Assembly (NCBI GenBank): GCA_028279215.1
Contig: JANQOF010000032.1
Span: forward strand, 1 to 55,115
Direction of reading: 5' to 3'
From: Pirellulales bacterium
Lineage (GTDB): Bacteria > Planctomycetota > Planctomycetia > Pirellulales > Lacipirellulaceae
Length of the DNA stretch: 55,115 nucleotides
Part shown: positions 1 to 55,115 of the stretch, one piece after another
Position numbering within the stretch: position 1 is the stretch's first letter
How the letters are laid out: each line of letters opens with the position of its first letter
Notes under the pieces: model-generated
What the model saw: only the letters and a program-made list of their open reading frames with translations
Told to the model about the DNA's origin: nothing
Databases searched by the model: none
Position numbers and translations under genes: made by a program

Positions 1-315
1 ACAAACACATGCGATACCTAACAATCCACCCACGCGGCCGCCACTCAACCAACCGACCGGTTTGCATGGGTAGCGTAGCATAGTGGGTGGCTCACTTTCC
101 ACAAAAATCGCTGAAGGAATTCGCCCATAATCAGTCGATTTCAGGAGCCTCCAACTGCCCCAGGTCGATGAAGCTGAGGTAGGTTTGACGTCAGGGTAAC
201 GGCCTGGTTTTTGCTCCGTTCTTCTGTAGTATGGAGATGGTACAAGTACGCTGGCGTTCAGTTGCTCCGCAAGCGGTCCGGGTGTGACGCAAACGCACGC
301 CGGGGGGGGGCGATT
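1..315. other. leading intergenic stretch, no gene seen
   Basis: No reading frame in this stretch resembles a gene, and no frame stays open from the window edge for more than about 25 codons. A GC-rich segment near 66-95 (GTAGCGTAGCATAGTGGGTGG) has the look of the REP-type repeats found elsewhere in the window, but I could not align it to them. A G-run at 302-310 lies just before the start of the next gene. Confidence 0.4.
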
Positions 316-930
316 ATGCACATTTGTAATTCACTGAACGCAACTCTCGTCACATACTTCCTTCTTTCCTCGCTCTCTGGATGTGGTGCACCAGTTAGCG
401 GGTCTCCGGAGGACACAATGAAGAAAGAACAATCTGAAGATGTCGCCGCCGTCGAGCAACTTTCCAAGGACTATGCTGACGCTTGGGCCAAAGGCGACCC
501 TGAGATACTTCTCTCTTGCTACGCCGACGACGCTGTCGTGATTATGTCGCACGAAGACCCAATCGTTGGCAAGGAAGCACTCCGGGAACTGTACGAACAC
601 GTCTTTGCCAGCCAGAGGTCAGAAGAAGAAGGCGAAGGTATGGCATCGATGGCAGACGCGATGGGCATTAACCCGGAAGACTACACGTGGAAGACGGAGG
701 GTGATGGAGTGAAGCCGGAAGTCTCTGGTGACTTAGGGTACCTCTGGAGTACCTACGCGAACATCGCTATGCCAAAGCCCGGTGTCGATGCCAACCCGAT
801 TGGCGACTCTGGGGTTAGCCTGCTCATTGTGAAACGGCAGCAGGACGGTGCATGGAAAGTTGCCCTGATGATGGCAACGCGGGGCGAGGACCCGGTTGCT
901 GCGAGCCAAGAAGGTGAGCCTGCCGAATAG
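316..930 (+). CDS. DUF4440/SnoaL-like (NTF2 fold) lipoprotein
   Basis: Putative exported lipoprotein of 204 residues. Starting at the ATG at 316 gives a short signal peptide with the lipobox LSGC (cleavage before Cys about 24); the frame is open further upstream (to 211) but those residues are arginine-rich and spoil the signal. After a linker, residues about 45-190 look like a DUF4440/SnoaL NTF2-like domain: LSKDYADAWAKGDPEILLSCYADDAVV is the usual opening helix and strand, followed by a GKEALRELYEHVF segment and a C-terminal strand region ending in DGAWKVALMMATR. Such domains bind small ligands or act as isomerases; the substrate cannot be told. It stands alone, with no evident operon partner. 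Confidence 0.75.
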   Translation: MHICNSLNATLVTYFLLSSLSGCGAPVSGSPEDTMKKEQSEDVAAVEQLSKDYADAWAKGDPEILLSCYADDAVVIMSHEDPIVGKEALRELYEHVFASQRSEEEGEGMASMADAMGINPEDYTWKTEGDGVKPEVSGDLGYLWSTYANIAMPKPGVDANPIGDSGVSLLIVKRQQDGAWKVALMMATRGEDPVAASQEGEPAE

Positions 931-1014
931 TGCCTCAGCGTGAAACACCTAGATGCTTCCCGCTACCGAATGAGAACGGTAGGTGAACCCGTAGTTCCGG
1001 CAGAACTTCCTGCC

Positions 1015-1182
1015 CTACCGGCTCCGCTGCCGAAGATGGTTGTCGAGCTGAATTCTAAATCGTTCTTCATCGGCGATCGCCTCGTCTAGGCCAGTTGAGC
1101 TCAGGTCCTCGCCATTGTGATCGAGCGTCCAATGATGGTCTCGTTTTCGAACCGTCAACACGTCACTTCTGTCCGCGAACAT
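1015..1182 (-). CDS. small hypothetical protein, 55 residues
   Basis: A short reading frame on the minus strand starting MFADRSDVLTVRKRDHHWTL and ending in HLRQRSR. The start at 1182 is preceded by a good ribosome-binding sequence (AAGGAAC, 6 bases before the ATG). The frame is open further upstream to 1383 but that part overlaps the transposase and is a shadow. The acidic, Trp/Leu-containing middle (DEAIADEERFRIQL) looks like real protein, possibly a helix. I do not recognise the family. It could still be a chance frame. Confidence 0.4.
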   Translation of the reverse strand: MFADRSDVLTVRKRDHHWTLDHNGEDLSSTGLDEAIADEERFRIQLDNHLRQRSR

Positions 1183-1218
1183 AGCTGTTCCTTCATCGTG
1201 GTCGCTGATGAAGTTTCC

Positions 1219-1251
1219 GTAGGGTGCGTGGAGCGTAGCGCAACGCACCAA
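1219..1251 (+). repeat. REP sequence, left flank of RAYT
   Basis: A 33-base unit beginning GTAGGGTGCGTGGAGCG and ending CAACGCACCAA. It contains the imperfect palindrome GGTGCGT...ACGCACC and so can fold into a hairpin, as REP elements do. The reverse complement of the unit at 1826-1858 matches it at 30 of 33 positions. The pair brackets the transposase remnant in opposite orientations. Confidence 0.8.
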
Positions 1252-1272
1252 CGTTCTGATTACAATCCCGGA

Positions 1273-1820
1273 ATGGGCCGTTATCGACGCAACCGGATTG
1301 GGAAGACGTTTTTCTTTACCACCGTCACCGATGGGCGGCAGCCGATTCTGACCACGGATCTCGGGCGATGCGTGCTTCGACATTCAATTTCCGCTGTACG
1401 GCATGATCTACCATTCCGCATTGTGGCGATTGTCTTGCTGCCCGACCACCTTCATGCAATTTGGGAAATGCCGTCCAGCGATACAGACTATTCGAAGCGG
1501 TGGCGGCTCATCAAAACGGAGTTCACCAAACAATGGCGAAAGCTTGGCGGCGCGACAATGCCCCGTTCTTCGAGTCGCCTGACGCGTGGCGAACGCGGCG
1601 TGTGGCAACGACGGTTCTTCGAACACACCTGTCGAGACGAGGCGGATTTGAAACGCTGTATCGATATATCCACGTTAATCCGCTCAAGCATGGCTTGGTG
1701 CATCGTGTTCGCGATTGGTCCTGGTCGTCGTTCCACCGATTCGTCGCCCAAGGAGAGTATTCGATCGATTGGGGAAATGCGAATGATTGGTACGGCGATG
1801 AGTTCGATCAGTTTGAGTGA
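1273..1820 (+). pseudogene. REP-associated tyrosine transposase (RAYT, Y1/HUH family), frameshifted
   Basis: A single-strand HUH transposase of the RAYT (IS200/IS605-like Y1) family, about 182 residues if read across one frameshift. The front part (1273 to about 1665) has the typical N-terminus MGRYRRNRIGKTFFFTTVT, the HUH metal motif in LLPDHLHAIWEMP, and RRFFEHTCRDEADLKRCIDI. The rest, YIHVNPLKHGLVHRVRDW..., continues in the -1 frame to a stop at 1820. A missing base around 1663-1666 explains the break. The presumed catalytic tyrosine of the YIHxNP motif lies just past the break, so the uninterrupted frame lacks it. REP sequences flank it at 1219-1251 and 1826-1858, the normal RAYT arrangement. 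No classical slippery site is present, so decay or a sequencing error is more likely than programmed shifting. Confidence 0.85.
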
Positions 1821-1825
1821 TTAAT

Positions 1826-1858
1826 TTGGTGCGTTGCGCTTCGCTTCACACACCCTAC
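1826..1858 (-). repeat. REP sequence, right flank of RAYT
   Basis: The inverted partner of the unit at 1219-1251; on the minus strand it begins GTAGGGTGTGTGAAGCG. Three substitutions separate the two copies. It starts 6 bases after the transposase stop and ends 12 bases before the stop codon of the next gene on the minus strand. Confidence 0.8.
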
Positions 1859-1869
1859 GCGACAACCAA

Positions 1870-2661
1870 CTACCCCAGCGCCAAGTTCCTCAAATAAGCC
1901 ACCGCGTTGCCCAACTCCGTCACCGCATCCGTCGAGTCGGATCCGGTTGCGGTGATCCAGCCGAGGTAGTCGCGGGCGTCGAGCGCGGCGAGCGCCGCGG
2001 GCATGTCGGCGGTGCCTCGGCCTAGTTCGACTTCTAAGGTGCGGCTGGCGCCGAAGTCGCGTACCGCGTCGTTGGCATAGGCGTAGAGTATGAGCGGCCC
2101 GAGCACTTCGAGCGCATCGATCGGTGTTTGGCCGCCGCCGAGCAGATTCGCGGGATGCAGGGCGACGCCTACGGTGCCTTCGGGGAGTTCGGCGAGCAGG
2201 TCGGCCAGTTCGCTGGCTGGTTGGGCGGTGGTGAGCGCGGCGAGTTGGGCGCCGACGCGGGTGCCTTCGCGGGCGAGCGATTCGAGCCCGCCGAGCAGCG
2301 TGTCCCGCTCGGACGACCCTGGCTCGGGCAATTGGCCGTACGCCCGATTGATGACGACTTTGGCGCCGAGTTGGGCGGCGGCGTTCATCGCCTGGCGAGT
2401 GCCTGCGAGCCGGCGGTCGAGCTCGCTCGAGTCTTCGTAGCCCCGCCGCGTGGGGTAGCTGACCGCCGCCAGACGGAGGTTGTAATCGTCGAGCAGTTTC
2501 CGGAACTGCCGAACCGCCGACTGCGACAGCTCGGCCAGCGGTAACTCGGTGCGGAGGTCGATTTCCACGCCGTCGGCCCCCAACTCGGCGGCCGTGGCAA
2601 GCGCCCGGCGGAGTGGCTGGCGCAGAGCGCGGGTTGGCAGACCGATATTGACGATTGTCAC
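1870..2661 (-). CDS. sugar phosphate isomerase/epimerase family TIM-barrel protein
   Basis: Predicted soluble 263-residue protein of the xylose-isomerase-like TIM-barrel (AP_endonuc_2) superfamily. The opening IVNIGLPTRALRQPLRRALATAAELGADGVEIDLR is the classic first strand-helix-strand, with the metal-ligand-type Glu in GVEID. Later barrel strands are recognisable in LAAVSYPTRRGY, GAKVVINRAYGQ, GVALHPANLLGGG and ILYAYANDAVRD, and the C-terminus (DYLGWITATGSDSTDAVTELG) fits the last strand and helix. Family members isomerise or epimerise sugars or inositols using a divalent metal; the exact substrate is not readable. Only some of the usual Glu/His metal ligands are evident, so activity is uncertain. 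It is transcribed away from the secreted protein that begins 120 bases upstream. Confidence 0.75.
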   Translation of the reverse strand: MTIVNIGLPTRALRQPLRRALATAAELGADGVEIDLRTELPLAELSQSAVRQFRKLLDDYNLRLAAVSYPTRRGYEDSSELDRRLAGTRQAMNAAAQLGAKVVINRAYGQLPEPGSSERDTLLGGLESLAREGTRVGAQLAALTTAQPASELADLLAELPEGTVGVALHPANLLGGGQTPIDALEVLGPLILYAYANDAVRDFGASRTLEVELGRGTADMPAALAALDARDYLGWITATGSDSTDAVTELGNAVAYLRNLALG

Positions 2662-2780
2662 GACTAGAAGCCCAGTTTTTGCGAGGAACGGTGCGGCCGG
2701 AAATGTACGTTGCCACCACGCTACAGTACATTTTCACAGCGCTAGCCGGCAACGGGGCAACGGGGCGATGGGAATCAACG

Positions 2781-5756
2781 ATGGATAGTAGCGTGGTCGA
2801 CGGTAACGTGTTGAAGTTTGGGACGAAATCAGTGTGCCACTGGCTCTGCCAGTGCCCGTGGTTGGAAACTGTTCGCACTGGCGTAGCCAGTGGCACACTT
2901 GCAGTTGCGATGCTCGTGGGCGCAAATGCCAATGCGCAATTCGATACGCACTCGGCCATCTTTGCTACTTCGTTCGAGGAAGAGGCCGACGCCAACTACG
3001 ACTTGTGGCCCGACCACTGGAATCGCAAGACGAGTCCCAGGTATCCGCACTACACGCAGATCGAGATCGTCGACGACGCGACCGCTCATAATGGCCGCAG
3101 TTTGCAGGTCGATTTTGACGGCGGCGGCGCGTTCGTCGCCACGCCCGCCATACCGATCTTGCCCAAGTTCGGCTACAAGGTTTCGGTGCGGGTGAAAGCC
3201 GAGAACCTGAAGTTCACCCGTCCAAGGATCATCGTCGAACTACAGAATCGCAATCAGGAGCGGTTGCAAGTGGAGGTGAGCGAGCCAATTGTCTCCGATG
3301 GCAAGTGGCACGTGGTGGAGTTCAAGAACAGATCGATTCGACCCAGTAGCGAGGAGATCGACCGCGCGATTATGTACCTCGATGCGCCGCGCGAGCGGCG
3401 TGGCGACCTGAAAGGCAAACTGTGGATCGACCAACTGGTCCTCGAACGGTTGCCTAGCATGGTGGTCAAGACCGGCAGTCCCTACAACGTGTACAACGAT
3501 TTTCGCGAAGTGAAAGTCGAGTGCACGCTCTCGGGCATTCGCGAGCAGAATCCCGACATCCGCTTTCAGTTGCTCGATGAAACCAGCCGCGTAATCCGCG
3601 GCAAGAGTCATACCGAACCACTGCAAGGCAAGCTGATTGTCGAAGATTCGTTCAGCGCTGATGAGATCGTCGGCACGATCGGAAATCGGCCAAGCGGCTA
3701 CGAGGGCTCGATCGACTGGACGCCGGACATCGAAGACTACGGATTCTATCAGATTCGCGTCGAGATGCTCCGAGAAGACGATGGCGAGAGTCCGGAAAGC
3801 GAGCTTAGCGACTATATCCGCGAGCTGGACAAACGAGTGATTACCTTGGCCGTGCTGCCAAAACTACCCCGCCCGGCGCACGGTGAGTTTGGTTGGACGC
3901 TACCAGTGGCCGATAAGCCGTTGTCGTTCGACGTGCTGGCCGACTTGCTGCCAAAGGTAGGCGTGCATTGGGTAAAGATGCCAGTGTGGTACCGGATAGA
4001 CGATCGCGCGCGGGGGGAAGAGATTGTGCGATTCGCCGAGCGGACTTCGGCCTCGGGCATCGAGGTAGTAGGCATTCTCGACAACCCGCTGGTCGAGGAC
4101 TGGCACCTCCGCGACCCGAACACGCCGTCGGATATTGCCGACTTGCTGCTGACCGATCCGTCGTTCTGGCAACCACAATTCGAACACGTAATGACCAGGC
4201 TCAGCCTGCGGCTGCGTTGGTGGCAACTCGGCAACGACTGGGACACCAGCTTCTATGGCTACTCGGAGCTATCCGAAAAACTGCTTAGCGTTCGGCAACA
4301 CCTGTTTCGGTTCGGCCAAGACGTGAAGTTGGGCCTGGGTTGGCGATGGCCCAAGGCAGGCGAAGATGAGTCGTGGTTGCCCTCGCACCCCGATCCGGTG
4401 TGGGACTACGAACAAATGTCGTCGAATCCTCCGCTCGATTCTGAAGGATTGAATCGCGCCATGGTGGCCCATCCGCCCACCAAGGCGATGCGGTGGGTGC
4501 TGGTCGATCCAACGATGCATTCTCACTTTTCACGCGAAGAACAAGATCTCTCGCCCGATGAGAGAAAACGGCTCCACGAAGATCATGTTCGCGAGTTTGT
4601 TCGCGAGTTGGTGACCGCCAAGATTCACGGCGCCGACGGCATCTTCGTCGCCAATCCGTTTACTGGCCCAGAAGGGATCATGAAGGCCGATGGCACGCCG
4701 GGCGAGTTGCTGTTGCCCTGGCGAACCACGGCCCACCTGCTGGGCGGTTGCCGCTACCTGGGCAAGCTCGATCTTCCAAATCGCAGCACGAACCATGTGT
4801 TTGAGAACGACGCCGGCGAAGTGCTGATGATTGTGTGGAACCACAAACCAACCGTCGAGCGCTTGTACCTCGGCGAGTCGATCGCGCGAATCGACGTATG
4901 GGGCAAACAGACGCCGCTTGAAGCCGATGAGGTGGGCCGAGTGACGCTTGCGGTGGATCGCAATCCATCGTTTGTCGTGGGACTGCATCCCTCAGTCACC
5001 GCGTGGCGCATGGCGGTGAAGTTTGACCAATTGCGCGTGCCGAGCGTGTTTAGCCGCACTCACGAGAATCTCGTGCGCGGCACGAACCACTTTCCTCAGG
5101 GCGTGACCGGAAGCTTCTCGATTTTCGTGCCACCAAGGGCCGAGGAAGTGGTGGCGGCGGACGAACCGTCCGAGTTCGTCAAGCCCGATGAGTTGCGAAA
5201 CAAGACTTGGGAAGTGCTGCCTCGGCGCGGCGAGCTATCGGTTGCTCCGCATGGAGAGTTTCAGCTCCCGATCCACATTCTGCTCGACGACGCAGCGTAC
5301 GGCCCACAACCAGTGCGAATCGATTTTCGAATCGAGGCCGATCGGAACTACCGCTTCAGCGTATGGCGTAACCTGAGCGTTGGCTTGGGCGACGTTGAGA
5401 TCGAAGTAGCCACGAAGATCGACAACGGCCAACTGGTCGTGGAGCAAAAAATGCTCAACGCCGGCTCGCCAACCGACTTCAAATGCCTGATGTTTGCTCC
5501 ACCTCGGCGGAGAAAGCGAACCCAGGTGGTAATGCTCGGCTCGGACGGAAACAGCAAGATTTATCAGTATCCCAACGGCGAGCAATTGCTGGGCAAGGTG
5601 CTAACGCTGCGGGCTGAGGAAATCACCGGAAACCGCGTGCTGATCTACCGGTTTCGAGCCGAAGCCGGCGAAGCGGCGGCTCCAACCGCTGGACAAACCA
5701 CTGAGACCACGTCCGTCGCGGCGCCCGCCGAGACTCAACCCTCAGGCCGCGGATAG
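2781..5756 (+). CDS. large secreted protein with TIM-barrel glycosidase-like core
   Basis: An exported 991-residue protein. The region before FDTHSAIFATSFEEEAD ends in a signal-peptide-like hydrophobic stretch (LAVAMLVGANANA, cleavage before Gln). The following 200 residues resemble a carbohydrate-binding beta-sandwich (FATPAIPILPKFGYKVSVRVKAENL and the matching later strands). A central part, from FGWTLPVADKPLSFDVLADLLPKVGVHWVKMPVWY through WWQLGNDWDTSFYGY, reads like a glycosidase TIM barrel, including a putative catalytic-strand region around LGNDWD. The C-terminal 300 residues are beta-rich. No enzyme family is certain. The start is ambiguous: ATG at 2781 is used here, TTG at 2862 would give a shorter, cleaner signal peptide, and the frame is open back to 2655. 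A REPIN sits inside the coding start. The neighbouring GH13 enzyme suggests a polysaccharide-related role. Confidence 0.7.
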   Translation: MDSSVVDGNVLKFGTKSVCHWLCQCPWLETVRTGVASGTLAVAMLVGANANAQFDTHSAIFATSFEEEADANYDLWPDHWNRKTSPRYPHYTQIEIVDDATAHNGRSLQVDFDGGGAFVATPAIPILPKFGYKVSVRVKAENLKFTRPRIIVELQNRNQERLQVEVSEPIVSDGKWHVVEFKNRSIRPSSEEIDRAIMYLDAPRERRGDLKGKLWIDQLVLERLPSMVVKTGSPYNVYNDFREVKVECTLSGIREQNPDIRFQLLDETSRVIRGKSHTEPLQGKLIVEDSFSADEIVGTIGNRPSGYEGSIDWTPDIEDYGFYQIRVEMLREDDGESPESELSDYIRELDKRVITLAVLPKLPRPAHGEFGWTLPVADKPLSFDVLADLLPKVGVHWVKMPVWYRIDDRARGEEIVRFAERTSASGIEVVGILDNPLVEDWHLRDPNTPSDIADLLLTDPSFWQPQFEHVMTRLSLRLRWWQLGNDWDTSFYGYSELSEKLLSVRQHLFRFGQDVKLGLGWRWPKAGEDESWLPSHPDPVWDYEQMSSNPPLDSEGLNRAMVAHPPTKAMRWVLVDPTMHSHFSREEQDLSPDERKRLHEDHVREFVRELVTAKIHGADGIFVANPFTGPEGIMKADGTPGELLLPWRTTAHLLGGCRYLGKLDLPNRSTNHVFENDAGEVLMIVWNHKPTVERLYLGESIARIDVWGKQTPLEADEVGRVTLAVDRNPSFVVGLHPSVTAWRMAVKFDQLRVPSVFSRTHENLVRGTNHFPQGVTGSFSIFVPPRAEEVVAADEPSEFVKPDELRNKTWEVLPRRGELSVAPHGEFQLPIHILLDDAAYGPQPVRIDFRIEADRNYRFSVWRNLSVGLGDVEIEVATKIDNGQLVVEQKMLNAGSPTDFKCLMFAPPRRRKRTQVVMLGSDGNSKIYQYPNGEQLLGKVLTLRAEEITGNRVLIYRFRAEAGEAAAPTAGQTTETTSVAAPAETQPSGRG
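2831..2899. repeat. REPIN-type inverted REP pair within a coding start
   Basis: Two 25-base units, 2831-2855 (AGTGTGCCACTGGCTCTGCC...) and 2875-2899, are inverted copies of each other with 23 of 25 positions matching, separated by 19 bases. Each unit is itself palindromic (CACTGGC, three bases, GCCAGTG). This differs in sequence from the REPs flanking the RAYT. The pair lies in the open frame of the secreted protein and codes for about 23 residues just before and inside its signal peptide. Confidence 0.85.
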
Positions 5757-5820
5757 CCTAGGGCATCCGGCTCAAGGTACACTACACCTCCCACCAAGTC
5801 CTCTCGGCTGAGTCTTCACC

Positions 5821-7626
5821 ATGTTGCTCGAAGAACGCATCGGCGCCCACCCAACCGGCAACGACTGCTTTTTCCGCGTTTGGGCCCCTAATGCTGAGCA
5901 GGTTCGCGTTCGCTTGCAACAAGGCGACCTGTGGCGGCCGCTTGGCGAGATTCGCGATGCGGACTTGCACCGCGCGGCGAACGGTTATTGGAGTGGCTTG
6001 GTTGCCGACGTGGGTCCTGGCACGTTGTACCGCTACGAGATCACCTACGCTGGCAATACGAGCGAGCGGCTCGACCCAGCGGCGCGCGACGTGGTGAGTT
6101 CGGCACTCACGCGAGACGACAGCAACAGCAGCAACGCCTCGATCGTGGTGGGGCAGCAACCCTATCCTTGGGAGCCATTCGAAACGCCATCGTTCGAGAA
6201 TTTTTTGATTTACCAGTTGCACATCGGGAGTTTCGCGGGCCGCAACGACCATTTCAACAAGCCGATTGCCACGTTTGCCGACGTCGAGTCGAAGTTCGAC
6301 TACGTCAAGTCGCTCGGTTTCAACGCCATCCAACCGCTGCCTGTGCAGGAGTTTGCCTTCGATCGTTCGTGGGGCTACAACCCGGCCGCGTTCTTCGCGC
6401 CCGAGAGCGCCTATGGCTCGCCAAGCGACCTGAAGCACTTCGTCAACACGGCCCACAGTAAGGGCTTGGCGGTGATCTTCGATGTGGTGTACAACCACGC
6501 CGGCCCAGGCGACAACGTGTTGTGGCAGTTCGATGGCCACCACAACGACGGCGGCATCTACTTCGAAGGTGGCGGCATGACGCCCTGGGGCCGCGGTCCC
6601 GCGTGGTGGAAGTGGGAAGTGCAAGACTACTTCTACCAGAACGCCCGTATGTACTTCGAAGAGTATCACGCCGATGGATTGCGATTTGACGCCACGACGT
6701 TGATCAACGGCAACTACTTGCGAAATGTCCTGTGGCGTCTGCGTCAGGACTTTCCTGAGAAGTACCTCATCGCCGAACACCTTCCGGCCCACCCGTGGAT
6801 CATCTCCGCCGGCAACTTCAACGCCACTTGGCACGCCGCGGCGCACCACGAATGTCAACGCGCGCTGGTGGGCGATATGCCGATCGATCGCCTGCTGGGT
6901 GTGCTGGGCCGCGAGCCATTTGAGCACAGTTGGAACTTAGTGAACTATGTGATGGGATCGCACGACGACGTGGGCGACCCACACAACGGCGATGCCGAAG
7001 ACGGGCACCGCAACTGGGACCGCCGGCATCGCTACCTCGTCGATTTGCTTGGTGGTCGGCATAACAGTTGGGCGCGGGCGAAGTGCCGGCTCGCTTGGGC
7101 GCTGAATGTCGCCATGCCTGGTACGCCGATGTGTTTTATGGGTAACGAGTGCATGTTGGCATCGCCTCACGTAGCCTGGGGCTACTGGCACGATGGTGTC
7201 GACCAGTGGGGCGATCACCGCTTCGACTGGAACACCGCCGGCGACGCGCTGGGCCTCGAAATGCGAAGGCTAGTTGCCGCAGCAAACGGCGTCCGTTGGG
7301 ACAACCCCGCGCTGCGGTCCGACGACTTCCGTATTGTGCATGTCGATCGCGACAATCGAGTGCTCGCGTTTACCCGCGAGTTCTACGACAACCGATTGCT
7401 GGTGATCGTGAACATGGGCGACCACAACTTCTCCGACCAAAGCTACGAAGTGGCCACCGGCGGCTTGAGCGGGCCGTTTACCGAATTGCTCTGCACGCAG
7501 GACAAGCAGTTTGGCGGCTGGCCCGGGGCTGGCAATTCGGGAGCCGATCTATCGCCATCCGCCGAAGGGCGGCTGGGCATCAATCTGCCGCAATGGAGCG
7601 TGCTGGTGTTCCAGGCCGGTGGGTGA
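5821..7626 (+). CDS. GH13 alpha-glucan enzyme, branching-enzyme / trehalohydrolase type
   Basis: A cytoplasmic-looking 601-residue GH13 enzyme. Residues about 1-115 form the CBM48-type N-terminal domain (FFRVWAPNAEQVRVRLQQGD, GTLYRYEITY). The (beta/alpha)8 barrel follows with the four family motifs: region I DVVYNHAG, region II DGLRFDATT with the nucleophile Asp, region III LIAEHL with the acid Glu, and region IV VMGSHDD. The C-terminal beta domain starts near VDRDNRVLAFTREF. The family either forms alpha-1,6 branches in glucans or hydrolyses maltooligosyl trehalose; the sequence does not settle which, though the overall arrangement suggests a branching-type enzyme. The start at 5821 is 65 bases after the upstream gene, so the two may be cotranscribed. 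Its last 78 bases overlap the end of the convergent J-domain gene. Confidence 0.88.
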   Translation: MLLEERIGAHPTGNDCFFRVWAPNAEQVRVRLQQGDLWRPLGEIRDADLHRAANGYWSGLVADVGPGTLYRYEITYAGNTSERLDPAARDVVSSALTRDDSNSSNASIVVGQQPYPWEPFETPSFENFLIYQLHIGSFAGRNDHFNKPIATFADVESKFDYVKSLGFNAIQPLPVQEFAFDRSWGYNPAAFFAPESAYGSPSDLKHFVNTAHSKGLAVIFDVVYNHAGPGDNVLWQFDGHHNDGGIYFEGGGMTPWGRGPAWWKWEVQDYFYQNARMYFEEYHADGLRFDATTLINGNYLRNVLWRLRQDFPEKYLIAEHLPAHPWIISAGNFNATWHAAAHHECQRALVGDMPIDRLLGVLGREPFEHSWNLVNYVMGSHDDVGDPHNGDAEDGHRNWDRRHRYLVDLLGGRHNSWARAKCRLAWALNVAMPGTPMCFMGNECMLASPHVAWGYWHDGVDQWGDHRFDWNTAGDALGLEMRRLVAAANGVRWDNPALRSDDFRIVHVDRDNRVLAFTREFYDNRLLVIVNMGDHNFSDQSYEVATGGLSGPFTELLCTQDKQFGGWPGAGNSGADLSPSAEGRLGINLPQWSVLVFQAGG

Positions 7627-9018
7627 AGTAGACCTGGGCGACCGCATGTAGAGCCCACGTTGAGGGTCCGCGCCACCGGGTTCATTGACGCTTGGTAACG
7701 CTCCAACATAGGGCCAAGTGCTAGATGGCGTCTCATGCCCCGGACGGTAGCCGCGAAGAGATCGCTGTCGCTGGCCAATCGTCGCCGGCCACAGTTTTGG
7801 ATCGCCTAAGTAAGTCGGTTTGGGCGACGTGAGCATTGTGGCTGGCTGGCGATCGGCTTCGGGCTGTTGTCGCGACGCCCACCGCGGTGCTAACTCACGC
7901 TTTCTGAGCGCAGACTCCAGTGGGTCTGGGGGCATCACTACCCGCACCCTGCCCTGCAATTCCGGGGCGGTTTGCCACTGCTGACCACCATGCGTCTTGA
8001 GTTCGCGCAACGTGGCGTCCAGTGGCATGACGCCCGTTGAGATTTCGGGAATCTCATGCCAATTCGTCTTGGCTTTCCTCGAACCGGCGTCGTCGACCGG
8101 GAACTGTCGCCGCAGCGCTTCAACTACCGAATCGCGGTCTTGAGGCGGTTCGGGTGGCTCGAACGATAACTCGAAGTTCAATTCCGGTCTACCGCTGCGA
8201 GCGTTGGCGACTCTCACGCAGCCATTGGAAGTCGCCAACGGAACCTCTATCTTGGCATGGCTCATCTCCGAATAGCCCATCTCGATATGGACTGCCGGGG
8301 CCGCTTGAGCAGCCGTGAGGTCGACTTCGTCGTGCAGAGACTGCATGTCCAATACTGGCAAGTCGGGTATTGCGAGATCCGGGTCGATCGCCAAATGGAC
8401 GCTAAAGTCGGCGACCATCTGACCCACATGCGGTAGCTGGTCACTGCACTCATACGCAGAACCGGCAAACCCGAAGGGCATGTCTTTCTTCTTTGCTCTA
8501 TGCTCCACCTTTGCAACCGACGCAACTGGCTCGTCGGGCGGTTCGGGTTGGCGACCAGTTGCAATGGCATTCACCTGCGGTTCGTTCTGCGGCGCGGGGT
8601 GCGCATTCAGACCAGGTTCGGGAGATTCGGTCGGTGGTTGTACATCCACGTCTGCTCTCGGCGCGATGGACTCAACTGCGACTGGAAATTCCGTCGGGCT
8701 GAGCCAGCGGAGTACCCACGGTGCACCAAACGCAACCAACGCGCTAGCCGCCAACGCTCCGACGACTCGCCACCGGATGGAAGGCTTGGGAGCTGGCGAC
8801 TCGAACTCTCGAGCTCCGGGTAGCGTCCGCCGGAACTCCAGTTCGCGCGTGATTTTCTCATACGCCTGCTGCACCTGCTTGAACTTGGCCAGGCATTCCG
8901 AATCGTTGCCATTGTGATCCGGATGATACTTGTGGGCCAATCGGAAGTACGCTTGGCGGACCTGTTCGACAGTCGCCGATAAGTCTAGTTCGAGCGTGCG
9001 ATAGGGATCATCGACCAT
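7549..9018 (-). CDS. J-domain (DnaJ-like) protein with membrane anchor
   Basis: A 489-residue protein. Residues 1-65 are a J domain: DPYRTLELDLSATVEQVRQAY, the HPD motif at residues 32-34 (needed to stimulate DnaK), and the helix III/IV part FKQVQQAYEKI. A single hydrophobic segment follows at about residues 83-103 (VVGALAASALVAFGAPWVLRWL), and the remaining roughly 380 residues, rich in Pro, Glu and Asp, are of no family I know. No G/F region, zinc-finger or client-binding domain is present, so it is a type III J protein that would bring DnaK to the membrane. It converges with the GH13 gene, the two 3' ends overlapping by 78 bases. Confidence 0.85.
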   Translation of the reverse strand: MVDDPYRTLELDLSATVEQVRQAYFRLAHKYHPDHNGNDSECLAKFKQVQQAYEKITRELEFRRTLPGAREFESPAPKPSIRWRVVGALAASALVAFGAPWVLRWLSPTEFPVAVESIAPRADVDVQPPTESPEPGLNAHPAPQNEPQVNAIATGRQPEPPDEPVASVAKVEHRAKKKDMPFGFAGSAYECSDQLPHVGQMVADFSVHLAIDPDLAIPDLPVLDMQSLHDEVDLTAAQAAPAVHIEMGYSEMSHAKIEVPLATSNGCVRVANARSGRPELNFELSFEPPEPPQDRDSVVEALRRQFPVDDAGSRKAKTNWHEIPEISTGVMPLDATLRELKTHGGQQWQTAPELQGRVRVVMPPDPLESALRKRELAPRWASRQQPEADRQPATMLTSPKPTYLGDPKLWPATIGQRQRSLRGYRPGHETPSSTWPYVGALPSVNEPGGADPQRGLYMRSPRSTSPTGLEHQHAPLRQIDAQPPFGGWR

Positions 9019-9137
9019 GGCACCGATTCACGAAGAGAAACTGCCACGACGAAAAGGCCACCTTGAGCATCACCCTGTCCCTTGGACGACGCCCGCCCCA
9101 GTTTATCAGTAGTGGCTGGCTCGCACCACCTCATCAC

Positions 9138-11447
9138 TCAGCCACTGGCGTGCTCGCCCAGCAGTTTGGTCTCACCTGTGCGAATATCATACGTCACGCC
9201 CACGATCATGGCTCGGCCCTCGTCGACTGCCTTGCGAACCACCGTGCTGCGCTGGGTGATTTCGTCCACCGTGCGGAGCACGTTTCGCGCGACGATCTTG
9301 TCGACCATCTGTTCGCGATCCTCTTCCGACATTTGCAGGTATTGCCGGCCTTCGTCGCCACGGACGCTTTGTTGCACTTCGCCCACCACGGCGCCTAGGT
9401 GCTCGCAGCCGGTAGCTTCTTGCACGTCGATGCCGGCTGCCAGCAGGTCGACGGCCGACGTGACCGCGCCGCAACGTGTATGGCCTAGTACCATTATCAG
9501 CTTTACGCCAGCGACACCGACACCGTATTCGATACTACCGAGGCTCTTGGTGCCAATGACGTTGCCAGCGACACGAACGCTAAAGATGTCGCCGATGCCG
9601 ACATCGAAGATAATCTCGGCTGGCACCCGTGAGTCGATGCATCCTAGCACCAAGGCCAAGGGGTTTTGCCCTCCCGCTGTGGCAATCACTTGCCGACTGT
9701 AGTCGCGGGTGAGTTGCTGGCCTTCTCGGAATCGGCGATTGCCCTCCATCAAGATTTCGAGTGCCTGCTCCGGCGCTAGTCGATCTTGCAGTTCCCGCGT
9801 CGAGTAATCGGCGAACTGAATGTCGTCGTGCAACTCGTATTTGGTGCGGAATCCGCGCGTACTGACCTTCACGCCATGCGCGGGGGCTACGTTGTTCTTG
9901 AAGTCGCGAATCATGCTCAGCACGTCGGGGTCGATATAGTCGGTGCCGCTAGCGTCGATCAGCACGTGCGATCCCCGCTTGGCTTCATTGAACACGGTGT
10001 CGAGCGACGCCCGATTCAGAAAGCTCACCTGATTGGCCAACTCGATGTGCAACACGTCGCCGCCAAGGTGTTTCTCGACGATCTGTCGTACCGGTCGTCG
10101 CAGGTTGCTGTTGAGGATGAACAATAGGGCGATACACAAACCAATGACGATGCCAATCAATAAGTCAGTGAACACGATCGCCACCAGTGTGATGATGAAC
10201 GGCAGGAACTGATACCGCCCTTCGCGCCACATGCTGGCGAACAGCTTGGGGCTTGCCAGCTTGAAGCCCGTCACCAGCAGGATGGCCGCGAGCGCCGAAA
10301 GCGGGATCCTATTGAGGTACTGCGGGAAGAAGCCAACGCAAACGGCCAATAACACGCCGTGGACAAAAGCCGACCTCTTGGTCTTACACCCGCTGTTGAC
10401 GTTCACCGAACTACGAATGATGACAGACGTCATGGGCAAACCGCCGATCGAACCGGAGAGAATGTTGCCGACGCCTTGGGCCCACAGCTCGCGGCTCGGC
10501 GGCGAGTGGCGCCGCTCGGGGTCGATCTTGTCGACCGCCTCGAGATTCAGCAGCGTTTCTAGCGACGCGACAATCGCAATCGTGACCGCCGCGGTATAGA
10601 CGGCCGGATTGGACCACGCCGACCAGTCGGGGAACGTGAAGAACATGCGGAATTCTTCGAGCGAATCCGCTTTGGGAATCTGCACCAAATGCGTGACGTC
10701 GATTGCCCACTTCTCGCCCAGGCCTTTGAACCACCATTGCATGGCAACGCCCATCAGCACTGCGGCAAGCGGTCCAGGAAACAGCGAGTTCCTCAGCACC
10801 GCCGAACGCCCCCAAAGTACCAGCAGGATGACCGATGCGATTCCGATGACGGCCGCGCCTAGGTGCATTTCGCCCTCGGAGAACATTGCGAGCAAGTCGC
10901 TGAACGTATTGAGCTCGGCCTCTTCTGGTTTTTGGCCCACGGTCTTAAACGCCAAGTTACCTTCAGGATCTTTGTCGTGACCTAGCAGGTGCGGAATCTG
11001 CTTTAAGATCAGAATGACGCCAATCGCTGCGAGAAGTCCCTTGATGACACTGGACGGAAAAAACGCCGAGAGCGCGCCCGCCTTCAATAATCCCATGACG
11101 ACCTGAATGACTCCACCGAGCACGACGGCTAACAGAAACGCCTCGTACGATCCCACGCCGGCAATCTGCGAAGCCACGATTGCCGTCAGGCCTGCGGCCG
11201 GACCGCTCACGCTAGTGTGCGAACCACTAAGCCAGCCGACGACCAACCCGGCCACAATGCCGGTGAGCAACCCGGCAATCATGGGTGGTTCTTCCACGCT
11301 TGTGTCAGGGCGCGACGCCAGCGCAATTCCCAAACACAACGGCAACGCGACTAGGAACACCACCAGGCCGCTCGATAGATCCTGCGGCAACGTGGAGAGC
11401 TTGTAGACGGAGAACGCATCATTGTTGTTCGTCGGCTGGTCGGTCAT
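9138..11447 (-). CDS. SulP-family anion transporter fused to beta-carbonic anhydrase
   Basis: A 769-residue inner-membrane protein in three parts. Residues about 1-450 are the SulP transporter core, with many membrane segments and the family stretch SGPAAGLTAIVAS. Residues about 455-555 resemble a STAS domain (HIELANQVSFLNRASLDTVF, VLIDASGTDYIDPDVL). Residues about 560-769 are a beta-class carbonic anhydrase carrying the zinc ligands Cys-Asp in CIDSR (about residue 601) and His/Cys in GHTRCGAV. Fusion proteins of this kind are known and are thought to carry bicarbonate (or sulfate) while the anhydrase interconverts CO2 and bicarbonate at the membrane; the actual substrate is inferred. It is the only gene of its transcription unit that can be seen. 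Confidence 0.92.
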   Translation of the reverse strand: MTDQPTNNNDAFSVYKLSTLPQDLSSGLVVFLVALPLCLGIALASRPDTSVEEPPMIAGLLTGIVAGLVVGWLSGSHTSVSGPAAGLTAIVASQIAGVGSYEAFLLAVVLGGVIQVVMGLLKAGALSAFFPSSVIKGLLAAIGVILILKQIPHLLGHDKDPEGNLAFKTVGQKPEEAELNTFSDLLAMFSEGEMHLGAAVIGIASVILLVLWGRSAVLRNSLFPGPLAAVLMGVAMQWWFKGLGEKWAIDVTHLVQIPKADSLEEFRMFFTFPDWSAWSNPAVYTAAVTIAIVASLETLLNLEAVDKIDPERRHSPPSRELWAQGVGNILSGSIGGLPMTSVIIRSSVNVNSGCKTKRSAFVHGVLLAVCVGFFPQYLNRIPLSALAAILLVTGFKLASPKLFASMWREGRYQFLPFIITLVAIVFTDLLIGIVIGLCIALLFILNSNLRRPVRQIVEKHLGGDVLHIELANQVSFLNRASLDTVFNEAKRGSHVLIDASGTDYIDPDVLSMIRDFKNNVAPAHGVKVSTRGFRTKYELHDDIQFADYSTRELQDRLAPEQALEILMEGNRRFREGQQLTRDYSRQVIATAGGQNPLALVLGCIDSRVPAEIIFDVGIGDIFSVRVAGNVIGTKSLGSIEYGVGVAGVKLIMVLGHTRCGAVTSAVDLLAAGIDVQEATGCEHLGAVVGEVQQSVRGDEGRQYLQMSEEDREQMVDKIVARNVLRTVDEITQRSTVVRKAVDEGRAMIVGVTYDIRTGETKLLGEHASG

Positions 11448-11589
11448 CGCAGAGTTTCAAACGTGAGCATGCCGCAAGACTGGATCAGCCGTTTGGCAAG
11501 AATGGGCGTTCGCTCGAATGAGGGTGGATGCGCCACCCAGAGCATTCGAGCTTGGAAGAATCGAGGAGCGTCTGCGCGCTAGTGGCCGC

Positions 11590-11925
11590 TTAACACCGCA
11601 GCGGAGCGATGAGACCGTTGCCGAGTCGGTGCCCGGCAGTAAGGACATGGCGCGTGGGTTGATGCGCGTAACCTTCTAGACGCAGGTCATCCGTGTTCAA
11701 CGGTTCACGCGCACGGATAGATCGTTCGGAAGTAGCTCGACGGTCTTGTACCCACACCAGGCACTTTGGGCCGTCCTTACAGTTGCTTTCCTTTTCGACA
11801 CCTCCGAGAAATCCAGCTTCGGCTTCGGCCGGCACGGCGAGTGGCAGGGCGAGCAACAATAGCACCATCGCAAACCGACCGGGAGACGCGCGTCGGCCAA
11901 CATTGGGACGGAGCAACTTGGGCAT
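11590..11925 (-). CDS. hypothetical small exported protein
   Basis: A 111-residue protein with a likely signal peptide: MPKLLRPNVGRRASPGRFAMVLLLLALPLAVPAEAEA, with cleavage near AEA-G. The mature part has Cys-rich and charged stretches (ESNCKDGPKCLVW) and no domain I recognise. The ATG at 11925 was preferred because it places the basic region directly before the hydrophobic core; the frame is open 13 codons further upstream. Reading frames in the same place on other frames are shadows. It might be a secreted small protein, but a chance frame cannot be ruled out. Confidence 0.45.
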   Translation of the reverse strand: MPKLLRPNVGRRASPGRFAMVLLLLALPLAVPAEAEAGFLGGVEKESNCKDGPKCLVWVQDRRATSERSIRAREPLNTDDLRLEGYAHQPTRHVLTAGHRLGNGLIAPLRC

Positions 11926-12156
11926 GGAAGGGGATAGGTGGCACGAGTGAAGCGATTGTCCCAATCCACGTAGGATAAGTCGCCCACCGGCAGCGTCAAG
12001 AGCAACCGAAGTAGGTCGTCGAGCGCGTGCGAACTTCGAGATAGGAGGGGAAAGCCGCGCCAGCCTTCCTTTTCACTCTTGGTCCCCTCAAGCATCGACA
12101 TTGTAGGTTTTTTCACGAAGTCGCTTGCTTGGCGGCTTTTTCGGGAATTTTCACTT

Positions 12157-12185
12157 GGCCCGGTGCCGAGCTACCGCACCGGGCC
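12157..12185. other. perfect 10-bp hairpin
   Basis: GGCCCGGTGC and GCACCGGGCC form a perfect 10-bp stem around a 9-base loop. It lies 75 bases upstream of the small membrane-protein gene at 12261. There is no T-tract directly after it on either strand, so it is not a textbook terminator; it may be a 5' UTR structure or a stray palindrome. Confidence 0.5.
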
Positions 12186-12260
12186 GCGGTGGGTGTTAGT
12201 ATTCAAGTAGCTCCCTTCGACGCCTCTTCTTTTCGACCCTCATCTTCAGGAGCCGTGAAC

Positions 12261-12497
12261 ATGCATCTTGGTAAGCTATCTATTGGCGGTTCAAACACCT
12301 TGCTAAAGCATGCCGCCGAGCGCTGGAACACAGCCACTTGGGTAGCAGCAGGCAGTCTGGTCTTGGCAGTAGGCTGCGCGTACCTGCCCACCGTCACGAC
12401 CTATCTCGGCCTATTTCCTACGCTGTTCTTGGGAACCGTGATTGGCTCGTGCGTTGCCATGCACTTGGCCGAATTGGCTACGCCCGAGCAGGCGTAG
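12261..12497 (+). CDS. small membrane protein, 78 residues
   Basis: A hypothetical membrane protein starting at ATG 12261. A CAGGAG ribosome-binding site lies 8 bases upstream, which fixes the start. The protein reads MHLGKLSIGGSNTLLKHAAER... and has two hydrophobic segments (TWVAAGSLVLAVGCAYLPTVT and LGLFPTLFLGTVIGSCVAMHL), consistent with a two-helix inner-membrane protein. No family is recognised. The same TCATCTTCAGGAG leader sequence occurs before the endonuclease gene's hairpin at 27131. Confidence 0.6.
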   Translation: MHLGKLSIGGSNTLLKHAAERWNTATWVAAGSLVLAVGCAYLPTVTTYLGLFPTLFLGTVIGSCVAMHLAELATPEQA

Positions 12498-12576
12498 CAC
12501 GGTTGGTTGCTCAACAAGGGTGGCTACCGCCGCGCGTGGCGGAATCCAATCCACGCTCAATAGCCAGGCAAACGCT

Positions 12577-13098
12577 CTAGCTGCTGCGACGAAGGCCGAC
12601 CAGGCCTACGATCGCTATGGCCAACAGGGCGCACGTAGTTGGCTCGGGGACGACGACCCAGGTGCCAATCGGGGCCAGGCCCGAGATGTCGTCCAACGTA
12701 TCGGCCGGAATATAGATGTCGCCGCTCGTATTGCCGGCTAGCAAGTCGGCAAACTCATCGTTATCAGGCACCAGCCAAGTGGCCGAACCAGAGAAAGCCT
12801 GCACCCCGGCCGTGAAGTCCGACGAGTCGTCGTCGGTATACGAGAATATACTCAACCCGGGATCTACGCCTCCGAATGTGCCACGAAACAAACACGGTGT
12901 TCCGTCCGACGTATTCAGGAAGCTCGTCAGGTCGCCCGCGACAAACGATTCGGAGAGTGCGCCACCAGCGTCGCAAGATGACCAACGAAGTCGAAGCCTT
13001 AGCCCTGCGTCCGCATCCCTACGAGTTCTGCATGGACGTACGACATGTAGAAATTTGTTAGCGACGATATTTTGGTGCGCTCTTGCAGCTCCGGCCAT
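12577..13098 (-). pseudogene. PEP-CTERM secreted protein, degenerate remnant
   Basis: The C-terminal half is clearly a PEP-CTERM protein: after GTFGGVDPGLSIFSYTDDD, a beta-rich stretch ends in WVVVPEPTTCALLAIAIVGLVGLRRSS, the VPEP sorting signal with hydrophobic segment and basic tail. The N-terminus (MAGAARAHQNIVANKFL...) has no signal peptide and reads as unrelated low-quality sequence, so the gene appears truncated or frameshifted at its 5' end. An exported protein without a signal peptide could not reach the sorting machinery. Confidence 0.6.
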
Positions 13099-13153
13099 TA
13101 GGTCGGGGCTAGGCCTAGCAGCTTTATGCTTGCAGGCCTATACCCTCGACTCC

Positions 13154-13660
13154 TCACACTTCGGCAAACGCTACCACGTAGTTCTTGCCAAAGTGCTTCG
13201 CACACTTGGGGCAGGTTGTGTAGAAGAAGTAGAGTTTCTTTAGCTGCTTGCCGCTCGAGCCAACGTACTGCTCCATCTCCTTGACCCATTTACCGGCGTC
13301 GCGATATGGTCCCTCGAACACTTTCGTAAGGAAACTGCCGGACAATCTGACATTCTCCGCGTTCGGCACGTCCTTGGTGACGGCAAAGTAGTGCTCGCCG
13401 CGCCACGGCGAGGGGTCGGTCGACAGCATCAGGTACTCGTCGTCGGACGATGCGCCCGCGTCGAGGATCTCCTTATGCGTCTTCTTGATCATCCGATCCA
13501 TGTTGAGCGGAATGTGGAGAAAGTTCACTGTCGTCGACCGTACAAACGGCCGCTCGCGGAACACGATCTCCGCACCGTCCCAACCCGATGGATCAAACCG
13601 CGGGCAACAGCCGGTCTCGGCGTTGTCCATGTTGAATTCTGGCAAAGCTGTGGCCACCAT
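13154..13660 (-). CDS. conserved hypothetical protein (CxxC C-terminus)
   Basis: A 168-residue soluble protein of an uncharacterised but widely conserved family; I recall relatives with the opening ETGCCPRFDPSGWD and the ending LYFFYTTCPKCAKHFGKNYVV, sometimes labelled hydrolase without proof. Two conserved Cys pairs, CC near the start and CPKC near the end, suggest a metal site or a redox pair. The start at 13660 has a strong ribosome-binding site (AAAGGAGGAA) 5 bases upstream; the open frame continues to 13729. A perfect 11-bp hairpin lies 66 bases upstream. Confidence 0.75.
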   Translation of the reverse strand: MVATALPEFNMDNAETGCCPRFDPSGWDGAEIVFRERPFVRSTTVNFLHIPLNMDRMIKKTHKEILDAGASSDDEYLMLSTDPSPWRGEHYFAVTKDVPNAENVRLSGSFLTKVFEGPYRDAGKWVKEMEQYVGSSGKQLKKLYFFYTTCPKCAKHFGKNYVVAFAEV

Positions 13661-13725
13661 GAGTTCCTCCTTTCTAGAGTACTGATACGTTACCAAGATA
13701 GCCGTGTGGCGAACTGAATACGACA

Positions 13726-13755
13726 GCATCCCCGACCAAGTTTAGTCGGGGATGC
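13726..13755. other. perfect 11-bp hairpin
   Basis: GCATCCCCGAC and GTCGGGGATGC pair perfectly around the loop CAAGTTTA. It lies 66 to 95 bases upstream of the start at 13660 and has no T-tract on either side. It could be a 5' UTR element of that gene or a dispersed palindrome. Confidence 0.55.
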
Positions 13756-14089
13756 GTACATCATTGTGGACTTTACTGACCTGTTTATCGCCAGCGTTGG
13801 CCGCCTTCTCACTCAGACGGCCATAAACGCCGCATGAGCGTGCTGACGGTTGGGCCAACTTTGCGGTCTTTTCGGGTGGTTGATCCACGCCAACCGCGCT
13901 GTCAACTATCCGTCCACCGGGGTGATCGTGAACTACGTTTTCCATATAGGCCTCGATGGTTGCTGTACCGCCACCGGTGCGGAGGCAGCCAATCGCAAGT
14001 TGCCTGGTTCTTTTCAATCACTCGCGTTGCAGTCCAATGCAGCGCCCGGCCGCACGTTTGCGAGTGCCCATTACGTCAAAGGAAGCTCA

Positions 14090-15286
14090 ATGATCGAAAT
14101 CCTGTTTGTCGACGATCAGCCCGAACAACTGGCGGAGTTGGAAAAGAGTCTCCGTAGGTTTCGGAATGAATGGAGCATGGAGTTCGCCGGCAGCGGCCAA
14201 GAGGCATTGCGGCGGCTAGCGAATCGACAATTCGATGTGGTCGTGACTGACTTGAACATGCCCGAAATGCCGGGCGGCGAACTATTGCGCCAGGTGCAGG
14301 AGAGGTGGCCGCAGACTGTGAGGATCTTGTTCTCGGGGCGAGGCGAATGTCAGGAGGCGATGCAGTCGACGACTTCCGCTCATCAACATCTAGCCAAGCC
14401 GTGCGACCCGGATCTTCTGGAGATGACCATCTCCGACACGTTCTCGTTGCGATACCATTTGGAGAACGACGCCATACGTGATCTTGTCGGCCGTCTGGGG
14501 CAGTTGCCCACTTTGCCCGACGTATATACCGAGTTGATGCACGAACTTGAGGCGCCCAACTCGAGCGTTGCCCGCGTTGGCGACATCATTCGAGGCGACG
14601 TGAGCATCTCGGCCAAGATTCTGCAACTGGTCAACTCTTCGTACTTTGGGTTGCCGGTGCACGTGACCGATGTGTCGCACGCCGTCGCGCTACTAGGGCT
14701 GAATGTTGTGAAGCCGCTAGTGTTGTCGTCTGGGCTGTTTCATCAGTTCGCGCCTGGTTCGCTGGGCGAGTTTTCGCTCAGCTACTTGGTTGACCACAGC
14801 ACCGAGGTGGCGCTTGCCGCCCGTTGCGTAACTCAGCTTGAAGGCGCAGCGCCCGAAGATTGCGATCATGCGTTCATGGCCGGCATGCTGCACGACCTTG
14901 GACAACTCGTACTCGCCAAGAACTTCTCAGCACAGTACGACCAAATGCGGGCAGTTGCCCGCGACTCCGATACTCCGTTGCACGAACTCGAAACCGCCGA
15001 GTTCGAAGCCAACCACGCCGACCTAGGTGCCTACCTGTTGGGGCTGTGGGGGCTACCTGCACCGATTGTTGAAGCAATTGTCTGGCATCACGCACCATTC
15101 CAGTCAACGCACGACCGCTTTACGCCGCTCGCCGCGGTGCACGCGGCCGAGTCGCTGCTCGCGCGGCGAACCAACGCAACGGGTGAAAACTCGGAGATTT
15201 CTCATGAATTCCTCGCACGCATCGGCCGCACCGATCGCGTGAGCGTATGGTCGGTCGCCCTGGGCGGCGAACCGCAGGTGGCGTAG
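14090..15286 (+). CDS. response regulator with HDOD output domain
   Basis: A 398-residue cytoplasmic signalling protein. The receiver domain covers residues about 1-120: acidic pair in LFVDDQ, phosphorylation Asp in VVTDLNMPEMP (residue 54), the usual Ser in ILFSGRGE and the conserved Lys in LAKPCD. An HDOD domain follows (about 135-330), with LGQLPTLPDVYTELMHELE and DISAKILQLVNSSYFGL; the partial HD-type motifs (AGMLHDLGQLVL, WHHAPF) are present. HDOD proteins regulate signalling or cell behaviour, often without known activity. The start at 14090 has a good AAAGGAAGC site upstream, whereas the frame is open further upstream without one. Confidence 0.9.
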   Translation: MIEILFVDDQPEQLAELEKSLRRFRNEWSMEFAGSGQEALRRLANRQFDVVVTDLNMPEMPGGELLRQVQERWPQTVRILFSGRGECQEAMQSTTSAHQHLAKPCDPDLLEMTISDTFSLRYHLENDAIRDLVGRLGQLPTLPDVYTELMHELEAPNSSVARVGDIIRGDVSISAKILQLVNSSYFGLPVHVTDVSHAVALLGLNVVKPLVLSSGLFHQFAPGSLGEFSLSYLVDHSTEVALAARCVTQLEGAAPEDCDHAFMAGMLHDLGQLVLAKNFSAQYDQMRAVARDSDTPLHELETAEFEANHADLGAYLLGLWGLPAPIVEAIVWHHAPFQSTHDRFTPLAAVHAAESLLARRTNATGENSEISHEFLARIGRTDRVSVWSVALGGEPQVA

Positions 15287-15347
15287 GGTGGTTGTGAATC
15301 TATATCGCTGATCGTACGCGCGTCCTTAAGTAAACTGTCGTTTGACA

Positions 15348-18300
15348 TCAGTAACAAGGCAGTTGGTCGCGCAAATCTCTCCATTGTTCCCCAAGGCCAA
15401 TCTTCATCTGGTTGAGCAGCGGGTGCTCCTCTCCGAACCAGCGCTCTCGTTTGCTGCTGCGCACACTACGGTCGGGCTCGATGATTCGTATAGTAACCTG
15501 ACCTGTTCCAGAGCTAACGGCAGCAGGCACAGGTAGTTGTTCAGGCACACTTGGAATTCCCACAGATGGTGCCGCCGCATTGACCTGCTGATTCACAGCA
15601 GCCAACGATGCCTCGATACGATCGAGCCGGTCGAGAAACTGTTGCGATTCGAATGTCACCTCATGCTGAGCGACGGAGGTAGGAATGCTCTCCTGCGCGA
15701 ACCGAGCTGGAATACGCTGCCTAGTGGTAGGCCGCCAGTAGGTGGCTTGCACATCTTGGCAACCACAGTCGGTTTGCGAGTCTTTCGGTAGGAGTTCACT
15801 AGCCGGATGTGGTTCTAAACGCAGCACTGGTGCGGTTTTCACTGCTGGCAATTCAGCTGACCCGCGCTGAGTTGGGATTCCCGAATCAATGGAGAGGCTA
15901 TTGCCAGACGAGGTACCTACCATATTGCCATTGATAGTCTCCAGTTTCACTTCCAAATCTACTTCTTCAACTAATCGTGTCGCGAGCTGTTGTTGGTGAG
16001 CAGGTTCAGGTGGCTGATTAACCAACGCGTAGTAAACAATCTTCAGTTGAAGAGGCTTGGAACGATCGGCGGGAAAATCACCAAGTTCGAGATGTTCTTC
16101 CAAGGCTTCAAGTAATGGCCGACGCTCATCTGAAGGTTCACACGCCGTAGGGCTGTCGTCCGTCAACAGTTTCTTGTTCGTGCCGAGTGCGGGGATGTTT
16201 GCAGATTTGTTGAACTTGAAATCGCATATTCTTGCAAGCCCCATGATGAACTGGTCGTCTTTCTTGACCGACGCTTCAATTCTAACATTCTTACCCCAAA
16301 GACTCGGGTCATTGGCTGCCTCGTACTTCACACAGTACATGGACACACCATTTTCAATCAGTCTTAGGGTGTCGCCGGCGGGCGTTGTTGTCGCGTGCGC
16401 TGTTACCTTAACGATCTTATTGTTCTTGTCGCCTGGCGTGATACTTGCTGGTCGTGGCGCGATGTTCATCGCCTCAAGGGCTTTGGTAACCTCGGACTTG
16501 ACCAAGTCCTTAGTTTCTTTCGGCAGTTCTATTGGCATCACCGGCACGTGCAAATGATTGGTCACGCCATACGGTGTTGCGACATAGATCGCGACGTACT
16601 CGTTTTTCTTGCCATTCTCCCCCAGCGTCACGGTATTCACGCACGATGGAATCGTTACTCGCATCAGCTCGCGACTTATCAGTTGTACGTGCGGAATACA
16701 AACTCCGCCGGCAATCACTTTGGTGTCGTGGACACTGAAGTTGTCGCCGACAAGAAATAGGCTAGTTCCAGCTCCCTCACAAATTGGTAGCGGCCGTTGT
16801 TTGTCGCTAGATAGCACTGCCTCTCGTCCCGCCTTCAATGTGGCATTCACCTTCTCCAAAGCCGCATTCAGTTTGTCACAGCTTTCGCCGTCCGTGCATT
16901 GTACACGCAACGTATCGCAAGCTTGAAAACACCCACATTGGTAGTTTTCCGTCGTGTTAATGCCAGGTGCTCCGTAGAATCCGATTAGCTCTGGAGCCAA
17001 GTCTGTGACACCGGTGTTAAACATCTCAAACCCCCCGAGAGTATTCTCGTACGGCACGAGGGCGCGCTCTGTTTGCAATGGCAATTCTCGATCGAGTTGA
17101 TCGACGCGTTTTAACAAGCGTCGCAGTTCACCTTCCCGATACAAGTGTTGACATTGTGCGCACTGGGCACGCGAGTTCCGCATGGCGGTGACTGCGCGGC
17201 TCAGTCGCATGCTATCCTTCATGGTCAGTGCGGCATTCTTGGGGTTGGTCAGCTTGAACCAATTGCTGCGAATATCGAAGTCGGCGTAAGGTACAAACGA
17301 TGGCATTAGCACCACCGCCACACATTCTCGCTGGCCCGCTTCAAGTTGTCGGTGTTTTAGATCATAGTCGCGCGAGGCGCCGCAGAACGTCTCGCGTAGC
17401 ACTCCCATCGTGCCAGGTACGTGGAGCGCCTGCACTCGCGGATAAAATCGCCAGCCGAAGGTATCCGATCCATGACCAAAGCCGACAATCGTTCGGTTGA
17501 GGCTGATTGTTTCGACTTGGGTTTCAAGTTGCCTGGAGTATTGGGTTAGCGAGTTGGCCCCAATTTTTCCTGTCGCAAAGCCAAGAGCTAAGGCGAATTG
17601 CATCTCTCGCTTTCGCTGCGATACATCGGCAACATTCTGATCCTGTTCACGCGGATCGATGGCGAATACGTGGATGGGCCAGCGGACGCGTACGTATTCT
17701 TGGAATACCTGACTCGCTTCTACAAACTCTCCCCGTACGTAATCGAGACCAGCATTCGGCCGCTGAACAGTCTCGGGAATGAAGAAGTTGTAATCACGAC
17801 CTGTCTCGAGTTGAAAGGCTTCTTTGGCGCGGGCCAGCTTGCGGATATCGTCATTCAGTCGTTGGTTGAGCAGTGCAGACTCTACGACGATCGCCCAAGC
17901 GAGTTGGTCAAGTACGTCGTTCCCTTCTTCCCCCTCACTACTAGTAAGATTGTATTGCTCGTGCAGCTTTGAGAAGAAATAGTCACGGTAGTGCTTAACC
18001 GACCAGTTCTCGCAGTTTGCGGTCGGCACCGGTATAGCCTCTAAGTCATCGCTGATCGGCGACGAGATTTCCGGCGTTTCTTCCGCCGGTGTCCCAATAG
18101 TCTCCTGGTACGCGACTCTTAGCCCAGGCGTCCGATTGGCACTTGAGGAGGTACAACAGGCGGGGGCGCTACTGTGCACGCGACCTGAGCGGATTGCATT
18201 AGCAAGACCGCCGTCTGCGCGGGCCAACTCGTACCAGAGGGAGATGTGTTCAGGCTCACTCAGGAGTTCGTAAGCCGCTGATAGTTCTGCGCCCAACCAC

Positions 18301-20234
18301 TTTTGGGCATCTAGTAGGTTTACCCGTGGCTCCTTGACATCAGCATTTGACACGCACTTCGGACTGCCTGCCCAGCGAACTTGGCGGCCACTGTAAATCG
18401 GGCAGAAGTAGGTGGAACACGAGATAAACAGGTCGGGCCCGTACACATCAACCACCTGTGACGGTGGCAATGGATGCCTAGCCCGACGAGCTCGGCCCGA
18501 ACTGCTGCTATTATGGACGGCCAACTGTCCTGTGAGTGAACGTTCCAATTCTTGGTCAACCTCAGCTAGGCCTCTAATCAGTTCTGCAGGCACACCTCCA
18601 ACTAAACCTCTTAAATTGTTGAGTCGAAGATCCTCCGTTTTCGCCTCAACAATCAAGCCATTTGCTCGATCGCGATTATTGGTTGCTGATACAAATAGTT
18701 CCTTTGCTTCCTTTTCCATATTGTAGGCTTCTGTGTTTTCGGCGTCTTTAGCAAGACCATCCGATGCGGATTCCGTTGAGCCAGTCGCAGAACTGTCCGA
18801 AGCCGACTCGCCCTGTTGCTCCCGATCTTTCGGCTCTTTGCGAAGATCAGCATCTTGCTTGAGTGCCGCGGCCCTGCTCATGAGTGCCTCGGCTCGGCTG
18901 TTGAGTGCCGCGGCTCCCTCTTGGAGCACAACGGCTTCTCTACGCTTATTCTCAATTGCCTGCGACTGAGAACCAATTGCAACAACAGCATTGATGAATG
19001 CTGTCCTCGCAGCATCAAGGTCTTTCTTAGCATCCTTAGCGACTATCGTCGTGCGAACAATCGCCTTTAGGAAATCAGCAATTTGATCGGCGATGTAATC
19101 TGGGCTATTTCTTGAGGAATTCTGGAACTTGCCACTCAACGCTTTGCCTATCTTGTCGATTTCTGGTAGGTTCCCACTTATTGCTCTTGAAACGACTCGC
19201 GTCACATTGTCTCGAAATGCTTTGTTGTTCAACAGTGGATCAATGAGTTCGCCGATCTCTTCTCGATCCTTGGGGTCACCGGTGAATGACCACTCGTTTA
19301 ATATCCGTCCTAGAGTCTCTATACCATCTTGGGCCTCACGCAGCTCTTCGCGGATACTCATCAACTCAACATTTTCCACCGTTCGCACCAGTGGCAAGCC
19401 CAACTGATCGACCAAGTCATTCACCACCAAGTTACGAAACGTCGTCGGCAACAAGTCGTCACTTAGTACCGGTGTAGCGGTGACCGTAATCTCCGCGCCA
19501 AATCCCTCGCGGGTCAACTTGCCTGGGAGAATGGAAACCGGTATACGCACAAGGTTCAACGAGTAACCGGGCGAGTCGCTGGTGTCGTCGCCTTCGTTGA
19601 TGCGGCGTAGCTCGTGTAGGTGCTGCAAGTAGCGCGATGTTTGATCGAGCACGATGACTGGTTCCAGCTGGATGGCGCCCTCGCCTTCGATGCCGAATCG
19701 TCTGGCCGCGTCAGAGAAACCGGAGGCCGCTCGTGTTGCCGCGGTGATGGTCGGAGCCTGGCCTGTTGCTGCGGTACTTACCGAAGTCGTCGTGCTCTCC
19801 TCCGTTGTGGCCGCAACCTGGGGCGTACCTCCCGCCGCCGACGAGAGGGCGAACGCCTGGGCCAGGAAGGAACTGTCACCCTGCGTGATAGCGGCGTTGA
19901 TCGTCACTTTGAATTGATTCAGCTCCCCGAACATGATTCGTTCGTACTCATCGCGATGCTTCGTAAGCCGGGCCTCACCCCAAATGTCAGGCTGTTTGGC
20001 GACGATCGATCCGTAGGTATCGATGTAGTGTTCGAGCCAATCGATGTTTTCTGCCAAGTGTTCTATGGCACAATCTTGACAGGTTGCAGGTTCGGTCCCT
20101 TTGTATTTTGTTTCGTGCACCAAGCGGGTTAGACGGCCAAGAAAATGGTCGGCACTTGCAATCGGAGATAGCGTTGCCTGCAGTATTACTACAGCAGCTA
20201 GCGAAATGCGCGCAGTTGCAGATGGCGTTCGCAT
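15348..20234 (-). CDS. giant exported protein of unknown function, 1628 residues
   Basis: An exported protein with the signal peptide MRTPSATARISLAAVVILQA... (cleavage after ASA, about residue 28). ATG 20234 was chosen for its GGAGGAG ribosome-binding site 5 bases upstream. A Cys pair (CQDC) follows early. Residues about 390-560 form coiled coil (heptads such as LNSRAEALMSRAAALKQD). A Cys-rich block (CAQCQHL, then CGCFQACD) is at about 1020-1110. An IPT/TIG-like beta domain sits at about 1150-1235 (LFLVGDNFSVHDTKVIAGG to VAIYVATPYGV). The C-terminal tail is basic and ends RDLRDQLPCY. I do not recognise the whole protein. Its codon use is less GC-rich than its neighbours, and the gene stands alone between a divergent kinase and a regulator, so it may be a recent acquisition. 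Function open. Confidence 0.8.
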   Translation of the reverse strand: MRTPSATARISLAAVVILQATLSPIASADHFLGRLTRLVHETKYKGTEPATCQDCAIEHLAENIDWLEHYIDTYGSIVAKQPDIWGEARLTKHRDEYERIMFGELNQFKVTINAAITQGDSSFLAQAFALSSAAGGTPQVAATTEESTTTSVSTAATGQAPTITAATRAASGFSDAARRFGIEGEGAIQLEPVIVLDQTSRYLQHLHELRRINEGDDTSDSPGYSLNLVRIPVSILPGKLTREGFGAEITVTATPVLSDDLLPTTFRNLVVNDLVDQLGLPLVRTVENVELMSIREELREAQDGIETLGRILNEWSFTGDPKDREEIGELIDPLLNNKAFRDNVTRVVSRAISGNLPEIDKIGKALSGKFQNSSRNSPDYIADQIADFLKAIVRTTIVAKDAKKDLDAARTAFINAVVAIGSQSQAIENKRREAVVLQEGAAALNSRAEALMSRAAALKQDADLRKEPKDREQQGESASDSSATGSTESASDGLAKDAENTEAYNMEKEAKELFVSATNNRDRANGLIVEAKTEDLRLNNLRGLVGGVPAELIRGLAEVDQELERSLTGQLAVHNSSSSGRARRARHPLPPSQVVDVYGPDLFISCSTYFCPIYSGRQVRWAGSPKCVSNADVKEPRVNLLDAQKWLGAELSAAYELLSEPEHISLWYELARADGGLANAIRSGRVHSSAPACCTSSSANRTPGLRVAYQETIGTPAEETPEISSPISDDLEAIPVPTANCENWSVKHYRDYFFSKLHEQYNLTSSEGEEGNDVLDQLAWAIVVESALLNQRLNDDIRKLARAKEAFQLETGRDYNFFIPETVQRPNAGLDYVRGEFVEASQVFQEYVRVRWPIHVFAIDPREQDQNVADVSQRKREMQFALALGFATGKIGANSLTQYSRQLETQVETISLNRTIVGFGHGSDTFGWRFYPRVQALHVPGTMGVLRETFCGASRDYDLKHRQLEAGQRECVAVVLMPSFVPYADFDIRSNWFKLTNPKNAALTMKDSMRLSRAVTAMRNSRAQCAQCQHLYREGELRRLLKRVDQLDRELPLQTERALVPYENTLGGFEMFNTGVTDLAPELIGFYGAPGINTTENYQCGCFQACDTLRVQCTDGESCDKLNAALEKVNATLKAGREAVLSSDKQRPLPICEGAGTSLFLVGDNFSVHDTKVIAGGVCIPHVQLISRELMRVTIPSCVNTVTLGENGKKNEYVAIYVATPYGVTNHLHVPVMPIELPKETKDLVKSEVTKALEAMNIAPRPASITPGDKNNKIVKVTAHATTTPAGDTLRLIENGVSMYCVKYEAANDPSLWGKNVRIEASVKKDDQFIMGLARICDFKFNKSANIPALGTNKKLLTDDSPTACEPSDERRPLLEALEEHLELGDFPADRSKPLQLKIVYYALVNQPPEPAHQQQLATRLVEEVDLEVKLETINGNMVGTSSGNSLSIDSGIPTQRGSAELPAVKTAPVLRLEPHPASELLPKDSQTDCGCQDVQATYWRPTTRQRIPARFAQESIPTSVAQHEVTFESQQFLDRLDRIEASLAAVNQQVNAAAPSVGIPSVPEQLPVPAAVSSGTGQVTIRIIEPDRSVRSSKRERWFGEEHPLLNQMKIGLGEQWRDLRDQLPCY

Positions 20235-20622
20235 CGGACTCCTCCTTGAGTACAGATGATGGCACTGATCCAACGGCACGGGCGGGTATCCGTTGCCACT
20301 GGCACTTAGAGTGGGTCAAGTTCTTGGATTTGCGGGTTGGGTTAGCGGGTTACCGCCAACCGAAATTGGTATCGGAACCGCGCAGTTCGACGTTTAAGAA
20401 AAGCGATGAACAATCGTCGAGTTTCGCCGAATGCCCATGCGATATCGCTGCAGTTAGTGTAAAAACATTAATTAAATCAACCACGCATGTGCTGGCACCG
20501 ATGTAACTGTGCAATGGCAGACCCCCGCCGAGTCGTCGCTCGTTCGCATTGGGCATGGCGAGCGAGCAACCCATTGCGAGATGGGCCCGGATCGAGCATC
20601 GCGAGAACTGCGGGTTCGCCTT
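20235..20622. other. intergenic stretch, no gene seen
   Basis: About 390 bases with no coding potential I can support. The part around 20455-20490 is AT-rich (TTAATTAAAT), which may hold the promoter of the large gene on the minus strand. No hairpin or repeat was recognised. Confidence 0.4.
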
Positions 20623-21654
20623 TCACAACTGGCTCAGATCGACTCGCAGTCCAACGTTTTTGAGCCACAAGTTCTCGATCCAGGCGACACTTTCCGCGAC
20701 CGTCGGCGTTGGGTTGCCCATCGCGATTTGCCAGTGCTCGACGTTGCCCGCCGAGGCAACGTAAATGATGATTTGACGGAGTTTGAACAGATCGTCGACG
20801 AACGCGAATTGCTCGTCATCGATCGTATGCTCTTCTCGATAGCCACGGACCATCGTCGCCAACACGTGCCCAGCCAGCTCGGGTGAGGCATTGGGGACTC
20901 GATTGCTAGGATAGTAGTAGTGTCCAAAAACCATCACCAAGAAGTCCATCGCCCGCCAACCATAGCAACCAAGATCGAAATCGATGATCTGCACGTCGCC
21001 CCGCTCAATGAGGAAGTTCCCGGCGTGCAAGTCGCGATGAACCAGGCCGTAGTGTTGCGGCTTGATCGAACGTCCACGCATCTCGTCGGTAAACTCCTGC
21101 ATGCGTTTGGTAACCGCCGGGTTAAACCCTCGGGGAAGCGGATCAGGAATCTGCGACAGCTCGCTCTGGTACCATTGGCGACGATCGTGTTCTGGTGGTA
21201 GACGAAAACTGTCCGACACGCGATGGATGCGGCCGATTTCACGTCCAAGCTTGTGGAACAGCTCGTCGTTCCAACGTGAATCGGTCGCCGCATCGATCTG
21301 CTCACCTCCGAAACGTTCGAAGCAGCAGACGTGATACGTGCCCGTCTCGAGATCGACGGTCTCAAGCAGATCTCCGTTCCGCGACAGACGTGGATTCGTT
21401 ACGGTGCATCCATGCTGAATCAGATGTTCAAGCCAAGCGAGTTCACCTAACAGCTCACCACGCTCGCGGATCGTTCCGTCGGTAATACGGATGATGACCC
21501 GTTCGCCATCGACCGTATCCGAAGCGAATACATGACTCACGCCGTCGCGCACGGACTGAGTGTGCTCCGGAATGAGTGCCCAGTGGTCCACGCACTGCTC
21601 TAGTGCGTCGTGGTAAGGGGCGGAATCGGCGACCGGTACGCGGTTGGGATGCAT
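20623..21654 (-). CDS. APH-fold kinase (aminoglycoside/choline phosphotransferase family)
   Basis: A 343-residue soluble kinase-fold protein. The catalytic loop HRDLHAGNFL (about residue 206) and the metal-binding IIDFDLGCYG (about residue 226) identify the APH superfamily; the early GVSHVFASDTVDGERVIIRI and ELAWLEHL are the N-lobe strands and helix. The family phosphorylates small molecules or, in the SrkA-type branch, proteins; the substrate is not readable. ATG 21654 was chosen; the reading frame is open for another 61 codons upstream but that part overlaps nothing recognisable. A gap of 116 bases separates it from the RND pump gene. Confidence 0.82.
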   Translation of the reverse strand: MHPNRVPVADSAPYHDALEQCVDHWALIPEHTQSVRDGVSHVFASDTVDGERVIIRITDGTIRERGELLGELAWLEHLIQHGCTVTNPRLSRNGDLLETVDLETGTYHVCCFERFGGEQIDAATDSRWNDELFHKLGREIGRIHRVSDSFRLPPEHDRRQWYQSELSQIPDPLPRGFNPAVTKRMQEFTDEMRGRSIKPQHYGLVHRDLHAGNFLIERGDVQIIDFDLGCYGWRAMDFLVMVFGHYYYPSNRVPNASPELAGHVLATMVRGYREEHTIDDEQFAFVDDLFKLRQIIIYVASAGNVEHWQIAMGNPTPTVAESVAWIENLWLKNVGLRVDLSQL

Positions 21655-21770
21655 GGAACGCTTCGATACCAGACTAACTTGGGACACCTGATCCGCCGAT
21701 CGAATTTTATCTGACTTGCCCGCTGTGCCAACCTGTTCGTGCCGCTGAAGCACTGGATCCGCGGTGGTGA

Positions 21771-24700
21771 TCAAGCGCCGTCTTGCACTCTCACATGGCG
21801 TGTCAATCCAAAATCGGAAAGTATGGCGTACATGCACGGAACCACAAACAACACCAGCACCGTCGAGGCCATCAAACCAAAGGCAATGCTCACCGCCAGG
21901 GGAATGAGTACCTGAGCCTGCAAGCTGCGCTCGAAAAGCAGTGGAAGCAGGCCGGCGATCGTCGTAAGCGACGTAAGCAAGATCGCTCGAAACCGAAGGC
22001 GACTCGCTTGACCGCAGGCAGCGAGTATGTCGCGACCCGCTTCGCGTTCATTCTTGAGAAACAGCACTAGCAGAATCGAATCGTTCACCACGATGCCCGC
22101 AAGCGATGCGAAGCCAACCATACTTGGCATGCTGAAGTCGACGCCCAATAACAAATGGCCCCAGAGCACTCCGATTAGTGCCAGTGGAATGGCAATCATC
22201 ACCACAATCGGTTCCACGTAGCTTTGGAATTGAAAACTCAAAATCGCAAATACGCCCAGTAACCCGATGAGCATCGCGCGCATCATCGATTGCTGGGTGG
22301 TGGCTGCCTCTTTACTCTGCCCTTCGAACTCAAAGCGAAGATCAGGGTAGCGCTCGGCCAGCCCCGGCAGGAAGTCACGTTTCAGCCTCCCCAGTAGGTC
22401 TGCCGAATTGGCGATCCGAGTATCGACACCGCCACGGACAGTGACCGTCCGCAGCCCGTCGACCCGCGCGATTCGCGACCAGCCACGGTCCTGTCGAACT
22501 TCGGCAACCGACGCCAGAGGAATCTGCTCGCCATCTGGGCCCGTGAGATAAAACGTCTCGAGATCAGCTAGCGTGTTCTGGTCTTCGCTGCGCAACTGCA
22601 CGTCGATTTCGTACGATTCGCTCCCTACCTGGATTTCATCGGCTTCGGCACCCTGAAAAGCGGAACGCAGTTGCCGGGCGACATTACCTGCGTCGAGACC
22701 GAGTCCAAGCGTTCCTTCTCGTAGTGTCACATGCAGTTCCGACTTACCGGGCCTCAAGTCGTCGTTCAAGTTATTCACGCCCGGAAACGGCTTCAGCCAG
22801 GCGATCACTTCTTGGGCTGCCTGTTTAAGCTCGGCCAAGTCGTTGCCACGAACGCGCATCTCGATGGCGCGGCCGGCAGGTCCGATCGATGGCTCGTCGA
22901 AGACCGTATCGATCACCCCGGTCAAATCGCCTGATTCCTCTCGCCATTTGGCCAAGATTTCGTCGACCGTTGCATCGCGCACCTCGGCCTCCAGCAGGTC
23001 GACCGTCACGGTGGCCACATGCGGTCCGTTCTCGAACGCATCGGCGTTCTCGTTGAATTGGACCACCACGGTGCGCACTAAGTCCTCGCCCTCGGGCTGC
23101 CACGGAGCGAAGTAGGCGTTCACTCGCTCGATCCCATCGGTAAGCTGCTTGACGACTTTCTCAGTGCGATGAAGTGGCGCGCCAGGCGGCAGCAGCACAC
23201 GGGCAACAACCACGTCGCCATCAAGTTCAGGAAAAGCCAGAAACTTCACGACTCCGCCAGCCATCAGGCTCACGGAAACCAGGAACAAACCAATTACGCA
23301 GCCAACAAACAGGTACCGTCCACGCAGGCATACGTCGACCGCAGGACCGACCACCCGCGACCTGACAAACTCAAGGACCACTTCGACCCCTCTACGAAAC
23401 CAGCTGGTACGCTCCGTCGACTTCAGCGAGTGGCCTAAGTGCGAGGGGAGGATCAGGAAGGCTTCCACCAGACTGATGGCGAGCACCAAGATCAACACCA
23501 ATGGAATCTGCCGCAGGATCTTGCCCAAATCGCCTGAAATGGTTGCCAGCGGCCCAAGCACGCAAACCGTAGTAAGAAACGATGAGAAAACGCCGCTTTG
23601 GACCTGCGTAACTCCCGCGATGGCGGCGTCCATCGGCTTGAAACCTCGACTCATGTGCGCGGCAATGTTCTCAGCAATCACGATTCCATCGTCCATCAAA
23701 AGACCCAGCGCCAACAGCATGGCCACCATGGTGATCATATTGATGGTCATGTCGGTCTGCGCCATGAAGAAGAACGCGCCCAAGAACGAGACCGGCACGC
23801 TCATCACAACCCAAAACGAAAGGCGGAAGTTAAAGAACAGCCACATCGTTAGGAACACCAAGATGATGCCCTGCCAACCATTGCGCAGCAGCATCTGTAG
23901 GCGGTCGCGAACCAAAGTCGACGTGTCTTGTGTTACAAAGAGTTCGACCGCTGGGTGGCGAATGCGTTCTTCGTCCACAAGTTGTTTGACCGCTTCGGCA
24001 ACGCGGATCATGTCCTGATTTTTCGTTTTCTTTACCTGGACAATTGCGGCTCGGCGACCGTGCAGCATCACCTTATCTTCGGCGAACTCAAACAAGTCGC
24101 GCACCACGCCCAGGTCGCGGAGCTTGACTTGGGCCCCGCCTGGGCCTTCGACGATCACTAGCTCCTCGAGCTCTTCTGGCGACCGCCGCTGCTCGACGAA
24201 GCGGATCAGCAGTTCACGCTCCGAGGTCTCCAGCAAGCCTGCGGGCAAGTCGATACTCTGACGCTCGATAATCTGCGCCACGTCAGCCGTACTAAGGCTG
24301 TACTGCATCAGCGCCGAAGCCGAGAGTTCCACGCGAAACTGGTGGTCCGCGAAACCCTTGATCTCGACCAAGGAGACCTGGGGCACGAGTTGCAACCGGT
24401 CTTTCAATGCCTCGCAGTACGCCTTCAGGTCGGGCGGCGACATAGGCCCCGATACAACGAGCGACAGCACGGGATCGGTCTGACCCAGTTGGGTGACGAC
24501 TGGCTCCTCGGTATCTTCTGGGAAGTCGTCGATGGCGTCGATTTCCGATTGCACGTCGGCCAGAAACGTGGTGAAGTCGCCTCCCTCGGCCATTTCCACG
24601 GTTACTGTTGCCACGCCCTCGCGAGCGTCGGCCCTCAGTTCTTTGACGAAACGCACACCGTCGATGGCGTCTTCGATGCGCTGGCAGATCGCCTCTTCGA

Positions 24701-24869
24701 CCTCCTCGGCAGTCGCGCCAAGATACGGCACGCGGATTTGCACCTCGCTGGGCGTGATATCGGGGAATGTCTCGCGGCGGAGCGAAAGCGCACCGAGCAG
24801 CCCAATCGCCACCAGAGCGAACATCAGCAAGTTGGCGGCGGTCGGGTGGCGAGCGAAGTACTCGATCAT
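21771..24869 (-). CDS. RND efflux transporter, inner-membrane pump (AcrB/HAE1-like)
   Basis: A 1032-residue inner-membrane pump using the proton gradient to export substrates. It opens with the first membrane helix (ANLLMFALVAIGLLGALSL) and the FPDITPSEVQIRVPYLGATAEEVE docking-domain stretch. The transmembrane-helix-4 motif reads LLALGLLMDDGIVIAENI, with the two adjacent Asp residues expected for proton transfer. The second half repeats the fold (VEPIVVMIAIPLALIGVLWG, FASLAGIVVNDSILLVLFLK). Length matches the family. The adaptor gene overlaps its start by 4 bases (ATGA), so the two are translated together. No outer-membrane channel gene lies in the window. Substrate unknown. Confidence 0.93.
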   Translation of the reverse strand: MIEYFARHPTAANLLMFALVAIGLLGALSLRRETFPDITPSEVQIRVPYLGATAEEVEEAICQRIEDAIDGVRFVKELRADAREGVATVTVEMAEGGDFTTFLADVQSEIDAIDDFPEDTEEPVVTQLGQTDPVLSLVVSGPMSPPDLKAYCEALKDRLQLVPQVSLVEIKGFADHQFRVELSASALMQYSLSTADVAQIIERQSIDLPAGLLETSERELLIRFVEQRRSPEELEELVIVEGPGGAQVKLRDLGVVRDLFEFAEDKVMLHGRRAAIVQVKKTKNQDMIRVAEAVKQLVDEERIRHPAVELFVTQDTSTLVRDRLQMLLRNGWQGIILVFLTMWLFFNFRLSFWVVMSVPVSFLGAFFFMAQTDMTINMITMVAMLLALGLLMDDGIVIAENIAAHMSRGFKPMDAAIAGVTQVQSGVFSSFLTTVCVLGPLATISGDLGKILRQIPLVLILVLAISLVEAFLILPSHLGHSLKSTERTSWFRRGVEVVLEFVRSRVVGPAVDVCLRGRYLFVGCVIGLFLVSVSLMAGGVVKFLAFPELDGDVVVARVLLPPGAPLHRTEKVVKQLTDGIERVNAYFAPWQPEGEDLVRTVVVQFNENADAFENGPHVATVTVDLLEAEVRDATVDEILAKWREESGDLTGVIDTVFDEPSIGPAGRAIEMRVRGNDLAELKQAAQEVIAWLKPFPGVNNLNDDLRPGKSELHVTLREGTLGLGLDAGNVARQLRSAFQGAEADEIQVGSESYEIDVQLRSEDQNTLADLETFYLTGPDGEQIPLASVAEVRQDRGWSRIARVDGLRTVTVRGGVDTRIANSADLLGRLKRDFLPGLAERYPDLRFEFEGQSKEAATTQQSMMRAMLIGLLGVFAILSFQFQSYVEPIVVMIAIPLALIGVLWGHLLLGVDFSMPSMVGFASLAGIVVNDSILLVLFLKNEREAGRDILAACGQASRLRFRAILLTSLTTIAGLLPLLFERSLQAQVLIPLAVSIAFGLMASTVLVLFVVPCMYAILSDFGLTRHVRVQDGA

Positions 24870-26245
24870 CGCACGGGGCTCTCCCCAGACGCGTCGGCAA
24901 TGAGGCGGGATGTCACGTCGGGATCCTCGATGGGGACGACGAGCATGCCCTCGACCGCCGGGGTTGGATCCGATACCACCAGCCGCTCGCCGCCTTCAAG
25001 ACCCTCGGACACTACGGAAAATCCGCCCTGCGAGAACACCAACTTCACCGGTCGTCGCTCCAGTCGATCTTCCGCGTCGACGATAAACACGTGCCCGTCG
25101 CGGACACTTGTGCGGGGGACGACCACCTGATTCAATCTTGGCTTGCCTCGCAGCTCCACCTCGCAAAACATACCGGGCGCAAGTGGCGGTCGCTCGCCGG
25201 GAACGAGATTCTCGTACGGCTTTTCGACTGCCACCACGACGCGGAGCGTGCGAGTTCGTAGATCGAGCTCTTCGCGAACGCGGTCAAATTCTGCGACCCA
25301 TTCCACCATAAAGTTGCCCGTCTGCATGCGAACGATCGCGTCGACGCCGAAAACGCGCCGCACGACGTTCATCGCATCGAGAGAAAGGTCGATCGGCGCC
25401 GTCTCGGCGTGCAGCAGGTTGCGGACCTGGTCGATGGGTAGTTGCGCTTCGACCTCGGTGACATCCGCTCCGTACGCTTCGAACAGCGATTGGCCCGCGG
25501 CAACGTATTGCCCCACTTCCAGCGACACGTCGCTCAAACGACAGTCGAACGGGGCGTGAATCGACGTATGCTTCAAGTCGAGCTGCGCTTGGCCCAAACT
25601 GGCCTTCTTCGCTTCCAAGCTGGCGGCCAACGCCCGCTGTTGCGAAGGAAGTACGTTCAGCGAGTTCTCCAGCGACTGCACCGCCTGTCGTTGAGACAGC
25701 ACATCGCGCGTCGCCTGATCGAAGTCCGACTCGGTCACTGCCGAAGTTCGACGCAGCCCTCGCATCCGCTCCACTTCGCGCTCCGCGACGCGGAGTGAAT
25801 CTTGCTCGATAGCCAGGGCGGCGCGGTAGTTCGCATCCTGCGCCGTAAGTTCCGCTTGCTGCGCGACGATCTGGTCGATCTCCGCTTCGAGCTGGGCGAT
25901 TTGTAGCTCGTACTCGGTCGGGTCGATCCTTACGACCAACTCACCCTTATTGGCAATCGTGCCTGCTTTGAGTTCCGGGTGAATCTCGACCACGCGGCCC
26001 GATACGTCGGCCACGGCCGACCAAATGTCGCCTGGGCGCGCGGTGCCATAACCCAGCACTCGCGGCACCACATCGGTTCGCGGCGTAGCGATCACCAACA
26101 GCGGCCGCGCCGCCTCGACAATCTCCGCCTGCTGCGGCGCGTTGCGATTGGCAATCACCACCGCTAACACCGCGGCGCCAGCGATAATGGGCGGCAGCAT
26201 CAAGAGCGGCCGACCGAACCGTACTAAGTGACGTTTCCATTCCAC
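24866..26245 (-). CDS. RND periplasmic adaptor (HlyD/MFP family)
   Basis: The 459-residue membrane-fusion partner of the downstream RND pump. A membrane anchor, LMLPPIIAGAAVLAVVIAN, follows the basic N-terminus. Then come lipoyl-type strands (SGRVVEIHPELKAGTIANKGELVVRID), a coiled-coil hairpin (EIDQIVAQQAELTAQDANYRAALAIEQDSL), the second lipoyl half (IHAPFDCRLSDVSLEVGQYVAAGQ), and the beta-barrel and membrane-proximal domains. The start is a GTG at 26245, giving a short basic N-terminus before the anchor; the frame is open to 26401 but overlaps the carbonic anhydrase and has no plausible start. Together with the pump it would bridge the periplasm to an outer-membrane channel. Confidence 0.85.
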   Translation of the reverse strand: MEWKRHLVRFGRPLLMLPPIIAGAAVLAVVIANRNAPQQAEIVEAARPLLVIATPRTDVVPRVLGYGTARPGDIWSAVADVSGRVVEIHPELKAGTIANKGELVVRIDPTEYELQIAQLEAEIDQIVAQQAELTAQDANYRAALAIEQDSLRVAEREVERMRGLRRTSAVTESDFDQATRDVLSQRQAVQSLENSLNVLPSQQRALAASLEAKKASLGQAQLDLKHTSIHAPFDCRLSDVSLEVGQYVAAGQSLFEAYGADVTEVEAQLPIDQVRNLLHAETAPIDLSLDAMNVVRRVFGVDAIVRMQTGNFMVEWVAEFDRVREELDLRTRTLRVVVAVEKPYENLVPGERPPLAPGMFCEVELRGKPRLNQVVVPRTSVRDGHVFIVDAEDRLERRPVKLVFSQGGFSVVSEGLEGGERLVVSDPTPAVEGMLVVPIEDPDVTSRLIADASGESPVR

Positions 26246-26346
26246 ACCCCAATTATAGTTGACGGGGAGAGGCAGGAATGCGGTGCAGCGACAGATTGCG
26301 GCCGTTACGATCGTGTTGCTGAGTGGTAAATCGGGGCCAATTCCGC

Positions 26347-26988
26347 CTAAATGTAGTCCGAGAACTCCACCTCGCCTGCAACCAAGTGGTAATAGGCCCA
26401 AACAATCTTCACGCCGCGAGCCGTTCGGATGATTTTGGATCGCTCACGCAGTTCGTTCGCCGCGAGCTTGGCGTTTGTCTTCACCGCATTGGTGAGCCGC
26501 TGGTCTTGTGCCTTCTTGGTGCGGCCCGCTGGCTTTGGTGTCGCCGCGACCGCTGGCGCTATGTGGGCGACCAACGAATTGAGGTTGTATCCCAGGTCGG
26601 TCGGTGTGTCGGCAACGTCCAACGCCGCCTGCACCGCTCCACATTTTTCGTGCCCAACCACGACGATCAAATTCGTATTCAGGTGGGCTACGGCGTACTC
26701 GATGCTAGCAACCGCTTCGGTCGTGGCGATGTTGCCGGCCACGCGAATCACAAACAATTCGTCGAGCCCCTTATTGAACATGATTTCTGGCGACACGCGA
26801 CTGTCTGCACAACTCACAATGGCCGCGTATGGCTCTTGTCCATTCCAAAAATCACCTCGCTCCTGTTCGGTTTGGTAGTTAATGGGGTCGTGCCCCAGAT
26901 AGCTCCTGTTTCCCTGCTTCAACTTGCGCAGGGCCTGCGCTGCGGAGAGGGTGTTCTTCTTGGGCGCTTTGATCTTCTTCTTGGCCAT
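26347..26988 (-). CDS. beta-carbonic anhydrase
   Basis: A 213-residue beta-class carbonic anhydrase interconverting CO2 and bicarbonate in the cytoplasm. The zinc ligands and catalytic pair are visible: Cys60, Asp62 and Arg64 in CADSR, and His113, Cys116 in GHEKCGAV. The lysine-rich start MAKKKIKAPKKNTL precedes the domain. It is about 200 bases from the RND genes and on the same strand, but its stop is 101 bases from the adaptor start; a shared message is possible. With the SulP fusion at 9.1-11.4 kb this makes two beta-type anhydrases in the window. Confidence 0.93.
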   Translation of the reverse strand: MAKKKIKAPKKNTLSAAQALRKLKQGNRSYLGHDPINYQTEQERGDFWNGQEPYAAIVSCADSRVSPEIMFNKGLDELFVIRVAGNIATTEAVASIEYAVAHLNTNLIVVVGHEKCGAVQAALDVADTPTDLGYNLNSLVAHIAPAVAATPKPAGRTKKAQDQRLTNAVKTNAKLAANELRERSKIIRTARGVKIVWAYYHLVAGEVEFSDYI

Positions 26989-27160
26989 GGCTCGCGTCGT
27001 CGGAACTGATAGTGAATTTGCACAATACTATAGCCCCATACTATTTATTCCATCCGGCCGATGCAACAACATGCTCAGTACTGCATAGTTTGCACAGCGA
27101 GCCCTCAGGTGCTAGATTACTTGTTGACTTTCATCTTCAGGAGTCTGCTAATTCACCCAC

Positions 27161-27215
27161 AAAAAGACCTCCAAGTTGCCGGCGCTGGCAAGCGCTGCAT
27201 CTTGGAGGTCTTTTT
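27161..27215. promoter_or_regulatory. perfect 15-bp hairpin with T-tract, leader of the endonuclease-like gene
   Basis: AAAAAGACCTCCAAG (27161-27175) pairs perfectly with CTTGGAGGTCTTTTT (27201-27215) around a 25-base loop. The shape, a stem ending in T5 on either strand, is that of a Rho-independent terminator, but it lies between divergent genes and 33 bases before the ATG at 27248. It may therefore be an attenuator, the end of a short leader transcript, or a 5' UTR structure; the right arm contains GGAGG, which could pair with or hide ribosome-binding sequence. Confidence 0.75.
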
Positions 27216-27247
27216 GCTTGGAACAATTATCAAGGGGTAAAGACCTT

Positions 27248-28282
27248 ATGATTCGACAACAATCCGCGTATTACTTCGCGGCATTCGCGATGCTGGCCTT
27301 TGCATGCCCCGCAGACGCACAAGCAGCTACCTTCATCGATAAACATCACCCGAACGACCTCCGGGTGGTTTCTTACAACATCTACTTCGACTCCATTTTT
27401 CGCGACGTTCTGCGCCAGCGCTTTGTGCGGGTCGTTAACGCACTCAATCCCGACATTTTGAATCTGCAAGAGATTAGTAGTTCTGCAGCAGAGGTCGCCT
27501 CGCTGATGAACACTTTCGCGCCACTACCCGGCTCGGCGACTTGGTACACTCATAAGTTCTCCGATAACGTCATTGTCAGCAAGCATCCATTCATCAATAC
27601 GGGGCGTCTGTCTCGGGGCGCTGCGACCGCGCTCGTTGACGTTCCCGGTGACGTGTACCCCAACGATTTGTTTGTCGTCAACGACCACTGGCCCTGCTGC
27701 ACCAATGAATCAGGACGACAATCCGAGGCCGACCGGATGGTCGCCGAACTGCAAGACCTGCGCACGCCAGGTGGCCGGTTCGAAGTATCCGAAAACACTC
27801 CCTTTCTCGTACTTGGTGACTTGAACATCGTGGGATCAGGTCGCCCGCTCGAAACCATTCTTCACGGCGATATTCTCGACGAAGAGCGATTCGGCCCTGA
27901 TTCGCCACCCGATTGGGACGGCACTTCGCTGGCCGACGCGCGTCCGCTTCACAACGCCGTAGGCCCAGACGACTACACCTGGCGCGAAGACTTAAGCCCC
28001 TTCGATCCAGGTATCCTCGACTTTATCCTCTACACCGATAGCCTCTTGGAAACGGCCAACGAGTTTGTGCTGAACCCCTCCATCATGTCGCCTGCCGAAC
28101 TCACGGCCACTGGCCTTGAGCCCGGCGACGTTGCCATCAATCCAGATACCGGCTTCTTCGATCATTTGCCAGTCGTTGCTGACTTTCGATTTGTGGTCCC
28201 CGAGCCATCTTCAATCATACTGCTGGGCCTCGCCGGTAGTGTGCTCACTCGTCCTATCGCCGTCTCCAACTCCAAGCGGTGA
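27248..28282 (+). CDS. exported endonuclease/exonuclease/phosphatase-family protein with PEP-CTERM tail
   Basis: A 344-residue exported protein. Signal peptide MIRQQSAYYFAAFAMLAFACPADAQA is followed by an EEP-fold domain: LRVVSYNIYFDS, the catalytic-type Glu in LNLQEISS, the GDLN motif in LVLGDLNIVGSG, and the closing DHLPVVADF. EEP enzymes cleave phosphodiester or phosphomonoester bonds using Mg2+; here the substrate would be outside the cell. The tail VPEPSSIILLGLAGSV is the exosortase sorting signal. The start at 27248 has AAGGGG 8 bases upstream. A perfect hairpin lies in its leader and its 3' end overlaps the convergent PEP-CTERM gene by 29 bases. Confidence 0.85.
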   Translation: MIRQQSAYYFAAFAMLAFACPADAQAATFIDKHHPNDLRVVSYNIYFDSIFRDVLRQRFVRVVNALNPDILNLQEISSSAAEVASLMNTFAPLPGSATWYTHKFSDNVIVSKHPFINTGRLSRGAATALVDVPGDVYPNDLFVVNDHWPCCTNESGRQSEADRMVAELQDLRTPGGRFEVSENTPFLVLGDLNIVGSGRPLETILHGDILDEERFGPDSPPDWDGTSLADARPLHNAVGPDDYTWREDLSPFDPGILDFILYTDSLLETANEFVLNPSIMSPAELTATGLEPGDVAINPDTGFFDHLPVVADFRFVVPEPSSIILLGLAGSVLTRPIAVSNSKR

Positions 28283-29060
28283 TAACAAGCGCCCCCGCGC
28301 CTGCCAGCGCCGCTGATCCTGGCTCAGGCACTCGGTTCACGTACGTGAGCGACGTGACCGAAGTGAAGCCGATCGCGCCCACAAAGCTCTCGGACCCGGT
28401 CGCTGGGTCGACGCGGTACAGGGCGTCGGGGCCCACTTCCACATCGATACCGAACAGGTCTTTGGTCGCCGTGTTGTACGCCACCGCGTGCAGCTTGGCG
28501 GCACCGGTCGAGCCGATCGACGCTCCCGCTCCCGTCATCGGGTCGATCTCGATCAGCTCGTCGCTAAAATACGACACGCCAAAAATTGTCCCCGCGTCCT
28601 GGTCTGCCGCGAGCCCGCCCATGAAGTTGAACCCTACCGGGCCAATAGCGCCGGCCGCGCCGGTGCCCGTATCGATCTTAAGCAGTTCGTTGGTGTTCGC
28701 GTCGACGCCCAACAAGTTGCCGCTCGTCGGATCGAAAGTCAGCCCAAATACGAAATCGTACCCCAGCGGACCAACCACGGCCGCCGCCCCCGTATCGGGA
28801 TCGATCTGCAGTAGATCGTTGGCGTTGTTGTCGACCGCGAACAGGCTGTCGGTGTTCGCGTCGTAGGCCAGCGCCTCGACTGCATACCCGGCCCCACCGA
28901 GCGGGCCAACAGGTGCCGATGCCGCCGTCGAAGGGTCGATCGAAACCAACTGCTGGGTAAAGTTGTCTACCGTGTACAACTGCCCCGCCTGAGCAAACGC
29001 CGCAGGGCCAATCGCGAGCAACAACGAACCGCTAACTCCGAACATCTTTCGTGAGTTCAT
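28254..29060 (-). CDS. PEP-CTERM protein with beta-propeller-like repeats
   Basis: A 268-residue exported protein. Signal peptide MNSRKMFGVSGSLLLAIGPAAFAQA is followed by five or six repeats of about 45 residues with the pattern DANTDSLFAVDNNANDLLQIDPDTGAAAVVGPLG; the repeating [FLV]A/GVD...ELL.ID..TG suggests a beta-propeller. The tail VPEPGSAALAGAGALV is the PEP-CTERM signal. ATG 29060 gives a clean signal peptide; the frame runs further upstream. No enzyme activity is suggested; such propellers usually bind other molecules. Confidence 0.82.
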   Translation of the reverse strand: MNSRKMFGVSGSLLLAIGPAAFAQAGQLYTVDNFTQQLVSIDPSTAASAPVGPLGGAGYAVEALAYDANTDSLFAVDNNANDLLQIDPDTGAAAVVGPLGYDFVFGLTFDPTSGNLLGVDANTNELLKIDTGTGAAGAIGPVGFNFMGGLAADQDAGTIFGVSYFSDELIEIDPMTGAGASIGSTGAAKLHAVAYNTATKDLFGIDVEVGPDALYRVDPATGSESFVGAIGFTSVTSLTYVNRVPEPGSAALAGAGALVITAWSWRRR

Positions 29061-29196
29061 CTCTGCTGTTCCGTGGAGGTCAAGTCGATCAAACACACAC
29101 CGGGCTACCCCAGCGAGCGAGCCCCAACTACGGGGCCACCCGAGGTAATCAACAAAGCGGCACCCAACCCGCCAGCGGGCAGCGAGAATCGCGGCC

Positions 29197-29526
29197 GTTT
29201 TTTCCACAAACAAGCAAACACGATTCGCTGTGCATTTACCCCGCTGGTTTTTTCACAGGCGAAGTCGAAAGTCGCCCGTTTTTCTGGGCAATACCGTATA
29301 GCAGCTGTGCAAGAACACGCTGAGTTTATGACACCGTAGCGCCCCAGGTGTGCAAAAACCTCACACGCAGGTGTGACACTGCTGGCTTACCCGGCGGTGG
29401 ACAGACGTCCTCCATGTTCGACCAGTCGCCAAATCGTCGCGTCAGGTTGTCAAAGAACGGGCCAAGACTCGTAGCTTGGCACACCTATTGGAACGTAGTA
29501 GGTGGCCCAGTTTCAAGCGAAAAGTC
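29197..29526 (+). repeat. composite repeat, copy A
   Basis: Three blocks also found at 30794-30976 in the same orientation. Block 1 (29197-29240) contains CAAACACGATTCG followed by TGTGCATTTAC; block 2 (29336-29361) contains CCAGGTGTGCAAAAACC; block 3 (29446-29526) contains TTGGCACACCTATTGGAACG and the sequence around it. In copy A about 110 bases separate blocks 1 and 2, in copy B almost none. A third copy of block 1 is at 47011-47054 on the minus strand. Confidence 0.75.
29377..29399. repeat. REP-like palindrome
   Basis: CACTGCTGG and CCGGCGGTG form a short hairpin with a five-base loop inside copy A of the composite repeat. Its base composition and shape match REP elements of planctomycete genomes. 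Confidence 0.5.
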
Positions 29527-29576
29527 TGAGGAAGCGCGGGCCGGTTGTGGGGTGAGAATCACACGCAGAAGTCGAT

Positions 29577-29649
29577 GGCTAGAGCGTTCTTCGGCTAGCT
29601 GTAGCGATGCTGGCGCCAACGAGTCAAATCTGGCAAGGCGGCCGAAGCA
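29577..29649 (+). repeat. dispersed 73-base repeat, copy 1
   Basis: GGCTAGAGCGT, four variable bases, CGGCTAG, then a diverged middle, then TCTGGCAAGGCGGCCGAAGC. The same arrangement occurs at 54895-54966, with one base missing in the middle. The last 26 bases differ at one position. Confidence 0.75.
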
Positions 29650-30062
29650 GGCGAATCTACATGATTCGTTGATGTAGGCTAACGTAGCCAGAAGCAGACA
29701 TAGTAAGCGGGCGCGCTACAGATAGGCGAAGGGCGCTCTGGAGGTGGCCATGGCACGTAAGCGCCCACGACGTCATCCCCCAACTTCGGCCCGGCCGCAG
29801 GCAATTCGTGCTTCGGCCTTGGCCGGAGGTTGGGTGTGCTCGATGAAACCATCGGCCGGCTGGTGGGCGTAGAATACGCCGCACTGCCGGCCGGCCCCCG
29901 AATGGCGGGTGCCAGTCTAACCGAATCAGCCTCGGTTGTGGCCGCACGAAAGGCGCACGCTACTCGCAGGTGCTTATATTCCAACGACTTGCGACTTGAG
30001 CGTTCGCATCTTGTGCGCATAATTATTTCTGCGAGCAAACTTGTCGCTTCTCCGGGGAACCC
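29650..30062. other. intergenic stretch, no supported gene
   Basis: About 410 bases without a convincing gene; open frames on both strands are GC-driven and do not resemble known proteins. A possible promoter for the next gene lies near its end. Confidence 0.4.
29996..30023 (+). promoter_or_regulatory. possible sigma-70-type promoter
   Basis: TTGAGC and CATAAT with 16 bases between them, 40 bases before the start of the XRE-NTF2 gene. It matches the general consensus only in part, and planctomycete promoters are poorly defined. Confidence 0.3.
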
Positions 30063-30761
30063 ATGACGGCGCGGCGTGGAGCAGAGGATCGTTTTTTGAG
30101 TTGCAATGGAAGTGCGATTCGCGCTCGGCGTCTGGCCCAAGGCTGGACCCAAGACGATCTGGCAGGGCGGTCGGGCTACAGCCGACGCTTGATTCAAAAG
30201 GCCGAGTCCGGCGGGTCGCTCGCGCCCGCGACCCTGCGCGTGTTGGCTCAAGCCCTCAGCACCGACGCCGAGCAGGTGATCATCGACGACCTCACGCTCA
30301 CGCCGCTGTCGGTCGTGCAAGAGTTTGTCGCCGCTATGAATTCCCACTACCACGATATCGGGCCCGCCGTCGAGCATCTGCTGGCCGACGATTTCGTCCT
30401 CTGGTCGGCCGGCGACCCGAGCGTCATGCCCTTTGCTGGGGAGTTCAATGGGCGTGACGCGATCGTTGAGTATGTTCGAGTCTTCCTATCCGTTCTCAGC
30501 CCGTCGAAAGAGGGCTTCCTGCGAAAAGTTCGTTACCTGGCCAGCGGCAACGAAGTGGTGTGCTGGTTGGAAGCTCACGCCCAGGTCAAAGGCATGGATA
30601 CGACTCCCCCGGTTTGGGTTTGCCACCGCTATGTAGTCGAAGGCGGGAAGATAGCCCGCTACGAGAACCACTTCGACACCCAAACCGGCTCCGAGCACCT
30701 CGCCGAAGCGCGAGCCCGAGGGCTGCTCGACGCGGATGGACAATGCCCGGCCGAGGAGTAA
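30063..30761 (+). CDS. XRE-type helix-turn-helix fused to NTF2/SnoaL-like domain
   Basis: A 232-residue cytoplasmic protein of two domains. Residues about 15-75 are an XRE HTH (AIRARRLAQGWTQDDLAGRSGYSRRLIQKAESG), a DNA-binding repressor fold. Residues about 80-210 are a SnoaL/NTF2-like domain (VVQEFVAAMNSHYHDIGPAVEHLLADDFVLWSAGD, FNGRDAIVEYVRVFL, CHRYVVEGGKIARYENHFD) that could bind a small molecule. The architecture suggests a ligand-sensing regulator. Its gene lies alone between two copies of a composite repeat, and the target is unknown. The first gene of the window carries a related domain. Confidence 0.82.
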   Translation: MTARRGAEDRFLSCNGSAIRARRLAQGWTQDDLAGRSGYSRRLIQKAESGGSLAPATLRVLAQALSTDAEQVIIDDLTLTPLSVVQEFVAAMNSHYHDIGPAVEHLLADDFVLWSAGDPSVMPFAGEFNGRDAIVEYVRVFLSVLSPSKEGFLRKVRYLASGNEVVCWLEAHAQVKGMDTTPPVWVCHRYVVEGGKIARYENHFDTQTGSEHLAEARARGLLDADGQCPAEE

Positions 30762-30793
30762 CGGTGGGCGAATCACCCGAGTGCACCGCACGA

Positions 30794-30976
30794 GTTTTTT
30801 CCCAAAAACAGCAAACACGATTCGGTAGCGCGCCAGGTGTGCAAAAACCCCCGCCAATGCCCCATCTGGCAATGGCCGAATCGTCTTGTGGAGTTGTCAA
30901 ACAGCGGGCTAATGCGCGGAGCTTGGCACACCTATTGGAACGTGGTGGGTGGCCCGGATTCAAGGGAAAAGTGTGG
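30794..30976 (+). repeat. composite repeat, copy B
   Basis: Direct counterpart of 29197-29526. Block 1 at 30794-30824, block 2 at 30825-30850 and block 3 at 30894-30976; block 3 shares a 24-base identical core with copy A and about 85 percent of positions over 80 bases. The two copies enclose roughly 1.3 kb that contains the XRE-NTF2 gene. Confidence 0.75.
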
Positions 30977-31056
30977 GGATTCGGGCGTTCGGTTTGAGCG
31001 CGACTTGTCTGATTGGACCGCAGCGCGTGTTAGCCGTATGACGGTGCGTATCGCGG

Positions 31057-31797
31057 TTATGCCAAAACGCTGACAAAGTTGCTACCGTTAAAAGATGCCT
31101 TCAGTGTCGTAGTCGGCGTACTCGGCTTAGTGATTCGATAATCGTCATATCGCATGTACGCGACTAGAATGTCAAATACTTCAACTACGCCATTGGGGTC
31201 TCTGAATAGCAATGCCAAGTGCAACCCTGAGTGGGCATGGTGGCAGTCCACAGCAAATCGATTGCGACACGTCTTTATTTCGAGACCGTCCGGTACCCGA
31301 ACCGGTCTGCTCTTGCCCTTGAGTGCCGCGCCGAACTCTTTCACATTGCGTTTGAATTTTGGAAGACCGTCGTAACTTCGGGACCGGATGAATAGATCGG
31401 GGTAATCGCTTCTGCCGTTAGATGCAAGCTCCCCTTGATCAAACCTGTCAATCAAGAACCGTTCAACCACCTTGCTAACAATATCGCCACCAACTTCGTC
31501 TAGCAGCACCAATTCACGTTCTAGCTCCCGGTCCATTACCTCCAATAGATGGCTCGGAGTTGCAGCACGCACGTTGGATCGTATTTCTTGCCAAGTATCG
31601 CGCACAAGAGAAGGCGAGTTGAGCACCTCCTCCACAAACGTCTTCAAATCTGGTCCTACACGAACCAACCACGGAATCATAACCTCGACTGTCTCGACGC
31701 TCCGCGAGTACCAATCAACCTCGGGTGGTGCATAGCTGTCGAGTTCAGATCGGGCGCTCTCGACTTGGACCAGGACAGTATCTAGCAGGGTCGTCAT
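31057..31797 (-). CDS. predicted type II restriction endonuclease
   Basis: A 246-residue protein in the position and orientation of the nuclease of a type II restriction system: it overlaps the controller gene by 4 bases (ATGA) and faces away from the methylase. A PD-(D/E)xK-type motif is visible: Asp in DYPDLFIRS followed by GLEIKTCR (Glu-Ile-Lys). I do not recognise the specificity; the sequence has no close match I recall. It would cut the unmethylated form of the site protected by the methylase at 32095. Composition is less GC-rich than in the surrounding genes, as expected for a transferred island. Confidence 0.75.
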   Translation of the reverse strand: MTTLLDTVLVQVESARSELDSYAPPEVDWYSRSVETVEVMIPWLVRVGPDLKTFVEEVLNSPSLVRDTWQEIRSNVRAATPSHLLEVMDRELERELVLLDEVGGDIVSKVVERFLIDRFDQGELASNGRSDYPDLFIRSRSYDGLPKFKRNVKEFGAALKGKSRPVRVPDGLEIKTCRNRFAVDCHHAHSGLHLALLFRDPNGVVEVFDILVAYMRYDDYRITKPSTPTTTLKASFNGSNFVSVLA

Positions 31798-32021
31798 TCA
31801 ACACCCCACCAGTCAAAGAGTCTTGCAGGCGAAATTTCAAGGGCTTCGGCAAGCTTGCAAATATTCTCTAGACTAACGTTGCGTTCACCCCGTTCTATAC
31901 AGCCAACGTAGCTGCGATCCAGCTCGGCAATGTCGGCCAAGTGCTCTTGAGACCAGCCACGTTCGATGCGGCTTCGGCGTACTTGTTCACCAAATAGTAC
32001 CTTTACATCCTTATCTGCCAT
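31794..32021 (-). CDS. restriction-modification controller (C) protein, XRE type
   Basis: A 75-residue XRE helix-turn-helix protein with the usual C-protein length and layout: FGEQVRRSRIERGWSQEHLADIAELDRSYVGCIERGERNVSLENICKLAEAL. C proteins first activate and then repress their own and the nuclease gene, so that the methylase can act before the nuclease accumulates. Its stop overlaps the nuclease start, so both come from one message. A candidate operator lies between it and the methylase. Confidence 0.82.
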   Translation of the reverse strand: MADKDVKVLFGEQVRRSRIERGWSQEHLADIAELDRSYVGCIERGERNVSLENICKLAEALEISPARLFDWWGVE

Positions 32022-32043
32022 ACGCTAACATTTAAGTCGCTGC

Positions 32044-32056
32044 GGACGATATGTCC
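32044..32056. promoter_or_regulatory. possible C-box operator
   Basis: GGAC-GATAT-GTCC, an inverted repeat 23 bases upstream of the controller start and 38 bases before the methylase start. C-protein operators are short inverted repeats with GACT/AGTC-like arms; this one resembles them in spacing, but only one complete copy can be seen. Confidence 0.4.
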
Positions 32057-32094
32057 ACGGGCGATGCGCACCAATCCGACCGAGACCCGACGTC

Positions 32095-33285
32095 ATGAAG
32101 CTCGCGACCGAAGCAAAGGCGACTGCCACGCGGTCAACGGAACGCGACAAGTCCTTCTGCGAATTCTTCGCCGGCATCGGGTTGGTGCGGGAAGGCTTGA
32201 AGACTTCGGGATGGCGTTGTGTATATGCCAACGACAACGACCCCAAGAAGCAGCAACTCTATGAAGCACATTTCTCGGCCGATCACTTTCACTTAGAAGA
32301 CGTCAGAGATACCGACCGGGTACTGGCTGAGATCGCCAAATCTCCAACTCTCGCAACCGCCTCTTTTCCGTGCATTGACTTATCGCTGGCCGGATGGGGT
32401 CGTGGGTTACACGGCAATCATTCGTCAACATTCTTTGGTTTCTCAAATGCTATCGCAGCGATGAGTCGACGACGCCCAAAATTGTTGCTAATCGAAAACG
32501 TAAACGGGTTGCTAACGTCGCACGACGGCAAGGACTTCCAAGCTGTCGCCACAACTCTTGCGTCGCTCGGCTACTTCCTCGATTCGTTCGTGTTGGATGC
32601 AAGGTTCTTCGTACCACAAAGCCGTCAGCGCGTGTTCATAGTAGGGGTACATCGCAGCGTAGTAAAGCAAGCTCCGGTCGTTCGCTCCAATGGTTCGGCC
32701 TTGGACCCTTGGCGGGCGAGTATAGACCGAACGGCGAAGGTCCGACCAAAGCGGTTACGGCAACTTATGGAGTCTACAGAAATCGAGACCGGATGGATTG
32801 CCACGCCGATTGCTGTGCCAGACACCGAAGCGGCGCACCTACGCAACTATATCGACCTAGACGACACGCAAGACTGGTGGAACAAAGCACAAGTTGATAA
32901 GCACTACGAAATGATGAGTGATCTACATAAGTCGCAAGTCAACGCGATGATGAACGACCAGAATGCCATTCATGTCGGCACGATTTATCGGCGGAAGCGA
33001 TACGGCAAGACGCGTGCAGAAGTCCGGTTCGACGGTATAGCTGGTTGTCTCAGAGTGCCACGCGGCGGCAGTGCAAGGCAGATTGTAATTGTGATTGACC
33101 AGGGCAAGCTCGGTATTCGTTGGATGTCGCCACGCGAGTACGCACGGCTTCAGGGAGCACCAGACTTCCCGTTGGTGGGGCGCCCGAATCAGCAAATGGC
33201 CGGATTTGGCGACGCGGTGTGCGTTCCAGTGATTGAATGGATAGACAAACACGTACTATCCCCAATCTATGAGTCGATTGCGTAA
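32095..33285 (+). CDS. dcm: DNA (cytosine-5) methyltransferase
   Basis: A 396-residue m5C methylase. Motif I reads FFAGIGLVREGL, motif IV FPCIDLSLAG with the catalytic Cys, motif VI LLIENVNGLL, motif VIII QSRQRVFIVG, and motif X the variant FGDAV. The target-recognition region lies between VIII and X. It adds a methyl group to cytosine in a specific site, protecting it from the linked nuclease. It begins the rightward arm of the restriction system and overlaps the vsr gene by one base. The symbol is used only in its family sense; the recognised site is unknown. Confidence 0.9.
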   Translation: MKLATEAKATATRSTERDKSFCEFFAGIGLVREGLKTSGWRCVYANDNDPKKQQLYEAHFSADHFHLEDVRDTDRVLAEIAKSPTLATASFPCIDLSLAGWGRGLHGNHSSTFFGFSNAIAAMSRRRPKLLLIENVNGLLTSHDGKDFQAVATTLASLGYFLDSFVLDARFFVPQSRQRVFIVGVHRSVVKQAPVVRSNGSALDPWRASIDRTAKVRPKRLRQLMESTEIETGWIATPIAVPDTEAAHLRNYIDLDDTQDWWNKAQVDKHYEMMSDLHKSQVNAMMNDQNAIHVGTIYRRKRYGKTRAEVRFDGIAGCLRVPRGGSARQIVIVIDQGKLGIRWMSPREYARLQGAPDFPLVGRPNQQMAGFGDAVCVPVIEWIDKHVLSPIYESIA

Positions 33286-33704
33286 TGGCCGACAAGCTCA
33301 CAACGCGACAGCGAAGTGAACAAATGCGGCGGGTGCGGAGCGGCGACACTAAGCCTGAAATGGTAGTACGCCGCACAGCTTTTGCACTAGGCTACAGATT
33401 TCGTCTACATGTTAATACGTTACCCGGCAGTCCGGATTTAGTCTTTCCAAGGCTTCGAAAGGTAGTGTTTGTGCATGGCTGCTTTTGGCACCAACACTCC
33501 TGTAAACGTGGCAACCGACAGCCGAAATCGAATGTCGAATACTGGAAGACGAAGCTGGACCGGAACAAGCGCCGAGACCGAGGCACTCGGGTGAGGTTAC
33601 GGAAGCTCGGTTGGCGCGTGCTCGTGGTTTGGGAGTGCCAAACGGTACCAAGTAAACAAGGGCGAATGGCCGAGAGGCTACAACAGTTTCTGACCGCTAC
33701 GTGA
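33285..33704 (+). CDS. vsr: very short patch repair endonuclease Vsr
   Basis: A 139-residue Vsr nuclease, which nicks the T of a T:G mismatch left by deamination of 5-methylcytosine. Recognisable parts are RSEQMRRVRSGDTKPEMVVRR at the N-terminus and the catalytic block GSPDLVFPRLRKVVFVHGCFWHQH with the essential Asp and His. Its start overlaps the methylase stop by a single base (TAATG), so the two are translated together. The pairing with an m5C methylase is the usual one. Confidence 0.93.
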   Translation: MADKLTTRQRSEQMRRVRSGDTKPEMVVRRTAFALGYRFRLHVNTLPGSPDLVFPRLRKVVFVHGCFWHQHSCKRGNRQPKSNVEYWKTKLDRNKRRDRGTRVRLRKLGWRVLVVWECQTVPSKQGRMAERLQQFLTAT

Positions 33705-33953
33705 CCACCCTCACCTGCCAATATGACACCCCGAACCCCCGCCGTCCTCGCCCAAGTCCCGCTCACCCGTCACTCTGACAGCCGGACGAATCCCCGTCCA
33801 AATCGCTAAACCACTACTCAATAAGCACTTGCGCCCGACGGGCCAATTGGCGCGCGGGTTGCATTTCGCGGGCTCGTCGGACCCCCTGCGCGCAGGTGGC
33901 GGGATGGCGGAGACTAAGGGGTCTCGCTTGAGGGGAAATTGTCACTCAGCGGA

Positions 33954-34020
33954 CCTCTCCCCAGCGGGAGAGGGACATAATGGGAGGCCCCTCACCTAGC
34001 CTCTCCCTAGAGGGGAGAGG
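33954..34020. repeat. two short GC-rich palindromes (CTCTCCCC...GGGAGAG)
   Basis: Palindromic units of about 20 bases at 33954-33974 and 34000-34020 (CCTCTCCCTAGAGGGGAGAG), just upstream of groES. A third unit follows groES at 34429-34450. The rest of the 33705-34097 gap shows no gene and no CIRCE element. Confidence 0.7.
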
Positions 34021-34097
34021 AATAACGAACAAACTGCCCGGGGTTTGGTGACTTCGGCTACTTACATTTCAGGTACTTATTTCAGGAGCAAATGCAC

Positions 34098-34418
34098 ATG
34101 GCTGCGACCGCAACCAAGAAGAAGGGCAAAGTGAAGCTGCAACCGTTGGGCGACAAGGTGGTTGTCGAGCGTGACGAGTCGGAAGACGTCACCGCTGGCG
34201 GCATCGTGCTGCCCGACAGTGCCAAGGATAAGCCCAGCCGCGGCACGATCGTCGCCGTGGGCACCGGCAAGACGCTCGACGACGGATCGCGCGGCGAGAT
34301 GCAAGTGAAAGTCGGCGACCGCGTGCTGTTCACCAGCTACGCACCCGAGACGATCGAGATCGACGACAATGAGTACTTGCTGATGAGCGAAGGCGATATT
34401 CTGGCCGTCATTGAATGA
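34098..34418 (+). CDS. groES: co-chaperonin GroES
   Basis: The 106-residue cap of the GroEL chaperonin. After a lysine-rich start it carries the family sequence LQPLGDKVVVERDESEDVTAGGIVLPDSAKDKPSRGTIVAVGTG, with the mobile loop in the middle, and ends EYLLMSEGDILAVIE. The ATG at 34098 was preferred to the one at 34092 because AGGAG lies 9 bases before it. GroEL follows 132 bases downstream on the same strand, so they form the usual pair. No CIRCE operator is visible, so heat-shock control is by another route. Confidence 0.95.
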   Translation: MAATATKKKGKVKLQPLGDKVVVERDESEDVTAGGIVLPDSAKDKPSRGTIVAVGTGKTLDDGSRGEMQVKVGDRVLFTSYAPETIEIDDNEYLLMSEGDILAVIE

Positions 34419-34428
34419 CGGCTGTGAT

Positions 34429-34450
34429 CCCTCTCCCCAAAGGGAGAGGG
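34429..34450. repeat. palindrome between groES and groEL
   Basis: CCCTCTCCCC and its complement around a short loop, matching the two copies upstream of groES. It lies 11 bases after the groES stop. It could slow or end transcription, but it has no T-tract. Confidence 0.65.
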
Positions 34451-34517
34451 AGAAGGCACGAAGCGGGCGACCCGCGTTCGCCAACATCCAAACAAAACTT
34501 CCGCACTCCGCGGATAA

Positions 34518-36170
<1,653 letters not shown>

Positions 36171-36273
36171 TGAGTGAGGGGTCGGGGGTCAGGGATTTGC
36201 TTACCGACTGGGATTCTGATTCTCGCTCCGATAAGAATCCACCGCCGCTTTAGTGCGAGTGGTTTATTATATG

Positions 36274-36309
36274 AAACCCCGGTAGGGCATTAGTTCTGCC
36301 GGGGTTTTT
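36274..36309 (+). terminator. Rho-independent terminator after groEL
   Basis: AAACCCCGG and CCGGGGTTT form the stem around a 16-base loop, followed by T5. It is about 100 bases past the groEL stop and 126 before the next gene. Confidence 0.85.
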
Positions 36310-36434
36310 ACATGAATGTGGGTGAAAACACTCACCGTGTATACCCGCAACTGCTCTCGCCCCGGTTGCGGGAATATGCTAGTTGAGCGCATCGCTCTTC
36401 GAGTTTGCTTTTCTAGGTTCGTGGGAAGGAACCC

Positions 36435-37394
36435 ATGCGAGTCTTGTTCATGCTCTTGGTAGTTGCTGGCACCTGCGTACCGAGCGATAGCAATGCTGCT
36501 ACCGCCGACTATGCCGCGTTGCCAATGACTGCCCAGCAGCGCGTGTTGGGCGTGCCACTTGAGCACAAGAGCGACACGGCGGTAGAGCCTGCCATGTATG
36601 CAGCTCCAGAACCAGAGATGACCTCAGCGCCCGAGCAACTCGCGCCGCCGACGGCAAGCGATCCGCTAGTCGACGCAGCGCTGACTTGCCCAGCGAATGT
36701 GACGGGCATCGATTCGGACTGCGCGAATTGCTGGCACTGGTCGGCGGGAGTCGATTTGGGGGCTACGGAGGCCATGTTCTCGAGCGGCGCCTTCGCAATT
36801 TCCGACGACGAAACGGGGTTTTCTGCGCGACCGTACATCATATGGGAAGGTGCAAAGGGAAACGGAATCCGCGTACAGGGCTGGATTTTTGGTGTCGACA
36901 GTGAAGCAATGTTCGCGACAACTCATGAACGGTTCGAACTTGAGCTAGCCACAACGATTGTCGACGTCGACCTATTTCGCCGGTTGCAGCTACAGGCAAC
37001 CAGTATCTTGGTAGGGGCCGGAGCGCGAGGTGCGAAGACGAAGCTCACTTTTCCAAACAACGCTTCGGAGCGTTGGAGTGGGGCAGGGCTGTCCACCTTT
37101 GCTGAGTTCTATCATGCCGACCATGTGACGCCCGTAAGCGAGTGGGGGTGGATCGGCGGAGCTCGATTGAGTTTCCTCGATAGCGATGCAACGTTCCTAA
37201 ATGACAATCCCTACCCACAAGCCGACCATATTCTGACGATCGGTGAGGGATATCTGGGATGCCAGTACCGTCGTCACCTAGTAGCATCTGACTTCGTATT
37301 CCAAACGCGCTTTGAACGCCAAGTATGGATGAGCAACATAACGACAGATCTGGCCTTCGATACGACCAGCGTCCGTGTGGGATTCGAGTGGTAA
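36435..37394 (+). CDS. putative outer-membrane beta-barrel protein
   Basis: A 319-residue exported protein. The signal peptide MRVLFMLLVVAGTCVPSDSNA is followed by an acidic, proline-rich linker and a Cys pair (CANC). The rest alternates hydrophobic and polar residues as in a beta barrel (WSAGVDLGATEAMFSSG, GFSARPYIIWEGAKGNGIRVQGWIFG, RVGFEW) and ends in a Trp, as outer-membrane proteins do. The ATG has AAGGAA 6 bases upstream. No family name is certain. Confidence 0.65.
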   Translation: MRVLFMLLVVAGTCVPSDSNAATADYAALPMTAQQRVLGVPLEHKSDTAVEPAMYAAPEPEMTSAPEQLAPPTASDPLVDAALTCPANVTGIDSDCANCWHWSAGVDLGATEAMFSSGAFAISDDETGFSARPYIIWEGAKGNGIRVQGWIFGVDSEAMFATTHERFELELATTIVDVDLFRRLQLQATSILVGAGARGAKTKLTFPNNASERWSGAGLSTFAEFYHADHVTPVSEWGWIGGARLSFLDSDATFLNDNPYPQADHILTIGEGYLGCQYRRHLVASDFVFQTRFERQVWMSNITTDLAFDTTSVRVGFEW

Positions 37395-37526
37395 GCTCTA
37401 CGTAGGCGCAGCCGCGGTCGGCTCCGACTCACTTTGTACGTGGTCCGTCACCTATCCTGAAGGTCGGAAACACTTCGTCCAAATGCAGCATTGCCCCGCA
37501 CCAACGATCCACGTAGGCTAGGCCAA

Positions 37527-38087
37527 ATGTCTACACCCAACCAAGTTGATATGGTGTCTGTCGACGATTATCTTGCGGGCCAGCAGAAGTCTGACCACAA
37601 GAGTGAGTTCTCGGCCGGCTGCGAGTACGCGCTGGCCGCTGAAAGTCGCGAGCACGACCAAATCGCCGAGAACTTCTATAAGGCTCTGCAAGCAAATCTC
37701 GACGGCGTCGCCTGCCGGTTGTTCAAGTTTGGCACGTTGCTTCGGGTACGATTTCCCACGCTTACGCGGTTCTACTATCCCGATGCCATGTTGGTGCTCC
37801 ATCCCAACAGCGCGGACGAACCCTTTGAAGACCGGCCCGTGCTACTCGCCGAAGTGGTGAGCGACGCGACGCGGCGGATCGACGAGCAGGAGAAACGAGG
37901 CGCTTACCAAACGATCCCTTCGCTCGACGTCTACCTGATGATCGAGGTCGACCAAACGCGCGTGGTGGTACACCGCCGGACGGCCAATGGTTTTGCGTCC
38001 GAGTTGTTCGAAGGGCTCGGCGCAAGTGTTCCACTGGAGAGCATCGACGCCGAATTGCCGCTAGCGCGGTTGTACGGCGGGGTGTAG
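37527..38087 (+). CDS. Uma2-family (DUF820) nuclease-fold protein
   Basis: A 186-residue protein of the Uma2/DUF820 family, which has a PD-(D/E)xK-like fold and no firm function. Recognisable parts are MVSVDDYLAGQQKSDHKSEFSAGCEYALAA, the FYYPDAMLV strand with the putative catalytic Asp, and the following VLLAEVVSDATRRIDEQEKRGAYQTIPSLDVYLMIE. Planctomycetes and cyanobacteria carry many such genes. The ATG at 37527 was preferred because the family starts here; the frame is open to 37491. Confidence 0.85.
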   Translation: MSTPNQVDMVSVDDYLAGQQKSDHKSEFSAGCEYALAAESREHDQIAENFYKALQANLDGVACRLFKFGTLLRVRFPTLTRFYYPDAMLVLHPNSADEPFEDRPVLLAEVVSDATRRIDEQEKRGAYQTIPSLDVYLMIEVDQTRVVVHRRTANGFASELFEGLGASVPLESIDAELPLARLYGGV

Positions 38088-38109
38088 GTTTAGACAAGGA
38101 AACTACGCG

Positions 38110-38868
38110 TCACTCTCCAACTTGTTTCGCCGCAGCCCCGCCAATCGCCATCGACTTGGCATCTTGCACGTAGCCGACTACTTCGACTTGATCAGTAGTC
38201 AGTTCCTTTGGCAGTTCCAGCGACACGCTGCCTGTTCGGTCGTTGGTGGGAATTGTCTTGAATGCCCGTACGACGTGAACGTGCGACAGGCGTTGCCCTG
38301 CGTTCTCGCCGCGGCGCACGTCGTTCGCTGCGGCCGGCTGGACGGCGGCGAGGTTCAAGACCTGGCCCTCGAGTTTACCGCGAGCGTCGTAGGCCACGTC
38401 GATCGTTCTCGCGTCGCCGCCCGGCTTTGCTGAGAGCATCACTTGGTGCGTCGCGGGCGTTTCCAGCGCGGCATCGATGGCGGCCTTTGCCTCCTTGCCG
38501 CGTGAGCCGACGAACTCGGCATTTCCGCCTACCACCATTTGCGGCGTGTACAGGCGGCTGCCAAGCGCTTGAGCGTACCGCCGCTGGCGATTGGAAAACG
38601 GTGGGCTGCTGTAGGGGTCGGCCCACCCTAGGTCGTTCCAGTAATCGACGTGCATCGAAAGCACGTACACCGGCAGCTCTCGCTCGTCGCTCCAACTTGC
38701 GATTCGTGCCAGCAGAGCGTCGGCTGCTGGGCAACTGCTGCAACCTTGAGACGTGAATAGCTCGACGATCACAGGTGACGGCAGCAGGTCGGCGGCGACT
38801 GAAGTCAGCGGATAAGCGCAGGCAATCGCCAACGACACGATTCGCCGAACGGTTGCGGTAAACATCAT
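38110..38868 (-). CDS. DUF1223 secreted thioredoxin-like protein
   Basis: A protein of about 250 residues. After a signal peptide (RRIVSLAIACAYPLTSVAA) it has the DUF1223 pattern: VIVELFTSQGCSSCPAADALLARIASW with the CxxC-type pair, and VYVLSMHVDYWNDLGWADPYSSPPFSNRQRRYAQALG. The fold is thioredoxin-like and the family is uncharacterised. A TTG further upstream (38916) would add 16 residues; the ATG at 38868, followed at once by a second ATG, gives the better signal. It converges with the Uma2 gene, 22 bases away. Confidence 0.8.
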   Translation of the reverse strand: MMFTATVRRIVSLAIACAYPLTSVAADLLPSPVIVELFTSQGCSSCPAADALLARIASWSDERELPVYVLSMHVDYWNDLGWADPYSSPPFSNRQRRYAQALGSRLYTPQMVVGGNAEFVGSRGKEAKAAIDAALETPATHQVMLSAKPGGDARTIDVAYDARGKLEGQVLNLAAVQPAAANDVRRGENAGQRLSHVHVVRAFKTIPTNDRTGSVSLELPKELTTDQVEVVGYVQDAKSMAIGGAAAKQVGE

Positions 38869-39225
38869 GATGATACTTGTGAAGGAGACTGCGCAATTGG
38901 TTGACTCAGAAGCCAATTATTGCTGCGTCGATGCCGCGGACTGTTAGATGTAGTACAAGTCTGCCGCATCACTAGGCGGCGTGTGCGAAATCGGTTGCGT
39001 CGTGCAGAGCCCGAGGTTAGTCTGCATCCAACGAGAATCTGATCTTTGTGGCCAAGCGTAGCCAGGAATCTCGTTCTTGGCGGCCTACTGATCCTCCCGG
39101 CGTTCGAACTGACACCAGGGACCAACTGCTACCCAAGAAACTGCTTGCAGGTAGTTTCGCATCGGTGTGTCGAACACTGATGATTCACGGAACAAACAAG
39201 ACTGACTTCTATCGGAGGCATTGTT
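38869..39225. other. intergenic stretch before the dehydrogenase gene
   Basis: About 360 bases without a supported gene. A GGAGG ribosome-binding site precedes the GTG start at 39226. Nothing else was recognised. Confidence 0.4.
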
Positions 39226-41034
39226 GTGGAACAGCGCAGAAGAACGATTGGCTTGTGGATCCTGGGCGCGGTGCTTGCCGGACTGTTCAACGCCCAAGCA
39301 TTGGCCCAATTCGGTGATCCGGTGAGTCCGGTAGACCTCGGCCCCATAACCACGGGAGCGGTGTCCGGGATTCGCGCGAATCTGATCTCCGACGTTGATC
39401 GCACCCGCCTGACCCAAATGGCTTTGGCCCCGGGCTTTGAGAGCTCCATTTTCTTTTCCGAGCGCGAGGGCGGCATCATCCAGGTTGATCTGACCAATCC
39501 CAACCCATCTACTAACTTCACGTTGGTCGGCGATGTGGCAAACGAGTTAGGCAGCGCCTTCGGAGATGGTCGAAGCATCGATTGGTCAGCCGGAGACGGA
39601 ATGCGTGGCTTGGCGTTTCATCCCGATTTCGCTGACCCCGAAGCACCTGGGTTTGGCAAGCTATATACCACTCATGAAGAGGTGTACAACAGTGGGACGG
39701 CAACCTTCCCCGATCCCGCCCCGGCTTTGAGCGACCCGAGCGCTCGGCAGGATGGAGTGCTAACGGAGTGGACCTATAACCCTAGCGATGGCACTTTCCT
39801 TAACAATCCCCGCGAAGTCCTACGCGCCCAGATTGTCGACGGCCACCACCCTGTTCAGCAAATTGTGTTTAACCCCACCGCCCTACCAGGCGATGTCGAT
39901 TATGGGAATCTCTACATTGGCGTTGGCGAAGGTGCGTTGAATCCAACCGCCGAAGGCGGCGGCGGTGGCACGTTTGGCGACTTCGACCCCGACCCCGCCA
40001 ACATCACGCAGGTGGCGGATAACGTACATGGCAAAATCTTGCGCATTAACCCGCTGCAAGATGGACAAGACGCCTACTCTGTTCCCACCGGGGCCGGTGG
40101 CAACGTGTTTGCCAACGACAACGACAGCTCGACTTTGGCCGAGATCTTCGCCTACGGGCTCCGCCACCCACAGACTCTTGGGTTTAACCGCCAGACGGGC
40201 GATCTATTTGTTGGCGACATCGGCCAAGACTCCATCGAAGAGCTCAACATCGTCGTCAATGGAGGTAATTACGGCTGGGGGATCCGTGAAGGGACGTACA
40301 TCGATGGCCTCGACGACGGAAGCGGAAACCTGGTTTTCAACGGTATCTTTCGCGAAGCACTACCGGCGACACGCGACAGCGACGAGTTCATTTATCCAGT
40401 TGCTCAATTTTCGCACATACGCGGTGGAAGCGGTACGGGGCCCAACGCAATTGTCGGCGGATTTGCCTACCAAGGACAGTTGGCCACGGAGTTGGAAGGA
40501 CTGTTCATCTTTGGCAATCTATCCAACGACGACATCTTCTATGCACCTGTGTCCGACCTAACGAACGACAACGACCCCGCGCAGTTCTTTGAGTTGCAAC
40601 TCGAAGACGACAACCAGAATCCGATTAGCTTTAGCAGCCTGGTCGGCAACATACGCACGCTTATGCGATTTGGACAAGATCAGGCTGGAGAAATCTATGT
40701 CTTCTCACAAACAACGGGACAAGTATTTCGTTTGGAGGGAACGCCCGCTAACGCCGATTTCAATGGCGATTCGATAGTCAATCTGGCCGACTACACCGTA
40801 TGGCGCGACAACCTGGGAGGCACGGGTGCCGACGCCAACGGCGACGACCAGACCGATCTAGAAGACTACGCGATCTGGAAACAGCAGTTCGGTGGCCAAT
40901 TCGCCGCGAGCAATGCCAATGGGTTGCGGCAGGTGCCGGAGCCGGCGAGTCTATGCGTGGCACTCGAATTGCTCGTCGCCGGCGTGCTCGTGGCAGCAAG
41001 GCGGGGCGACCGTCGATGCGCCCAATCGGTTTGA
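39226..41034 (+). CDS. GSDH-type (PQQ-like) sugar dehydrogenase with dockerin-like repeat and PEP-CTERM-like tail
   Basis: A 602-residue exported protein that starts with a GTG preceded by GGAGG. Signal peptide MEQRRRTIGLWILGAVLAGL... is followed by a glucose/sorbosone dehydrogenase-type beta-propeller (FESSIFFSEREGGIIQVDL, ADNVHGKILRINPLQDG, FAYGLRHPQTLGFNRQTGDLFVGDIGQDSIEELNIVVNGGNYGWGIREG), which would oxidise sugars with PQQ; the cofactor is inferred. At about 510-560 are two dockerin-like Ca2+ repeats (DFNGDSIVNLADYTVWRDNL, DANGDDQTDLEDYAIW), then VPEPASLCVAL, a PEP-CTERM-like sorting tail. The downstream Fe-S protein is 153 bases away. Confidence 0.85.
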   Translation: MEQRRRTIGLWILGAVLAGLFNAQALAQFGDPVSPVDLGPITTGAVSGIRANLISDVDRTRLTQMALAPGFESSIFFSEREGGIIQVDLTNPNPSTNFTLVGDVANELGSAFGDGRSIDWSAGDGMRGLAFHPDFADPEAPGFGKLYTTHEEVYNSGTATFPDPAPALSDPSARQDGVLTEWTYNPSDGTFLNNPREVLRAQIVDGHHPVQQIVFNPTALPGDVDYGNLYIGVGEGALNPTAEGGGGGTFGDFDPDPANITQVADNVHGKILRINPLQDGQDAYSVPTGAGGNVFANDNDSSTLAEIFAYGLRHPQTLGFNRQTGDLFVGDIGQDSIEELNIVVNGGNYGWGIREGTYIDGLDDGSGNLVFNGIFREALPATRDSDEFIYPVAQFSHIRGGSGTGPNAIVGGFAYQGQLATELEGLFIFGNLSNDDIFYAPVSDLTNDNDPAQFFELQLEDDNQNPISFSSLVGNIRTLMRFGQDQAGEIYVFSQTTGQVFRLEGTPANADFNGDSIVNLADYTVWRDNLGGTGADANGDDQTDLEDYAIWKQQFGGQFAASNANGLRQVPEPASLCVALELLVAGVLVAARRGDRRCAQSV

Positions 41035-41187
41035 GTGCGTCGCGGATTGGTATACAGTAGGTCAACCGCCGCCACCGACCCGTTGCTGGTGGTGAGCCCA
41101 ATCGGATGGGTATTGTTGGTTAACGCGCGCTAGTCGTTGGCGTACTAACGTGGATTGCGCGTCGAATGCTGTTCTTCTTTCCGCGTC

Positions 41188-43206
41188 ATGCCTCCAACCC
41201 AACGCACTTCGAAGATGACTCGCTGGCGGGCGGCCAGTTTGATCGCGGTGTACGTGTTGGCCGTGATCCATTTCTTGCACTGGAAGCTCAACGGCTGGAC
41301 GCTCGCGCCGGTAGAGCCGAGCGAGATGTTCGACACGTTGCATCTGGGCGTGATCACAGTCGGCTTTCTGTTCATGGTCGGGGTCGTGATAGCGACGGCC
41401 ATCGCCGGAAGGTTCTTCTGCTCCTGGGGGTGTCACATCCTGGCGCTGCAGGACCTGAGCGCGTGGATCTTGCGCAAGCTGCACATCCCCACCAAACCAA
41501 TTCGCTCGCGCACGCTCGCGTGGGTCCCGCCGCTGGCAGTGGTCTATCTATTCGTCTGGCCGCAGGTCGAGCGGCTGCTCGAGGGAAAGCCGCTGCCCAA
41601 GTTGCATGTGGTGACCGATGCGGATGGTTGGTCGTCGTACTTCACCACCGACCTGTTGCGGAGCTTTCCGGGGCTCGGCATGACGCTCTTTACCTTCGCG
41701 GTCGTCGGGTTCGCTATCGTGTACTTCTTAGGTTCGCGGAGCTTTTGCAGCTACGCATGTCCCTACGGTGCGATCTTCGCCGTTGCCGATCGGGTGTCGC
41801 CGTTGCGCATCGTGGCGGGAGATGGCCCCTGCACCAAGTGCGGAGCATGCGTCGCCAGTTGTCCGTCGAACGTGCGAGTGATTGAGGAAGTCGACAAATT
41901 CGGCGCCGTGGTGAACGCCAACTGCATGAAAGATCTCGACTGCGTGAGCGTTTGCCCTACCAATGCTCTAGCGTATGGAGTCGCGAAGCCTCCGGTGCTG
42001 CGATCGTGGTGGAAGCCGCCCGGGCTCCGTAAGACGTACGACTTTACACTCCGCGAAGACCTATTGATGGCAGCGTTGTTTCTAGTGCTGCTGGTGATTT
42101 TTCGTGGGCTGTACGACGCCTTCTCGTTTTTGTTGTCGCTGGCGATGGCATCCATCGTTGCTTACTTCTGTGTGGTCGCCATTCGGTTGTGGCGAAGCGA
42201 GCCAGTCGCCCTAGGCCATCTGCAGCTCAAGAACCACGGGCAGTTGACCCCCGCGGGAAAGTGGACTGCGGCTGGATTGCTGCTATTGGGCGTGCTGGTG
42301 GTGCATAGCGGATGGGTGCAGTTCCACACGCTTGCCGGTAAGAGCTACATGGCGCGGCTGGCCACGCCGACGACCGAGATGGCCAAGCCGGGCGACGCTG
42401 TTGACGAACCTGGCGCCCGCTCAACGGATTTGTCGAGGGCCATCCATCATTTCGAGCAGGCCGCCCAGTGGGGGCTCGTTTGCCCACGAGGACTCCGGGT
42501 GACTTTGGCAACACTCTATCGTCAGGCTGGTGATACGACGGGCGCGCGCAATCAATTCAACACACTGTTATCGATAGACCCGAGCGATTACCAAAGCCGT
42601 CTGCAGTTGGCTTGGCTGTGGGTCGTCGACGGCCGGCCCGAGATCGCCCGTCGACTTGCCGAAGAAGTGCTTTCGGACGTTGGCGATGCTCGTGACCTGG
42701 CGACGCAGATGCGCAACGACAAGACTGCATCCGCGGCTCAATACTTGCTCGGCGATATCGCCGTTCGCTCTGGCGAACGCGGCGCGGCGATAGACTCATT
42801 CCAACAGTCGATCGAACTTTACCCGAAACATGCGCAGGCACACCTTTCGCTCGGTTCGCTGTTGGCCGCCGATCAACAACTCGACCAGGCCGCGCTGCGA
42901 TTCGCCACGGCTGCGAAGTTGAGCCCTCAATCGGCGGCAGCACACAACAACTTGGCCGCGGTGTTGGTTCAACTCAATCGCAAGGCCGAAGCCCTCGAAC
43001 ACTACCAGCGCGCGGTCGAGTTGATGCCGGAAGATCCTGTTGCAGCAGCCGATGCCGGTACGCTGTTGTTGGAGCTTGATCGAATAGACGAGGCGGAGCA
43101 AATGTTTAAGAAAGCGTTAAGTCGTCAAGCCGATGACGCTGTGGCGCAAGAAGGAATGGACGAAATCTCTCGGCGACGCCAACGAACTCCCGCAACTGGC
43201 CGATGA
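41188..43206 (+). CDS. NapH/NosR-like 4Fe-4S membrane protein with C-terminal TPR repeats
   Basis: A 672-residue membrane protein. Residues about 1-325 have several membrane helices and the motifs of NapH/NosR/CcoG-type Fe-S proteins: CSWGCH near residue 78, CSYACPYG near 187, then two ferredoxin clusters, CTKCGACVASCP (about 215) and CMKDLDCVSVCP (about 246). From about 410 to the end the protein consists of TPR repeats (AQYLLGDIAVRSGERGAAIDSFQQSIELYPKHAQAHLSLGSLLAADQQ). The fusion joins electron transfer at the membrane to a protein-binding scaffold. It follows the sugar dehydrogenase gene on the same strand, hinting at a link, but no proof. ATG 41188 was preferred to 41155. Confidence 0.85.
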   Translation: MPPTQRTSKMTRWRAASLIAVYVLAVIHFLHWKLNGWTLAPVEPSEMFDTLHLGVITVGFLFMVGVVIATAIAGRFFCSWGCHILALQDLSAWILRKLHIPTKPIRSRTLAWVPPLAVVYLFVWPQVERLLEGKPLPKLHVVTDADGWSSYFTTDLLRSFPGLGMTLFTFAVVGFAIVYFLGSRSFCSYACPYGAIFAVADRVSPLRIVAGDGPCTKCGACVASCPSNVRVIEEVDKFGAVVNANCMKDLDCVSVCPTNALAYGVAKPPVLRSWWKPPGLRKTYDFTLREDLLMAALFLVLLVIFRGLYDAFSFLLSLAMASIVAYFCVVAIRLWRSEPVALGHLQLKNHGQLTPAGKWTAAGLLLLGVLVVHSGWVQFHTLAGKSYMARLATPTTEMAKPGDAVDEPGARSTDLSRAIHHFEQAAQWGLVCPRGLRVTLATLYRQAGDTTGARNQFNTLLSIDPSDYQSRLQLAWLWVVDGRPEIARRLAEEVLSDVGDARDLATQMRNDKTASAAQYLLGDIAVRSGERGAAIDSFQQSIELYPKHAQAHLSLGSLLAADQQLDQAALRFATAAKLSPQSAAAHNNLAAVLVQLNRKAEALEHYQRAVELMPEDPVAAADAGTLLLELDRIDEAEQMFKKALSRQADDAVAQEGMDEISRRRQRTPATGR

Positions 43207-43303
43207 GCTACTCAAAACACTTGCTAACCCGAGGTCTAACGAATACAAGGGTAGCTTTGTCGTACGACGCTTTGCACAACGCTTCTCTTTAGGCGGAAAC
43301 TGA

Positions 43304-45838
43304 ATGGCAATGAATCGCTATCTCTGCACGGGTCCCTTACAGGCAGTTTGGATTTGGGCGTGCTCTGTCGTTTGTCTTGCCGGCGTCGAGCCTGAGTATC
43401 TCTTTCCCGACTTGTTTCCCTATGTGGAAGAGAACGCACAGGGTGATCTTGCAACCCTTCAGAACTGGCGGCTAGAGGGCAACGAGATTCGGTTCAACAC
43501 GCTGTTCGCCAACCAAGGAGACGGTGTGTTCGAGATCCGCAAAGGTGCGAATCTGAATCCCGACGAAAACGAACTGCTGCAGCGGGTGTACCTTGACAAC
43601 GATTATACTGGCGGGCCAAACGACAACTTCGTGGACTTGAACATTGGCATTTCCCCTACACCGGGAGCCGGTACACCGTTCCCCACAGATTTCAATGTCA
43701 TTTGGTTCGAAGACTTCACGCGGTTCTCGTTGCATGAAGCACTTGTGGTCGACGGATCGCTGACCGTGGGCAACGAGGTGGCGGGCGATACGAAGATGAG
43801 TTGGCGGCTGAGCCCCAACACGGGCCCGCTGCCAGGCTACGAGGGTTTACCGCGCAACAGCAGTTCCAACCTGTCCGAACAACAGCGGATCGGCGTCGGT
43901 TGGGCCGACCTGTATCGCTCTGGCAGCCTCGGGCAATTCATCGACATCACCGGCGTACCGGCGGGACCACTCTACTGGTTGCGACAGCACGTCGATCCGG
44001 CCAACCGCATTACAGAAACCGACGAGACGAACAATTCGTACGAAGTGCTCATCGACTTGAGCAACCCAGGTTTCGCCATTCGACGGGGCTACCAAACGGG
44101 CACATTCTTCCAGCCTGGTGATGCCCAGCCCGGTGACCTGAATGGCGATGGACAACTGAATGCAGCCGATTGGGCCGCGTTCAAGGCTAGTGCCGAAACC
44201 GACCTAACGGGATTGAGCGAGGAAGATGCCTACCTGCTGGGCGACTTGAACCTCGATGGCAGGCATTCGTTGGCAGACGCCTCGATTTTCCGCGAGTACT
44301 ACGAACTTGCGAACGGAGCGGGTTCGTTTGCGGCCATCAACAGCACGGTGCCCGAGCCAGCGTCCGCGATCTTTGCAGCCGCGGCGGCGATCGCCGTTTG
44401 CTACGTTGGCCGCCGCAAGTTGTACCGCGCGCGGCGGGCATTGCTAGTAGCGTTGACAATCACGACTTTCCTGGTTGCTTCGTCGCCGCAACCAGTGGTG
44501 GCCGATATTACGATTTGGTCGGAGGACTTTGAGAGTGTCACGCTTCTGACGAGTCCACAAGAAGATCCATCACGGAATGGCGTATGGACCGATACTCCAC
44601 CCGCCGGTTGGAGTGTTGACGATTCGGGAGTACCTGGTGTTGGAGACTCCAACCAAGGAGTGGAAGACTGGGAGGGGTGGGCATTTGTCGACGAAGATTT
44701 CTGGGTCGATGCAGAACAAGGGCAATTACGCGAGAATTTTCGCGGTGGCCTTGCCGATGGCGTGATCGCGGTTGCCGAAGTAGATGAATGGGACGACCTA
44801 GGCAGCCCAGCCGATGACATTGGTTTCTACAACGCCTTTATGACGTCGCCACAAATCGACATAAGTAGTTCAAACCCCAACACTTTGCGACTCAAGTTCG
44901 CCAGCAGTTGGCGTGATGAGTGTTGCGACGATGGCGATACCCACGATCCGAATGGTAACAATCAGACGGCCATTATAACTGCGTCCTACGATGGCGGCGC
45001 TGCACAAGAAATTCTTCGCTGGGAGTCGGATAGCTCAGACGGCAATCCCTTCTTCAAGAACGACGCACCGAACGAGTTGGTTGAATTGCCTCTCAGTAAC
45101 CCAGCAGCGTCGACCGTGCAGTTTGAGTTTGGCCTTGTCGACGCCGGCAACGACTGGTGGTGGGCGGTCGACAACCTCGAGTTGGTTGTAGCGACGCCTC
45201 CTCCGTCGCTTGAGGTAAACACCACGACTGGCGAGTTGACGGTTTTGAACGCGGCCGACCTGACTGGCTATGAAGTGATTGGCCCGACGGGATCGCTCGA
45301 TGAGGTAAGTTGGTCGGAAACCAATCTCGACGCTCGCAACGTGGGGTCGTCCGTCACCGCCGACTTCAATAACGACCATAAGGTAACATTGGCCGACTAC
45401 ACTACCTGGCGCGACAACCTTGGCAACTCTACCGCTGGCGACTCCGATGGCGACGGAATGACCACCGCCAGCGATTACCAAGATTGGAAATTGCAGTTTG
45501 GTGCTGAGATCTCCGAAGGCGACTCGTGGGAACTCTTGGCCGGATCGGACGGGCGCCTGAGTGAGTTCTACCTAAATGGACAAACTTCCGATTCCGCCCT
45601 TTCGATTGGTCAGGGATACAACACGGTCGCCAACCTGGGCAATCTGCAGTTCTTCTACAGCACTCCCGACGATCTTGAAATTGAAGGGTTGGTGAGTTAC
45701 GTCGGAGGGGGAGGTGAACGACGTTTGACCTTCGCAGCACAGCAGGTCCCTGAGCCGCAGAGTTGGTTGCTGATCGCGTCGCTGTTGGCCGTTGGAAGTT
45801 GTGTGCGGCATCGAGTGTACGTCGAGCCCTTAATTTAG
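43304..45838 (+). CDS. double PEP-CTERM protein: lysyl-oxidase-like half fused to a second exported protein
   Basis: An 844-residue frame holding two complete exported proteins in series. Part 1 has a signal peptide, a lysyl-oxidase-like domain (LFPYVEENAQGDLATLQNWRLE, IGVGWADLYRSGSLGQFIDITGVPAG, DETNNSYEV), dockerin-like repeats (LNGDGQLNAADWAAFK) and a PEP-CTERM tail at 349-378 (VPEPASAIFAAAAAIAVC, then basic RRKLYRARR). The His-rich copper motif of lysyl oxidase is absent, so oxidase activity is doubtful. Part 2 begins with what reads as a second signal peptide (ALLVALTITTFLVASSP, cleavage near Ala400), continues with a secreted beta-sandwich (DNLELVV, CCDDGDTHDPNG) and a dockerin-like repeat, and ends in VPEPQSWLLIASLLAVGSC. 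No stop separates them. A TTG near 44420 could also start part 2. It may be one polyprotein or a recent fusion. Confidence 0.85.
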   Translation: MAMNRYLCTGPLQAVWIWACSVVCLAGVEPEYLFPDLFPYVEENAQGDLATLQNWRLEGNEIRFNTLFANQGDGVFEIRKGANLNPDENELLQRVYLDNDYTGGPNDNFVDLNIGISPTPGAGTPFPTDFNVIWFEDFTRFSLHEALVVDGSLTVGNEVAGDTKMSWRLSPNTGPLPGYEGLPRNSSSNLSEQQRIGVGWADLYRSGSLGQFIDITGVPAGPLYWLRQHVDPANRITETDETNNSYEVLIDLSNPGFAIRRGYQTGTFFQPGDAQPGDLNGDGQLNAADWAAFKASAETDLTGLSEEDAYLLGDLNLDGRHSLADASIFREYYELANGAGSFAAINSTVPEPASAIFAAAAAIAVCYVGRRKLYRARRALLVALTITTFLVASSPQPVVADITIWSEDFESVTLLTSPQEDPSRNGVWTDTPPAGWSVDDSGVPGVGDSNQGVEDWEGWAFVDEDFWVDAEQGQLRENFRGGLADGVIAVAEVDEWDDLGSPADDIGFYNAFMTSPQIDISSSNPNTLRLKFASSWRDECCDDGDTHDPNGNNQTAIITASYDGGAAQEILRWESDSSDGNPFFKNDAPNELVELPLSNPAASTVQFEFGLVDAGNDWWWAVDNLELVVATPPPSLEVNTTTGELTVLNAADLTGYEVIGPTGSLDEVSWSETNLDARNVGSSVTADFNNDHKVTLADYTTWRDNLGNSTAGDSDGDGMTTASDYQDWKLQFGAEISEGDSWELLAGSDGRLSEFYLNGQTSDSALSIGQGYNTVANLGNLQFFYSTPDDLEIEGLVSYVGGGGERRLTFAAQQVPEPQSWLLIASLLAVGSCVRHRVYVEPLI

Positions 45839-46551
45839 TCGTCGACCTGCAGGATACCGATCGGAAAGGGCGTCCAGCAACCGGTGCGAATGCCCGCCAC
45901 TTCCAGGGCGTCGCCCGTCCAGGCATTGCAAGTGTAGAGCGCGGAGTAGATGCCTATCGCCTCGTAGAAGGCGTCACGCGGCCCGTAGTTCCAACCGGCA
46001 ATCAGGCGCGGCGCGGCGTTGCCCAGTTCTACGGAGCCATCCAGAACAAACGATTGCTCGATGAACTCGCACATCCGCTGGTAAGCCGCCGGTTCAATCG
46101 TCACCTGACGATATAAATCGTTGGTCGGCGGCGGATCCATCAGCGATACGTGCATCACGGTGCGTGTAGGCCAAAGCATCGACCAAGCCGTAAGATCGGC
46201 CCGCACGTCTTCCCACCGCGGCGTTTTGAGGAAGAATTCTCGGTCGCCCCAGCCGAACGCAACGTGCGTTTCGTTACCCGAGATTCCGCGAAAGTCGCTG
46301 GGCGAGAACCAAGGTTGCCAGTCGCGCGCGGCCGTCGTTATGGGGACGATGATCTCGGAATGGGCCGAGTCGACATACACCGTGACCTCGATGCCCTCGT
46401 CGGCGCTCCGGAAGCTGCGATTTACCGGCAACAGACCGATGAGTACCGCGCCGGCGAACGCCAGTAGGACGATTAGCGCGGCTTGGGCGGTGCGCCAAGC
46501 AACACGCTTGGCGCGGGCGAAGAAGGTCGGTTTCGCTCCCTGAGTAGACAC
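45835..46551 (-). CDS. DUF2459/TIGR02117 family protein
   Basis: A 238-residue membrane-anchored protein of the DUF2459 family, of unknown role. One membrane helix follows the N-terminus (ALIVLLAFAGAVLIGLLPV). The family pattern is clear: VTVYVDSAHSEIIVPI, HVAFGWGDREFFLKTPRWEDVR, and the ending GPRDAFYEAIGIYSALYTCNAWTGDAL...GCWTPFPIGIL. Its last four bases overlap the end of the double PEP-CTERM gene. It lies upstream of the ribosomal operon on the opposite strand. Confidence 0.85.
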   Translation of the reverse strand: MSTQGAKPTFFARAKRVAWRTAQAALIVLLAFAGAVLIGLLPVNRSFRSADEGIEVTVYVDSAHSEIIVPITTAARDWQPWFSPSDFRGISGNETHVAFGWGDREFFLKTPRWEDVRADLTAWSMLWPTRTVMHVSLMDPPPTNDLYRQVTIEPAAYQRMCEFIEQSFVLDGSVELGNAAPRLIAGWNYGPRDAFYEAIGIYSALYTCNAWTGDALEVAGIRTGCWTPFPIGILQVDD

Positions 46552-46625
46552 GTGTAGGCACCAGATGATTGGATAGTCCGTCCACTATTCTCGCGTTCGC
46601 CATGCCCACGGGCAATCACCGATTG

Positions 46626-46814
46626 CTAACTTACTTGCGATTCGTCTGGTCCAGCGGCGAAGTGGGCGATCGTGCTATCGGTGCAGCCTCCCCAACCACC
46701 AAAGCCCGTTCGGCGAGCAGGCGGCACGCAGGATGATTTCTTGCTACTTATTTGTTGAATTTGGGCCATCTCTTCAGCTACAACTAGCTCTTCAAACGGT
46801 GTTAGCATGTGCAT
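46626..46814 (-). CDS. possible small protein, 62 residues
   Basis: A short frame reading MHMLTPFEELVVAEEMAQIQ... and ending GPDESQVS. An amphipathic acidic first half is followed by a basic-Cys-Gly second half (CVPPARRTGFGGWGGC), the kind of two-part layout seen in precursor peptides, but no modification enzyme is nearby. The ATG has no clear ribosome-binding site. It may be a real small protein or a chance frame. Confidence 0.35.
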   Translation of the reverse strand: MHMLTPFEELVVAEEMAQIQQISSKKSSCVPPARRTGFGGWGGCTDSTIAHFAAGPDESQVS

Positions 46815-47010
46815 TACATGGTCGCGAGAAGCGGCGTATGGCGTTGTGAATCTGCGTAGAGCTACGAAGGCCGTTCAGCGTGTGAGTACGGTTTTTTCCC
46901 ATCTGCACCGACAGGGGTGAATTTACTCGGTCCGAACACCGAACCCTCGAACTGCAAGACGTCGGAGAAAACCGTCAAAACGCAGCGCCGGACGGTGGGG
47001 CCAGAGGCGA

Positions 47011-47054
47011 GTAAATGCACACCGAATCGTGTTTGGTGAATTGCGAAAAAAAGC
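47011..47054 (-). repeat. copy C of the composite repeat block 1
   Basis: On the minus strand it reads TTTTTTTCGCAATTCACC followed by CAAACACGATTCG and TGTGCATTTAC, matching 29197-29240. It lies upstream of rpmJ in the otherwise geneless part of 46815-47292. Only block 1 is found here. Confidence 0.7.
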
Positions 47055-47292
47055 GGGTGGGCGACGAATTTCGAACCGGAACAAAGCCCCATTTGCGGGT
47101 TGGGCTGAGATTGCGGGCCATTGGCTACGCGCGGTCGTTTTGGCCCTGGCGGAGGGCAAAAAACGTGCCAGCGAGCCCTTGCAGGGGTGGGCGAGTGGCC
47201 ATATATTCAAACGTTTCCCATCGTCGGAACATCGACGCCCATGCCGCGCCGGTATCGACCGATTGCCGGCCAAAAGCGAGAGGATTGGCACG

Positions 47293-47406
47293 ATGAAAGT
47301 TCGAGCCAGCGTGAAACGTATGTGCGACAAGTGCAAGATAGTTCGCCGCCGCGGCGTGGTCCGCGTGGTGTGCGACAACCCCCGGCACAAGCAAAGACAG
47401 GGGTAA
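47293..47406 (+). CDS. rpmJ: ribosomal protein bL36
   Basis: A 37-residue bL36 of the large ribosomal subunit: [14 protein letters not shown], then basic residues and [11 protein letters not shown]. The zinc ligands are Cys11, Cys14, Cys27 and His32 (CDKC, CDNPRH). Too short for an ordinary open-frame search; it follows 480 bases of geneless sequence that carries a repeat. It heads the alpha operon. Confidence 0.95.
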
Positions 47407-47477
47407 TGACCAATTACGAATGTCTAATAACCAAAGGGTGCCTGACAACTGGTCATTGGTAATTCGTAATTGATCAT
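47406..47477. repeat. inverted repeat between rpmJ and rpsM
   Basis: ATGACCAATTACGAAT pairs with ATTCGTAATTGATCAT (15 of 16 positions) around a 40-base loop that itself has a second, alternative partner (TGGTCATTGGTAATTC). It lies immediately after the rpmJ stop. It may be a processing or attenuation site, or a dispersed palindrome. Confidence 0.6.
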
Positions 47478-47557
47478 TCGCGCGGGTCTCTGGCTTACGT
47501 AATGACACAGTAGCAACCTACACTCGCTCCGAATGAGGAGCCAAGCAGGAAAATAAA

Positions 47558-47941
47558 ATGCCACGTTTGTTGGGTGTTGATATTCCCGCGAACCGCCCAG
47601 CGGTGATTTCGCTGACTTACTTGTACGGGGTTGGCAATCAGACGGCGCGAGAGCTTTGCCACAAGGCGGGCATCAAGCCGGACGTTCGGGCCAGCGAATT
47701 GAGTGAAGACGAAGTGGCGCGAATTGCCGCTTTGTTGGACAAAGACTACGTGGCCGAAGGTCAGCTCCGTCGGCAAGTGAGTCAAAACATATCGCGACTA
47801 CGCGACATCGGTTGCTATCGCGGCATCCGTCACCGTCGCGGCCTACCGGTTCGCGGCCAGCGAACCAAAACGAACGCCCGCACACGCAAAGGCCCCAAGA
47901 AGACCGTGGCCGGCAAGAAGGGTGTAAAGGACCTGCGTTAA
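47558..47941 (+). CDS. rpsM: ribosomal protein uS13
   Basis: The 127-residue uS13 of the small subunit, at the subunit interface of the head. Recognisable are [26 protein letters not shown], the helical middle and the basic tail with [20 protein letters not shown]. It starts with AGGAGCCAAG, then CAGGAAAATAAA before the ATG. Second gene of the alpha operon. Confidence 0.96.
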
Positions 47942-47998
47942 GCGTCGGTCACCAGCAACCGATTTCACATTCGTTCCCGAGACGGAGACATTTGGCGG

Positions 47999-48391
47999 AT
48001 GGCCAAGCAATCGAGTTCCAAGACGAAGAAGCGCGTCAAACGTAATGTGGCGGTCGGAATCGCGCACGTTGTTGCGACGTTCAACAACACGACGGTCACC
48101 ATTACCGACACCAAGGGCGACACGCTGTGCTGGGCCAGCGCCGGCACCAGCGGCTTCAAAGGCAGCCGTAAGAGCACTCCGTTCGCCGGCCAGTGTGCCG
48201 CGCAGCAAGCGGCCGAAAAGGCCAAGAAGTTTGGCATGCGTGACGTCGACGTGAAAGTTCGTGGCCCAGGCAGCGGCCGCGAAAGCGCGATTACGGCCTT
48301 GGAAGCCGCCGGACTGAAGGTTAAGAGTATCGAAGACGTAACTCCGCTGCCGCACAATGGCTGTCGACCGCGGAAGAAGCGACGCGTGTAG
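47999..48391 (+). CDS. rpsK: ribosomal protein uS11
   Basis: The 130-residue uS11 of the small-subunit platform. The conserved [46 protein letters not shown] and the basic tail [13 protein letters not shown] are unmistakable. It follows rpsM by 57 bases. Confidence 0.96.
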
Positions 48392-48467
48392 TGCTTGTAA
48401 CGTCGTGCTTGGCTGCGCCGCGCGGCTAACGTAATTCCCAAAATCCAACATTCAACTCCCAACATCG

Positions 48468-49097
48468 ATGGCCAGGTATACCGGACCCGTTTGTCGACTT
48501 TGCCGCCGCGACGGCATGAAGCTGTTTCTCAAGGGCACGCGCTGCGACACTGCCAAATGTTCGTATGAACGACGCGACTCGCCGCCGGGCATGCAGCAGG
48601 CCCGCCGTGGAAAGCTCACCGACTACGCGATTCACCTCCGCGAAAAGCAGAAAGTGAAGCACTACTACGGCGTGCTCGAACGGCAGTTCCGCCGCTACTT
48701 CTCTAAGGCCGAACAGTCTAAGGGCAACACGGGCGACAACTTAATGTCGCTGCTCGAGCGGCGCTTGGACAACGTGGTGCATCGGCTAGGTTTTGGGCTT
48801 AGTCGCGCCGCTGCCCGTCAACTGGTACACCATGGACACATCACGGTGAATGGCCGCACGGTTACCATACCAAGCTACCAAGTTCGCCCTGGCGACGTGA
48901 TCCGTGCCCGAAACAAAGCTACTAGCTTGGGCTGCGTGCGACAAGCGTTGGGAGAAGGAGGCGGTCGCGAGCTGCCCGATTATTTGACCGTCGACCCCGA
49001 AGGCGTTCCCGAGGGAATCGTCGGTCGACTCCCCGGACCCGACGACGTATCGCTACCGGTCCAAACCCAACTAATCGTCGAGCTTTGCTCGCGCTAA
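48468..49097 (+). CDS. rpsD: ribosomal protein uS4
   Basis: The 209-residue uS4, which binds 16S rRNA early in assembly and in many bacteria represses its own operon. The N-terminal zinc Cys set is present (CRLCRR...CDTAKC), followed by the S4 RNA-binding motif (RRLDNVVHRLGFGLSRAAARQLVHHGHITVNGRTVTIPSYQVRPGDVI). A short AT-rich gap separates it from rpsK. Confidence 0.96.
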   Translation: MARYTGPVCRLCRRDGMKLFLKGTRCDTAKCSYERRDSPPGMQQARRGKLTDYAIHLREKQKVKHYYGVLERQFRRYFSKAEQSKGNTGDNLMSLLERRLDNVVHRLGFGLSRAAARQLVHHGHITVNGRTVTIPSYQVRPGDVIRARNKATSLGCVRQALGEGGGRELPDYLTVDPEGVPEGIVGRLPGPDDVSLPVQTQLIVELCSR

Positions 49098-49256
49098 AGC
49101 AGAGGACGAGTGACGAGTACCCAGTTGCAAGGAAGTGTCAAGAACCGACTGACGAGCTTTCCTTGACATTGGCTTGAATTGTTCGTCCCTTGGCATTGCA
49201 CTGCCCCGTAGTCATTCCGTCATTCGCAGTTCGTCATTTCCAGCCGGAGGTATTCG

Positions 49257-50249
49257 ATGCATATTCGTTGGCGTGGCCTGGAACTTCCTAGCACCGTTGA
49301 GTGCGATCATGAATCACTCACCGACACCTATGGCAAGTTTGTTGCTGAGCCATTCGAACGCGGATTCGGAACGACCGTAGGCAACGGCTTGCGGCGGATT
49401 CTCTTGTCCAGCCTCGAAGGCAGTGCGGTAACTCAAATCAAGATCCACAACGCCCAGCACGAGTTCACGACCGTGCCCGGCGTTTTGGAAGACGTGACCG
49501 ACATCGTGCTGAACGTCAAATCGCTCGTGGTGAAGAACCATAGCGAATCGACGAAGGTGCTGCGCGTGGAGCGCAACACGGCCGGCGAAATCCGAGCAGG
49601 CGATATCGGGACGGACGAGAGTGTCGAGATCGTCAACTCCGATCATGTCCTGGCCACGCTGACCGACGACGTTCCCTTCGTCATGGAAATGGTGATCGAG
49701 AACGGCCGTGGCTACGTGCCATCGAGCGAGCATAGCGACAACGTGCAGGAAATTGGCATCATTCCGATCGATGCCATTTTCAGCCCGGTGTTGCGGGTCC
49801 GTTACCAAGTGGAAGAAACCCGGGTTGGGCAGAAGACCAACTATGACAAGCTAACGATCGAAATCACCACGGATGGATCGCTGGGCCCCGAGATGGCACT
49901 GGTCGAGGCGGCGAAGATCCTTCGCAAGCACCTCAACCCGTTTGTGCAGTACTCGAGCTTGGGCCCTCAGATTCGCTCGCCGGCCCGCGTTACATCGACC
50001 GACGGGGTCGACCCTGGCCTGGAAGCCAAGCTCAATTTGCCGATTGCGGAATTGAAGCTCTCGGTGCGGGCGAGCAACTGCCTGGAAAGCGAGAATATTA
50101 TGACGGTCCGCGAGTTGGTATCGCGCAGCGAAGACGCACTGCTCGAAGTGCGAAACTTTGGCGAAACCACACTGACGGAAGTCCGCGAGAAGCTCAGCGA
50201 GTTGGGCTTGCACCTCGGCATGCGTGTTCCAGCGCCAGCCGGTGTATAA
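49257..50249 (+). CDS. rpoA: RNA polymerase alpha subunit
   Basis: The 330-residue alpha subunit, which dimerises to start assembly of RNA polymerase. The N-terminal domain shows [29 protein letters not shown] and the second half [37 protein letters not shown] linker is followed by the C-terminal domain ([49 protein letters not shown]), which contacts promoter elements and activators. GGAGG lies 7 bases before the ATG. Confidence 0.97.
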
Positions 50250-50288
50250 GCCCCAATCGATTCACCACGTTTTGCAAAGACCAGAGTC

Positions 50289-51017
50289 ATGCGACATCGC
50301 CGCCGTGGCCGCAAGTTGGGCCGCAACCCGAAGCATCAGCGGGCATTGCTCCGCAGCCTGGCCAGCGAGTTGATTCTCACCGAGCGCTCGTCGGACCACA
50401 TTCTGTTTGATAAGGACCTGAATCCGAACGCTCCCGCGCCACCAAGGGTACAAGGCCGCATCGTCACGACACTGGCCAAGGCGAAGGAAGTCCGACCGTT
50501 CGTCGAGCGGTGCGTGACGATTGCCAAAAAGGCGCTCGAGCCGTTGGAAGCTGCGGCCGCCATGGAACCGGATGGCGAGCGGCGGAGTGACTCGTGGAAT
50601 AACTGGCGAAAGAGCGCGCAATACGGCGAGTGGAACGCCACGATTGCTCCTGCTCTTTCGGCGCGTCGCCGGTTGATCCAACTTCTCGGCAACAAGGAAG
50701 CGGTTGAGATTCTGATTGACGACATAGCGCCGCGGTTCGTCGATCGCGAAGGGGGTTACACCCGAGTGGTGCAACTCGCCCAGCCAAGATTGGGCGACGC
50801 CGGCGCTCAAGCGATTCTGGAGTTCGTGGGCGTACGCGACCGCGTGGTACAGAAAGCCGAGCGACCAACCTTCGACGACACGGGAGACGAAGCTGAGGAG
50901 GAGGTCGCCGCGTCGGAAGCAGCGGAAGAAGAAACCGCCGAAGCCGAAGAGGAGGCGACCGACGCCGAAGCTGGCGACGAAGAGACGGCCGAGAGCGAAG
51001 AGGAAGAGAAGAGCTAG
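50289..51017 (+). CDS. rplQ: ribosomal protein bL17 with acidic C-terminal extension
   Basis: bL17 of the large subunit. The opening MRHRRRGRKLGRNPKHQRALLRSLASELIL is typical. At 242 residues it is about twice the usual length: the middle carries an extra stretch, and the last 55 residues are almost wholly Glu, Asp and Ala (EEEVAASEAAEEETAEAEEE...). Such acidic tails are seen in planctomycete bL17. It closes the alpha operon. Confidence 0.94.
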   Translation: MRHRRRGRKLGRNPKHQRALLRSLASELILTERSSDHILFDKDLNPNAPAPPRVQGRIVTTLAKAKEVRPFVERCVTIAKKALEPLEAAAAMEPDGERRSDSWNNWRKSAQYGEWNATIAPALSARRRLIQLLGNKEAVEILIDDIAPRFVDREGGYTRVVQLAQPRLGDAGAQAILEFVGVRDRVVQKAERPTFDDTGDEAEEEVAASEAAEEETAEAEEEATDAEAGDEETAESEEEEKS

Positions 51018-51084
51018 CGCTGGTCGCGAAGGCTGGCGCATCGCACTGTCAACCGGCGAGGCGTCGCTCGCTGGCGAGTTCCGG

Positions 51085-51681
51085 ATGCCAGGGATGAGCA
51101 CTCAGGGCTTCGATTTCACTTGCGCAATCAAGGCCGTTTGCGACGACATGGCCCGCCGCCTACCGGCGCTCGCCCACATCGACATGTCCCGCGTGGCGGT
51201 TGGCTTTTGCCAAGCTCGCAAGCGAGTGCCCCACGGACTGCAAGCATCGCTAACGCCGCTGCGATTCGAGGGCGGAGCGCGAGCTACCGTCGAACGAGGT
51301 CGAAGATACACCTGCCAATCGATCCTGGCGCCAGACGGACGCGAGTACCTGTACCTGCTGAACTTCTACCTGCCGAGGTTTCTCGACCATTCGCTCGGCG
51401 AGAAACTCACAACGGTAATCCACGAGCTTTGGCACATCAGCCCGCAATTCGATGGCGACCTGCGACGGCACGAGGGTCGCTGCTATGTTCACGGGCCGTC
51501 GCAACGCGACTTCGATCGCTCGGCCGCCAAGCTTGCTGGTCAGTGGCTGGCGGGCGACCCTCCGACCACGCTGTACGACTTCCTGCGATACGACTTCCGG
51601 CAATTGCAAGCCCGATACGGCAGCGTGTACGGTCAAAGGTATCCCTCACCCAAGCTGCTGCCACTGGCAGATGCTTCGTAG
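51085..51681 (+). CDS. putative HExxH-type metallopeptidase
   Basis: A 198-residue cytoplasmic-looking protein. It contains HELWH near residue 113, with a further His and acidic residues downstream (HGPSQRDFDRSA), as in zinc metallopeptidases. The first part (FDFTCAIKAVCDDMARRLPALAHID) is helical. I cannot place it in a named family or name a substrate. The ATG at 51085 and another at 51094 are both possible. The next gene starts 113 bases downstream. Confidence 0.65.
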   Translation: MPGMSTQGFDFTCAIKAVCDDMARRLPALAHIDMSRVAVGFCQARKRVPHGLQASLTPLRFEGGARATVERGRRYTCQSILAPDGREYLYLLNFYLPRFLDHSLGEKLTTVIHELWHISPQFDGDLRRHEGRCYVHGPSQRDFDRSAAKLAGQWLAGDPPTTLYDFLRYDFRQLQARYGSVYGQRYPSPKLLPLADAS

Positions 51682-51794
51682 CCGGGCCAAAGCCTGCTAG
51701 CAAAGCTCGTGTTGACCCCGTGACTCATCACGCCTACCCTACGCCGCGGCTTATCTTTGGCTGGCGGTGCTCTTGCGAGGTTGGGGTCGATCGG

Positions 51795-52676
51795 TTGTCA
51801 CGTCTGTTTGGAAGTCGAATCACGCTCTTGCTTATCGCCATTGGCGCGGTGGCCGGCTGCCAGTCGATTGGCGACCCGGGTGATTTGTCGTCGGAGTCGC
51901 TGCTCAGAGCGGCGCGAAGCTCGTCTGACGCGGTGACGCTCGACATCTATTGGGCTCGGACCCGGTTGGACGATCGCGAGTTTGCCGACTCGCTTTGGCA
52001 ATCGGTGCAAGAAGATCGCATCCCAGTGGAGGTTCGGCTGGCGCTCGCTAACGAGGGATTGCGAGCCGGCGTGGTGGGCGGCACGCCGAGCGAAGAAATC
52101 GTACGCCTGTTGAATCCCGACGGCGCGGACGCCCAGCTCGCGGCCGATGACGCGCCGGCACCGTTGTCCGCCACGCCAGCCAAGGTCACCCGCCGACTTC
52201 GCCAACTGCGACCTGGAAGCCGCTTGGAGATTCAGGCATCTGAACTGCCAAGAACGATGGCGCTTTTCCGCTGCACGCCGGACGGCCTGGTCGGCGATAC
52301 CTATGCGGATGCGCAAGGCATCTACGCGGTGCAGCTTGTAGGTCAGCAGGACCGGCAGGCGGTGCTCGAGTTCCTGCCCGAGCTGCACCATGGCGAACCG
52401 CGAATGAAAATCACACCGGGTCCAGGCATGGTCGTCCAGCAACTCGGCCGCGACGTCGAGACGTACGAAGCACTGCGAACTAAGGTGTCCTTGGCACCGG
52501 GCGAGATGCTTGTCGTCACCAGTTTGCCCGATGCGCAGCATCAACTTGGAGGGCTGTTCCATCACTCGAGTTCGGATTCGTCGGCCGAACAGAAGTACTT
52601 GTTGGTACGGCTTTCGCGAGCGCCGGAAACGCCGCTTCTCACTGCCGCGGACGACACCGCTTGGCCTTGGAATTAG
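51795..52676 (+). CDS. lipoprotein of unknown function
   Basis: A 293-residue protein. The TTG at 51795 gives [22 protein letters not shown], a short signal with the lipobox AGC, so it would be an inner- or outer-membrane lipoprotein. The mature part is alpha-beta without a family I recognise; a stretch around [18 protein letters not shown] may be a beta domain. The frame is open upstream to 51120 but overlaps the peptidase and lacks a suitable start there. Confidence 0.65.
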
Positions 52677-52827
52677 TTCGACATTGCCGTGTGCGATCTC
52701 GCCCATGGCAATGCGTCTCGGCGGCATTTGCTCGCCGCGTCGACCCTCCTCAGCCACCCGGCAATACAGTAGAATCGGGACCGTTCTGAGGCCGATACCG
52801 TTCCCTCCATCGAGGAGTCCATTAGTC

Positions 52828-53871
52828 ATGCCACTGGTACCAATGCGTCTGCTGCTCGACCACGCCGCCGAAAACGACTACGGGTTGGCGGCATTCAACG
52901 TGAACAACATGGAGCAGATTCAGGCCATCATGGAAGCGGCCCAAGAAACCAACTCGCCCGTCATCGTGCAGGCGTCGCGTGGAGCCCGCAAGTACTCGCA
53001 GGACGCCTATCTGCGGCATCTCATGTTAGCGGCCGCGGAGCTCTATCCAGAAATCCCCATCGTGATGCACCAGGACCATGGCAACAGCCCCGACACCTGT
53101 CAGAGCGCCATCGACAACGGTTTCACAAGCGTGATGATGGACGGCAGCCTCGAGGCCGACGGCAAGACGCCCGCCGACTACGCTTACAACGTCCGCGTGA
53201 CCAAGGAAGTAACCGAAGCCGCACATAAGCAAGGCGTGTCGGTCGAAGGTGAACTCGGTTGCCTGGGCTCGCTGGAGACAGGTGGCGGCGAGCAAGAGGA
53301 CGGGCACGGCGCCACCGAAGCTCTATCGCACGATCAACTGCTAACCGACCCCGACGAAGCCGAGCGCTTTGTCGCCGAGACCGGTGTCGACGCGCTGGCT
53401 GTTGCGATTGGTACCAGCCACGGAGCCTACAAGTTCACGAAGAAGCCCACCGGCGATGTGTTGGCGATGGATCGAATCGAAGAAATCCACAGCCGTCTAC
53501 CCAACTGCCACTTGGTGATGCATGGTTCGAGTAGCGTTCCGCAAGAACTGCAAGATATCATCAACAAGTACGGCGGCGAAATGAAGCAGACGTACGGCGT
53601 GCCGGTCGAAGAAATCCAAAAGGGCATCGAGCACGGCGTGCGAAAGGTGAATGTCGACACCGATAACCGCATGGCCATTACCGGTGCCATTCGTAAGGTA
53701 TTCGCCGAGTCGCCCGAGAAGTTCGACCCCCGCGACTACCTCAAACCAGCCCGCGAAGCGATGAAACAGGTTTGTATTGCCCGCATGACCGCATTCGGCC
53801 AGGCTGGCAATGCCGACAAGATCAAGCCAGTCTCAATCGATAAGTTCGCAAGCTTCTATGCTGCTGTGTAG
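52828..53871 (+). CDS. fba: class II fructose-bisphosphate aldolase
   Basis: A 347-residue zinc aldolase that cleaves fructose 1,6-bisphosphate into two triose phosphates in glycolysis and runs the reverse in gluconeogenesis. The zinc and substrate motifs are clear: [40 protein letters not shown], and [17 protein letters not shown]. The ATG at 52828 has CGAGGAG about 10 bases upstream; the frame is open to 52510 but overlaps the upstream gene. A terminator follows. Confidence 0.96.
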
Positions 53872-53902
53872 TCGTTAGCGTTCTGTGCCTACCAATACTA
53901 AG

Positions 53903-53935
53903 CAGCCAGTACCTTGAATGGGTGCTGGCTGTTTT
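53903..53935 (+). terminator. Rho-independent terminator after fba
   Basis: CAGCCAGTACC pairs with GGGTGCTGGCTG (with one G-T pair) around a 6-base loop, followed by TTTT. It lies 32 bases after the fba stop. Confidence 0.8.
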
Positions 53936-54033
53936 GCGGTAAAGAGGTGGTCGTTGGACTTACTTTGCCAGTTCGCGTACTTTGTGTCGGTCTTACGAGG
54001 TGTAACTGCGGCAGGCGATTCGCCCCGATACCG

Positions 54034-54870
54034 ATGATTCGACGCAATGTACCACGGGTCGACCAACCCAGCCAATGGCTGCTTGTTTCTCAAGTCGAGC
54101 ATGCGCGAGTGAGCGCCGTACTGGGAGCGGCTTGGGGTGGCGGCCGTGTGGCCGATGTGGTTTGTCCAGCGAGTAGCAACAACGCTCACCTGCTCGAGGT
54201 TCGCAACGAACTACTTGTGGCCGTGTTGCACCACGACGACGGGTGGGCGTCATGGGAAGCAAGCCCCTCGTTGGATATGGACGAAGGACGGCCCTACTCG
54301 TTCATGGAGTTGCCCCGTCGTAGTGCGTTGAGCCTGTGGCGCGATTCAGTTCTGCGGACACGACAAGTAGGGGCACTGGCCGGGTGGGTAGTGGCAGGCC
54401 ACTTCGAGCAGTTGCTCCACGACTCCCACGACGCCTATTGCGAGATGAGCGAGAACTGGTTGGCGGAGATTCGAAACTGGCGTGAGACATGGATTGACAG
54501 TTGGCGATCGATCAATCGTCCTGTGCACCGGCAAGAACTGGCGAATGAGTGCCTTGAGTGGCTACGTGTGTTCGATTGGCTCAGCCTGTGGTTGTGCTGC
54601 TATTGCCCAGCGCGCGACGACGACCCTTCGTGCAATGCAACGACGCTTTCCGAGGGTATCTTGGCAGATAGCCCAGTGACTTTCACACCGTCAGCTTCCA
54701 AAAGCATGGGTGATCCTTCGGTGGTGCATGTGGCCCCATGGCCATTCGCCCAAGATATCGTTGACATTGACGTACTAGGGTTCGCGGTTCCGGCGAAGAG
54801 CTACACGAGCCCCGCCGAGTTGGCCAAGAGCCGCTCGCCCACACGACTTCGGTGGCGGCTGTCACCGTGA
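54034..54870 (+). CDS. DUF3891-family protein
   Basis: A 278-residue soluble protein of the uncharacterised DUF3891 family. Key parts are QWLLVSQVEHARVSAVLGAAWG near the start, VLHHDDGWASWEASPSLD with a His-His-Asp-Asp cluster that could bind metal, and AGWVVAGHFEQLLHD. The ATG at 54034 fits the family start; the frame is open to 53914. A dispersed repeat follows 25 bases after it. Confidence 0.8.
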   Translation: MIRRNVPRVDQPSQWLLVSQVEHARVSAVLGAAWGGGRVADVVCPASSNNAHLLEVRNELLVAVLHHDDGWASWEASPSLDMDEGRPYSFMELPRRSALSLWRDSVLRTRQVGALAGWVVAGHFEQLLHDSHDAYCEMSENWLAEIRNWRETWIDSWRSINRPVHRQELANECLEWLRVFDWLSLWLCCYCPARDDDPSCNATTLSEGILADSPVTFTPSASKSMGDPSVVHVAPWPFAQDIVDIDVLGFAVPAKSYTSPAELAKSRSPTRLRWRLSP

Positions 54871-54894
54871 AACCCAAGTCGCTACCGCTCTGCC

Positions 54895-54966
54895 GGCTAG
54901 AGCGTGCCACGGCTAGAGGCAGCGAGGTTGGCGCAAGCGGTCAAGTCTGGCAAGGCGGCCGAAGCA
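54895..54966 (+). repeat. dispersed 73-base repeat, copy 2
   Basis: The second copy of the repeat at 29577-29649, in the same orientation. It fills almost all the space between the DUF3891 gene and the end of the minus-strand yebC gene. Confidence 0.75.
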
Positions 54967-54970
54967 CGTT

Positions 54971-55115
54971 CTAAGCTCCCGTTTCGATTTCGGCCATCAC
55001 TTCGTCGGGAATATCAAAGTTGGCCGCGACGCCTTGGACGTCGTCGTGATCATCGAGTCGCTCCATCAGCTTTAGCACATTGCGTGCGTCGGCTGCGTTG
55101 AGTTCGACGGTGTCC
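54971..55115 (-). CDS. yebC: YebC/PmpR family DNA-binding protein, C-terminal part
   Basis: The last 47 residues of a YebC-family protein, cut by the window end. The reading [20 protein letters not shown], followed by [12 protein letters not shown] and a TAG at 54971, is the standard C-terminus. YebC-type proteins bind DNA or, in some species, ribosomes. Only the end can be seen. Confidence 0.85.

Follow-up and report, generated by a model that had tools for sequence, protein, structure and literature searches.

In exosortase/PEP-CTERM protein sorting, the motif lies near the C-terminus "virtually without exception", and the very few PEP-CTERM proteins with much longer tails have been suggested to be possibly non-functional (Haft et al. 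2006, PMC1569441). LPXTG/sortase and GlyGly-CTERM/rhombosortase likewise use tripartite C-terminal sorting signals; these too are described as C-terminal, and no serial form is found in the relevant sections of PMC3237569. The cytochrome b/c1 polyprotein FbcH of Bradyrhizobium is reportedly a bacterial gene product that signal peptidase divides at an internal signal sequence. Viral polyproteins, such as those of flaviviruses, alternate stop-transfer and signal sequences with signal-peptidase cuts. We analyzed a 55,115-nucleotide stretch of DNA from a Pirellulales bacterium (GCA_028279215.1, contig JANQOF010000032.1; hereafter the window), in which one frame carries two PEP-CTERM units in series. 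The architecture shares with exosortase/PEP-CTERM sorting the motif, the transmembrane helix, the basic cluster, the signal peptides and an exosortase in the genome, but here the motif is internal, a new signal peptide and another entire protein come after it, and complete units meet at as many as three internal junctions. FbcH is one conserved respiratory gene without an exosortase site, whereas here many secreted proteins are involved, with two predicted cuts per junction. The alternation of stop-transfer and signal sequences with signal-peptidase cuts is shared with the viral polyproteins; the present frames, however, are bacterial and modular and encode no protease of their own, for which the sorting enzyme of the cell would substitute. 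No description of serial PEP-CTERM units was found in the titles and abstract openings of the open-licence literature searched.

The frame, at 43304-45838 on the forward strand (as are all of its features below), is open for 844 codons and stop-free across the junction. Its first unit consists of a signal peptide (about residues 1-27, 43304-43384; hydrophobic stretch at 12-26, KD 1.93), a lysyl-oxidase-like domain (43385-44098, limits by eye), a type I dockerin (residues 276-329, 44129-44290; PF00404 at 32.2 bits, above cut-off) and a PEP-CTERM segment (residues 349-378, 44348-44437) made up of VPEP, a transmembrane helix and an Arg/Lys-rich loop. The second unit has a signal peptide (residues 379-400, 44438-44503; hydrophobic stretch at 379-393, KD 2.23), a jelly-roll domain that we call module 2 (residues 403-648, 44510-45247), a dockerin-like repeat (about residues 684-735, 45353-45508) and its own PEP-CTERM segment (residues 815-844, 45746-45835). 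Beyond the first PEP-CTERM helix the chain continues without a stop through RRKLYRARR, ALLVALTITTFLVASSPQPVVA and the new domain, and finally reaches the second VPEP tail. Several complete proteins thus share one stop-free frame, as expected of a polyprotein.

The internal PEP-CTERM scores 26.1 bits against PF07589 (cut-off 20.7), with residues 348-372 as the best stretch, and it has the PEP motif, hydrophobic helix and basic cluster that define such a segment. It does not meet the expectation of an extreme C-terminal position, as it begins at residue 349 of 844 and the frame continues; only the second copy does. The anatomy of that terminal copy is right, but its TIGR02595 score of 12.9 falls below the NCBIfam threshold of 16. 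Both signal peptides were called by a hydropathy rule, not by SignalP or another dedicated predictor, and the requirement for an N-terminal signal peptide is met on that basis alone; cleavage of the internal one is predicted by eye after VVA400. A structure model of the full-length product is unreliable (pLDDT 37), and this low-confidence model places helices at residues 353-371 and 377-392. A sequence-only reading had proposed one frame with two PEP-CTERM proteins in series without a stop, tails from residues 349 and 815, a second signal-peptide-like stretch at about 378-400 and a lysyl-oxidase-like first protein. The description and coordinates hold, with the reservations that the second tail is below the TIGR02595 cut-off, that the signal peptide (379-400) rests on hydropathy and that the enzyme label stands as "-like" only. 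Its premise that a PEP-CTERM normally sits at the very end of a protein agrees with PMC1569441.

That label rests on a PF01186 match of 29.1 bits (cut-off 20.4) that spans only about 60 residues (190-250), and we therefore regard the name lysyl-oxidase-like, inferred from sequence alone, as the most that is tenable. In alignment with the corresponding loci (L009, L010, L011), HGHIHFDDF of the related genomes G028 and G024 reads FNVIWFEDF in the window (43691-43717) and INAIWFEDF in a third relative, G021. A histidine-rich stretch is the copper or metal site of lysyl oxidase. The histidine-rich site is absent from the window's domain at the aligned place, and because of these replacements the window and G021 copies have probably lost the metal site, an inference from the alignment and the role of the stretch in lysyl oxidase.

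Module 2 is predicted with high confidence by AlphaFold2 (pLDDT 93.1). It shows a weak fold likeness to MAM, gingipain cleaved-adhesin and CBM4 structures, with TM-scores no higher than 0.58, and by sequence its single match among solved structures is a weak one, to Reelin (E 0.0037). On the strength of this weak similarity an adhesive or sugar-binding role is possible, though no more than a guess. Single-unit homologues of module 2 in other genomes (L022, L024) carry a single hydrophobic stretch, at the N-terminus, and a single PEP-CTERM, at the end, and a 2061-aa frame in G054 also matches the module. As a separate observation, five loci from Phycisphaerae, Verrucomicrobia and their kin (L096, L100, L101, L102, L108) each match module 2 five times, many of these matches lying end to end as tandem domain repeats. 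The dockerin-like repeat of the second unit has many matches elsewhere in its own genome, and the Pfam scan of the frame reported no second Dockerin_1 stretch. The neighbors of the frame encode a glucose/sorbosone-dehydrogenase-like protein that ends in a PEP-CTERM (39226-41034) and a 4Fe-4S/TPR membrane protein (41155-43206); a DUF2459 protein is encoded on the opposite strand (45835-46551). Judged by eye, G021 and G013 (L009, L012) also have a relative of the 4Fe-4S/TPR gene immediately upstream of their lysyl-oxidase-like gene.

The same fused frame is present in three relatives, G021, G028 and G024, as open frames of 808, 914 and 839 aa with 52, 45 and 44% identity. In a fourth genome, G013, a stop of its own closes the first half (58% identity over residues 22-373; 424 aa) behind a normal PEP-CTERM tail, and the contig encodes a module-2 protein (505 aa) as a separate gene; this contig runs only 153 bases beyond the first-half frame, and the sequence further on is missing. 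The comparison with relatives that the sequence-only reading had called for therefore gives both outcomes, three fused and one separate. Across the four orthologues, which were gathered by homology, the invariant residues of the junction are P350, E351, P352, A361, R370, R371, A383 and A400. Among these are the RR anchor (R370 R371) and the -1 residue of the predicted signal-peptidase site (A400), and P816, E817 and P818 of the terminal copy are invariant as well.

The architecture is widespread in the order Pirellulales, which a single sequence could not have revealed. A scanner that requires PEP, a helix, a basic loop, a signal-peptide core and AxA, with our own hydropathy rule, identified 91 distinct stop-free junctions in 62 frames; 20 shuffles of those frames gave none and the reversed frames gave one, showing that the recurrence exceeds chance. 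One false positive (L157, antisense, with PQP) was discarded by requiring PEP. A junction profile (A1) built from 30 rows yields full-span, stop-free matches in at least 28 of the 36 genomes of the window's family, Lacipirellulaceae, and in at least 8 of 23 genomes from the order's other families. These are lower bounds, drawn from a partial match listing in which counted rows start at profile position 1-2, reach at least position 46 and contain no stop. The scanner also confirms a junction in 25 and 5 of these genomes, respectively; six (G008, G010, G035, G047, G055, G056) are supported by the profile alone. In a phylum-wide draw of 199 genomes (at most 32 candidates scored per genome, E 1e-6), only G135 and G217 gave full-span, stop-free matches besides the window's own genome. 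Similarly, among 75 named loci with relatives of module 2 or of the first half, many from Phycisphaerae and Verrucomicrobia, serial PEP-CTERM frames were seen only in L093 and L154, both Pirellulales; the frame of L154 is a triple one of 1432 aa.

The window's own genome contains five further frames with internal junctions (1053, 919, 928, 1395 and 904 aa, the 1395-aa frame having two junctions) and a sixth of 560 aa. Two internal junctions are found in frames of 1370-1570 aa in nine relatives (L035, L039, L041-L047) and also in G018 and G001, and two further frames, in G004 (1341 aa) and G017 (1408 aa), have PEP at two internal places in another unit order. Three internal junctions occur in frames of G001 (1658 aa) and G034 (1152 aa) (L258, L259). 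A 1512-aa frame in G003 has four, corresponding to four complete units plus the tail of another, and two adjoining 262-aa stretches in it, junction included, are 97% identical. A whole export unit is thus duplicated in-frame in tandem within this serial frame (L265/L298), and the first unit of the series is seemingly interrupted by an inserted frame. Among other serial frames, LamG lectin-like domains are carried by L258, a type I phosphodiesterase together with LamG by L039 (1408 aa), and a sulfatase by L266.

Serial units are nonetheless the minority habit in the genomes sampled. In evenly spaced samples, terminal and internal motifs numbered 19 and 1 in G021 (400 kb), 10 and 4 in G003 (400 kb) and 14 and 0 in G028 (360 kb), so that 5 of 48 motifs were internal when pooled; motifs classed as "other" (3 in G021, 2 in G003) were left out of the counts. 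A negative-control genome without an exosortase match, G049, gave neither kind in the 82,742 bases sampled. As a side observation, the junction profile gives 136 matches in the 4.56 Mb genome of the window at E up to 10, including weak ones, and 131 of them start within the PEP-CTERM half; with one exosortase gene found, this points to many candidate substrates for it.

The sites at which cuts are predicted are conserved, as expected of the signals between the units of a polyprotein. All 11 related triple frames have PEP at both internal sites, and no other stretch of the aligned junction is invariant before the next domain begins; the helix, loop and signal peptide vary freely and differ in length. 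Nine of these rows were chosen from frames already positive in the motif scan; the remaining two (G018, G001), included on the basis of homology, agree. In the four orthologues of the window frame, PEP and the -1 Ala are both kept. The junction is coding and constrained, yet looser than the bodies of the units. In three G028 pairs, the junction codons give pN 0.363 and pS 0.665 (218 codons), with whole-frame pN values of 0.135, 0.155 and 0.213; the window/G021 junction gives pN 0.463 and pS 0.715, and the junction within the in-frame duplicate of G003 gives pN 0.05 and pS 0.362 (55 codons). The window/G028 junction (pN 0.575, pS 0.584) shows no visible constraint at that distance. The loop has a median length of 7 aa and a net positive charge in all 91 junctions, which matches the positive-inside rule, a result favored by the scanner's own demand for two R or K. 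Loop codons have a GC3 of 0.629, versus 0.733 in the bodies, and 0.467 in the six long loops, as if these might lately have been intergenic.

Start codons at the junctions are slightly above chance. From the first helix to the signal core, 21 of 91 junctions contain an ATG in frame, versus 15.5 ± 3.5 at random places, and 55 contain any of ATG, GTG or TTG, versus 48.9 ± 4.5 at random places in the same frames; 36 junctions have none of the three, rarer start codons being outside the count. A start together with an SD-like site is absent from 79 of the 91 and present in 12, versus 6.2 ± 2.2 in codon-shuffled junctions (8 of 500 shuffles reach 12) and 4.0 ± 1.9 at random places; for ATG with an SD-like site the figures are 7 observed and 2.2 ± 1.4 expected. 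All 12 have loops of at least 11 aa, and ATG occurs in three of the six long loops. We read these 12 as likely young fusions that retain the old start of the downstream gene, and some downstream units may be translated both ways, also starting alone. In-frame TTG codons are present in the window's loop (L373, L380, L384), and its junction falls outside the set with an SD-like site; the G021 orthologue has no ATG, GTG or TTG from the end of the first helix to beyond the signal cut.

Other exits from the first unit were considered and rejected. Separation by 2A/StopGo is marked by an NPGP motif, and none occurs in any of the 91 junctions or within 60 residues on either side. A frameshift exit is not indicated: the density of +1 stops in internal signal cores (0.059 per codon) is not raised over that in N-terminal cores (0.073 per codon, cores having been found for 43 of 60 frame starts), with +1 stops in 64 and +2 stops in 15 of the 91 junctions. 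Stop read-through as a general habit is also rejected, as unfused neighbors show no same-frame excess (32 of 101).

Taken together, the reading that we consider likely is a secreted polyprotein that arose by loss of a stop and is processed at its internal PEP by exosortase and at its internal signal peptide by signal peptidase. In this view, the first signal peptide would export unit 1, the internal PEP-CTERM helix would halt transfer and lead the chain back into the cytoplasm, with the Arg/Lys-rich loop remaining on that side, and the next hydrophobic stretch would act as a fresh signal peptide to export unit 2. Both PEP sites, internal and terminal, would be targets of exosortase, and signal peptidase I would act after the AxA-like site within the chain, giving two mature surface proteins from one translation product and leaving a short two-helix hairpin. 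The open frame, its conservation and recurrence, the invariant PEP, the loop charge and the genes for both enzymes are directly supported; the topology, the cutting, the evolutionary sequence of events and any advantage from equal dosage are inferred. The window's genome encodes an exosortase (G000:C38, a 391-aa frame above the PF09721 cut-off, with a TIGR02602 score of 111.9 versus 105.55) and a signal peptidase I (PF10502), and an exosortase is found in 57 of the 59 genomes searched. Against this reading stand the lack of any protein-level evidence of cutting and the fact that exosortase action on a non-terminal PEP-CTERM is undemonstrated, as well as the suggestion of Haft et al. on long-tailed proteins. 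The start codons at the junctions, with or without an SD-like site, the faster evolution and lower GC3 of the junctions relative to the bodies, the minority status of fusions and the failed full-length model also weigh against it. As an aside on the enzyme itself, one exosortase domain lies at the N-terminus of a 1742-aa frame (L306, G003:C1:1480500-1489000; 2-4954, reverse strand), the remainder of which, as far as fetched (1651 aa), consists of TPR repeats resembling PrsT; exosortase-matching frames of 1739-1769 aa are also present in G001, G009, G014 and G038.

As to origin, neighboring PEP-CTERM genes in the same frame would have lost the intervening stop, after which the downstream start and ribosome-binding site would decay and the linker would shrink. 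Among the loci examined, 101 of 221 terminal PEP-CTERM ends are followed, at -20 to +250 nt, by a same-strand frame with a signal peptide, and these neighbors show no preference among the three frames (32/33/36). Tandem neighbors are therefore common and about one-third are already in frame, so that a single stop loss would suffice. Fusion would be tolerated because each unit has complete entry and exit signals of its own, and PEP-CTERM proteins would be fusable because their helix is inferred to return the chain to the cytoplasm, where a following signal peptide can work. Of the three options that the sequence-only reading had left standing, a polyprotein cut in mid-chain is thus supported as the present state, with the cuts unproven, and a pair fused after stop loss is supported as the origin, the two being compatible; the third, a sequence error, fails.

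The error explanation holds that sequencing or assembly removed a stop or shifted the frame at the junction, and the 83-contig assembly of the window's genome speaks for it. We consider it all but excluded, because three relatives keep the same fused frame and like junctions occur in many other frames, some of them in the single-contig genomes G003, G014, G017, G021 and G026 and one in a named RefSeq chromosome (L154). The observation is therefore real and conserved, and broader than first described. Alternatively, downstream units could use internal starts of their own, the missing stop being incidental and little full-length polyprotein of consequence. The 12 junctions with a start and an SD-like site, in excess of the codon-shuffled expectation, the ATG codons in half of the long loops and the TTG codons in the window's loop support this notion. 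We judge it very unlikely, since more than a third of the junctions and the G021 orthologue lack all three start codons, since translation of unit 1 must continue into unit 2 where no stop separates them, and since neither NPGP nor +1 stop density points to a programmed exit.

The frame could also be fused but left uncut at one or both internal sites, which would yield a single membrane-anchored protein whose two exported domains are connected through a two-helix hairpin. There is no evidence of cutting, the hairpin topology is sound without cuts, and the low-confidence model does place two helices there. This explanation is nevertheless unlikely, because PEP is kept at both sites of all 11 triple frames while helix and loop vary, and because the few residues that are invariant at the junction of the window's orthologues include PEP and the -1 Ala; an uncut hairpin would need neither. 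A further possibility retains the mechanism of the polyprotein reading and differs only in the reason for its being: stop loss may be merely neutral, with the units processed as proposed and a functionless fusion persisting by chance. The abundance of unfused neighbors and their even distribution over the frames, the young look of some junctions (longer loops, relic SD and start) and the minority status of fusions all speak for it. Against it, triple frames with two internal junctions are kept in 11 genomes, at 39-76% identity in the three pairs compared, and on balance we lean slightly against neutrality. A bolder form of the polyprotein reading, toward which the balance tips by a small margin, is that exosortase/PEP-CTERM serves in Pirellulales as a general polyprotein-processing system, with two to four or more units per frame, each bearing complete export and exosortase signals, that would be duplicated and swapped as cassettes and set free in equal amounts from one translation product.

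PEP-CTERM is by definition a C-terminal tag, and cutting by exosortase has often been inferred. Serial units make this cutting directly testable, as the halves would appear as separate proteins only if both exosortase and signal peptidase cut. The apparent evolutionary stages can be set out from separate genes, through a longer linker with a relic start, to a short linker without one. For annotation, the frames carry a warning that one long planctomycete protein may represent several mature proteins. If the polyprotein reading is true, it would describe a broad secreted-polyprotein strategy for bacteria.
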